Assembly (NCBI GenBank): GCA_903945195.1
Contig: CAJAUT010000005.1
Span: forward strand, 1-35,232
Direction of reading: 5' to 3'
DNA: 35,232 bases
Source: an uncultured bacterium
GTDB taxonomy: Bacteria; Patescibacteriota; Microgenomatia; UBA1400; UBA12108
This document shows positions 1-35,232 of the stretch, piece after piece. The position numbers were made by a program, and so were the translations under genes. The notes beneath the pieces are model-generated. The model was given only the letters and a program-made list of their open reading frames with translations. It did not search any database and had not been told where the DNA came from. Within the stretch, counting starts at the first letter, position 1, and the number at the start of each line of letters is the position of its first letter.

Positions 1-2
1 AA

Positions 3-104
3 TTTACCTATAGAACAGACCTTTTGACCAATATGCCAGAGAAAATGAAAGCCTTTGTGATGCAGTGGAGCGAGGTAGTCCCTGGAACATACGAAGATCA
101 GTAA
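3..104 (+). CDS. 3' end of an unrecognised gene (cut by window edge)
   Basis: An open frame runs from the window edge to a TAA at 102-104 and gives 33 residues ending in VVPGTYEDQ. Only the C-terminus is visible and I do not recognise the family. It is taken as real because it is open from base 3, has no internal stop, and ends just before the convergent gene that stops at 109. The gap between the two stops is 4 nt, typical of this compact region. The neighbour tells nothing about its function. Confidence 0.5.
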   Translation, partial: FTYRTDLLTNMPEKMKAFVMQWSEVVPGTYEDQ

Positions 105-108
105 TCTT

Positions 109-306
109 TTATCCTAGAGCGCTAGTGCTCATAATCAGATAGGCGATGATGATGACTGTGATAAAGATGGATCCTATCGAGACTCCTATCCAGCCATGAC
201 TATCGTAATTCATGATCTTGTTGACCCCTTCTCCAATCAAAGTAAATCCAAAAAGTGATGGCAAGATAAACAGGACCATGAGAAAGCTAGTATCGTTAAA
301 ATTCAT
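109..306 (-). CDS. small two-helix membrane protein, unknown function
   Basis: This 65-residue protein has two hydrophobic stretches, about residues 8-25 and 40-60, separated by a short polar loop (GEGVNKIMNYDSHGW). That suggests a hairpin-like inner-membrane protein. The ATG lies inside the end of the upstream fic gene, with an 11-nt overlap, and is preceded at good distance by GGGGA, so translation is probably coupled to fic. I do not recognise a family. The association with Fic could mean a partner or accessory role, but only position supports this. It ends 4 nt from the stop of the convergent partial gene at the window start. Confidence 0.55.
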   Translation of the reverse strand: MNFNDTSFLMVLFILPSLFGFTLIGEGVNKIMNYDSHGWIGVSIGSIFITVIIIAYLIMSTSALG

Positions 307-1399
307 GGTTATCCCCAGATTTTAGATAATATCTTGTGCCTTTGGTAGAGCCTTTTTTGACTAATAGATTCTTTGTGACGAGATCGCGTAGGTCACGTAG
401 GATAGTATCTTCGGAGACATCTGGGAGTAATTCACGGACATTGCCCATGGAGATCTCGCCGTGACGTTCTATGTACTCAACTAGTTTGATCTGTCTGGAT
501 GTCAGGGTGATCTGGCGGCCTCCGATGGTACTTTTTAAATGTAAATCTAGTGAGAGCTTTTGAACAAGAGACTTGACGCGATTGAATTCGATGGCGATGC
601 CGAGCGTAAAGTACTCGAGCCAACTAGTGAGTTGTCCTGTACCTGCTACTGATTGTAGGGCGGCATAATATTCTTCTGGATGAAGATCATAATATTCTTC
701 TAGGGCAAAGAATTTCTTGACTTCGTAGCCTTCTAAAAATAGTAGTAGTAGGGCCATGGCCCTGGCTGTCCTGCCATTGCCGTCTGTGAAGGGGTGGATA
801 CGTACTAGCTCGTAGTGGAGGATACCAGCACGCAGGAGGGGGTGGACATCTTTGCCTTCTTTGCTGATCATCCACTCAAAGAGTTCATCGACCAAAAAGG
901 GGACATCTAGAGGCCCTGGAGGGCGGAAAGTGATCTCTTTGGTCTCTGTGTTTCTGATAACTACTTTAACTGTTCTGTAGGCCCCTGACTCCTCTGTGGG
1001 CAAGAGTCCTTTGACGGTCAGGCGATGCATTTCCATAAGGATGTGACGAGAGAGCCCCACTTCGCCTTTGGCTTCGCTAGGGGTAAAGGTATCTAGATAA
1101 TCCATGACAGAGCGGTAGTTGATGATCTCTGTGATGTCGCGATCGCGGGCGATGACGGTATTGACCATAGGGCCAGGCCCTGATGCAGGATCTAAAATAT
1201 CTTCTACCTCTTCGAGGTTTAGGTCATTGCCTTCTAAGTGAGTGCCGTGATGGATGATTTTGTTTCTAGCTTCGGTTTGGAAGCGTTTCTCCCAGGCGGG
1301 AACGAGAGGGGCAGAGGTGATAACCTCGCGAGCAGAATCGATAGAGCCTACGTTTTTGAGGATTTGATTGGTGATTGAATACTTTGGATCGTAGGGCAT
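296..1399 (-). CDS. Fic domain protein with C-terminal winged helix
   Basis: The 367-residue protein carries the full Fic active-site motif HPFTDGNGRTAR at residues 202-213; the His is catalytic and the GNGR loop binds the nucleotide phosphates. Fic enzymes usually transfer AMP from ATP to a hydroxyl side chain of a target protein. An N-terminal THLEGN at 53-58 matches the inhibitory-helix region of class II Fic proteins, where the Glu blocks ATP binding; the usual Ser/Thr four residues before the Glu is Gly here and Thr sits one later. Residues about 297-360 look like a winged-helix DNA-binding domain (SEDTILRDLRDLVTKNLL), a common layout in which the protein may regulate its own gene. It overlaps the small membrane gene downstream. 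The target is unknown. The family call is secure; toxin-like behaviour is inference. Confidence 0.9.
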   Translation of the reverse strand: MPYDPKYSITNQILKNVGSIDSAREVITSAPLVPAWEKRFQTEARNKIIHHGTHLEGNDLNLEEVEDILDPASGPGPMVNTVIARDRDITEIINYRSVMDYLDTFTPSEAKGEVGLSRHILMEMHRLTVKGLLPTEESGAYRTVKVVIRNTETKEITFRPPGPLDVPFLVDELFEWMISKEGKDVHPLLRAGILHYELVRIHPFTDGNGRTARAMALLLLFLEGYEVKKFFALEEYYDLHPEEYYAALQSVAGTGQLTSWLEYFTLGIAIEFNRVKSLVQKLSLDLHLKSTIGGRQITLTSRQIKLVEYIERHGEISMGNVRELLPDVSEDTILRDLRDLVTKNLLVKKGSTKGTRYYLKSGDNHEF

Positions 1400-1464
1400 A
1401 ATTCAATTAACGCATTTTTTGCGGGGAAAAGCAAGTCTCGTTCTTGCTAAATCAAAATTTATAT

Positions 1465-1547
1465 CTCCGGTATTATTTTGGATAGAATACAAAATAATTG
1501 CCTGCTTCGCGTCGCATATTTTGTTTTAAGGTAAAATAATAGAGTCG
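1465..1547. repeat. 83-bp intergenic palindromic repeat, copy A
   Basis: This unit begins CTCCGG and ends GAGTCG. Nested complementary arms TATTATTTT (1471-1479) with AAAATAATA (1533-1541), and ACAAAATA (1489-1496) with TATTTTGT (1517-1524), could fold into one long hairpin. A closely similar copy of the same length lies at 4872-4954. Copy A sits between the divergent fic and DNA ligase genes. It may be a small non-autonomous mobile element or a structured RNA; the sequence alone does not decide. Confidence 0.75.
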
Positions 1548-1597
1548 AATAAATTTTATTTCGCAAGAACTGCCTTAGTGCAGATAGGAATGACTAT

Positions 1598-3397
1598 ATG
1601 TTGTTTAGTAAACTCACAGAATATTTTACGCAAATTGAGAGTACGAGTTTGCGTAATGAGAAGACGGTAATTTTGGCAAATATTTTAAAAGAAGCTGATA
1701 AAGATGAGGTTGATAAACTAGTGTATCTAGCGCTAGGAGGCTTACGACCTGCCTTTGACAGACTAGAGTTCCAGATGGCAGACAAGATGATACTGCGCGC
1801 GCTTGGAAAAACGGAAAAAGAGTATCAGGAAGTAGGGGATATTGGAGAGCTGGCAGTGCTTGCCAGACAATCAGATAACTCAGAGAATCAGACTATCAGA
1901 AAGTCAGAAAGTCAGAGTATTCAATCAGTTTATGTAGCGCTAGAAAAGATTGCTTCGGCTAGTGGAGCAGGGAGCCAGGAGAGAAAGGTGGCAGGACTGG
2001 CAAAGCTAGTAGCTGAAATGAACCCAGAAGGGGCAAAATACATTGTGCGCATAGTGTCGGGGAGACTGCGACTAGGATTTAGCGATAAAACTGTGATAGA
2101 TGCTCTTTCATATTTTGAAAACGGGACAAAAGAATATAGTGATGCAATCGACAGGGCATATCAAAGGCGACCTGATGTGGGGGTGCTAGCTAGAATGGTC
2201 AAGGAAATGGGAGTCATAGAAGCAGTAAAGAAAATTGATGTGGTGATAGGGACGCCGATTGTGCCGGCTCTTGCACAGAGACTAAAAACGCCAGTTGAAA
2301 TGATAGAGAAAATGGGAAGAGTATACTGCGAGTCCAAATATGATGGGACGAGGGTGCAGATACATTTTTCAAGAACAAAACTGCAAAGTTCCGATCACTC
2401 GCCTAAAATCGCGCAAAGATCGGAACTAGGGGAACAGGCCAGTATGTTTGAAGATGAGAAACCCAAATTTTTTGTGCGGACATTTACCAGAAATTTGGAT
2501 GAAAGCTCAGAGATGTTTCCGGAGCTGCAGCTGATCTCTGATCAGATAAAAGCTGACGAAGTAATACTGGACTGTGAGGCGGTAGGGTATGACCCAAAGA
2601 CTCTCAAGCTCGTACCTTTTCAGCTGACGATCACGCGCAAGAGGAAGCATGGAATAGAAGAGGCGAGTAGTACAGTACCACTAAGGTTTTTTGTGTTTGA
2701 CATCATGTACAAGGACGGGAAAAGTTTGATAGGACTGCCACTACACGAAAGAAGAAAAATCCTTGCGGATACGATCAAGGATGGGAATGTTCTCGTGGTG
2801 GATGATTTTATTGTGACGGATGATCCTGATATTTTGCGAGAATATCACAAAACACAACTGGCAGCAGGACTAGAAGGCGCACTAGTCAAACAAATTGATG
2901 GACAGTATATGCCAGGTCGCACGGGATTTAACTGGGTCAAGTTTAAGGAAGCTGAAGATAGTAGGGCTAAACTAGCAGACACAATTGATGCTGTGATCAT
3001 GGGATATTATTTAGGCAAAGGGAAGAGAAGCGAGTTTGCACTGGGTGCATTCTTAGTAGGCATACAGCATACGGCTAACGGCGAACAGCAAATATTGACG
3101 CTGGCAAAAGTGGGAACTGGGATAAGTGACGCACAATTTAAAGAACTGGGAGAACGACTAAAAGCATGCGAGGCAAAATCTAAACCAAATGAGTACGAAG
3201 TACCAAAGATACTTACACCCGATGTGTGGGTTGAACCGAAGGTGATAGTAGAGGTCGCAGCGGATGAGATCACGATTTCTCCAACACACTCTGCTGGATA
3301 TGCTTTACGATTTCCTCGTATGGTGAAATTTCGCGATGACAAATCAGCTGACACGATCACAACACTTGAAGAAGTAAAGACCATGTTTGGTATATAG
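1598..3397 (+). CDS. lig: ATP-dependent DNA ligase, archaeal/eukaryal type
   Basis: The 599-residue protein seals nicks in duplex DNA through an enzyme-adenylate intermediate. Motif I is visible as SKYDGTRVQIHF with the adenylated Lys at 247. Further ligase motifs follow: FVRTFTRNLDE, the acidic ILDCEAVGYD, GLEGALVKQ, and a C-terminal OB-fold ending in GYALRFPRMVKFRDDK. Order and length fit the archaeal DNA ligase family (about 560-600 aa): N-terminal DNA-binding domain, nucleotidyltransferase core, OB domain. Between motif I and FVRTFTRN lies an unusual insert of about 25-30 residues coded by a hairpin-forming segment (2387-2427). A second low-complexity stretch rich in Ser, Gln and Asn is at residues about 88-108. 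The start has only a weak AGGA upstream. An MFS gene follows after 7 nt. Replication or repair use is not decided; whether a bacterial LigA also exists lies outside the window. Confidence 0.93.
   Translation: MLFSKLTEYFTQIESTSLRNEKTVILANILKEADKDEVDKLVYLALGGLRPAFDRLEFQMADKMILRALGKTEKEYQEVGDIGELAVLARQSDNSENQTIRKSESQSIQSVYVALEKIASASGAGSQERKVAGLAKLVAEMNPEGAKYIVRIVSGRLRLGFSDKTVIDALSYFENGTKEYSDAIDRAYQRRPDVGVLARMVKEMGVIEAVKKIDVVIGTPIVPALAQRLKTPVEMIEKMGRVYCESKYDGTRVQIHFSRTKLQSSDHSPKIAQRSELGEQASMFEDEKPKFFVRTFTRNLDESSEMFPELQLISDQIKADEVILDCEAVGYDPKTLKLVPFQLTITRKRKHGIEEASSTVPLRFFVFDIMYKDGKSLIGLPLHERRKILADTIKDGNVLVVDDFIVTDDPDILREYHKTQLAAGLEGALVKQIDGQYMPGRTGFNWVKFKEAEDSRAKLADTIDAVIMGYYLGKGKRSEFALGAFLVGIQHTANGEQQILTLAKVGTGISDAQFKELGERLKACEAKSKPNEYEVPKILTPDVWVEPKVIVEVAADEITISPTHSAGYALRFPRMVKFRDDKSADTITTLEEVKTMFGI
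2387..2427. repeat. inverted repeat inside lig (in-frame insert)
   Basis: Perfect 10-bp arms AGTTCCGATC (2387-2396) and GATCGGAACT (2418-2427) flank a 21-nt loop. The segment codes for part of a non-conserved insert directly after ligase motif I, at a place where archaeal homologues normally run straight on to the next strand. This suggests a palindromic element that entered in frame without destroying the gene. Confidence 0.75.
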
Positions 3398-3404
3398 TGG
3401 ATAT

Positions 3405-4571
3405 ATGAGGATTTGGCACAGAGATATCGATTCGACTCATGCTTTTTATATAAACGGATTACTTCGAGCTTTGTTTGTAGCCCTGACTTCGATTTTTGTG
3501 CCGCTGTTTATTTATTCACTTAAATCGTCTTTGATGTTGGTAGTACTTTATTATGTGATTGAGAGATTGATTGTGGTGTTTATAGTATTTCCACTATCTA
3601 AACTAATTGAAAAAATAGGATTCCGTAGAAGTATTGCGTTGTCGGTGATATTTTTAATGGGCTATACAATTTGTTTATATTTAGCAAAAAGCAATTTTTT
3701 ATGGATTTGGATTGCTGCTATTTGTGGAGGAATCCAGATACCTACCTACTGGATATCGCGCGACTCGGCTTTGTCTCAGGACATCGAGGGCAAAAGGATG
3801 GGGAAGAAGCTCGGGTACTTGATGGTACTTGAGAATATTGCTAGTTTGCTTGGACCTTTTGCGGGAGGGTTGATTGTGATGTTTGCAGGATATCCGACAT
3901 TGTTTTTGATGGGACTCACAATCTTGTTTTTGTCTGTAATACCTCTGTGGGGGATGCCGAGTCATAGTCATAAAAATGGAGTATCGGTAAGCGGTTTTTG
4001 GTATTTTTTGACAAATGGGAGATATTTGCACCAAGCTGTGGCAAATTTTGGCAGTGCGATGAATGATTATGGTAACGCGGTGATATGGCCACTACTGATT
4101 TTTTTGCAAGGTATCAAAGAAGCAAAGCTGGGGGCTGTATATAGTGGAGTGGCTGTTGCAGCTATACTCATGCAGTATTTTACGGGTCCTTGGTTTGATA
4201 AACTGCGAGCAAAGAAGGGTTATGCTGATGAGGGGGTATATGGATTTGTCAGTGTTGGGGTAGCTATGGCATGGGTAGGGAGATTTTTTGTTTCTGGCAT
4301 ATATCAAATTGCTAGTTTGGATATCTCTAGACAATTATTTAGTGCGATTCATGGTAATTTTTATGCTGACTATATGCATTTAGGGGGAAAGAGGATGGGG
4401 TCTATAGCATACTGGGTGTATATGGAAATCATATATTCTCTTGGAGCGATCACAGTGTTTGGGGTGATGGCGGTAGGTATATATTTTGGAATCTGGAAGG
4501 AATTAGTGATGGGGACTATTGCACTTTGGAGTCTGGCGACTATAGTGATGGCAAGGGAAAGCAATCTATGA
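3405..4571 (+). CDS. major facilitator superfamily (MFS) transporter
   Basis: The 388-residue protein has about 11-12 hydrophobic segments spread over its length and basic loops such as KLIEKIGFRRS between the second and third helices, where MFS proteins carry the GxxxDRxGRR-like loop. A second basic stretch near the middle (DKLRAKKGYADEG) corresponds to the equivalent loop of the C-terminal half. The substrate cannot be read from the sequence. I chose ATG 3405 over the upstream TTG inside the ligase gene because MRIWHRDID begins just before the first helix. It starts 7 nt after the ligase stop, and its TGA overlaps the ATG of the next gene (ATGA at 4568), so the three genes probably form one transcription unit. 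Confidence 0.8.
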   Translation: MRIWHRDIDSTHAFYINGLLRALFVALTSIFVPLFIYSLKSSLMLVVLYYVIERLIVVFIVFPLSKLIEKIGFRRSIALSVIFLMGYTICLYLAKSNFLWIWIAAICGGIQIPTYWISRDSALSQDIEGKRMGKKLGYLMVLENIASLLGPFAGGLIVMFAGYPTLFLMGLTILFLSVIPLWGMPSHSHKNGVSVSGFWYFLTNGRYLHQAVANFGSAMNDYGNAVIWPLLIFLQGIKEAKLGAVYSGVAVAAILMQYFTGPWFDKLRAKKGYADEGVYGFVSVGVAMAWVGRFFVSGIYQIASLDISRQLFSAIHGNFYADYMHLGGKRMGSIAYWVYMEIIYSLGAITVFGVMAVGIYFGIWKELVMGTIALWSLATIVMARESNL

Positions 4572-4870
4572 CAACTGCCACGCAACCTACACTGCTTGGA
4601 GATATCCTAAAGAAATTTGAGGGGAGAAATGATGGGAAGTATATATCGCAAGAATTCCAGGATTATGGATATAGACTGGCGGTGGATTTAAATGATATGG
4701 ATCACAAGTCTTTATATATCCGGATGGCCAAGACAGTGCCTAGGGCGACGCTTGAGAGTGCTCGGTCTTTTGTGATTGATGCGCCGAATGTGAAAAATAA
4801 AGGTAGGTTGTTTATGTGGAAAATATCGGATTTGAAGAAGAGTCAGAGTATGTCGAACAAAAATTTGTGA
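4568..4870 (+). CDS. small soluble protein of unknown function
   Basis: A 100-residue protein beginning MTTATQPTLLGDILKKF. Its ATG overlaps the stop of the MFS gene (ATGA), indicating translational coupling, so I prefer this start to the in-frame ATG 42 nt upstream inside the transporter gene. The protein has no membrane segment. It is mixed charged with a short aromatic block (FQDYGYRLAVDLND) and a basic C-terminus (LKKSQSMSNKNL). I recognise no family. The repeat element and a rho-independent terminator follow immediately, so it is the last gene of the lig-MFS unit. Confidence 0.6.
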   Translation: MTTATQPTLLGDILKKFEGRNDGKYISQEFQDYGYRLAVDLNDMDHKSLYIRMAKTVPRATLESARSFVIDAPNVKNKGRLFMWKISDLKKSQSMSNKNL

Positions 4871-4871
4871 G

Positions 4872-4954
4872 CTCCGGTATTATTTTTGATCGAATACAAA
4901 ATATTTGTCTGCTGACGCGTCGCATATTTTGTTAAAAGTAAAATAATAGAGTCG
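4872..4954. repeat. 83-bp intergenic palindromic repeat, copy B
   Basis: Same length and same ends (CTCCGG, GAGTCG) as the copy at 1465-1547, about 85% identical by eye, with a few compensating single-base insertions. The arms TATTATTTT (4878-4886) / AAAATAATA (4940-4948) and ACAAAATA (4896-4903) / TATTTTGT (4925-4932) are fully conserved between the copies, while the loop between them varies. That pattern suggests the folded form matters. Here the right end merges into a terminator. Confidence 0.75.
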
Positions 4955-4985
4955 TCAAAATTTTATTCGACAAACTCTATTTTTT
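4946..4985 (+). terminator. rho-independent terminator after the lig-MFS unit
   Basis: The arms ATAGAGT (4946-4952) and ACTCTAT (4974-4980) pair, with an inner GTC/GAC, followed at once by a run of T (4981-4985, then ATTT). The 5' arm is made from the last bases of the repeat element copy B, so the element contributes half of the terminator. Confidence 0.65.
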
Positions 4986-5005
4986 ATTTCGTGTATATTT
5001 AAGGT

Positions 5006-5551
5006 ATGAAGAGATATATACTTTCACATTTACCTATGGCTCTTGCGTACAGTGTGTTTGTGTTTGTGATACGCGCAGGATGGAGTGATCCACTACCTTG
5101 GATATGGTTTGTGCTAGGAGCAGTTGCCGGGGTACTAGTGCTGTTTGCTGATCGAATTGTTTATACCTATAGTTATCCTAGTGCGCAGATCTCGCAACAG
5201 TTTGCGTGGTATATGAAGGCTAAAAAATATCTAAGTGCCTTTGAACTACTAGACGTGCGCAGACTAGAACAAGAGAGACTTACCTTTAGATCCTCACTAT
5301 TTATGGTGATATGGATACCGCTGGCTTTTTTTGCACTCACCTCTACGGCAGGACTATTTGGTAAGGGAGTGGTCATGGGGCTGATGCTACATATTTTGGC
5401 TGATGCCTGGAGACTACAACAAAAAGAACCTAGGAGGCTGCATATAAGACTGTTTTGGCTGATAAAGAGAGAGATCACTGATGAAGAGAGACTGGTATTT
5501 ATGTATATATTATCGGGAATTTTTATATTCTTTAGTTTTTTGGTGGGATGA
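5006..5551 (+). CDS. integral membrane protein, unknown
   Basis: The 181-residue protein has about five hydrophobic segments: residues 8-25, 29-47, 97-115, 117-133 and 163-180. A charged cytosolic-type stretch lies between the second and third (FAWYMKAKKYLSAFELLDVRRLEQERL). The segment GLMLHILADAWR resembles, only loosely, the His/Asp-containing helices of membrane-bound hydrolases; with one His and one Asp this is not enough to claim activity. A -10-like TATATT (4994-4999) lies 6 nt before the ATG and there is no Shine-Dalgarno sequence, so the message is probably leaderless. Its stop overlaps the lgt start (ATGATG), so the two are likely co-expressed. I do not recognise the family. Confidence 0.65.
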   Translation: MKRYILSHLPMALAYSVFVFVIRAGWSDPLPWIWFVLGAVAGVLVLFADRIVYTYSYPSAQISQQFAWYMKAKKYLSAFELLDVRRLEQERLTFRSSLFMVIWIPLAFFALTSTAGLFGKGVVMGLMLHILADAWRLQQKEPRRLHIRLFWLIKREITDEERLVFMYILSGIFIFFSFLVG

Positions 5552-6063
5552 TGTTTCATTTGTATGGTTTGTTTATCGGGATAGCGATAGTTGCGGGGTA
5601 CAGCATTGCAGAAAAGATAGAGCCAAGAGTAAAAGACGGAGCAGGGTATGTGATAATTGCTGGAATAGTGGGGGCGAGAATATATCATGTAATTGATTTT
5701 TGGTCGTATTACAGTCTACATTTGAATGAAATATTTTATGTGTGGAATGGAGGATTATCTATCTGGGGAGCTCTAATACTGGGGTCTATTGCACTTTGGC
5801 TTTACTTTAAGGGTCGGACCCTTAAAGTGATGGGAGCGGCGGCGACGGGACTGCCACTAGCGCAAGCGATAGGAAGGATAGGAAACGCGGTTAACCATGA
5901 GTTTGTAAATCCAGTGCTTGGGATACCGTGGTGGGGGATGGAAGCAATACTTGACCTTATGTTGTTTGGGATCATTTGGATGTGCCCTTTGAAATATAGA
6001 ATTTGGGTATATTTTGTGGGTTATGGCCTCATTCGATACTTTTTGAACCCGTTTAGACAATAG
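5548..6063 (+). CDS. lgt: short prolipoprotein diacylglyceryl transferase (Lgt) homologue
   Basis: Lgt transfers diacylglycerol from phosphatidylglycerol to the lipobox Cys of prolipoproteins at the membrane. The 171-residue protein keeps the family's landmarks in order: GARIYHVI, WNGGLSIWGALI, the signature AIGRIGNAVNHEF with its essential Arg, and a C-terminal YGLIRYFLNPFR with the second key Arg. It is much shorter than usual (about 260-290 aa). The periplasmic head region is reduced, and the block normally seen between the signature and the last helices is largely missing. The His of the SxHGG motif in many Lgt proteins is Trp here, as I recall it is in some actinobacterial Lgts. It overlaps the preceding membrane gene by 4 nt. 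Activity is likely but not certain given the shortening. Confidence 0.8.
   Translation: MMFHLYGLFIGIAIVAGYSIAEKIEPRVKDGAGYVIIAGIVGARIYHVIDFWSYYSLHLNEIFYVWNGGLSIWGALILGSIALWLYFKGRTLKVMGAAATGLPLAQAIGRIGNAVNHEFVNPVLGIPWWGMEAILDLMLFGIIWMCPLKYRIWVYFVGYGLIRYFLNPFRQ
5804..5828. repeat. perfect inverted repeat inside lgt
   Basis: Eleven-bp arms ACTTTAAGGGT (5804-5814) and ACCCTTAAAGT (5818-5828) surround a 3-nt loop. It codes for LYFKGRTLKVMG in the loop between two membrane helices of Lgt, a tolerant site. It is one of several tight palindromes found inside coding genes of this window. Confidence 0.7.
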
Positions 6064-6109
6064 GGATGTTGTGATAGGATTGATCTGTTAAAAATATGGA
6101 GGAATAAAT

Positions 6110-6439
6110 ATGGCAGGAGCCAATACAATAGTTTTTAGTGACGCAAACTTTGCTGACGAAGTGATAAATGCAAAAGGCAAAGTGATGGTAGATTTTTGGG
6201 CTACATGGTGTGGGCCATGTGTGATGGCAGGACCAGTAGTTGATGCTATGGCAGATGATTACAAGGGTAAAGTAAAGATCGGCAAGCTAGATGTGGATGC
6301 TAACCAAGAGACTGCTGCGAAATACAATGTGATGAGTATCCCAACTGTGATCTTGTTTAAAGATGGCAAAGAAATCGCACGTAAAGTAGGTTTTGCTGGA
6401 CGACCTATGTATGAAAATTTGCTAAAGACAGCAGAGTGA
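6110..6439 (+). CDS. trxA: thioredoxin
   Basis: The 109-residue protein has the canonical thioredoxin active site WCGPC (Cys34 and Cys37), the cis-Pro loop MSIPTVILFKDG, and the usual length. It reduces disulphides of cytosolic proteins and is recycled by thioredoxin reductase, whose gene begins 1 nt after its stop. A strong ribosome binding site GGAGGA lies 7 nt before the ATG, in contrast to the leaderless genes around it. There is no signal peptide, so it acts in the cytosol. Confidence 0.96.
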   Translation: MAGANTIVFSDANFADEVINAKGKVMVDFWATWCGPCVMAGPVVDAMADDYKGKVKIGKLDVDANQETAAKYNVMSIPTVILFKDGKEIARKVGFAGRPMYENLLKTAE

Positions 6440-6440
6440 T

Positions 6441-7325
6441 ATGAACAAACATAAAATCGCAATTATAGGTTCGGGGCCTGCAGGTTACGCTGCAGCTATA
6501 TATACAAGTCGTGCTGATATAGACACGACTATATATGCTGGGGAGGAGCCTGGAGGACAACTAACCAAAACCACAGAGATAGAAAACTATCCTGGGGTGA
6601 TGGGCAAGACAGGGCCAGAGCTCATGCTGATCATGCAAGAACAGGCGACCAAGTTTGGAGCGAAAATGGTGTATGAGACTGTAAGTGATTTGGACAAATT
6701 GCGAAGTGAATATGATGGGGTAATCCTAGCTATGGGTGCTAGTCCACGCCTGCTTGGAGTGGGAGAAGAAAAATACTGGGGCAAGGGATTTAGTACTTGT
6801 GCAGTGTGTGACAGCGCTTTTTACCGCGGTAAAAATGTGTGTGTTGTAGGAGGAGGGGACGCGGCCATAGAGGATGCTGTGGCACTGACCAAATTTGCGA
6901 CTCATGTGACTATATTTGTGCGAGGAAGTGAGTTCCGCGCCAGTAAGATCATGCAAAAAAGAGTTGAGGCAAACTCTGACAAAATCACAGTGATGTGGAA
7001 AACGAATTTGAAAAAAATTGAAGGTGATAGAGTAGAAACTTTGACACTGGACATAGACGGCAAGGAGGAAGTGGTAAAAACTGATGGACTATTTTTTGCC
7101 ATAGGGCACAAGCCTGCGACTGATTTTTTGAAAAATACTAAAGTAGAAATGGACACAGAAGGGTATGTAAAACCAGGAAATGGTGTGTGGCCTACGATGA
7201 CGACGGTAGAAGGAGTGTTTGTGGCAGGTGACTGTAGTGATCACCGTTATAGACAGGCTGCAACTGCTGCTGGGACGGGAGTGCAGGCGGCACTAGACAT
7301 AGAGAGATGGCTGGAATCAAAATGA
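6441..7325 (+). CDS. trxB: thioredoxin reductase
   Basis: This 294-residue FAD-containing enzyme reduces thioredoxin with a nicotinamide nucleotide. Visible are the FAD-binding GSGPAG (10-15), the redox pair CAVC (Cys120 and Cys123), the second nucleotide-binding GGGDAA (137-142), and the C-terminal FAD motif GVFVAGDCSDHRYRQAATAAG. The NADPH-selecting motif HRRxxFR of E. coli TrxB reads VRGSEFR here, so the His and the second Arg are lost; that may loosen NADPH specificity or mean use of NADH. The gene directly follows trxA, and its stop overlaps the next ATG (7322), linking it to the malic enzyme that could supply reduced cofactor. Confidence 0.95.
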   Translation: MNKHKIAIIGSGPAGYAAAIYTSRADIDTTIYAGEEPGGQLTKTTEIENYPGVMGKTGPELMLIMQEQATKFGAKMVYETVSDLDKLRSEYDGVILAMGASPRLLGVGEEKYWGKGFSTCAVCDSAFYRGKNVCVVGGGDAAIEDAVALTKFATHVTIFVRGSEFRASKIMQKRVEANSDKITVMWKTNLKKIEGDRVETLTLDIDGKEEVVKTDGLFFAIGHKPATDFLKNTKVEMDTEGYVKPGNGVWPTMTTVEGVFVAGDCSDHRYRQAATAAGTGVQAALDIERWLESK

Positions 7326-8518
7326 ACGATGTATATACACAATCAGTAGAGTTGCACAGGAAAAATAAAGGGAAACTAGGGGTTCAGTCAATTGTAGAAG
7401 TAAAAGATAGGGCAAGCCTATCACTCGTGTATACGCCAGGAGTAGCTCAGGTATGTCGAGAGATCGCTCGTGACAAAAATGAGTCATTTGAGCTGACCTT
7501 GCGCGGCCGTAGTGTGGCTGTAGTATCTGATGGATCGGCGGTTTTAGGACTTGGAAATATAGGAGCTGAGGCCGCGATGCCTGTGATGGAAGGAAAGGCA
7601 CTACTATTTAAACAATTTGGAGGAGTGGATGCAGTCCCTTTATGTATAGATCTACACACGGCGGATGAAATAGTTAATTTTGTAAAAGCTATTGCCCCTA
7701 GTTTTGGTGGAATTAACCTGGAAGATATCACCTCACCACTATGTATCGAAGTAGAGGATAGACTGCAAGATATCGGGATACCTGTCGTACATGATGATCA
7801 GCATGGGACGGCAATAACCGTGTCGGCTGCCCTAATGAACGGGGCCAAAGTAGTGGGTAAAAAATATGAAGATCTTAAAGTCGTAATATCTGGGGCTGGA
7901 TCTGCCGGACTAGCTATTGCGCAAATGCTTTTGTCTTTAGATCGAAAAGGTGGTGAACTACTTTACAAGGATGATCCTTGTAAAGTACGAGATGTGATCA
8001 TTCTTGATTCGAAGGGAATTATTACAAAAGAAAGTGATAGCTGGAAGGGAAAATTTGCTAGTTTGACAAATATTGAAGAAAAACATGGAGATTTGGCGGA
8101 AGCGATGAAGGGGGCTGATGCATTTATTGGTGTGTCTAAAGGTGGGCTAGTGACGGCAGAGATGGTATCTACAATGGCGACGGATGCAATAGTGATAGCT
8201 ATGGCAAATCCTGATCCAGAGATACTACCTGATGAAGCTAAAAAGGGTGGGGCGAGGATCGTGGGGACGGGGAGATCTGATTTTAACAATCAAATCAATA
8301 ACTCTTTAGTATTTCCTGGACTGTTTCGCGGACTACTAGACTCTCATGCGACAAAGATCTCGGTGGGGATAAAGCAGGCAGCGCGTGATGCACTGGCTGG
8401 ATTCCTTACGCCAACTGAAGACAAGATCCTCCCCTCGATGTTTGACCCTGGTCAGGCCGACGTGATCGCAAAAGCGGTAGCGGAGCAAGTGAAGAAAGAG
8501 GGGCTAGCGCGTACTTGA
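7322..8518 (+). CDS. malic enzyme, NAD(P)-dependent
   Basis: The 398-residue enzyme oxidatively decarboxylates malate to pyruvate with reduction of NAD(P). Characteristic blocks are LVYTPGVAQVCREI, VSDGSAVLGLGNIGAEAAMPV with the following GKALLFKQF (catalytic Lys), DITSPLCIEVE and VVHDDQHGTAIT (metal and substrate ligands), and the Rossmann motif ISGAGSAGLAIAQ. Length fits the short bacterial form with no fused phosphotransacetylase domain. I chose ATG 7322, which overlaps the trxB stop as ATGA, over the in-frame ATG 15 nt upstream. Co-transcription with trxAB suggests a role in supplying reducing equivalents, but this is inference. Cofactor preference cannot be read securely. Confidence 0.93.
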   Translation: MNDVYTQSVELHRKNKGKLGVQSIVEVKDRASLSLVYTPGVAQVCREIARDKNESFELTLRGRSVAVVSDGSAVLGLGNIGAEAAMPVMEGKALLFKQFGGVDAVPLCIDLHTADEIVNFVKAIAPSFGGINLEDITSPLCIEVEDRLQDIGIPVVHDDQHGTAITVSAALMNGAKVVGKKYEDLKVVISGAGSAGLAIAQMLLSLDRKGGELLYKDDPCKVRDVIILDSKGIITKESDSWKGKFASLTNIEEKHGDLAEAMKGADAFIGVSKGGLVTAEMVSTMATDAIVIAMANPDPEILPDEAKKGGARIVGTGRSDFNNQINNSLVFPGLFRGLLDSHATKISVGIKQAARDALAGFLTPTEDKILPSMFDPGQADVIAKAVAEQVKKEGLART

Positions 8519-8544
8519 CAAATTAGCTTTATGTAGCGTATGGT
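8515..8544 (+). promoter_or_regulatory. promoter of the BrnT/BrnA-type operon
   Basis: A perfect -35 TTGACA (8515-8520) overlaps the malic enzyme stop. After 18 bp comes TATGGT (8539-8544). The start codon at 8551 lies 6 nt downstream of the -10 with no Shine-Dalgarno sequence, so transcription should begin at or next to the ATG. Confidence 0.7.
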
Positions 8545-8550
8545 ATATAC

Positions 8551-8856
8551 ATGATTATTTTGTCTCGTCCAGTAGAGTTTGAGTGGGATCAAGGTAATCT
8601 TGATAAAAACTGGCTTCGACATGGTGTTGCCAATACCGAAATTGAAGAAGTCTTTAGGGATGACAAAAAGATCATAGGTCCGGATTTTAAACATTCGACC
8701 ACGGAGACGCGCTACTTTCTCCTTGGAAAGACCAGTAAAGATCGATTATTATTTTTGATATTGACCCTACGTAAGGGGAAGGTGCGCGTGATATCTGCAA
8801 GAGATCTTAATAAAAAACAAAGGAGGTTTTATGAAGAAACAATTAAAGTTGCCTAA
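8551..8856 (+). CDS. brnT: BrnT-family toxin
   Basis: The 101-residue protein matches the BrnT (DUF497) pattern: N-terminal FEWDQGNLDKNWLRHGV, then IEEVFRD, the strand RYFLLGKTSKDRLLFLILTLR, and the C-terminal RVISARDLNKKQRRFYEE. BrnT toxins are RelE-fold ribonucleases that slow translation and are held by a DNA-binding partner. The gene is leaderless from its own promoter. It overlaps the antitoxin gene by 26 nt, and the Shine-Dalgarno of the antitoxin lies inside its end. Toxin-first order is the norm for this family. Confidence 0.85.
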   Translation: MIILSRPVEFEWDQGNLDKNWLRHGVANTEIEEVFRDDKKIIGPDFKHSTTETRYFLLGKTSKDRLLFLILTLRKGKVRVISARDLNKKQRRFYEETIKVA

Positions 8857-9094
8857 ATTTAAAAATGAAGATGAAGAAAGGGACTTTTGGGATAAAGTAG
8901 ACTTTACTGATTATTTTGAGCCAACTGACTTTAAGAGAGTAACATTTCCCAATCTTAAACCTACTTCACAACCAGTCTCGATAAGAATGCCAAAATACAT
9001 GCTAGCTCGACTCAAGGAGAAAGCTAATTTTTTAAATGTGCCGTACCAAACCCTGATGAAGCAGTATATAGAGAAGGGTGTAGCGACTGCGTAA
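8831..9094 (+). CDS. CopG/BrnA-like antitoxin
   Basis: The 87-residue protein has an acidic N-terminal half (EDEERDFWDKVDFTDYF) of the type that wraps a toxin. Its C-terminal half looks like a ribbon-helix-helix DNA-binding domain (QPVSIRMPKYMLARLKEKA, then VPYQTLMKQYIEKG). This matches the CopG-type antitoxin family partnered with BrnT. AAGGAGG precedes the ATG, inside brnT, so translation is efficient and coupled. It probably binds and represses the operon promoter at 8515-8544. Confidence 0.8.
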   Translation: MKKQLKLPKFKNEDEERDFWDKVDFTDYFEPTDFKRVTFPNLKPTSQPVSIRMPKYMLARLKEKANFLNVPYQTLMKQYIEKGVATA

Positions 9095-9204
9095 TATCAC
9101 TAGACCTGCTCGTAGATGCTAAAGCGTCAGCTTGTGCAGGCCGATCATTCCACACCCGGGGTGGGATTGTGGGATTCATTGCTAATGGGCTTTTTGTAGT
9201 CAGA

Positions 9205-9651
9205 TTAATCCAAAGATTCATTTGGATTGGGTGGTCTTTGGGGAAGCATTGTTTTACATGCATCTCGAAATCCAAATGCCCATAACTCTCCTGGCCCTGG
9301 GTTTTCTCTGCTTATTTTTAGCATGTTAAATGTTTGTCTTGATATCTTGAGTGCTGTTTCAATTGGAATCTCCCTGTCTCCACCTACGACAATCTGTTGT
9401 AGAGCCTCCATTACTCCAACAAGTATTATTCCGAGCGCTGGGTTTCCCCCATCTAATACTTTTCTAATATCAGGATTAGTATCTGCGGGATGTGGTTTCA
9501 TTGATACTCCTCCGTTTTCCCCTGCAACTCTAGGAATAAGTGATGTCATGGAATGCTTGAGATCACTTGTGTTTAATCCACTTTTTGCTCTAGTTATATA
9601 TGAGTCGGCGTAGGCTTTTAGATTGATGATTAGATGTTCGTTTATTATCAT
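9205..9651 (-). CDS. unrecognised 148-residue soluble protein
   Basis: This strand is chosen over an overlapping plus-strand frame because it has a good Shine-Dalgarno (AAAGGAG, 8 nt before the ATG) and a -10 box TATAAT (9678-9683, read on the minus strand). The protein begins MIINEHLIINLKAYADSYI. It has a hydrophobic glycine-containing helix (NPALGIILVGVMEALQQIVVGG) and a Pro-rich tail (RPPNPNESLD). No membrane protein or enzyme motif is evident. It is divergently transcribed from the winged-helix regulator at 9722 and shares its promoter region, so it could be a target of that regulator. An 8-bp inverted repeat (AATCCAAA/TTTGGATT, 9208-9229) covers its stop-proximal end. Confidence 0.6.
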   Translation of the reverse strand: MIINEHLIINLKAYADSYITRAKSGLNTSDLKHSMTSLIPRVAGENGGVSMKPHPADTNPDIRKVLDGGNPALGIILVGVMEALQQIVVGGDREIPIETALKISRQTFNMLKISRENPGPGELWAFGFRDACKTMLPQRPPNPNESLD

Positions 9652-9672
9652 ATAGATCTCCTTTAATAATTC

Positions 9673-9702
9673 CTGACATTATAGGCCAGAAAATGATATA
9701 AT
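9673..9702 (+). promoter_or_regulatory. divergent promoter region
   Basis: For the plus strand, CTGACA (9673-9678) and TATAAT (9697-9702) are 18 bp apart and serve the regulator gene at 9722. For the minus strand, TATAAT occupies 9678-9683, inside the plus-strand promoter. The two promoters overlap, so binding of one polymerase or a regulator should affect both genes. Confidence 0.65.
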
Positions 9703-9721
9703 CGTGGACAATGGTGGACAT

Positions 9722-10603
9722 ATGCCAGATATAACGTTTAGAAATAGTCCAGTAACAGAGAAAGTCAGATGGAAATCTACTAGGATAGAAGTAGCTAACG
9801 GATGGTTTGAAAATCATGGATTTCTGGTAGTCCCAGAGCTGAGAGTAGATGTGTCTACACAAATCCAGGTGGTTTATCCAAAGGACTTTGAGTATCTCCA
9901 GTCGAGCACAAAAGAATTTGAGGCTGAGTGGGGGAGAGTAGAAGCCGCATTTTGGGAGGAGCTAGATCATTATCTGCCAGAAGCCAAGAAAATGCACAAT
10001 GATGTGGTCGTGGACGTAGGACGGATTGGGACGATATCTTCTAGTTACTGGAGTGTAAATCATTACTATTTACGTCAAGACAGGAGTCTGGGAGACTTGG
10101 CAGCCATGATCGTAAACCATGTAATGTATGTAGAGAGAAATAGTCTGGGAGTGACTTGGACCAAACGTGAGGCGCTCATGGACTTTATCATGACTAGACC
10201 CGTGATGAAGAAGCTTTTCCCTAAATTTGACCCAATCTACCATCAACTTTCAAAAGTACCACTTAAAATCAGACGAGAAAGCGAAAGGTATGTGCGGTCG
10301 CTTGGGATAGCTCCTATAACTAAAGAACTAGAGGTAAAAAATGGCAAGATACTAATAAAAGGGGTAGTGGCAGCTAAAGAACTGACAAAACAAGAAAAAG
10401 AAATAATGAAACAGATGATAAAGAATACTGGCGACATAGTGACCTACGATGAACTGGCAGATATCATCTGGGGTGAAGGAGAATTTAAAACTTTTTGGGC
10501 TATCAATAAGACGATGCAAAGACTTAGGGCGAGGCTAGTAAAATTGGGGATTGATGGGAAGCGAGTAGAGGCTGTAAGGGGGCAAGGATATCTTTTGAGA
10601 TAG
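9722..10603 (+). CDS. two-domain winged-helix regulator (OmpR/PhoB-type C-terminus)
   Basis: The 293-residue protein ends in a winged-helix domain of the OmpR/PhoB type (LTKQEKEIMKQMIKNTGDIV, ELADIIWG, then MQRLRARLVKLG and VRGQGYLLR). The N-terminal 200 residues are not a receiver domain: no Asp/Lys phospho-acceptor pattern is seen. It contains LAAMIVNHVMYVERNSLGVTW, where His followed five residues later by Glu loosely recalls a zinc-peptidase helix without its second His. What it senses is unknown. ATG 9722 is chosen over GTG 9704 because the -10 box at 9697-9702 overlaps the earlier codon. It is divergent from the 148-residue unknown gene and upstream of the DsbA-like gene. Confidence 0.75.
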   Translation: MPDITFRNSPVTEKVRWKSTRIEVANGWFENHGFLVVPELRVDVSTQIQVVYPKDFEYLQSSTKEFEAEWGRVEAAFWEELDHYLPEAKKMHNDVVVDVGRIGTISSSYWSVNHYYLRQDRSLGDLAAMIVNHVMYVERNSLGVTWTKREALMDFIMTRPVMKKLFPKFDPIYHQLSKVPLKIRRESERYVRSLGIAPITKELEVKNGKILIKGVVAAKELTKQEKEIMKQMIKNTGDIVTYDELADIIWGEGEFKTFWAINKTMQRLRARLVKLGIDGKRVEAVRGQGYLLR

Positions 10604-10612
10604 TTGGATGGC

Positions 10613-10640
10613 TTGGCGTTTCAGATACGTGTGATATATT
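10613..10640 (+). promoter_or_regulatory. promoter of the DsbA-like gene
   Basis: TTGGCG (10613-10618) and TATATT (10635-10640) are 16 bp apart, about 40 nt before the start codon, which has a strong GGAGG. This is a conventional leadered promoter. Confidence 0.5.
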
Positions 10641-10682
10641 TAAAGGACGTTAAAGGTATTAGTTATAAATGGAGGTTATGTC

Positions 10683-11462
10683 ATGAAACAAGCAATCACT
10701 CAGTACGCCATGGTAATACTACTAGTAGTAGGCGCCTATTTCCTAGGTGTTTATAAAACAAAAACAGAGTTTTTGGAAAAGGGAACTACTGCTGCTGCAG
10801 CACAAACCCCAACAGGTCAGCAACCTCAGAAACCAGCTAACGTAGATTTAGCAAAAATTCAAGAAAAATTTGATGGAAAACATATCACTTTTGGTAAAGC
10901 AAATGCAAAAATAATATTTACAGAGATATCTGATCCATCTTGTCCTTTTTGTCATATAGCTGCAGGATTACATCCTGAGCTAAACAATACAAGTGAGCAA
11001 TTTAAACTAAAGGCTGATGGGGGAACTTATGAAGCTCCAGTACCTGAGATCAAGAAACTGGTTGACTCTGGGAAGGCTAGCTTTATCTTCCTTTATGCAC
11101 CAGGTCATGGTAGTGGTGAAGTAGGAACTCAAGCTATGTACTGTGCTTATGACCAAGGCAAATTCTGGGAAGCTCATGACAAGCTCATGACAAAAGCTGG
11201 TTATGACCTACTAAACAATGTAGTGAAAAATGACTTAACTCAAGCTAACAAATTGGTAGAGTTGATGGGAAATAGTCTAAACGGCAAGAAACTACAGTCA
11301 TGTTTGGATAGCAAAAAATATGCTGGTCAAGTTGCCGATGACACTGCATTTGTGCAATCACTTGGATTTGGTGCTACTCCTACTTTCTTTGTAAACTCGA
11401 CCGTAGTTGAGGGAGCACAGCCCTGGAGCGCCTTCAAGAATACAGTAGATTCGCTACTTTAA
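10683..11462 (+). CDS. membrane-anchored DsbA-family thiol oxidoreductase
   Basis: The 259-residue protein has an N-terminal membrane anchor (residues 7-24) and a linker rich in Ala, Thr and Gln (to about 52). The thioredoxin-fold domain carries the catalytic CPFC (Cys87 and Cys90) and the cis-Pro loop GATPTFFVN near the C-terminus. Helical insertion between them includes HGSGEVGTQAMYCAYDQGKFWEAHDKL, typical of DsbA/DsbG-like and BdbD-like proteins. It should act outside the cytoplasmic membrane to form or isomerise disulphides. Two more Cys (in YCAYD and QSCLD) could form a structural bond. It has its own promoter and a GGAGG site; the following 7TM gene has a separate start signal. No DsbB-like partner is in the window. 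Confidence 0.88.
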   Translation: MKQAITQYAMVILLVVGAYFLGVYKTKTEFLEKGTTAAAAQTPTGQQPQKPANVDLAKIQEKFDGKHITFGKANAKIIFTEISDPSCPFCHIAAGLHPELNNTSEQFKLKADGGTYEAPVPEIKKLVDSGKASFIFLYAPGHGSGEVGTQAMYCAYDQGKFWEAHDKLMTKAGYDLLNNVVKNDLTQANKLVELMGNSLNGKKLQSCLDSKKYAGQVADDTAFVQSLGFGATPTFFVNSTVVEGAQPWSAFKNTVDSLL

Positions 11463-11487
11463 GATACATTTTGATATAATACTCAGT

Positions 11488-12375
11488 ATGAATAAAATCA
11501 TACTGAGTATTGTCTTGTTTTTGGCCTTTGTAAACCCAGTACATGCTGAACTTGTCTCGCCGATTGCAACTATGTCTGGTGAGATAGCTACCCCTGCAGC
11601 AATAGTAGAAAAACAACCATTAGAGAAAACTAATCTTACTCAGCCAACCGACGAAACAAAAAGTAAACTTCAAAAAGTGCTTGATGGTAATCCCGTGGGA
11701 GAGCTGAGCTGGAATAACTTTTTGCGCTATGCGATCACCAAAGCAGCTGATAATGGGGTACCTATCAATACGATTGTATTGATTTTACTATTTCCCCTGG
11801 TTGTGGCGATTGTGGCTGCAGCGCGGCACCTCATTGGTGTGCGTGGTGCTGGTATCCTGACACCAGCTCTTTTATCTGTGGCATTTTTGGCTACTGGCAT
11901 CTGGGCAGGAGCTGCTTTATTTATCGTAATTTTACTTGTGACTGTGGTGGGTAGAACGGTTCTAAAGAGTCTTAAACTGCAATATTTGCCACGTGTATCA
12001 CTACTTTTATGGGTGGTCTCGGCTGGAGTATTTTTGACACTGTTTGCAGCTTCGATTTGGAATATATCACAACTTGTGACAGTGGGAATTTTTCCTATTT
12101 TGATACTTATGCTACTGGCCGAAACATTTATTGATATCCAAGCTGGACGAAGTGGTAGTGAGGCACGAGCTTTATTTTTCCAGACATTTGCACTTGCTAT
12201 GATATCGTCACTTTTACTAGGTAGCGAGATGGTGCAAAGGGCACTACTGATGTGGCCGGAAATCATCTTTTTTGGAGTGGCAATATTTGATCTATTTATG
12301 GGTAGGTATACTGGTCTTCGACTATCTGAGTACCTGATGTATAGAGGTATCGTAAAGGAAGATGAGGAGGAGTAA
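11488..12375 (+). CDS. 7TM protein of the amidoligase-associated family, with signal peptide
   Basis: The 295-residue protein starts with a clear signal peptide (MNKIILSIVLFLAFVNPVHA, cleavage after A20). A polar linker to about residue 75 is followed by about seven membrane helices up to residue 278 and an acidic tail KEDEEE. The helices around GVRGAGILTPALLSVAF and AETFIDIQAGRSGSEA, with its position before an ATP-grasp gene, resemble the 7TM family usually fused to an inactive transglutaminase (Pfam 7TM_transglut). Here that transglutaminase domain is missing and only a short linker remains. A TATAAT box (11475-11480) lies 7 nt before the ATG, so the message is leaderless. The next gene starts 2 nt after its stop. 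A role in membrane-linked peptide or amino-acid ligation is inferred from the conserved neighbourhood described for RimK-like amidoligases. Confidence 0.75.
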   Translation: MNKIILSIVLFLAFVNPVHAELVSPIATMSGEIATPAAIVEKQPLEKTNLTQPTDETKSKLQKVLDGNPVGELSWNNFLRYAITKAADNGVPINTIVLILLFPLVVAIVAAARHLIGVRGAGILTPALLSVAFLATGIWAGAALFIVILLVTVVGRTVLKSLKLQYLPRVSLLLWVVSAGVFLTLFAASIWNISQLVTVGIFPILILMLLAETFIDIQAGRSGSEARALFFQTFALAMISSLLLGSEMVQRALLMWPEIIFFGVAIFDLFMGRYTGLRLSEYLMYRGIVKEDEEE

Positions 12376-12377
12376 CT

Positions 12378-13661
12378 ATGAAACTCCGTGACGTCCTAGG
12401 ACTCAACTCGCGCAATCATCTCTACACTTCGGTTTACAACAGTCGAAAAGGAAAATTTGTTGCAAATTCTAAACTTTTAACCAAAAAAACTTTGAGAGAA
12501 AACAAGGTTAGAGTACCTGAGACTTATGCTGTGATAAAAGGTATGGAGGCTCTTGAAAACTTTGATTTTCTCAAGCTACCAATGGACTTTGTGGTAAAGC
12601 CAAATAATGGGCTTGGAGGGCAAGGGATCGTGGTGATCGAAGGTCAAGGTGAGTTTGCTGGTGAGTGGATTGATTCTCAAGGCCAGATGTGGGGAGTAAA
12701 TGATTTACGATTGCATATAGGTGATATTTTGGCTGGACGATACTCGATGGATGATATATCTGATATTGCATATATTGAAGAAAGAGTGCGAGTGGCCCCA
12801 GTATTTGAGAAATATAGTTATCATGGGACGCCAGATATCCGCGTGATTGTATTTAACAAAATTCCGATAATGAGTTATGTGAGACTACCTACTGAAGAAT
12901 CGGGCGGTAGAGCCAATCTTTTCCAGGGAGCAGCAGCTATAGGGATAGATATAGCTTCTGGCATCACCACATACGGCGTACATCATGCCAAGCCCACAGA
13001 GTTTTTCCCTGGTACTAGACGCAAGCTAGCAAATATCCAGATTCCTCAGTGGGAAGAAATACTGGAAACTGCGATAAAAGCGAGTGAGGCGATAGGACTA
13101 GGCTATATGGCAAGTGATATTGTGCTACAACCTGACGGGGATAAATCTACGCCGATGATACTTGAGGTAAATGCTCAGCCAGGACTTAAGATACAAATAG
13201 CTAATAGAGCGGGACTAAGAGAGAGGCTAGCTAGGGTAAAAGGGCTAAAAGTAGTATCTGCCAAACATGGGATCAAGGTGGCGCAGGCTTTATTTGTTGA
13301 CCCCAAGCTAGCTGAAAAAGGACTAGGGAGAAAAACAGTGGGAGCAATAGAAGAAGTAGAAATTTTTGGATTGAATGGAAAAATTGAAAAAATTAATGCC
13401 AAGATTGATACAGGAGCCGATGGATCTAGTATTGACAGAGTGCTAGCTGAGGAGCTAGGGTTACTTGAGCCTGACAATATTTTGTATCATGACTATTTTC
13501 GTAATGCCTTAGGGAGAAAAAAGCGTGAGATAGTAGGTGTAATGTTTGTGATGGCAGGGAGAAAAATCAGAACTAAAATTTCAATAGCAGATAGATCTAA
13601 ACTAAGGAATAAAATGATTGTAGGCAGGCGTGATTTAAAAACTTTTGCTGTTGTGGTGTAA
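12378..13661 (+). CDS. ATP-grasp alpha-L-glutamate ligase-like domain fused to retropepsin-like (RimB-type) peptidase domain
   Basis: This 427-residue protein has two parts. Residues 1 to about 285 are an ATP-grasp enzyme of the alpha-L-glutamate ligase-like family: FVVKPNNGLGGQGIVVIEG (nucleotide-binding Lys and Gly loop), YIEERVRVAP, PDIRVIVFN, and the metal-binding MILEVNAQPG. Such enzymes join an amino acid to a carboxylate by an acyl phosphate. Residues about 300-427 are a retropepsin-like domain of the RimB/Zn_protease family: IDTGADGSSID (catalytic Asp344) and VGRRDLKTF at the end. Usually these are separate genes next to a 7TM gene, so the fusion ties ligase and peptidase into one molecule. 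It follows the 7TM gene by 2 nt, and a second ATP-grasp gene follows. Substrates are unknown; ligation and trimming of a peptide tag is the natural inference. Confidence 0.85.
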   Translation: MKLRDVLGLNSRNHLYTSVYNSRKGKFVANSKLLTKKTLRENKVRVPETYAVIKGMEALENFDFLKLPMDFVVKPNNGLGGQGIVVIEGQGEFAGEWIDSQGQMWGVNDLRLHIGDILAGRYSMDDISDIAYIEERVRVAPVFEKYSYHGTPDIRVIVFNKIPIMSYVRLPTEESGGRANLFQGAAAIGIDIASGITTYGVHHAKPTEFFPGTRRKLANIQIPQWEEILETAIKASEAIGLGYMASDIVLQPDGDKSTPMILEVNAQPGLKIQIANRAGLRERLARVKGLKVVSAKHGIKVAQALFVDPKLAEKGLGRKTVGAIEEVEIFGLNGKIEKINAKIDTGADGSSIDRVLAEELGLLEPDNILYHDYFRNALGRKKREIVGVMFVMAGRKIRTKISIADRSKLRNKMIVGRRDLKTFAVVV

Positions 13662-13671
13662 AATAGATCTT

Positions 13672-14502
13672 ATGTTTTATATAATATCGACCAATACACT
13701 AGATGCTACTAAAAGATTAATTGATGCGTGTGAAAAACGAAACATTAATTATCAATTGTTAAATCCTTTAACTTTTGATCTTAATAAAAATAATTTTTCT
13801 GATAAAGATTCTTTTTATCGTGTATCTCGAATTCAAAGGGCGAGACTATTAGATGATTATCTAGTAGATAAAGGATGTGTAACTGTAAAAAAACAAGAAA
13901 GTAAGAAAAATTTTTCTAGATTAAATACTATTGAGCAAAATGAGTTGTGTGAAAAACAGGGCATTAAGTGTATCCCGACAATATATTTTCCAGTCTTAAA
14001 TCAGAATATCCTACTTAAACAAGTTGAAAACCTTAATGGATTCCCTGTAATAGTCAAAGAGATGGGTAGCTCTAATGGCGGTGGCGTTATGAAAATTGAT
14101 TCAATCAGTTCGTTGTTGTCAATTTTGAACATTGTTTTGCACTCGGCCAGAGGAGATGTTGTTTTGAAAAAATATATTGAACATGATGAGCAAGCTAGAA
14201 TTGTAGTGTTAAATGGAGTTGTTGTAGGAGAAAAGGCAAATCTAAGAAATAGTGATGACGTAATAATTGGTGGTGCTGGAACTCGCTTTATCTCAGAAAA
14301 AAAGGAATACCCGAAAGAAATTAGGGAAATGGCGATAAAGGCAGTTGAAGCGTTGGGCTTGAATTTTGGTGGGGTAGATATTCTAATTGGGAAAGATGGG
14401 AAAAATTACTTGGCAGAAGTAAATATGCCATGTGCCTTTACTTATGTAGAAGATGTGGCTGGGATAGATATTGCAGGGAAGATTGTGGAGTTTTTGAAAT
14501 AA
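13672..14502 (+). CDS. RimK-like ATP-grasp ligase
   Basis: The 276-residue protein has a RimK-type N-terminal domain (FYIISTNTLDATKRLIDAC) and an ATP-grasp core: FPVIVKEMGSSNGGGVMKI (ATP-binding Lys and Gly loop), VVLKKYIEHDEQARIVVLNG, and YLAEVNMPCAFTY with the metal-binding Glu-x-Asn. Homologues add amino acids such as Glu or Lys to protein or peptide carboxylates. I use ATG 13672 rather than the in-frame codon inside the previous gene because TAAAAT (13659-13664) lies 7 nt before it, giving a leaderless transcript. The gene is visibly more A/T-rich than its neighbours, with many AAT, AAA and TTA codons, which may mark recent transfer. Its place after the ligase-peptidase fusion suggests a second ligation step in the same system. 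Confidence 0.82.
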   Translation: MFYIISTNTLDATKRLIDACEKRNINYQLLNPLTFDLNKNNFSDKDSFYRVSRIQRARLLDDYLVDKGCVTVKKQESKKNFSRLNTIEQNELCEKQGIKCIPTIYFPVLNQNILLKQVENLNGFPVIVKEMGSSNGGGVMKIDSISSLLSILNIVLHSARGDVVLKKYIEHDEQARIVVLNGVVVGEKANLRNSDDVIIGGAGTRFISEKKEYPKEIREMAIKAVEALGLNFGGVDILIGKDGKNYLAEVNMPCAFTYVEDVAGIDIAGKIVEFLK

Positions 14503-14520
14503 GTTGTAAAATAGCCAGAT

Positions 14521-15603
14521 ATGAACGTAAAAAAGGTGGCACTTGGACTGTCTGGTGGGGTAGATTCTAGTGTGGCGGCAGCACTGCTAATAGAGCTAGG
14601 CTATGAGGTCACGGGAATTTATCTAGAGTGTTACAACGAACCTGGATGTAGAACAGACCAAGACAAAAAGGATGCGCTACAAGTAGCGCTAAAGCTGGGC
14701 ATCAAGTTTGAGGTCTTAGATTTTCGCAAAGAGTACAAAGAGAAAGTGGTTGAGTATTTTTATAGTGAATACAAAGCAGGACGTACTCCAAATCCAGACG
14801 TGATGTGTAATAGAGAGATAAAGTTTGGGATTTTTTATGACTGGGCTATGCAAAAAGGATTTGATTATGTGGCGACGGGTCATTACTGTCGGATAACAAA
14901 GGACGGACCTTTGTTTTTGCAGAGGGCGAAGGATGAGAGTAAAGATCAGAGCTATTTTTTGTGGCAGATACCAAGTGACCATTTGAGTCACATAATTTTC
15001 CCTCTTGGAGAGATGTTAAAGAGTGAGGTGCGGACTAAAGCCAAAGAACTGGGGCTACTTACCGCAACCAAACCAGATTCGATGGGGATATGTTTTATCG
15101 GGGACATCGACGTAAGTAAACTACTTAAAGACAGGTTGGGGGAGGAAGAGGGAGATGTAGTCATGTATCCTTCAAGGCCTGGCCTTGAAGGCCAAGGCCA
15201 GGCCTTAACGGGAACTAAAATAGGGACTCACAAAGGATTGTGGTTTTATACGATAGGCCAGCGAGGTGGATTTGATATGGATCATAAGAGTCAAAAATCA
15301 GACATGAGCCCGCTTTATGTGATAGACAAAAATATCGAAAAGAATGAGCTAGTGGTGGGGCAGCGCAAAGAAACGATGAAAGAATCTTTTAAGATTTTAG
15401 ATAAAAACCTAAATTTTGAAGATAAAGTGTGGGCAAGGATACGAAATCTAGGGGAACTTGTAGAAGTTGAAGGCTTATCAAGTTCATCAAGTGGAAAGGT
15501 AGAAGTAAAGTTGAAAGAAAAGATCTTTGGTGTAGCAGAGGGGCAGAGCTGCGTGTTTTACAATGAAGCGCAAGTACTTGTAGCGGGATCGATAATAGTA
15601 TAG
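14521..15603 (+). CDS. mnmA: tRNA-specific 2-thiouridylase MnmA
   Basis: MnmA thiolates U34 of Lys, Glu and Gln tRNAs using ATP and a sulphur relay. The 360-residue protein shows the PP-loop SGGVDSS near residue 10, TPNPDVMCN with a catalytic Cys, ATGHYCRI, and DSMGICFIGD with the second catalytic Cys, then GLWFYTIGQRGG and a C-terminal beta-barrel. Between DVVMYPSRP and the conserved TGTKIGTHKG there are about 12 extra residues (GLEGQGQAL) coded by a GC-rich palindrome (15174-15206). TAAAAT (14507-14512) is 8 nt before the ATG and no Shine-Dalgarno is present, so the message is probably leaderless. Confidence 0.95.
   Translation: MNVKKVALGLSGGVDSSVAAALLIELGYEVTGIYLECYNEPGCRTDQDKKDALQVALKLGIKFEVLDFRKEYKEKVVEYFYSEYKAGRTPNPDVMCNREIKFGIFYDWAMQKGFDYVATGHYCRITKDGPLFLQRAKDESKDQSYFLWQIPSDHLSHIIFPLGEMLKSEVRTKAKELGLLTATKPDSMGICFIGDIDVSKLLKDRLGEEEGDVVMYPSRPGLEGQGQALTGTKIGTHKGLWFYTIGQRGGFDMDHKSQKSDMSPLYVIDKNIEKNELVVGQRKETMKESFKILDKNLNFEDKVWARIRNLGELVEVEGLSSSSSGKVEVKLKEKIFGVAEGQSCVFYNEAQVLVAGSIIV
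15174..15206. repeat. GC-rich perfect inverted repeat inside mnmA
   Basis: Arms AAGGCCTGGCCTT (15174-15186) and AAGGCCAGGCCTT (15194-15206) pair completely around a 7-nt spacer; both are built of AAGGCC/GGCCTT units. The segment adds residues to a surface loop of MnmA just before a conserved block. Its base composition differs sharply from the surrounding gene, as expected for an inserted palindromic element. Confidence 0.8.
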
Positions 15604-15641
15604 AGTTGATCCATAGAGATATATTTATGATGGAGGCATCT

Positions 15642-15845
15642 ATGGCACGCAAAATCGCAGCAAAAAGGAAAGCAGGAATCGCAAAACCAGCTATTATGAA
15701 GAATCAATTTTTTGGGATGCTGATCCTAGCGGTCGGAATAGGGGCTCTCATTGTCATGGTGCGTTACTTTATCATCTCGCTTTACGTACCAACTAGTGTT
15801 TATTTGATCCAGCCAACTGATCTGATTCCTGGCATGACCAAGTAA
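15642..15845 (+). CDS. small single-pass membrane protein, unknown
   Basis: The 67-residue protein has a very basic N-terminus (MARKIAAKRKAGIAK), one membrane helix (about residues 20-43, FFGMLILAVGIGALIVMVRYF) and a short outer tail ending in LIPGMTK. The ATG at 15642 is chosen over earlier in-frame ATGs because GGAGG lies just before it at the right distance. The positive-inside rule places the N-terminus in the cytoplasm. No family is recognised. The next gene has its own promoter overlapping this stop codon. Confidence 0.55.
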   Translation: MARKIAAKRKAGIAKPAIMKNQFFGMLILAVGIGALIVMVRYFIISLYVPTSVYLIQPTDLIPGMTK

Positions 15846-15874
15846 TTGTCAGATCCTGCTCTGCCTGGTACAAT
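15846..15874 (+). promoter_or_regulatory. promoter of the S1-domain gene
   Basis: TTGTCA (15846-15851) and TACAAT (15869-15874) are separated by exactly 17 bp. Transcription would start near 15881 and give a leader of about 70 nt before the start codon, with AAGGAAGG placed rather far (13 nt) upstream of the ATG. Confidence 0.7.
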
Positions 15875-15949
15875 ACCTTCATCTTGATCTTTGCTTCACA
15901 CGAGTAAAATCGGTGCACTTGCTAGATTCAAGGAAGGATAAAAATTTAT

Positions 15950-17086
15950 ATGGCAACTAAAGTAAAAAGTGAGAAAGTTCCCGCTTCGCCAAAGAAGGCT
16001 ACGCAAGGACAGGTAAAAGAGCCCACAACTATGGAGGAGCTACTTGCTACTTCTGGTTATACTCTCTCAGTTCCTAAAAAAGGCGAGACCCTAAAAGGTC
16101 TAGTAACTGCAGTCACCCGCAAGATGGTGATGGTAGACATTAGTGCAAAAACAGAGGGAATTGTGGCTGATCGTGAATATGATTTTGCTAAAGAATTTAT
16201 TGAAACAATCAAGGTAGGTGACGAGATCGATGTCTACGTCGCATCTGATGAAAATGAAAGAGGACAAATCCTACTATCACTTAAACGAGCCATGTTTGAC
16301 AAGCTCTGGACCATGCTTGATGACTACCTAAAGAACGAAAAAGAAGTGGTTGTAAAGACTGTCGAACTAAATCGTGGTGGCATGATTGTCAGATGGCAAG
16401 GCCTACGTGGATTTATCCCATCCTCTCAATTTGGCTCCACTTATGCAGGCAATCTACAAGGACTCGTAGGCAAAGATATCTCTGTCAAACCAATTGAAGT
16501 AGATAGAGAGAAAAACCGCTTGATCTTCTCTGAGAAGCACGTCTCTGAAGCAGCTGTGATGGAACAGAGAGAGTCAGCTCTTAAAGCTGTAAAAGTAGGT
16601 AACACATTCTCAGGATCAGTGACCGGCGTACTATCTTTTGGAGCATTTGTAGCAGTGGTAGTAGGTGGGATCACAGTCGAGGGGCTAGTACACATCTCTG
16701 AAATCTCCTGGGAAAAAGTGGATGATATCCACAAATATCTTAAAGTAGGGGACAAAGTAGAAGTCAAAGTACTAGGTGTAGAAGAAGGTACAGGCAAGCT
16801 AAATCTATCTATGAAACAACTACAGGCTGACCCATGGTCACTAGTTGCTGAGAAATATGCAGCTGGTACAACTGTCAAAGGCACAGTCTCCAGAAGCGCT
16901 CCATTTGGAGTGTTTGTAAACTTTGAGCCTGGCGTAGACGGACTCATTCACGTATCTAGAATTGGCTCTTTTGGTGAACTAACACCTGGTGAGCAAATCG
17001 AAGTACTTGTGGAAAATGTCGATCCAGAACACAGACGTATGTCACTTGGACCAGTTCTTAAAGAAGTACCAGTTGGATACAAATAA
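15950..17086 (+). CDS. rpsA: ribosomal protein S1-like, four S1 domains
   Basis: The 378-residue protein consists of a short basic N-terminus and four S1 RNA-binding repeats, at roughly residues 42-112, 128-195, 213-285 and 300-367. The third is the most typical (SGSVTGVLSFGAFVAV, EGLVHISEISW, KVGDKVEVKVL, KLNLSMKQ). Bacterial S1 helps the 30S subunit bind messages; four repeats match the shorter form outside Proteobacteria, which have six. In a window with both leaderless and Shine-Dalgarno-led genes, S1 may help initiation. Its N-terminal segment VPASPKKATQ is coded by a GCTTCGCC...GGCTACGC sequence resembling the palindrome at 21138-21163. It has its own promoter, and a small gene follows. 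Confidence 0.9.
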   Translation: MATKVKSEKVPASPKKATQGQVKEPTTMEELLATSGYTLSVPKKGETLKGLVTAVTRKMVMVDISAKTEGIVADREYDFAKEFIETIKVGDEIDVYVASDENERGQILLSLKRAMFDKLWTMLDDYLKNEKEVVVKTVELNRGGMIVRWQGLRGFIPSSQFGSTYAGNLQGLVGKDISVKPIEVDREKNRLIFSEKHVSEAAVMEQRESALKAVKVGNTFSGSVTGVLSFGAFVAVVVGGITVEGLVHISEISWEKVDDIHKYLKVGDKVEVKVLGVEEGTGKLNLSMKQLQADPWSLVAEKYAAGTTVKGTVSRSAPFGVFVNFEPGVDGLIHVSRIGSFGELTPGEQIEVLVENVDPEHRRMSLGPVLKEVPVGYK

Positions 17087-17117
17087 GCGTACAGCTTACG
17101 GCTTACAGCCAACAGCT
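17087..17117. repeat. short repeat related to the insert in prs
   Basis: The sequence between the S1 stop and the next ribosome binding site is built from GCGTACAGC, TTACGG and CTTACAGCC units. The same units recur, with their reverse complements, in the non-conserved insert of the PRPP synthetase gene (24103-24165). It is probably one member of a small dispersed repeat family. Confidence 0.5.
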
Positions 17118-17129
17118 AAAGGAGACAAA

Positions 17130-17273
17130 ATGAGCAAAACAAAAATGATAGTAAAGGACGACCAGATTCTCGTAGATCTACAATGGATCTTTGAAGAGAT
17201 CCGTAGTGCAAATGGTGACTGGAAGGCTGTAGAAGAACAGCTTAAAGGTCTACTGAGTGCTGTAGAAGAGTAA
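17130..17273 (+). CDS. 47-residue protein, unknown
   Basis: A short acidic protein starting MSKTKMIVKDDQILVDLQWI and ending in LLSAVEE. AAAGGAG at 8 nt before ATG 17130 defines this start; the longer open frame reaching into the S1 gene is not used. It looks helical and soluble. It lies between the S1 gene and the carbonic-anhydrase-like gene, 4 nt before the latter, so it may be co-translated with it. No family is recognised. Confidence 0.6.
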   Translation: MSKTKMIVKDDQILVDLQWIFEEIRSANGDWKAVEEQLKGLLSAVEE

Positions 17274-17277
17274 AGTT

Positions 17278-18219
17278 ATGAAAGTAGCATGTTTACCAAA
17301 TCCTCGTAAAACCTATACACAGGAAGAGATTGCATCGTACCTGAAGCAGAAGGGGATCGTGAGATGGGTGAAACTAGGAGATATATTTAGCCAGGAATAT
17401 GATGCTTGTGTTGATGGGCGTGAGACCAATCCAGTGGTAGGAAACCCTGGAGGTGATGTATCTCGTCTAGCTGAGGCTGTGATCGCGGTAGGAGCTGTGG
17501 CCGGGAGACATTTTAACCCTGGTGAAATACTTAAAGTGTTTGATTGGTATCTGTCTCATATGGGTAGGTTTTATATGCATACTGATGAGCATGCTATGCA
17601 TCACTTAGCAGAATTTTTAAATGAAGGATATGGTGTCAAAAGAATGGGTGGCAAGAAATTCCATACAGCCCAAGAAATGTACAACTTTGTGACCAATCCT
17701 GACCCAAGACTCCAAGTATTTCTATCTCGCTACCTACTAGATCCTAGATTTGTAGGGTGTGGGCACATGAAGCTGATGATGACCAAGCCAGCTCAATACG
17801 GCATGTCGGAGAAAGTACTACGCTCACTGTCTGTGGCCTTTTTTGATACCATGTGGAATGTGCCAGAGAGAGCAGGACAACTGGCTTATCCAATGCTACC
17901 AGGTGACCACAAAGAGGGAGCTGTCGTATCTATAGTCATACCAAAAGAAGAGTTGACTGATAAAACTATGATCCCGATGGTGGCGCCAACCGACGGGAAG
18001 GTCTCTGTATTTGTGAATCATCCTCAAGTGGTGCAATATCTCAATAAAAAAGTAGCATATCTGCTAGCTCGCGACGGGAAGAACATCATAAAAGATCTAG
18101 ATGTGGATCCAGAAGCGGTGATGACCCATATGGAGCAGCTGCAAAATGAGGGTGTTAGACAGACTGTCTCTGCACTGGCCTGGGGACTACCCGTATATAC
18201 TTTTGAACTGGGACAGTAA
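17278..18219 (+). CDS. carbonic-anhydrase-like metalloprotein, unproven
   Basis: The 313-residue soluble protein is not certain in function. Near the N-terminus it has ACVDGRETNPVVGNPGGD, then GRFYMHTDEHAMHHL and FVGCGHMKLMM. A Cys-x-Asp-Gly-Arg block with a following PGGD, a His-rich segment and a Cys-Gly-His block resemble the metal-binding layout of beta/zeta-type carbonic anhydrases (the cadmium/zinc type found in diatoms), where a Cys, a His and a Cys hold the metal. If so, it would interconvert CO2 and bicarbonate. The C-terminal 120 residues (from about 195) do not match that idea and may be a separate domain. It follows the 47-residue gene by 4 nt with only a weak ribosome binding site. 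Confidence 0.5.
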   Translation: MKVACLPNPRKTYTQEEIASYLKQKGIVRWVKLGDIFSQEYDACVDGRETNPVVGNPGGDVSRLAEAVIAVGAVAGRHFNPGEILKVFDWYLSHMGRFYMHTDEHAMHHLAEFLNEGYGVKRMGGKKFHTAQEMYNFVTNPDPRLQVFLSRYLLDPRFVGCGHMKLMMTKPAQYGMSEKVLRSLSVAFFDTMWNVPERAGQLAYPMLPGDHKEGAVVSIVIPKEELTDKTMIPMVAPTDGKVSVFVNHPQVVQYLNKKVAYLLARDGKNIIKDLDVDPEAVMTHMEQLQNEGVRQTVSALAWGLPVYTFELGQ

Positions 18220-18227
18220 GTTTTTCC

Positions 18228-18256
18228 TTGTCAGATCTGTTTTTGTGAAGTATAAT
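18228..18256 (+). promoter_or_regulatory. promoter of the 51-residue gene
   Basis: TTGTCA (18228-18233) and TATAAT (18251-18256) with 17 bp between them, about 20 nt upstream of an AGAGGA ribosome binding site. This is one of the best promoter matches in the window. Confidence 0.75.
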
Positions 18257-18283
18257 CCTATAATAATATATAGAGGAATAAAT

Positions 18284-18439
18284 ATGACTAATCAAGAAAA
18301 ACCAAGGTTTTTATCAAGAGAGTGGTTTGGTGTTGTAATCGCTGCAGTGATAGGAAATATCAAAGCTAACTTGGAAAATCCTGTTTCCGCAATGAACTCT
18401 AAAGAATTTGTAGATGCGATGAAACCTAAGAATAAATAA
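18284..18439 (+). CDS. 51-residue protein, unknown
   Basis: A short protein starting MTNQEKPRFLSREWFGVVIAA with a weakly hydrophobic or amphipathic stretch (WFGVVIAAVIGNI) and a basic tail. Its own near-consensus promoter and AGAGGA at 8 nt before ATG 18284 argue strongly that it is expressed. No homologue is recognised. It stands alone; the next gene has a separate promoter. Confidence 0.6.
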   Translation: MTNQEKPRFLSREWFGVVIAAVIGNIKANLENPVSAMNSKEFVDAMKPKNK

Positions 18440-18448
18440 ATTCCCATC

Positions 18449-18478
18449 TTGACTAAATTTGCCCTTTAGACTTATAAT
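18449..18478 (+). promoter_or_regulatory. promoter of the 281-residue orphan
   Basis: TTGACT (18449-18454) and TATAAT (18473-18478) are 18 bp apart. The leader is about 27 nt and contains GTAGGGG before the ATG. Confidence 0.7.
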
Positions 18479-18511
18479 TCGGGAGTTATATACGTAGGGG
18501 ATAAGTATATT

Positions 18512-19357
18512 ATGGCAATGAAACCTGAAAGCAAAAATTTTTTACAACCTATAGATCTGTTGAAGTGGGGTGGATATGTGGTTGGAGCTGTGGGAACTTT
18601 GTCTTTACTTAGTCATTTGGGAGTAGATGATGCTGTTCACCATGTCGCTGACTCTGTTGGTGATTTGGGAAAGCTTGTAGAAAATAATCAGCCAGTAAAT
18701 AACGAGCTACTCAAAAAAAGCGTAATGGGCGCCGCCTTTATCTTTGGTTGTGCTGAAAGTCTTGTAGGGACTGCTGCAACTGTTGTTAAGTTGAACAAAT
18801 CAAGTCATCCACCAAGACTATCTGGAAACCATGGCTATGAGATAGCTGAAGATGGTGTGCGAGTTCAAGATAGTGAATGTGGCGATGGTAGGATCTCTGC
18901 TTTAAAACAAATGCTGATAGAACTAGGTGCGGGTGGTTTGATGCAGGGTATCCAACTAGAAAATATGTTAATTGCAACTGGTGCCGATAAACTAGGTGAA
19001 GTGGTTGGGGATAATATTGTTACAGATATGTTGACTGGATATTATATGGGTAGGAACTTGCCTCCCGCACTTGCATCAACAATGGTTCATGCTTATCGTA
19101 GCTTAAAAAACTGGGCAGAGCCTGCAACTAGAGAGCATGATCATAGTCATAACCTAAAGTGTGGAATGACTGCTGCTGCAAGCTGGTGGAAGTTTAATCA
19201 GAAATTTTCAGATGCTCCAGCTGAAGTATTAGATACTAGAAATAATATAAGTCAGGTATTTGCTCTCCTTGTTTTGGCTTTGGAACAATCTTTATTTGTC
19301 CCCATGAGTGGTTTTAAACATATAAGATATATGGGCGAACAAACTAAATTAGATTAA
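18512..19357 (+). CDS. 281-residue protein with N-terminal hydrophobic helices, unknown
   Basis: The protein has two hydrophobic segments near the N-terminus (about residues 19-36 and 70-90) and a mostly polar remainder. Small motifs stand out: SECGDGRISALKQ in the middle and REHDHSHNLKCG near residue 212, which together hold Cys, Asp and several His that could bind a metal. I recognise no family and propose no reaction. It has its own promoter (18449-18478) and a good ribosome binding site, and is followed by radA with separate start signals. Confidence 0.6.
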   Translation: MAMKPESKNFLQPIDLLKWGGYVVGAVGTLSLLSHLGVDDAVHHVADSVGDLGKLVENNQPVNNELLKKSVMGAAFIFGCAESLVGTAATVVKLNKSSHPPRLSGNHGYEIAEDGVRVQDSECGDGRISALKQMLIELGAGGLMQGIQLENMLIATGADKLGEVVGDNIVTDMLTGYYMGRNLPPALASTMVHAYRSLKNWAEPATREHDHSHNLKCGMTAAASWWKFNQKFSDAPAEVLDTRNNISQVFALLVLALEQSLFVPMSGFKHIRYMGEQTKLD

Positions 19358-19396
19358 TAGAACTAGAGAGTAATTTTAGAGTGTTAAAATGGTTTC

Positions 19397-20725
19397 ATGG
19401 GAAAGTCGTCTGTAGTGTATGAGTGTAACAATTGTGGATCTCAGAGTGCTAAATGGGCGGGGCAGTGTAGCGAGTGTGGGAAATGGAATACGCTGACAGA
19501 GAGCGTGCAAATGAGAAGTGAAAAGGGGAAAGTGAGAAGTGGTGGTATGGTGGCAAAACTTCAGAAACTAGATGAGATAGAGACAAGTGCAGTGACTAGG
19601 AGACAGACTGGGATAGGGGAGCTAGATAGAGTGCTTGGAGGAGGAATAGTACCTGGAGAAGTGATCCTCATGATAGGCGAGCCTGGGATAGGGAAGTCCA
19701 CGATACTCACACAGCTGGCTCTGAAAATGGGGAAGGTAGCATATATTTGTGGTGAAGAAAGTCCTGGGCAAGTGAAGATCCGGGTAGGTAGGCTGCAAGG
19801 AACACGCGGGCGGACACAGGGATCCGCCCCTACAGTCGTTGACTTGCAAATGCTGGCGGAGACTGATGTGGATATGATAATTGCCAGTATAGATAAATTG
19901 GATTTGGATCTTGTGATCATAGACTCGGTACAAACGCTTTATTCATCTGAACTGCCAGGTCTTGCTGGATCGATCTCACAAATACGTGAATGCACAGCTA
20001 GGCTAATAAATTATGCCAAGAGCCATAATGTGCCGGTAATTCTCGTGGGACACGTAACTAAAGACGGGGAGATGGCTGGTCCTAAAGTACTAGAGCACAT
20101 GGTGGATGCGGTGCTTGAGCTAACAGGGGATAGATACTACGATCTACGCTTACTGCGGACACAGAAAAATAGATTTGGGGCAACTGACGAAGTGGGAGTA
20201 TTTCAGATGGTCGAGTCGGGACTGATAGAGGTCGCAAATCCGAGCAAGTTTTTCCTGGCTGAGCGAGAAGAAGGGGCGATAGGGTCTAGCATATGCGTGA
20301 TCATGGAAGGTACGAGACCAGTGTTAATTGAAGTGCAGGCGCTGGTTGTCGAGTCTGAGCTGCCAGTGCCCCGTAGAGTGTCTCAGGGAGTAGATGTGCG
20401 GCGTGTCATGATCCTACTTGGAGTACTACAAAAATACGCGCGACTACCCATCGGAAACAAGGATGTGTTTATCAAAGTGACTGGTGGGTTGAACGTAAAA
20501 GAGCCGGCGATAGACCTAGCCATATGTCTAGCTGTTGCTAGCTCGACACTGGGGAAAGCGCTGCCGAAAAATAGCGTGGCGGTAGGGGAGGTGGGACTCC
20601 TAGGAGAGATAAGATCTGTGTCGTGGGGAGAGAAGAGAGTGAAGGAGGCAAGTAAGCTAGGTTATACGAAGATTTTTTCGAGAGAGAGTAATAAGAGGGT
20701 GAGTGAGATTGTGAAAGGGTTGTGA
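19397..20725 (+). CDS. radA: DNA repair protein RadA
   Basis: RadA is a RecA-like ATPase that drives branch migration during recombinational repair. The 442-residue protein has the N-terminal zinc finger (Cys10, Cys13, Cys24, Cys27), the Walker A motif GEPGIGKST, the RadA signature KNRFG in LRTQKNRFGATDEVG, and a Lon-protease-like C-terminal domain (GGLNVKEPAIDLAICLAVASS). It carries extra residues GTRGRTQGSAPTVV before LQMLAET, coded by a palindrome. TAAAAT (19385-19390) lies 6 nt before the ATG, so the message is likely leaderless. A weak hairpin (GAGATTGT/ACAATCTC, 20705-20732) overlaps its end, and the long non-coding region follows. Confidence 0.95.
   Translation: MGKSSVVYECNNCGSQSAKWAGQCSECGKWNTLTESVQMRSEKGKVRSGGMVAKLQKLDEIETSAVTRRQTGIGELDRVLGGGIVPGEVILMIGEPGIGKSTILTQLALKMGKVAYICGEESPGQVKIRVGRLQGTRGRTQGSAPTVVDLQMLAETDVDMIIASIDKLDLDLVIIDSVQTLYSSELPGLAGSISQIRECTARLINYAKSHNVPVILVGHVTKDGEMAGPKVLEHMVDAVLELTGDRYYDLRLLRTQKNRFGATDEVGVFQMVESGLIEVANPSKFFLAEREEGAIGSSICVIMEGTRPVLIEVQALVVESELPVPRRVSQGVDVRRVMILLGVLQKYARLPIGNKDVFIKVTGGLNVKEPAIDLAICLAVASSTLGKALPKNSVAVGEVGLLGEIRSVSWGEKRVKEASKLGYTKIFSRESNKRVSEIVKGL
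19808..19829. repeat. inverted repeat inside radA
   Basis: Arms GGGCGGA (19808-19814) and TCCGCCC (19823-19829) enclose an 8-nt loop, followed by CCTAC. Hairpins of this composition (GGGCGGA...TCCGCCCCTAC) occur as dispersed palindromes in various bacteria. It adds about a dozen residues to RadA between the Walker A region and LQMLAET, in frame. Confidence 0.65.
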
Positions 20726-20732
20726 CAATCTC

Positions 20733-20847
20733 GTGATCTGTACGATCTCAAACGCAAAAGCGGTCTATCTCCGCTTGGTAGCGGAGCGACCTATTACTCG
20801 GCCTGCCCGGCCTACGTAGATTTTGCAACTTGAGACGTACAAATCAC
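20733..20847. ncRNA. candidate structured RNA (115 nt, closed by a long stem)
   Basis: The ends GTGATCTGTACGATCTCAA (20733-20751) and TTGAGACGTACAAATCAC (20830-20847) are complementary over about 18 bp, with one bulge and one wobble or mismatch. Inside lies a second hairpin, GGTC-CTCCGCT-TGGT-AGCGGAG-GACC (20762-20791), and a GGCC...GGCC segment (20800-20812). A long closing stem with a branched interior is the shape of a small non-coding RNA. Strand is not settled, and no promoter or terminator is obvious. It could also be a DNA palindrome of a mobile element. Confidence 0.45.
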
Positions 20848-20902
20848 TACACGTTATTCTTCTTTAAAGGCTCGACCCTACGCTGCGCAAAAACAATCTG
20901 GA
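20847..20902. repeat. dispersed 56-nt repeat, copy 1
   Basis: About 48 of 56 positions are identical by eye to 30201-30256. The best-conserved block is TTCTTTAAAGG followed by TCGACCCT and ends in AAAAACAATCTGGA. Both copies are intergenic and end before a gene in the same orientation. It is not part of any coding frame I can support. Confidence 0.65.
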
Positions 20903-20938
20903 ATAGACGATTATATTTAATAACTTAAAAAAAGTGAG

Positions 20939-20947
20939 TTATCCACA
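20939..20947 (+). promoter_or_regulatory. single DnaA-box-like sequence
   Basis: TTATCCACA matches the consensus DnaA box exactly and is followed by an A/T-rich stretch. Only this one copy was found nearby, so by itself it does not make an origin. Confidence 0.3.
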
Positions 20948-21137
20948 GTGGTGAAAAATGAGTGAAATCCAGATCTAAAAATTATATGGGATATGGGGAT
21001 ATGTAGAGTGATAAAAGTTATAGGTTGACTATTAATACCAGAGGTGATATATTTCCCGGTACTATCAAACTAATTTCGAGTTTCACGAAAATAGCTGCCA
21101 GATAGAAAACTTTAACAAGAGAATAAATTGATACGAC

Positions 21138-21290
21138 CCCCTACGCCAAAGGCTTCGGAGGGGCTGTCTGGACAGTAAAAACTGTCTAGACACGAAAAGA
21201 GCATTCCTACCGCTGAATCTCCATTTGACCGGGTTCACGTGTAGCAATGCTCTTATTCAAAACGAAATGTGATTGTTTCAATAATCACAT
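21138..21290. other. cluster of four consecutive hairpins
   Basis: In order: CCCCT/AGGGG with inner GCC-AAA-GGC (21138-21163); TGTCTGGACAGT / ACTGTCTAGACA with an AAAA loop (21165-21192); AAGAGCATT + CTAC / GTAG + AATGCTCTT (21197-21254); ATGTGATT / AATCACAT (21267-21290). Four stems in 150 nt with almost no spacing is far beyond chance and suggests a folded RNA. Confidence 0.6.
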
Positions 21291-21341
21291 AAGCGTACTT
21301 GAACTTTAACACTAGGTAATACAAGCGTCAAGCTACATTTT

Positions 21342-21378
21342 GTGTGTAAGAGTATATCTAACACACTACCAGTAGTGT
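21342..21378. other. two overlapping, mutually exclusive hairpins
   Basis: GTGTGT (21342-21347) can pair with ACACAC (21361-21366), but ACACTAC (21363-21369) can instead pair with GTAGTGT (21372-21378). The shared bases force a choice, a layout typical of switches. Confidence 0.4.
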
Positions 21379-21426
21379 TTGATCCTATAACGTCTTGATA
21401 TACAAGATAGCGAAAAACATGTAGTT

Positions 21427-21561
21427 AGAATGGAAGGGCATGTGAGATAGGGCAGGCTCATAGCCCTTCCATTCTGAATATATGTGAGACCCCATAGGGC
21501 ACCTGCCCGCAATGCTTTCGCATAAGCGATGCAGGCGGGGGCTCATAGCCCTTCCATTCTG
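21427..21561 (+). promoter_or_regulatory. candidate pyrE leader: one 5' arm, two competing 3' arms
   Basis: AGAATGGAAGGGC (21427-21439) is perfectly complementary to GCCCTTCCATTCT, which occurs twice, at 21463-21475 and 21548-21560. These are part of a 22-nt exact direct repeat starting GGCTCATAGCCC (21455-21476 and 21540-21561). The second unit holds an extra hairpin (CCTGCCCGCA...TGCAGGCGGG, about 21502-21540). The pyrE start codon follows 33 nt after the second arm. An alternative-pairing leader is possible. No strong T-run follows, so a simple terminator is not supported. Confidence 0.45.
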
Positions 21562-21593
21562 TTTATATAGATTTGTGTTAAACTACATTTTTG

Positions 21594-22226
21594 ATGAGTA
21601 ATATAGCTAAAGACGTAGCAAAGGCTTTGATAGGAATTGGCGGAGTAGGTTTTGTCCCAAGTAATCCGATCACTTTTAAATCAGGTATTTTGTCTCCAAT
21701 GTATATGGATAATCGCATGTTTCCGTCGTACCCAAAAGAGTGGAGAGTGGTGCTTGACGGATTTATGGCAAAAATCAAAGAACAAAAAATTGAGTATGAC
21801 ATGATCGCTGGAATTGAAACAGCGGGGATCCCACATAGTGCTGCACTTGGGGCTCTGCTGTCTATGCCATCGGTATTTATCCGCAAGGCTGCTAAAGATC
21901 ATGGAACTAAAAAAATGGTAGAAGGTGGAGATGTAAATGGTAAGAAAGTACTCCTGATAGAGGATCTGGTTACAACTGGGGGATCTAGTTTGCATGGGGT
22001 GACAGAACTGCGCAAAGCAGGTGCAGTAGTGACTGACTGTCTCGTGATTGTAGGATATGAACTGCAAGAAGCCAAAGATGCTTTTGAAAAAGAAAGTGTG
22101 CAACTGACACAACTGACAGATGTAAATACAATTCTTGGAGTAGCAGAAGAAATGGGCAAGATCACAGAAGCTAATAAAAAAATTGTGAGTGAGTGGCTCC
22201 AAAACCCAAGGGAGTGGAGGGGATGA
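21594..22226 (+). CDS. pyrE: orotate phosphoribosyltransferase PyrE
   Basis: PyrE joins orotate and PRPP to make orotidine 5'-phosphate in pyrimidine synthesis. The 210-residue protein has the PRPP-binding signature VLLIEDLVTTGGSS near residues 117-130, the substrate loop FKSGILSPMYMDNR, and GIETAGIPHSAALG. I use ATG 21594 rather than the TTG just before it. A weak TAAACT box lies 9 nt upstream, so it may be leaderless, unless transcripts start upstream and carry the hairpin leader. Its stop overlaps the pyrF start (ATGA), and PRPP synthetase is encoded two genes on. Confidence 0.94.
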   Translation: MSNIAKDVAKALIGIGGVGFVPSNPITFKSGILSPMYMDNRMFPSYPKEWRVVLDGFMAKIKEQKIEYDMIAGIETAGIPHSAALGALLSMPSVFIRKAAKDHGTKKMVEGGDVNGKKVLLIEDLVTTGGSSLHGVTELRKAGAVVTDCLVIVGYELQEAKDAFEKESVQLTQLTDVNTILGVAEEMGKITEANKKIVSEWLQNPREWRG

Positions 22227-22990
22227 GATTCTTTGATAAGTATAAAATTTGTGCAAAGCAAAACAAGAGCTTGTTGTGTATCGGACTCGATAATGCTGAC
22301 TTTGAATTTATCAAAAAAATAATTGATGAGACTCATGATTTGGTGTGTGCGTACAAGCCCAACTCGGCTTTTTATGAGGCGGGTGGAGCTAAGGGAATCG
22401 AGACATTGAAAAAAGTCTGTATGTATATCCAAAAAAATTATCCAGAGATTCCAATTATCTTGGACGCGAAGCGCGGAGATATAGGGAACACTAATGAACA
22501 ATACGCCAAGTTTGCTTTTGAGTATTTACAAGTGGATGCAATCACGCTACATCCGTACCAGGGACTGGGCGCTCTTGCTCCATTTGAAAAATATCAGGAT
22601 AAAGGACTAATAGCATTAGTTAAAACATCAAATCCCGAATCGAGTGAGCTACAAGATATGAAGCTAGAAAACGGGAAAATGGTGTGGGAGCAAGTACTAG
22701 AAGAGGTGGTAAAGAGAGACGGTGGAAAAGGGCAGTGGGGAGTGGTAGTAGGCGCAACACATCCAGAGGAAATGAAGATGGCGAGAAAAATGATAGGGAA
22801 TATGGTGGTGCTTGTACCTGGAGTGGGGGCGCAAGGGGCAAAGGTGGAGGATATTCTAAATGATGAGACTAGTAATGGGCTAGATATGATCATAAACGTA
22901 GGTAGGAGTATATTGCAGGCAAGTGACCCTAGGCAGGCAGCAAAAGAGGTACAATTATTAACAATAAATTATTCTGCCCAGAAGGAGTAA
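22223..22990 (+). CDS. pyrF: orotidine 5'-phosphate decarboxylase PyrF
   Basis: PyrF turns OMP into UMP. The 255-residue protein shows CIGLDNAD, the catalytic DAKRGDIGNT (Lys and Asp), and LVPGVGAQGA with NVGRSIL for phosphate binding. DAKRGDIGNT and the size match the type 2 (longer) form of the enzyme. The ATG at 22223 overlaps the pyrE TGA; I reject the upstream in-frame start inside pyrE. PyrE and PyrF as neighbours channel orotate to UMP. Confidence 0.94.
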   Translation: MRFFDKYKICAKQNKSLLCIGLDNADFEFIKKIIDETHDLVCAYKPNSAFYEAGGAKGIETLKKVCMYIQKNYPEIPIILDAKRGDIGNTNEQYAKFAFEYLQVDAITLHPYQGLGALAPFEKYQDKGLIALVKTSNPESSELQDMKLENGKMVWEQVLEEVVKRDGGKGQWGVVVGATHPEEMKMARKMIGNMVVLVPGVGAQGAKVEDILNDETSNGLDMIINVGRSILQASDPRQAAKEVQLLTINYSAQKE

Positions 22991-22992
22991 TT

Positions 22993-23295
22993 ATGAGTGG
23001 TGGACAAATCAAGGATGCATACAATCTTATAGATGAAGTGTATGCAATAAAACTTGCTCCTGGCGAGCAGGTAGATACATCTACATTTACGGAAAGAATT
23101 AAAGCAATTGGATATGGCGATTGTCATAATGCATTAGAAATATTAATGATGAATCAAGAGGCAAGAACGAAATTCCAAGAAGAGTCTACTAGTCCTTTTG
23201 CGATTGTAGTAAATCAAGTGATTGCATTGGCTGTGTTGGCAGGGCAAACAACAAGAGAGCAGATGTTATTAGAATACGGAATTAAAAAATCATAA
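22993..23295 (+). CDS. 100-residue protein, unknown
   Basis: A soluble, mostly helical protein starting MSGGQIKDAYNLIDEVYAIK. GAAGGAG lies at the right distance before the ATG, 2 nt after the pyrF stop, and prs starts 1 nt after its own stop, so it is embedded in the pyrimidine/PRPP operon. I see no catalytic motif and no membrane segment. Its position hints at a link to nucleotide metabolism, but this is only context. Confidence 0.65.
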   Translation: MSGGQIKDAYNLIDEVYAIKLAPGEQVDTSTFTERIKAIGYGDCHNALEILMMNQEARTKFQEESTSPFAIVVNQVIALAVLAGQTTREQMLLEYGIKKS

Positions 23296-23296
23296 T

Positions 23297-24211
23297 ATGC
23301 AGATATTTAGTGGGTCATCAAATCCAGATTTAGCGAAAAAAATTGCAGTGATTTTGGGGACTAAGCTTGGTGGAGTGGAGAGCTCGCAGTTTGAAAATGG
23401 TGAGCGCAGAGTACGGATAATCCCAGGCGACAAAGGAGCTGTCACGCTGGTCCAATCACTGTCTAGCCTAGTCGATGAACACCTCGTGGAGTTTTGCTTG
23501 CTGGCGGATGCACTATCTAGAGCAGGATATACAAGTATCACTGGAGTTGTGCCGTGGCTTGGATACTCGAAGCAAGATAAAGTGTTTAGACCAGGAGAAC
23601 CATTATCTGCCAAGGTGATAGCACAGATCATCCAAACTACCAAAATAAAAAAACTAATTACCTTTGACTTGCACAACAGAGCAATCACTGGATTTTTTGA
23701 TATTCCTGTTGTTGAGCTATCTGCCAAACCTACGTTCCTTGAATATTTTCGCAAAATTGCAGGTGATGATAGCGTGGTGGTGGCTCCTGATGAAGGTGCG
23801 GTCAAATCTAGTGCTTATTTTGCTCGCGAACTAAATATACCTATTGCTTATATGGACAAAAGAAGAGATTTAAATACAGGTAAAGTAGAGGTGGTCTCGA
23901 TGAGTGGGGAAGTAAAGGGTAAGCATGTGATTATAGTGGATGACATGATTGTAACTGGATCTACCATGATGGAGAGTGCAAAATATCTAAAGAATCAGGG
24001 AGCGAAATCTGTGTCGGTGGCTGCCACTCATCATCTGTATATAGACGGCGTGCAAGAGAAACTAGAGGAAAGTGAGATAGATGAGGTGGTAGTGACAGAT
24101 AGCGTGCAGCGTACAGCCTACAGCAAACAGCAGAACCGTAAGCCGCAAGCTGTAAGCCACAAGCTAAAAATACTGAGTGTAGCCCAGATGATAGTTGACG
24201 AATTGCGATAA
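23297..24211 (+). CDS. prs: ribose-phosphate pyrophosphokinase (PRPP synthetase)
   Basis: The enzyme makes PRPP from ribose 5-phosphate and ATP, the substrate of PyrE encoded upstream. The 304-residue protein has FENGERRVRI, the PRPP-family signature VIIVDDMIVTGSTM (about 211-224), VVAPDEGAVKSS and YMDKRRD. Near the C-terminus, between VVTDS and LKILSVAQM, there are about 18 extra residues (QRTAYSKQQNRKPQAVSH) where homologues have a short turn; they are coded by a repeat element. No ribosome binding site stands out. It starts 1 nt after the stop of the 100-residue gene, so reinitiation is likely. Confidence 0.92.
   Translation: MQIFSGSSNPDLAKKIAVILGTKLGGVESSQFENGERRVRIIPGDKGAVTLVQSLSSLVDEHLVEFCLLADALSRAGYTSITGVVPWLGYSKQDKVFRPGEPLSAKVIAQIIQTTKIKKLITFDLHNRAITGFFDIPVVELSAKPTFLEYFRKIAGDDSVVVAPDEGAVKSSAYFARELNIPIAYMDKRRDLNTGKVEVVSMSGEVKGKHVIIVDDMIVTGSTMMESAKYLKNQGAKSVSVAATHHLYIDGVQEKLEESEIDEVVVTDSVQRTAYSKQQNRKPQAVSHKLKILSVAQMIVDELR
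24103..24165. repeat. repeat insert inside prs
   Basis: The segment is made of GCGTACAGCC/TACAGC units in the first half and GCAAGC, GTAAGCC units (their near reverse complement) in the second, so it is roughly palindromic. Similar units lie between the S1 gene and the next gene at 17087-17117. It stays in frame and adds a basic, Gln-rich loop to PRPP synthetase. Confidence 0.6.
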
Positions 24212-24301
24212 ATTTGTCATACTACGCTTTGTTCCCCAACAAGATAGTTAAATAGTTTATCAAGTTGTAATGTTCATCAAGTTATTTCAGAAGGAGAGAG
24301 T

Positions 24302-25738
24302 ATGCCAGCAGCTAAAGTGACAAAAACCCCACTACGCTCAGAGAGCTCCGCTAGGGGTGTGGAGGAGTCAATAGTCAAGCAACTAGAGGAAAAAGTAGAG
24401 GCTAAAATTGAGGCCGTAGTCGAGCCAAAAGTTGAACCCAAAGAAGAAGTAAAAACTGAACCAGTTGCTGCACCAATTGTGATGCCTCAAACTGCTCAGC
24501 CTGCGCCTAGACCTTATGTGGCAAATCCTAGACCACAACAGTTTAGTAGACCTTTTAATCCTGCGCCTAGTAGACCAGCATACAATGCCACTCCTACAAA
24601 TAGTGCTGACATAGAGCCTATCTCTGGATACCTGGATGATTCTAGTGATGGCCATGCTGTGATCCGCCCACAATTCCACCCTACAGAACGTGATGCTTAC
24701 ATGGCTAGTATGGTCATGCGAAGACTAGGACTGCGACCTGGCGACTATATCGAAGGTACAGCTCGTAAACCAAAAGACAATGAGCGTTACTGGGCGCTTG
24801 TGACTGTAAACAAAGTAAATGGGAAAGCCCCAGTCGACATGCACAAGCGTGTGAAGTTCCACAACTTGACTCCAATTTATCCTATCCAAAAGATCGTACT
24901 AGAAATGGGAGCACAACCTTTATCTAACCGCGTGATAGATCTAGTAGCTCCAATCGGACGAGGCCAACGTGGCATGATCGTAGCTCCTCCAAAAGCAGGT
25001 AAAACCACCATCATGAAAGACATGGTCACAGGTATAGCTAAAAACTATCCTGAGATCCATTTGATGACTGTGCTAATTGGTGAGCGCCCTGAAGAAGTAA
25101 CAGATATCCGTCGCCACCTAGAAAAAGTCACTGAAAATTCTGGCATGAAAGGGGAGTGTGCAGCAAGCAACTTTGATGAGCCAGCCGAAGACCAAACAAG
25201 AGTAGCTGAGATCGCTCTAGAACGTGCTAAGCGACTAGTGGAAGAAGGAATGGATGTAGTGATCCTACTAGACTCTGTGACCCGCCTAGCTCGCGCATAC
25301 AACCTAGCTATACCTACATCGGGCCGCACACTGTCGGGTGGATTTGATCCAGCTGCACTCTACCCACCAAAACGTTTCTTTGGGGCTGCTCGCAAGATGG
25401 AAGGTGGGGGATCCCTCACCATTATCGGTACGGCACTCGTAGATACAGGTTCTCGTATGGACGAGCTGATTTACGAAGAGTTCAAGGGTACAGGCAACAT
25501 GGAGCTCGTCCTAGATAGACGCCTATCTGAACGTCGTATCTTCCCAGCAATTGATGTATACAAATCTGGTACACGTCGTGAAGATCTACTTTTCTCTAGC
25601 TCTGACTATCAAAACATCGTGATGATGAGACGAATGCTTGACATGCTCAATGATGATGAGCGCACATCTGTCTTGGTTGAAAGACTAAACAAATCCAAGT
25701 CAAACAAAGAATTCCTGGCGATGCTAAAAGAGGGGTAG
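24302..25738 (+). CDS. rho: transcription termination factor Rho
   Basis: Rho is an ATP-driven RNA helicase that ends transcription. The 478-residue protein has a disordered N-terminal extension of about 100 residues rich in Glu, Val, Pro and Ala; an RNA-binding domain with [17 protein letters not shown]; and the ATPase core with Walker [10 protein letters not shown], Walker [17 protein letters not shown], and [20 protein letters not shown]. Residues near position 10-20 ([13 protein letters not shown]) are coded by a palindrome. AGGAGAG stands before the ATG. Retention of Rho fits the scarcity of clear intrinsic terminators here. Confidence 0.96.
24326..24358. repeat. palindrome inside the rho N-terminal extension
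   Basis: ACCCC (24326-24330) pairs with GGGGT (24354-24358), with an inner GCTC-AGA-GAGC (24336-24346). It lies in the disordered extension of Rho, a place that tolerates added residues. Confidence 0.5.
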
Positions 25739-25784
25739 GGTATAATAAAGATATTAATCTCAGTATTAAAGGGAGTAAAAATCA

Positions 25785-25859
25785 ATGGGTTGGTGTATCG
25801 AGAGAAAATCACGTAGAAACGACTTAAGAATTTTTTATTTATTCAAACAATCCAGCTAG
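25785..25859 (+). CDS. possible 24-residue ORF or truncated gene after rho
   Basis: ATG 25785 is preceded by AAAGGGAG at a workable distance, and a TATAAT (25741-25746) lies right after the rho stop, so initiation signals are good. The frame starts MGWCIERKSRRND and stops after 24 residues inside the direct repeat, with the ending LFKQSS. The AbiEii protein ends LFKQAS in the other copy of this repeat. It may be a gene start cut off by a rearrangement, or a very small gene. Confidence 0.3.
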   Translation: MGWCIERKSRRNDLRIFYLFKQSS

Positions 25860-25871
25860 CCAGAGGAAGAA
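25839..25871. repeat. 33-bp direct repeat, left copy, flanking the AbiE pair
   Basis: The sequence starts TTATTCAAACAA and matches 27422-27454 at 30 of 33 positions in the same orientation. The AbiEi/AbiEii genes lie between. On the minus strand both copies code for the same kind of protein tail (FFxWLxGLFE and stop). Confidence 0.7.
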
Positions 25872-25925
25872 ACTAGAACCAGAATTGGGAATGTAGTTGA
25901 CAAATGTCGGGAAAAGTGGTTTCAT
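25839..25925 (-). pseudogene. remnant of a surface-protein C-terminus, or 28-residue ORF
   Basis: The minus-strand frame from ATG 25925 gives 28 residues beginning MKPLFPTFVNYIPNS and ending FFLWLAGLFE. The end is nearly the same as FFFWLTGLFE at the end of the large surface protein (27422-28972, minus). The simplest reading is the leftover end of a related gene that lost its front. It could also be a small expressed peptide: a TATACC-like box lies 7 nt before the ATG. Confidence 0.4.
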
Positions 25926-25973
25926 ATTGGTAGGTATACAAAAAATGTATAAATACTAATATAAAAATACACT

Positions 25974-26621
25974 ATGTGGTCAAAAATTGTAGACAAATTA
26001 TCTGGAATCCCATATTTTGGAGTATCTAGCGTGGCTCAAATGCTGGGAATTGAGAATGAAACTGCTGGACAGCTACTGTCTAGATGGGTTAATAATGGTA
26101 AAGTGCTCAGGGTAAAGAGAGGGGTCTACATGACTCCAGAGTATTATGATCGTCATTTGAATGACTGGGATTTTTCAGGTTTGATATCTTCAATAATCAA
26201 TCCAGGTTCATATTTATCCAAAGAGTATGTGCTGCAAAAATGTGGAGTCATGACGGAGTCGGTGATGGCAGTGACCGCTGTAACTACAAAAAACACGAGT
26301 AAGGTTGCATCAAAGATGGGGAGTTTTTTGTATTATCATATTAAACCAGAATTGTTTGGAGGGTATGGTGAGAAAATTGTGGGAGGGATAAGTGTAAAAG
26401 AGGCGAGTCCTGGTAAAGCTTTGTTTGACTATCTGTATTTCCGTCCTTATGGGTGGGCATATGGTGATAAAAATTACGATTTGGTAGAGGACTTGAGACT
26501 AAACCTAGATGATTTTGAAGTAAAAGATAGATTGGATTTTATTAATTGGATTACTTTGTCTAAGTCAAAAAAAATGAGTGATGCGCTTGAAAATATAAGG
26601 AGAAAAATATGGTTGTCTTGA
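25974..26621 (+). CDS. AbiEi-family antitoxin / regulator
   Basis: The 215-residue protein starts with a winged-helix region (YFGVSSVAQMLGIENETAGQLL, RVKRGVYMTPEYY) typical of AbiEi-type antitoxins of the type IV system. The middle part (SYLSKEYVLQKCGVM, FLYYHIKPELFGGY, VKEASPGKALFDYLYFR) also fits this family. AbiEi represses its own operon and counteracts the AbiEii nucleotidyltransferase. TATAAA (25960-25965) is 8 nt before the ATG with no Shine-Dalgarno, so the operon message is likely leaderless. It overlaps the toxin gene by 13 nt. Confidence 0.82.
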   Translation: MWSKIVDKLSGIPYFGVSSVAQMLGIENETAGQLLSRWVNNGKVLRVKRGVYMTPEYYDRHLNDWDFSGLISSIINPGSYLSKEYVLQKCGVMTESVMAVTAVTTKNTSKVASKMGSFLYYHIKPELFGGYGEKIVGGISVKEASPGKALFDYLYFRPYGWAYGDKNYDLVEDLRLNLDDFEVKDRLDFINWITLSKSKKMSDALENIRRKIWLS

Positions 26622-27442
26622 CTGAGTTAAAACAATTGTTGGAAGACCCTGGTTATAAAGATTTGCCAAAAGATACTAAGAAGATTGTCGCGAAGGATTA
26701 TCTAATAACTTACATACTGGGTTACATATATGGACACAAGGATTATCGAAAACTAGTTTTTTATGGAGGAACTTGTCTGCGCGTGGTGTATGGGCTAAAT
26801 AGACTATCTGAAGACATCGATACTGACAACAAGGCCAAGATTAATTTAGAGAATTTTGGGAATGATTTACAGAAATTTGTGAAGGGCCTACTGGGGGAAG
26901 AGGTGCTTGTGCATACCCAAACTGGAGAGGGCGGAATTAGTCGTTTTGTGATAAAAATGCCAATTCTTTATGAGTTGGGATTGTCGCCTTTGAAAAGTGA
27001 AAAACTACATATTAAGGTAGAAGTGTCATCTCACAATCAAACATACAACAAAGAAATAACTACAAAATTGCGTAACGGAGTCAGTATGACCATCGCCCAT
27101 TTTGACAAGCCAAGTTTGATGGCGGGCAAAATGATAGCTTGTATGGAAAGAGTATTTCGCAAGGGAGTGACGAGTGCGATGGTAAAAGGACGTGATTGGT
27201 ATGACCTGTGGTGGTATTTGAGCCAGGGTGTAGTGCCAAATGAGGAAAAGCTAAGAGCTGATAGTACAGACGGAGTCGGAGTAGATGAAGCTTGGGAGAT
27301 AATCCGCAGTCAGATAAAAAAACTCAAAAGGCGGGATTTGGAAGTAGATTTGGTGCCATTTTTTACTGATCAAGTGTTCATAAACGAATGGCTCGATAAT
27401 TTTCCTGATTACTTTGAAAGATTATTCAAACAAGCCAGTTAG
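26609..27442 (+). CDS. AbiEii-family nucleotidyltransferase toxin
   Basis: The 277-residue protein has the AbiEii/DUF1814 nucleotidyltransferase motifs: LVFYGGTCLRVVYGL (Gly-Gly-Thr at 53-55), SEDIDTD (67-73, metal-binding acids), and KGRDWYDLWWYL further on. AbiEii enzymes transfer nucleotides to RNA targets such as tRNA acceptor ends and give abortive infection. An AGGAG site precedes the ATG inside the antitoxin gene. The last seven codons (LFKQAS and stop) lie in the right-hand direct repeat and overlap the end of the convergent surface-protein gene by 21 nt. The end of the protein may therefore have been made by the rearrangement that placed the cassette here. Confidence 0.87.
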   Translation: MVVLTELKQLLEDPGYKDLPKDTKKIVAKDYLITYILGYIYGHKDYRKLVFYGGTCLRVVYGLNRLSEDIDTDNKAKINLENFGNDLQKFVKGLLGEEVLVHTQTGEGGISRFVIKMPILYELGLSPLKSEKLHIKVEVSSHNQTYNKEITTKLRNGVSMTIAHFDKPSLMAGKMIACMERVFRKGVTSAMVKGRDWYDLWWYLSQGVVPNEEKLRADSTDGVGVDEAWEIIRSQIKKLKRRDLEVDLVPFFTDQVFINEWLDNFPDYFERLFKQAS

Positions 27443-27454
27443 CCAGAAGAAGAA
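27422..27454. repeat. 33-bp direct repeat, right copy
   Basis: Same orientation as 25839-25871 and 30/33 identical. It holds the last codons of AbiEii on the plus strand and the last codons of the surface protein on the minus strand. Confidence 0.7.
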
Positions 27455-28972
27455 TTTGGAGATTGGATTTGTGGGTTTTAGCTCTGATTCCTCTGTAGTT
27501 TCAACATTTTCATTTAAATCATTTAAGTTGGTTGATTCTCTTTGGACTGGTGGAGTGTAAATAGATGCTTTGGGAGTGACTGTAGGTTTGAGGGTAGGAG
27601 TAGGGGTAGGGGCAATTGTAGGTTTGACTGTTGGTTTGGGGGTGGGAGTGGGAGTAGATGTAGCTTTGCAGGTAAAGTCTATGGCAGTACTTTGATTACT
27701 ATCTATATCACCTTTGTGAGAGTGAACCCAGAAAGAGTACATCTTGTCTGGGGTGACTGTGGCTATGTACTGAGATTCTTTGAGATTGTCAAAGTTTGTC
27801 ACTTTGCCTTTTTTGTCATCTAGTCGTACTTTGTATGATTCAGCGTCCACTACTCCGTCCCACATTAGGCGGACTGATTTGCCGTCTGGAGTGCAGGTCA
27901 CGCGGGGATTGAGAGGAGCATTAATTTTTGGAGTGCAAGTGAAGTTTGCACTTGCACCAAATCCGACTTCACCATTTGCCACACCATGTACCCACCAATT
28001 GTATTTTTTGTTTGGCAATATAGTATGCGTATATGAATTTGTCGCAATACCACCTTTAGACAAATCTGTAGAATTGGTACAAAGCCATCCGCCCAATCCA
28101 GTACATGATGTGGAATTGTTATTTGTCGTATCATCTACACCCAAAGTGTAAGTAGAACTGTTTGGAACTGCATCCCATTTCATAGTTACCTTTGTACCAT
28201 CATCTGAGCAGGTGCTAGATACTTTTGTTGAGGCTGGAGGGAAACAGCGGAGGGTGTAGTTGGTGACTACCGCTGTGACTGCTGGTTTGTCTGGGGCATG
28301 AGAGATGAGGTCTATTTGTACGAATACTTTCCCCGTATAAATATTTGGTACCGTAGAGTGTAGGACATAACCTGCTCCGACATCGTAATAGGTAGTTAAA
28401 GTTGAGCCAGATCTAACAACTTTGAGTTTGGTAGGAGTATTTTTAAATACATTAACCGGAGTCATATTTGTGATTACTTCATTGGTGTTGCTGTAAGTCT
28501 GAATGTCACCATTTTTATATATCTCTATACGGTACCAATTTTTCAAGCCCGGGGATGCAAGGCCAAGTAGGAAGCTGGCAAAGTTATTTGTTTCTGGTGT
28601 AGTTGTAAGGGATTGAAGACTAACTTCTTGGATAAAGTCGCCTTCTATTTCAACTTTTCCTTCAGTTAATATATTTGATTCTCCTAAGGGGGTAGTGGCA
28701 CTAGCTGGTTGAAATAGAGTAAGTTTGTTGTCTAGTGTTGCTGTGCCACTAGTATTGCTATAGTGAGACCACTTGGTCGCATTTAGTGTGGTGCCTGAAA
28801 AATTGTCGGTGAAGGCGACTGAAGCGCAGTTGTGGACTGGTGCGGATACTTCGGCTATCCGAAGAGGAGTGGGAATGGGTCTATTTAAATAGACAGTAAT
28901 CCCAAGCATGGTGAAGAGAGAAATACCCAAGATAGGGAGGACAAGATTGGTTGATTTCTTTTTTCTGGCCAT
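27422..28972 (-). CDS. large cell-surface protein with beta-sandwich repeats and Pro/Thr linker
   Basis: The 516-residue protein has a basic N-terminus and signal anchor (residues about 9-29), then a concanavalin/LamG-like domain to about 245 (FTDNFSGTTLNATKWSHY, WYRIEIYKNGDIQTYS). Two fibronectin-type-III-like units follow (TKVTMKWDAVPNSSTYTLGV and SVRLMWDGVVDAESYKVRL), with Cys pairs in each. A Pro/Thr/Lys repeat linker (TPTPKPTVKPT) leads to an acidic stretch and a hydrophobic end FFFWLTGLFE. It should sit outside the cell and may bind sugars or other cells; none of that is shown directly. TTGACA on the minus strand precedes the ATG. It is divergent from the M23 peptidase gene, 34 nt apart. 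Confidence 0.8.
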   Translation of the reverse strand: MARKKKSTNLVLPILGISLFTMLGITVYLNRPIPTPLRIAEVSAPVHNCASVAFTDNFSGTTLNATKWSHYSNTSGTATLDNKLTLFQPASATTPLGESNILTEGKVEIEGDFIQEVSLQSLTTTPETNNFASFLLGLASPGLKNWYRIEIYKNGDIQTYSNTNEVITNMTPVNVFKNTPTKLKVVRSGSTLTTYYDVGAGYVLHSTVPNIYTGKVFVQIDLISHAPDKPAVTAVVTNYTLRCFPPASTKVSSTCSDDGTKVTMKWDAVPNSSTYTLGVDDTTNNNSTSCTGLGGWLCTNSTDLSKGGIATNSYTHTILPNKKYNWWVHGVANGEVGFGASANFTCTPKINAPLNPRVTCTPDGKSVRLMWDGVVDAESYKVRLDDKKGKVTNFDNLKESQYIATVTPDKMYSFWVHSHKGDIDSNQSTAIDFTCKATSTPTPTPKPTVKPTIAPTPTPTLKPTVTPKASIYTPPVQRESTNLNDLNENVETTEESELKPTNPISKFFFWLTGLFE

Positions 28973-29006
28973 AACTAGAGTGTGCTGTAACCAGTTTGGT
29001 TTGTCA

Positions 29007-30128
29007 ATGAAGGATATTTTTGGTAGGATAGCAGTCGCAATGACAGAATTGACAGCTAATCAAGAATTCCTCGAGTTCAATAGACAGCTAGGACGCTATA
29101 TCACAAAGCACGCGTATCGTACGTTCTTCCGCTTTGAAGCTGGCAAAGACATTGTGGCTGGAGCTTTGTATCATAAGCGTGGTAAATACGCTCGCCCTTT
29201 CGTCCACTCCGCTATGATGGCAATCATCTTTTTTGCTATCACCTTGGGTCCTAAATTTGTACAGGCCAGTTTTGGCGCAGAATCTGTGCGAAGCGATGCT
29301 GTGTCTGGTGCATCGGTCCTTGGAATATCACTTGATTCTATGGGTATTGTGACACTAGAATCTGAAAAACCTTGGAACCAAGTATCTGAATATACAATTA
29401 AAGAAGGGGACACTTTATCATCTCTTGCTTCTAAATTTGGAGTATCTATAGAATCTGTGAAATGGGCAAATACAAATATAAACTGGCAAAAAATGAAGCC
29501 AGGAGTTGTCGTCTCGATCCCACCTGTGACAGGAGTAGTTTATAAAGTAAAACCAGGTGATACTGTTTATTCAATTGCTAAAAAACTTCAGACCGATGCG
29601 CAAGGGATAGTTGATTTCCCCATGAATACTTTTTCTGATGATGAGACTTTTGCCCTAGTTGCTGGCCAAACATTGATCGTGCCTGATGGCGTCATGCCTG
29701 ATGAAGCTGTCCCTACTGCACCAAATATTGCCCGCGTACTTACTCCTGATGCTGGGTCGGTCTCTGCTACTGGTAGCTTTGCGTGGCCAGGATTTGGACG
29801 TATTACTCAGCCATTCCGCTGGTATCACAAAGGTGTAGATATCGCCAATCATGATGGGGGAGCCATACTGGCATCGGACTCTGGGACTGTGGTGGTATCT
29901 GGGTGGACCAATAGTGGGTACGGCAACCATATAATCATAGATCATGGAAACGGATATCAAACACTTTATGGCCATTTGTCGGTGATATCTGTAGTGACTG
30001 GGCAAAGAGTAAGTAGGGGAGCTGTGATCGGGCAGATGGGGAATACGGGCAGAAGTACAGGGACGCATCTGCATTTTGAGATAAGATCCTCGGGCGGGAA
30101 TCTAGATCCACTTGGGTATTTGAAATAA
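29007..30128 (+). CDS. membrane-anchored LysM / M23 (lysostaphin-like) peptidase
   Basis: The 373-residue protein has a cytosolic N-terminus, one membrane helix (66-84), two LysM domains (YTIKEGDTLSSLASKFGVS and YKVKPGDTVYSIAKKLQ) and a C-terminal M23 metallopeptidase. Zinc motifs are HKGVDI (His and Asp) and HLHFEI (His), with GYGNHIIIDHGNGYQTLYGHL between. LysM binds peptidoglycan and M23 enzymes cut cross-bridge or stem peptides, so it likely remodels the wall. I use ATG 29007; the longer frame would run into the opposite gene's start and code for residues unlike the family. Confidence 0.9.
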   Translation: MKDIFGRIAVAMTELTANQEFLEFNRQLGRYITKHAYRTFFRFEAGKDIVAGALYHKRGKYARPFVHSAMMAIIFFAITLGPKFVQASFGAESVRSDAVSGASVLGISLDSMGIVTLESEKPWNQVSEYTIKEGDTLSSLASKFGVSIESVKWANTNINWQKMKPGVVVSIPPVTGVVYKVKPGDTVYSIAKKLQTDAQGIVDFPMNTFSDDETFALVAGQTLIVPDGVMPDEAVPTAPNIARVLTPDAGSVSATGSFAWPGFGRITQPFRWYHKGVDIANHDGGAILASDSGTVVVSGWTNSGYGNHIIIDHGNGYQTLYGHLSVISVVTGQRVSRGAVIGQMGNTGRSTGTHLHFEIRSSGGNLDPLGYLK

Positions 30129-30142
30129 TTAGGATTAATAAT

Positions 30143-30257
30143 CTCCAGACAATTTTTGTTTGTGCGAGGCTCACTTCAGGAAAAATTTCCTCGTGATGGA
30201 CTGCTCGTCATTTTTCTTTAAAGGTTCGACCCTGCACTGCACAAAAACAATCTGGAG
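30143..30257. other. hairpin-forming intergenic element containing dispersed repeat copy 2
   Basis: CTCCAGA (30143-30149) pairs with TCTGGAG (30251-30257), TTGTTT (30156-30161) with AAACAA (30245-30250), and GTGC (30162-30165) with GCAC (30239-30242). Inside is AGGAAA/TTTCCT (30178-30191). The 3' half (30201-30256) is the second copy of the repeat at 20847-20902. It could be an RNA or a terminator-like structure of the peptidase gene; no strong T-run follows. Confidence 0.5.
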
Positions 30258-30313
30258 TTTATTGTTAAAGATCATGCGGAATTATGATATTTTTTATGGT
30301 AACATACTCGAGT

Positions 30314-30838
30314 ATGAAGCAATATAAGGTGGCGCTATTTATCGGAAGATTTCAACCTTTTCACAATGGGCATTTGTATAGTTTTAATAAAGCATTTGAA
30401 CTGGCAGATAAAGTGATAGTGGGGATAGGGAGTAGTCAAGAAAGTGGGACAGAAAATAATCCGTGGAATTATGAGACAAGAAAGAAGATGGTTGAGAGCC
30501 TGCTTGCGCAAGCAGGCCTGCCGGGAGACTCCCGGAAGGTGATAGTGGTACCAGTACCTGATATGTTTGATGATAAAAAATGGGGAGAGCTGATAATTGA
30601 AATCATCAAAAATGAAGGACTTTCACCTGCTGAAGTGGTGGCTGTGGGAAACAATGACTGGACAAATAAAATAGTTAGAGGGGTGGGTGTAAAAGTGTTT
30701 GAAACAGGACTATATAACAGAGATGAGCTAGAGGGTATAAAAATCAGAGAGTTGCAAAAAATAAATGATGTGCAGTGGAAAAAGAGAGTCCCGGAATCTG
30801 TTGTAAAATATTTGGAGGAATATGACAAACAAAACTAA
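30314..30838 (+). CDS. nadM: nicotinamide-nucleotide adenylyltransferase, archaeal type
   Basis: The enzyme makes NAD or its deamido form from (deamido-)NMN and ATP. The 174-residue protein has the nucleotidyltransferase signature GRFQPFHNGH (11-20), SSQESGTENNPW, and a C-terminal ELEGIKIREL in place of the usual ISGTxIR motif. GRFQPFHNGH and the length match the archaeal-type NMNAT rather than bacterial NadD. I chose ATG 30314, where the signature sits at its usual distance from the N-terminus, over the upstream in-frame ATG. It overlaps nadE by 17 nt, so the two last steps of NAD synthesis are coupled. Two small palindromes lie in its middle. Confidence 0.9.
   Translation: MKQYKVALFIGRFQPFHNGHLYSFNKAFELADKVIVGIGSSQESGTENNPWNYETRKKMVESLLAQAGLPGDSRKVIVVPVPDMFDDKKWGELIIEIIKNEGLSPAEVVAVGNNDWTNKIVRGVGVKVFETGLYNRDELEGIKIRELQKINDVQWKKRVPESVVKYLEEYDKQN
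30498..30535. repeat. two adjacent palindromes inside the NMNAT gene
   Basis: GCCTGCTTGC/GCAAGCAGGC (30498-30517) is a perfect 20-bp palindrome. Directly after it CCGGGA-GAC-TCCCGG (30521-30535) forms a second hairpin. They code for LLAQAGLPGDSRKV, a loop before the next strand. They are GC-rich in an A/T-rich gene. Confidence 0.7.
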
Positions 30839-31526
30839 CGAAATAATTTCTTGGATCAAAAAAATTTGTGGTGACAAACAAGTAGTGATAGGAGTATCTG
30901 GTGGAGTAGATTCGGCGGTGACATTGACTCTGATTACAAAAGCACTTGGTAAAGACAGGGTGTTGCCTATATGTTTGCCATATAAAAATCAAGATATGAC
31001 CGATGCAAAGTTGATCATAGACTTCAATGGCTATGGACGTGAATATCAAGAAGTAAATATTGAAAAAATCGTGGATGAAACAGTAGATTCTTTATCGATA
31101 GATGATGATTTGAGAAAAGGAAATGTGATGGCTAGGACTCGGATGATAGTGCTTTTTGATACAGCAAAAAAGATAGGCGGACTAGTGTGTGGAACTGAGA
31201 ATAAATCAGAACATTACCTAGGATATTTTACTCGGTTTGGAGATGCTGCAAGTGATTTAGAACCTATTGCCTCACTTTATAAAACTGAAGTTTGGCAAAT
31301 GGCAAAAGAGCTCGGACTTCCTGAAATATTTTATACAAAAAAACCTTCGGCTGGACTATGGGAAGGGCAGAGTGATGAAGATGAGATGGGATTTAGCTAC
31401 GAAGTAGCGGATAAAGTGCTACAAGGTAAATTTGATGGGATAGATCCAGATATTGTGCAGCAGGTGAAGGCTAGAGTAGAGAGAAATAAATTTAAATTAG
31501 AAGTGCCGTTTACTTTTTCTTACTAA
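30822..31526 (+). CDS. nadE: NAD synthetase NadE (ammonia-dependent form)
   Basis: NadE amidates deamido-NAD to NAD. The 234-residue protein has the PP-loop SGGVDS (26-31), the acceptor-binding VMARTRMIVLFDTAKK, GTENKSEHYLGYFTRFGD and KKPSAGLWEGQSDEDEMG. No glutaminase domain is fused, so it uses free ammonia. GGAGG precedes the ATG inside the NMNAT gene. Its 3' end overlaps by 17 nt with the convergent SPFH gene. Confidence 0.95.
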   Translation: MTNKTNEIISWIKKICGDKQVVIGVSGGVDSAVTLTLITKALGKDRVLPICLPYKNQDMTDAKLIIDFNGYGREYQEVNIEKIVDETVDSLSIDDDLRKGNVMARTRMIVLFDTAKKIGGLVCGTENKSEHYLGYFTRFGDAASDLEPIASLYKTEVWQMAKELGLPEIFYTKKPSAGLWEGQSDEDEMGFSYEVADKVLQGKFDGIDPDIVQQVKARVERNKFKLEVPFTFSY

Positions 31527-32250
31527 ATCCTTCGATGGCGCGGAGAATTTCAACAGGTACGGCAAACACTACTGTGTTGCTAGCATCTGAAGAAATATCA
31601 TTGATGGAGTTGAGCGTACGCAAGTGCAGGGCGCCAGGGCTAGTAGCTAGCATCTTGGCGGCTTTGGCGAGATTCTCACTGGCCATGAGTTCTCCCTGAC
31701 TATTGATGATAGTAGCGCGCTTTTCACGCTCGGCTTCGGCTTGTTTGGCCATGGTACGTACCATGGATTCTGGGAGCTCGATATCTTTGAGTTCGACACT
31801 TTGGATATCTATGCCCCAGTTGGAGGCGTGCTTTTCTACAAGAGACAAGATCTCGGCAGCGATCTTTTCGCGGTTTGAAAGGAGCTCATCGAGAGTAGCT
31901 TCTGAGGCGACGCGACGCATGGTGGTTTGGGCTAGTTGTGAAACTGCGTAGGTCACATCTTCGACTTCGTTTATCGTTTTGGCTGCATCTGAGACTTTGT
32001 AGTAGATGACTGCGTTCATCTTGCAGCTAACGTTGTCTTTGGTAATAGTGTCTTGCTTGGGGACGTCGGCAGCTTTAATGCGAATATCAACTTTGGTGAA
32101 GCTTTGAAAAATAGGGATGATAAGTCTCCAGCCGGGACCTAAAATATAACTAAATCTACCCATGGTGTAGACCACGCCGCGTTCGTATTCGTTGACTTGC
32201 TTGAGAGAAATGAGAACTAGGACAATAATAATTGGGATAAGAAAGTTCAT
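31510..32250 (-). CDS. SPFH/band 7 membrane protein (stomatin-like)
   Basis: The 246-residue protein starts with a membrane anchor (FLIPIIIVLVLISL), then YERGVVYTMGRFSYILGPGW, a band 7 domain with DIRIKAADVPKQDTITKDNV, and a helical coiled part (SMVRTMAKQAEAEREKRATI) before a short tail. It matches the prokaryotic stomatin (slipin) family, which forms membrane-bound rings and often works with an NfeD partner or a membrane protease. No such partner is in the window. It overlaps convergently with nadE. Confidence 0.92.
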   Translation of the reverse strand: MNFLIPIIIVLVLISLKQVNEYERGVVYTMGRFSYILGPGWRLIIPIFQSFTKVDIRIKAADVPKQDTITKDNVSCKMNAVIYYKVSDAAKTINEVEDVTYAVSQLAQTTMRRVASEATLDELLSNREKIAAEILSLVEKHASNWGIDIQSVELKDIELPESMVRTMAKQAEAEREKRATIINSQGELMASENLAKAAKMLATSPGALHLRTLNSINDISSDASNTVVFAVPVEILRAIEGFSKKK

Positions 32251-32310
32251 AATATATCTCCAAATATTGTAATTTGATTTGAGTATATCATAATAATTCT
32301 CGAGGGTTAT

Positions 32311-32745
32311 TTAGAAAGATTTCTTTTGTTTTTTAGTTGAGAGATTTTTGTAATGTAGTGACCAATTTGCACCCCTTGGTGGCAAGATTTTGTCTAGCTT
32401 TGCTTCAAGTTGATCAAAGAAGGCAACAACTTTTTCTTTCTGAATCATCTGAGAAATGATTGTGCGATATCCAGAACCTACTTTTATTGAAGCGTTTACT
32501 TTGTTGACCGTGGCTTGTGATACTTTTAGCGTGTCTGCGACAGTGCGCTGGGCATATCCTTTCATTAACATATAAGCAATGGCGAGACGTTTGCCTAACA
32601 TAACTTGTTCGACGGGGGAGAGTAGATCATAGAGGAAATCGGTAGCTTTTTGAGTAGATGAAAGGGAGGTGAAAGACTCGACGAAAGTATCAAAAATTTG
32701 TTGTTCTGTTTTGGGATTTAAATATCTTCTTGATACTTGCGTCAT
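32311..32745 (-). CDS. TrpR/YerC-family DNA-binding regulator
   Basis: The 144-residue protein has a Trp-repressor-like fold: helices LSPVEQVMLGKRLAIAYMLMKG and the helix-turn-helix YAQRTVADTLKVSQATVNKVN. It fits the YerC/YecD group of TrpR-like proteins, which is not known to bind tryptophan. A basic tail (STKKQKKSF) follows a helical extension. AAGGAG lies before the ATG. A perfect 28-bp palindrome covers the promoter it shares with the divergent gene at 32807; because TrpR-type dimers bind palindromes, this is a natural site for self-regulation. That link is inferred. Confidence 0.88.
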   Translation of the reverse strand: MTQVSRRYLNPKTEQQIFDTFVESFTSLSSTQKATDFLYDLLSPVEQVMLGKRLAIAYMLMKGYAQRTVADTLKVSQATVNKVNASIKVGSGYRTIISQMIQKEKVVAFFDQLEAKLDKILPPRGANWSLHYKNLSTKKQKKSF

Positions 32746-32761
32746 ATTTGCTCCTTGGTCC

Positions 32762-32790
32762 TTGATATAATGATTTAAATCATTATATCA
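32762..32790. promoter_or_regulatory. operator-like palindrome, copy 1 (between TrpR-type and EEP genes)
   Basis: T followed by a perfect 28-bp palindrome whose half is TGATATAATGATTT. It contains TATAAT on both strands and overlaps the likely -10 of the regulator gene. TATAAT at 32794-32799, just downstream, serves the EEP gene. A second exact 29-nt copy is at 33524-33552. Confidence 0.8.
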
Positions 32791-32806
32791 CTGTATAATA
32801 TGACAT

Positions 32807-33532
32807 ATGAGTTTTAAATTGGTGAGTTTAAATATAGAGGGGAAGAAGCATCTAAAAGAAGTGGGTGAATTTTTGGCTAAAACCGATGCTGACATCGTGT
32901 GTCTGATGGAAGTATGCAAAGAAGATGTGCTAATAATCGCACAGGGCAAATATCCGTTTGTAGTGTTTGGTCAAAATGATGTGCTTGGAAATAATAAAAG
33001 CAGTGGTGATAGTATGCTGCCAACTGGAGTGGCTATACTTTCTAAACAAGTAATACATGAAAGTGACAAAGATAATTTTGGTGATAAGCCTAGGACTTTT
33101 ATAGATAGAAGTGGTAAGACTTCGCATGCCCCAGTGCTTTTGACTGCAAAAGTGGGAGGGTTATATATAGGTACAACCCATTTTACTTGGACACATGATG
33201 GAAGTGTGAGTGAGGCACAACGTAAACATCTGGCACTTTTACTAGACAAAGTGAAAGATAAAGAGATGATACTGTGTGGTGACTTTAATATACCTAGGGG
33301 GAATGAACTTTATAAAAAACTCTGCGAATATTTTAAAGATAATATTCCTAAAAAAATAAAATCAACACTAGACCCTGTACTACACTACGCAAACAAGGAA
33401 GAGGTGGGAAGACTAAAATACGTGGTGGATTATTTGTGGTCTACAAAAGGATATAGTGCAAGTAATGTCCAGGTCATATCTGGAGTGAGTGATCATTGCG
33501 CTTTGGTGTGTGAGGTTAGTATGTTGATATAA
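32807..33532 (+). CDS. endonuclease/exonuclease/phosphatase (EEP) family protein
   Basis: The 241-residue protein has the EEP active-site series: LVSLNIEG (Asn), CLMEV (Glu), GTTHFTWTHDG (His), CGDFNIPRG (Asp and Asn), VVDYLW (Asp) and GVSDHCAL (Ser-Asp-His). Family members cut phosphodiesters in nucleic acids, lipids or small molecules, so the substrate is open. No signal peptide is seen, which favours an intracellular role. TATAAT (32794-32799) lies 7 nt before the ATG, so it is leaderless. The gene is framed by two exact copies of a palindrome, the second overlapping its stop. Confidence 0.88.
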   Translation: MSFKLVSLNIEGKKHLKEVGEFLAKTDADIVCLMEVCKEDVLIIAQGKYPFVVFGQNDVLGNNKSSGDSMLPTGVAILSKQVIHESDKDNFGDKPRTFIDRSGKTSHAPVLLTAKVGGLYIGTTHFTWTHDGSVSEAQRKHLALLLDKVKDKEMILCGDFNIPRGNELYKKLCEYFKDNIPKKIKSTLDPVLHYANKEEVGRLKYVVDYLWSTKGYSASNVQVISGVSDHCALVCEVSMLI

Positions 33533-33552
33533 TGATTTAAATCATTATATCA
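33524..33552. promoter_or_regulatory. operator-like palindrome, copy 2 (end of EEP gene)
   Basis: Exact 29-nt copy of 32762-32790. It overlaps the EEP stop codon and lies about 50 bp upstream of the -10 box for obg (33605-33610). It could be a second binding site, a hairpin limiting read-through, or one half of direct repeats around a mobile gene. Confidence 0.8.
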
Positions 33553-33604
33553 TTTTTGGTTAAGAGGGTGATATAGTTTGTATAGGTTTTAGTAGTTGTT
33601 CTGT

Positions 33605-33610
33605 TATAAT
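33605..33610 (+). promoter_or_regulatory. -10 box for obg
   Basis: TATAAT about 45 nt before the GTG start; no clear -35. The leader holds a GGAAGG site, so obg is a leadered gene. Confidence 0.45.
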
Positions 33611-33655
33611 GCCAATTATATCCTCCTTCGTTTGGGGGAACTACGGAAGGACATA

Positions 33656-34702
33656 GTGAAAGATCTAGCGCGTATTTATATCAAGGCAGGAGATGGAGGG
33701 GATGGAAGTGTCCATTTTTTGCACGGCAAATACCAGCCAAAAGGTGGACCTGATGGGGGTGATGGAGGAGATGGAGGCGATATCCTGCTTGTAGCTGATG
33801 AAAACATTCCAAATCTAGTCGAGTTTAACTTTACCAAGAAATTTATTGTCAAAAATGCTGACCGTGGCTGGGAAAAAAACATGCACGGCAAAAATACTGA
33901 TGACATGGAAATAAAGATCCCAGTAGGTACGATGGTTTATGAAATCTCAGAGGAGTATGCAAACGCAAATTTGCGTGATCGTGAGACTCTAGAATCTGTC
34001 ATGAAGGGCAGAAGGCTAATGGTAGACATGACCAAGCATGGACAGAGCTTTGAGGCTGCATGGGGAGGCAGGGGAGGACGAGGTAACTTCCAGTTTAGAT
34101 CGTCCACAAACCAAACTCCTATGGAGTTTGAGGCGGGTAAGCCAGGGGACGAAAAATGGTTACTACTTGAGATGAAGGTGGTGGCTGACGTGGGAATAAT
34201 GGGAATACCAAATGTGGGGAAATCATCGATCCTAAAGGCCTTGACAAATGCGCATCCAAAAATTGCTGGTTACCCATTTACTACACTTGAGCCAAATCTA
34301 GGGGTACTACATATAGATCAGGGTGATAAAAAACAAAACATAGTGATAGTGGACGTGCCTGGAGTGATAGAGGATGCATGGGAAGGTAAGGGAATAGGGC
34401 CGTGGTTCCTAAAGCACCTAGAGCGAGTAAATACACTACTACACATTGTGGCGCCTAGTGTAGAAACGGAAATTGCCCAGCAGCTAGTAACTGACTATAA
34501 AATAGTAAGAGCAGAACTAACAAAATACGGCAAGGGATTGCCTGAGAAAAAAGAGATTGTGGTTGTAAACAAGATGGAGCTAGTGGAGGAAGGGGATCGA
34601 GCTGAGATAGAAAAAGAGTTTAAAAAAGAAACAGGGAAAGATTTGATTTGGGTAAGTGCTGGAATGGGGGACGTGAGTGCTATTGTTGCCAAGCTAAGCT
34701 AA
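33656..34702 (+). CDS. obg: GTPase Obg (CgtA)
   Basis: Obg is a GTPase for large-subunit assembly and stress control. The 348-residue protein has the Gly-rich Obg fold at the N-terminus (KAGDGGDGSVHF, GGPDGGDGGDGG), then the G domain: GIPNVGKSS (G1), FTTLEPNLG (G2), DVPG (G3), NKMEL (G4) and VSAG (G5). The G4 Asp of NKxD is Glu here, an uncommon change at the guanine-recognising position. I use GTG 33656, preceded by GGAAGG, because it places KDLARIYIKAGDGG at the usual N-terminus; the longer frame starts with residues unlike Obg. The C-terminal domain of some Obg proteins is absent. Confidence 0.95.
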   Translation: MKDLARIYIKAGDGGDGSVHFLHGKYQPKGGPDGGDGGDGGDILLVADENIPNLVEFNFTKKFIVKNADRGWEKNMHGKNTDDMEIKIPVGTMVYEISEEYANANLRDRETLESVMKGRRLMVDMTKHGQSFEAAWGGRGGRGNFQFRSSTNQTPMEFEAGKPGDEKWLLLEMKVVADVGIMGIPNVGKSSILKALTNAHPKIAGYPFTTLEPNLGVLHIDQGDKKQNIVIVDVPGVIEDAWEGKGIGPWFLKHLERVNTLLHIVAPSVETEIAQQLVTDYKIVRAELTKYGKGLPEKKEIVVVNKMELVEEGDRAEIEKEFKKETGKDLIWVSAGMGDVSAIVAKLS

Positions 34703-34716
34703 ATATTTTTAATTTG

Positions 34717-34789
34717 TGGACCCTAGCGGGATCGAACCGCTTACCTCTTCTATGCCATAGAAGCGCTCTACCAAGTGAGCTAAGGGCCC
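34717..34789 (-). tRNA. tRNA-Ala (anticodon GGC)
   Basis: Read on the minus strand, the acceptor stem starts GGGCCCT and ends AGGGTCC plus discriminator A. The D stem is GCTC/GAGC, the anticodon stem CTTCT/AGAAG encloses ATGGCAT with anticodon GGC, and the T arm is AGCGG-TTCGATC-CCGCT. The third acceptor pair is G:T (G3:U70), the hallmark identity element of alanine tRNA. The 3' CCA is not encoded (the DNA continues CAA) and must be added by the nucleotidyltransferase. Confidence 0.97.
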
Positions 34790-34844
34790 TGGTAATTGAT
34801 TAACTTAGAGTATTTTACCTTACTTGATCTGATTTTTCACTAGA

Positions 34845-35232
34845 TTAGAAATTTTTGAAAGGGGAGATAAGAGATTTAGTTTCAAGAGCGGTGACTCTTT
34901 CTTGAAGTTTTAAGTCACGCTTGTCAAAAGCATTTATGATTGTGTTGTGTTCCTTGCGATTGGATCTTTTGAGACTATCGATTTTTTTATTTAATTTGTT
35001 GAAATTTTGCTTGGCTTCTTGACGAACTTTATCAAACTCTGGTTTAAGAGCGGCTTGAATATCTAACTTAGCTTTATCAAACTCAGGTTTAAGTGATTCT
35101 TTGATCTCAGATTTAACCTTATCAAACTCTGGTTTAAGAGCGACTTGAATATCTAACTTAGCTTTATCAAACTCAGGTTTAAGTGATTCTTTGATCTCAG
35201 ATTTAACCTTATCAAACTCTGGTTTAAGAGCG
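34845..35232 (-). CDS. helical repeat protein, 3' part (cut by window edge)
   Basis: The minus-strand frame is open from the window edge to TAA at 34845-34847 and gives 128 residues. It consists of 15-residue repeats in two alternating types, LKPEFDKVKSEIKES and LKPEFDKAKLDIQVA, making a 30-residue (90-bp) unit. The first 90-bp units are almost identical at the DNA level (35031-35120 and 35121-35210, then the edge). The C-terminal part is a non-repeated coiled-coil-like stretch (KLNKKIDSLKRSNRKEHN) ending in LISPFKNF. Pro in each repeat would kink a helix every 15 residues. No start codon is in view and function is unknown. Confidence 0.7.
   Translation of the reverse strand, partial: ALKPEFDKVKSEIKESLKPEFDKAKLDIQVALKPEFDKVKSEIKESLKPEFDKAKLDIQAALKPEFDKVRQEAKQNFNKLNKKIDSLKRSNRKEHNTIINAFDKRDLKLQERVTALETKSLISPFKNF

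Follow-up and report, generated by a model that had tools for sequence, protein, structure and literature searches.

The window, a stretch of 35,232 nucleotides (contig CAJAUT010000005.1) from an uncultured bacterium of the Patescibacteriota whose genome comprises 1.05 Mb in 34 contigs, encodes a 7TM membrane protein and, after a gap of 2 nt on the same strand, a protein that joins an ATP-grasp ligase to a retropepsin domain. These two genes and a third one had been described in an earlier note, made from the sequence alone, as a compact amidoligase module, and the three open reading frames lie where it had placed them. The features of the locus are as follows.

10683..11462, + strand: secreted DsbA-like thioredoxin-fold protein, directly upstream of the 7TM gene (PF13462, E 8.9e-17)
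11488..12375, + strand: RloB-type 7TM membrane protein (PF14402; Pfam/NCBIfam matches, AF2 pLDDT 86, positive-inside pattern over 45 homologs)
12355..12372, + strand: C-terminal tail of the 7TM protein, K-E-D-E-E-E, proposed acceptor or substrate (tail conservation among loci)
12378..13256, + strand: ATP-grasp ligase domain, RloC/RimK-like, fusion residues 1-293 (TIGR02291, conserved residues, structural neighbours)
13257..13661, + strand: fused RloA-type retropepsin domain, fusion residues 294-427 (profile matches to PDB 9g59, 9g58 and 2pma; AF2)
13407..13418, + strand: retropepsin catalytic motif D344-T-G-A, intact in the window (alignment)
13672..14502, + strand: accessory RimK-like ATP-grasp gene, outside the conserved core (PF08443, E 3.5e-16; RimK matches in the PDB)

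The first half of the fusion fits the alpha-L-glutamate-ligase-like enzyme that had been proposed. Residues 3-293 match TIGR02291/PF14397 (E 3.8e-78), with nearly the full TIGR02291 model aligned at 262.7 bits, where the curated cut-off is 314.2. Two residues, K74 and E263, are invariant in the alignment and N265 is near-invariant. This half dominated the fold search with the fusion model, where ArgX, RimK and cyanophycin synthetase were nearest; ArgX and RimK are both protein C-terminal ligases. The second half is harder to recognise. Alone it scored 21.5 bits with PF05618, below the cut-off of 27, and a PF05618 scan of the window's own genome gave no match above threshold, because the domain has diverged too far to be caught by the Pfam model by itself; the RloA3 model matched the single fusion sequence with E 3e-5. 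A profile built from 34 orthologous C-terminal domains matched the RloA-like crystal structure 9g59 (E 5e-11), and also 9g58, 2pma from Legionella and DDI1. The D344-T-G-A motif is invariant in this set, save for T or S at the second place, and the alignment shows that the domain also keeps a flap-side G..R and the final IIGRRDL..F. By these profile and motif matches, the half is a real retropepsin domain, the fold on which the earlier note had staked its reading. The AF2 model of the fusion has a mean pLDDT of 92, and the protein has no cysteines. We infer that it must be cytosolic, because its retropepsin is attached to an ATP-dependent ligase.

The 7TM protein is predicted to consist of a signal peptide, an extracytoplasmic linker of ~70 aa, seven transmembrane helices and a C-terminus that the positive-inside pattern of 45 homologs places in the cytosol, on the side of the fusion. 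PF14402 matches residues 97-287 (E 1.7e-22), the NCBIfam RloB model matches within the 7TM half (model positions 312-508 of 508), and a fold search with the AF2 model retrieved no solved structure of similar fold (best E 3.3). The Pfam/NCBIfam scan of the protein found no transglutaminase (TG) domain, as had been noticed from the sequence. The idea of a trimmed protein fared less well, because the domain was found in no patescibacterial 7TM homolog scanned (0/34 long and 0/45 short ones), which speaks against a recent loss. In 26 of the 34 long homologs a PKD domain takes its place (e.g. L123:1750-3321). The extracytoplasmic part varies freely between TG (seen in L035, from the Oligoflexia), PKD and a short linker.

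The third gene is RimK-like, as proposed: it matches PF08443 (59.8 bits, cut-off 21) and RimK structures in the PDB, and scores 79.2 bits with TIGR00768, whose curated cut-off is 143.4. The expectation that related genomes would keep the trio together stood for the 7TM and fusion genes and failed for this one: at E<1e-30 none of the five genomes of the same family holds a homolog, and among 89 relatives there are just two, both distant. We therefore rejected it as a core member. Other ATP-grasp genes do recur downstream of the module in some families. At L129:2411-5173, ligase and intact retropepsin are fused to a second ATP-grasp domain (ATP-grasp_3, E 2.5e-21), and at L124:3218-5779 to a further C-terminal region without a Pfam match.

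On the other side of the module, the DsbA-like gene reported by the earlier note is confirmed and is the upstream neighbour in several families too. Further upstream, positions 8551-9094 hold two overlapping small genes that by eye look like a BrnT/BrnA-type toxin-antitoxin pair, and the protein encoded at 9704-10603 combines an N-terminal part without assignment and, in its C-terminal part, a winged helix of the OmpR type (PF00486, E 1.7e-11). An anti-phage defence system was considered and rejected, as PADLOC gave no matches, and the module was not found in the phage records searched. Five viral contigs (L226-L230) carry retropepsin-like domains resembling that of the window, at 24-32% identity.

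The pair formed by the 7TM protein and the fusion is near-universal in the window's order of Patescibacteria. The fusion was matched in 79 of 89 relatives, including 61 of the 66 good-quality genomes, and nearly always at full length; across the phylum it was matched in 118 of 380 genomes. The 7TM gene lies directly upstream in 143 of 146 loci, with a median gap of 2 nt. In a scan of named genomes, six of the seven matches came from Woesebacteria, Levybacteria and Dojkabacteria; a genome in the same class as the window has a ligase identical to that of the Levybacteria, which makes Microgenomatia the probable class. The module is thus an order-wide architecture and not a reduced oddity of one genome.

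The earlier note did not recognise the system to which these genes are related, rloABC of Pseudomonas aeruginosa (Lormand et al. 2025, PMC12239564). Both have an RloB-type 7TM protein with the PF14402 region, an RloA-type retropepsin carrying D[TS]GA and an ATP-grasp enzyme, which in the window resembles RloC, in an operonic layout; in the window, and in the 143 loci mentioned above, the layout is that of adjacent genes on the same strand. We file the module as a variant of rloABC and not as a plain member, because two published features fail. RloA is secreted and has a disulfide (PMC12239564), whereas the window's retropepsin lacks signal peptide and cysteines and is fused to the presumably cytosolic ligase; RloB has an inactive TG domain, which the window's 7TM protein lacks. 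The locus L035 keeps the unfused order rloA-rloB-rloC, with 4-nt overlaps, and its RloA contrasts with the window's retropepsin in secretion and cysteine features. Moreover, 96% of RloB matches were reported in Proteobacteria (PMC12239564), outside which the window's module falls. The rloABC system has a role in osmotic and envelope stress, and disruption of a Shewanella gene for a 7TM protein with inactive TG causes hypervesiculation (PMC12096838), which is consistent with a role in the cell envelope. In Pseudomonas, losing RloB or RloC rescues the defects that the lack of RloA causes (PMC12239564), which is what a writer-eraser pair predicts.

A second relative in function may be RimK-RimB, which polyglutamylates ribosomal protein S6 (RpsF) and reverses the modification with a cytosolic RimK-like ligase and a cytosolic retropepsin. 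RimB binds RimK, and in the window ligase and retropepsin are fused. Yet, the window's ligase appears to belong to the TIGR02291 group and not to RimK, it has a conserved 7TM partner, and its substrate is not RpsF as far as known. Both RloA and RimB cut polyglutamate (PMC12239564). The Pseudomonas study reports that its searches for proteins carrying polyglutamate failed (PMC12239564).

In other Patescibacteria, unlike in rloABC, the retropepsin is replaced by another peptidase. Many loci encode a MATCAP/TMCP metallocarboxypeptidase (PF08014, above cut-off, with HExxxH...EEGLA), either in the gene that follows or fused on as a third domain, the latter giving ligase-decayed retropepsin-MATCAP proteins of ~790 aa in many Patescibacteria (L034, L123-L161). 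We compared 146 loci, counting L032 and L173, whose ligases are identical, as one genome. A linked MATCAP accompanied 66 of the loci with a lost or altered D[TS]GA motif and was missing from 2; it accompanied 2 of those with an intact motif (L167 and L197) and was missing from 70. Six loci with DTG[IVE]-type motifs, five without a linked MATCAP and one with it, were set aside. The altered motifs include NTGR, NTSR, DTKR, DPHY and APER, while the domain and the ligase residues persist; DTGR and DTGK still hold the Asp, and there the retropepsin may have lost its activity.

The exceptions follow the same pattern. Lost-motif loci without a linked MATCAP (L081, L082 and L215, found later) have one elsewhere in the genome, as do the genomes of L181, L184, L185, L190 and L192, with DTG[IVE], where it lies some kb away or elsewhere. 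Therefore, a candidate eraser is present in the locus or genome for every one of the 146 ligases. Genomes of the window's order without MATCAP have an intact retropepsin or no ligase, except G072, in which a contig end truncates the locus. The window's genome itself has one divergent, unlinked MATCAP of 369 aa with HEIGTH (G000:C6:15099-15995; L221:3932-5041), which its five family members lack. On a tree built from the ligase domain alone, the motif must have been lost three times separately; a single lost-motif clade was rejected (AU p 1.2e-5), as were two pairwise unions (p 0.03 and 1e-4). The motif was thus lost or altered at least three times, with MATCAP fused or adjacent each time. The antagonism between ligase and eraser is, at the level of sequence comparison, well supported. 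The proposal of the earlier note that the fusion adds and removes amino acids next to a membrane partner is plausible. A literature search, with the amidoligase survey of Iyer et al. 2009 outside it, returned no patescibacterial Rlo, RimK-retropepsin or MATCAP-ligase fusion.

The 7TM protein has a further trait associated with MATCAP. In 58 of 67 MATCAP-linked loci, from all three clades, its last two residues are -EE, as they are in 9 of 11 later-fetched loci with lost motif and MATCAP; the same holds for 1 of 70 other loci, with intact or DTGx motif and outside the window's family, and, as background, for 2 of 597 unrelated ORFs. This -EE stands strictly at the end and is kept across very different linker and gap lengths; in one subclade a Ser/Asn-rich stretch precedes a final QEEE. 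These Glu codons could have been a by-product of Shine-Dalgarno sequences, an explanation that we rejected as unlikely: GAA is commoner than GAG (114:39), -EE is lacking from intact loci whose gaps are the same, and all seven MATCAP-linked loci with gaps >30 nt retain it. Tail and MATCAP are not strictly coupled. The window has an acidic tail (KEDEEE), an intact retropepsin and no linked MATCAP, and its family has -EE in 6/6 despite the intact retropepsin. Conversely, a group whose MATCAP has HE.[EQ]TH (L083, L084, L090, L094, L210, L219, L220 and L225) has 7TM tails without terminal -EE, and in three of its genomes MATCAP no longer lies by the operon.

E. coli RpsF itself ends in -EE. RimK extends RpsF with Glu at its C-terminus (PMC12239564), and TMCP/MATCAP enzymes with the HExxxH motif remove C-terminal residues and polyglutamylation, trimming tubulin tails (PMC10499314), which makes the 7TM tail a natural candidate substrate. 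In its exact -EE form it cannot be a universal acceptor, because of the 70 other loci in which the motif is intact or DTGx, 65 encode tails without any terminal Glu. Outside the window's family, most loci with an intact retropepsin would thus either use a different acceptor or give the tail some other role. In Pseudomonas the substrate may differ too, since secreted RloA could not reach a tail in the cytosol.

Given this architecture and its conservation, the repeated replacement of the eraser, the conserved tail and the predicted topology, we lean on balance towards the 7TM protein and the fusion forming a cytosolic variant of rlo, a writer-eraser switch tied to the membrane. As for catalysis, amino acid, substrate and physiological output, the ATP-grasp domain would join an amino acid, glutamate being the likeliest, to the carboxylate at a protein's C-terminus, and the fused retropepsin, which would have to dimerise, would hydrolyse it off again. 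The most likely substrate would be the Glu-ended cytosolic tail of the 7TM protein, KEDEEE-COOH in the window, and the length of this tail may govern how active the membrane protein is. Elsewhere in the Patescibacteria the job of the eraser would have passed to the zinc carboxypeptidase, and the retropepsin, its active site decayed and its fold kept, may have been retained as a domain for dimerisation or for binding the Glu tail. The motif's Ala has repeatedly become Arg or Lys, which, we speculate, would fit such binding.

Writer and eraser might instead act on another protein, a free peptide or a cell-wall precursor, with the 7TM protein as transporter, anchor or sensor and its acidic tail as a mere dock for ligase or carboxypeptidase. 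We regard this as possible, if rather unlikely. It would fit the many intact-retropepsin tails without terminal Glu, the Pseudomonas rlo phenotypes, which are those of the cell envelope, and the free variation of the extracytoplasmic part. Yet, a -EE kept strictly terminal at varied linker and gap lengths suits a carboxypeptidase substrate better than a dock. That the retropepsin decayed and MATCAP was gained independently, as traits of these lineages that coincide by chance, is improbable. With three independent events only, a formal independent-pairs test is underpowered and cannot reach 0.05, but all three losses coincide with MATCAP linkage, which has a probability of ~5e-6 given ~6 gains on ~291 branches (a crude estimate taking branches as equal and independent), and the later-fetched loci agree: the 11 with lost motif all have an adjacent MATCAP, the 3 intact ones none. 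A graspetide-like cluster, with the ligase modifying a precursor peptide, the peptidase removing its leader and the 7TM protein exporting it, is very improbable even if such loci have been described from the Candidate Phyla Radiation (PMC8939145), since the module is core-like (61 of 66 good-quality genomes of the order), no precursor ORF fits in the median gap of 2 nt, and the ligase is of the TIGR02291/PF14397 type.

The writer-eraser switch that we favour would have a eukaryotic counterpart in the TTL/TTLL - TMCP/MATCAP cycle of tubulin tails (PMC10499314), which also combines an ATP-grasp-type ligase, a PF08014 HExxxH carboxypeptidase and an acidic C-terminal target. The comparison applies to the relatives with MATCAP and is an analogy only for the window, which keeps its retropepsin; there is no tubulin, and the partner is a 7TM protein in the membrane. 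New here are the repeated replacement of retropepsin by MATCAP and the -EE tail of the 7TM partner. The swap between two unrelated Glu-removing peptidases provides comparative evidence on the product of the ligase, and the terminal -EE gives rlo-type systems a named candidate substrate that is open to direct assay. The comparison also brings to light a membrane module that is near-universal in a group of uncultured bacteria. More tentatively, Patescibacteria may run a self-contained cytosolic cycle of C-terminal glutamylation on the 7TM protein, with a fused retropepsin or a MATCAP as eraser and a pseudo-retropepsin for binding or dimerisation. If true, such a cycle would parallel the tubulin-tail code in bacteria, the substrate being the tail of the membrane protein itself.
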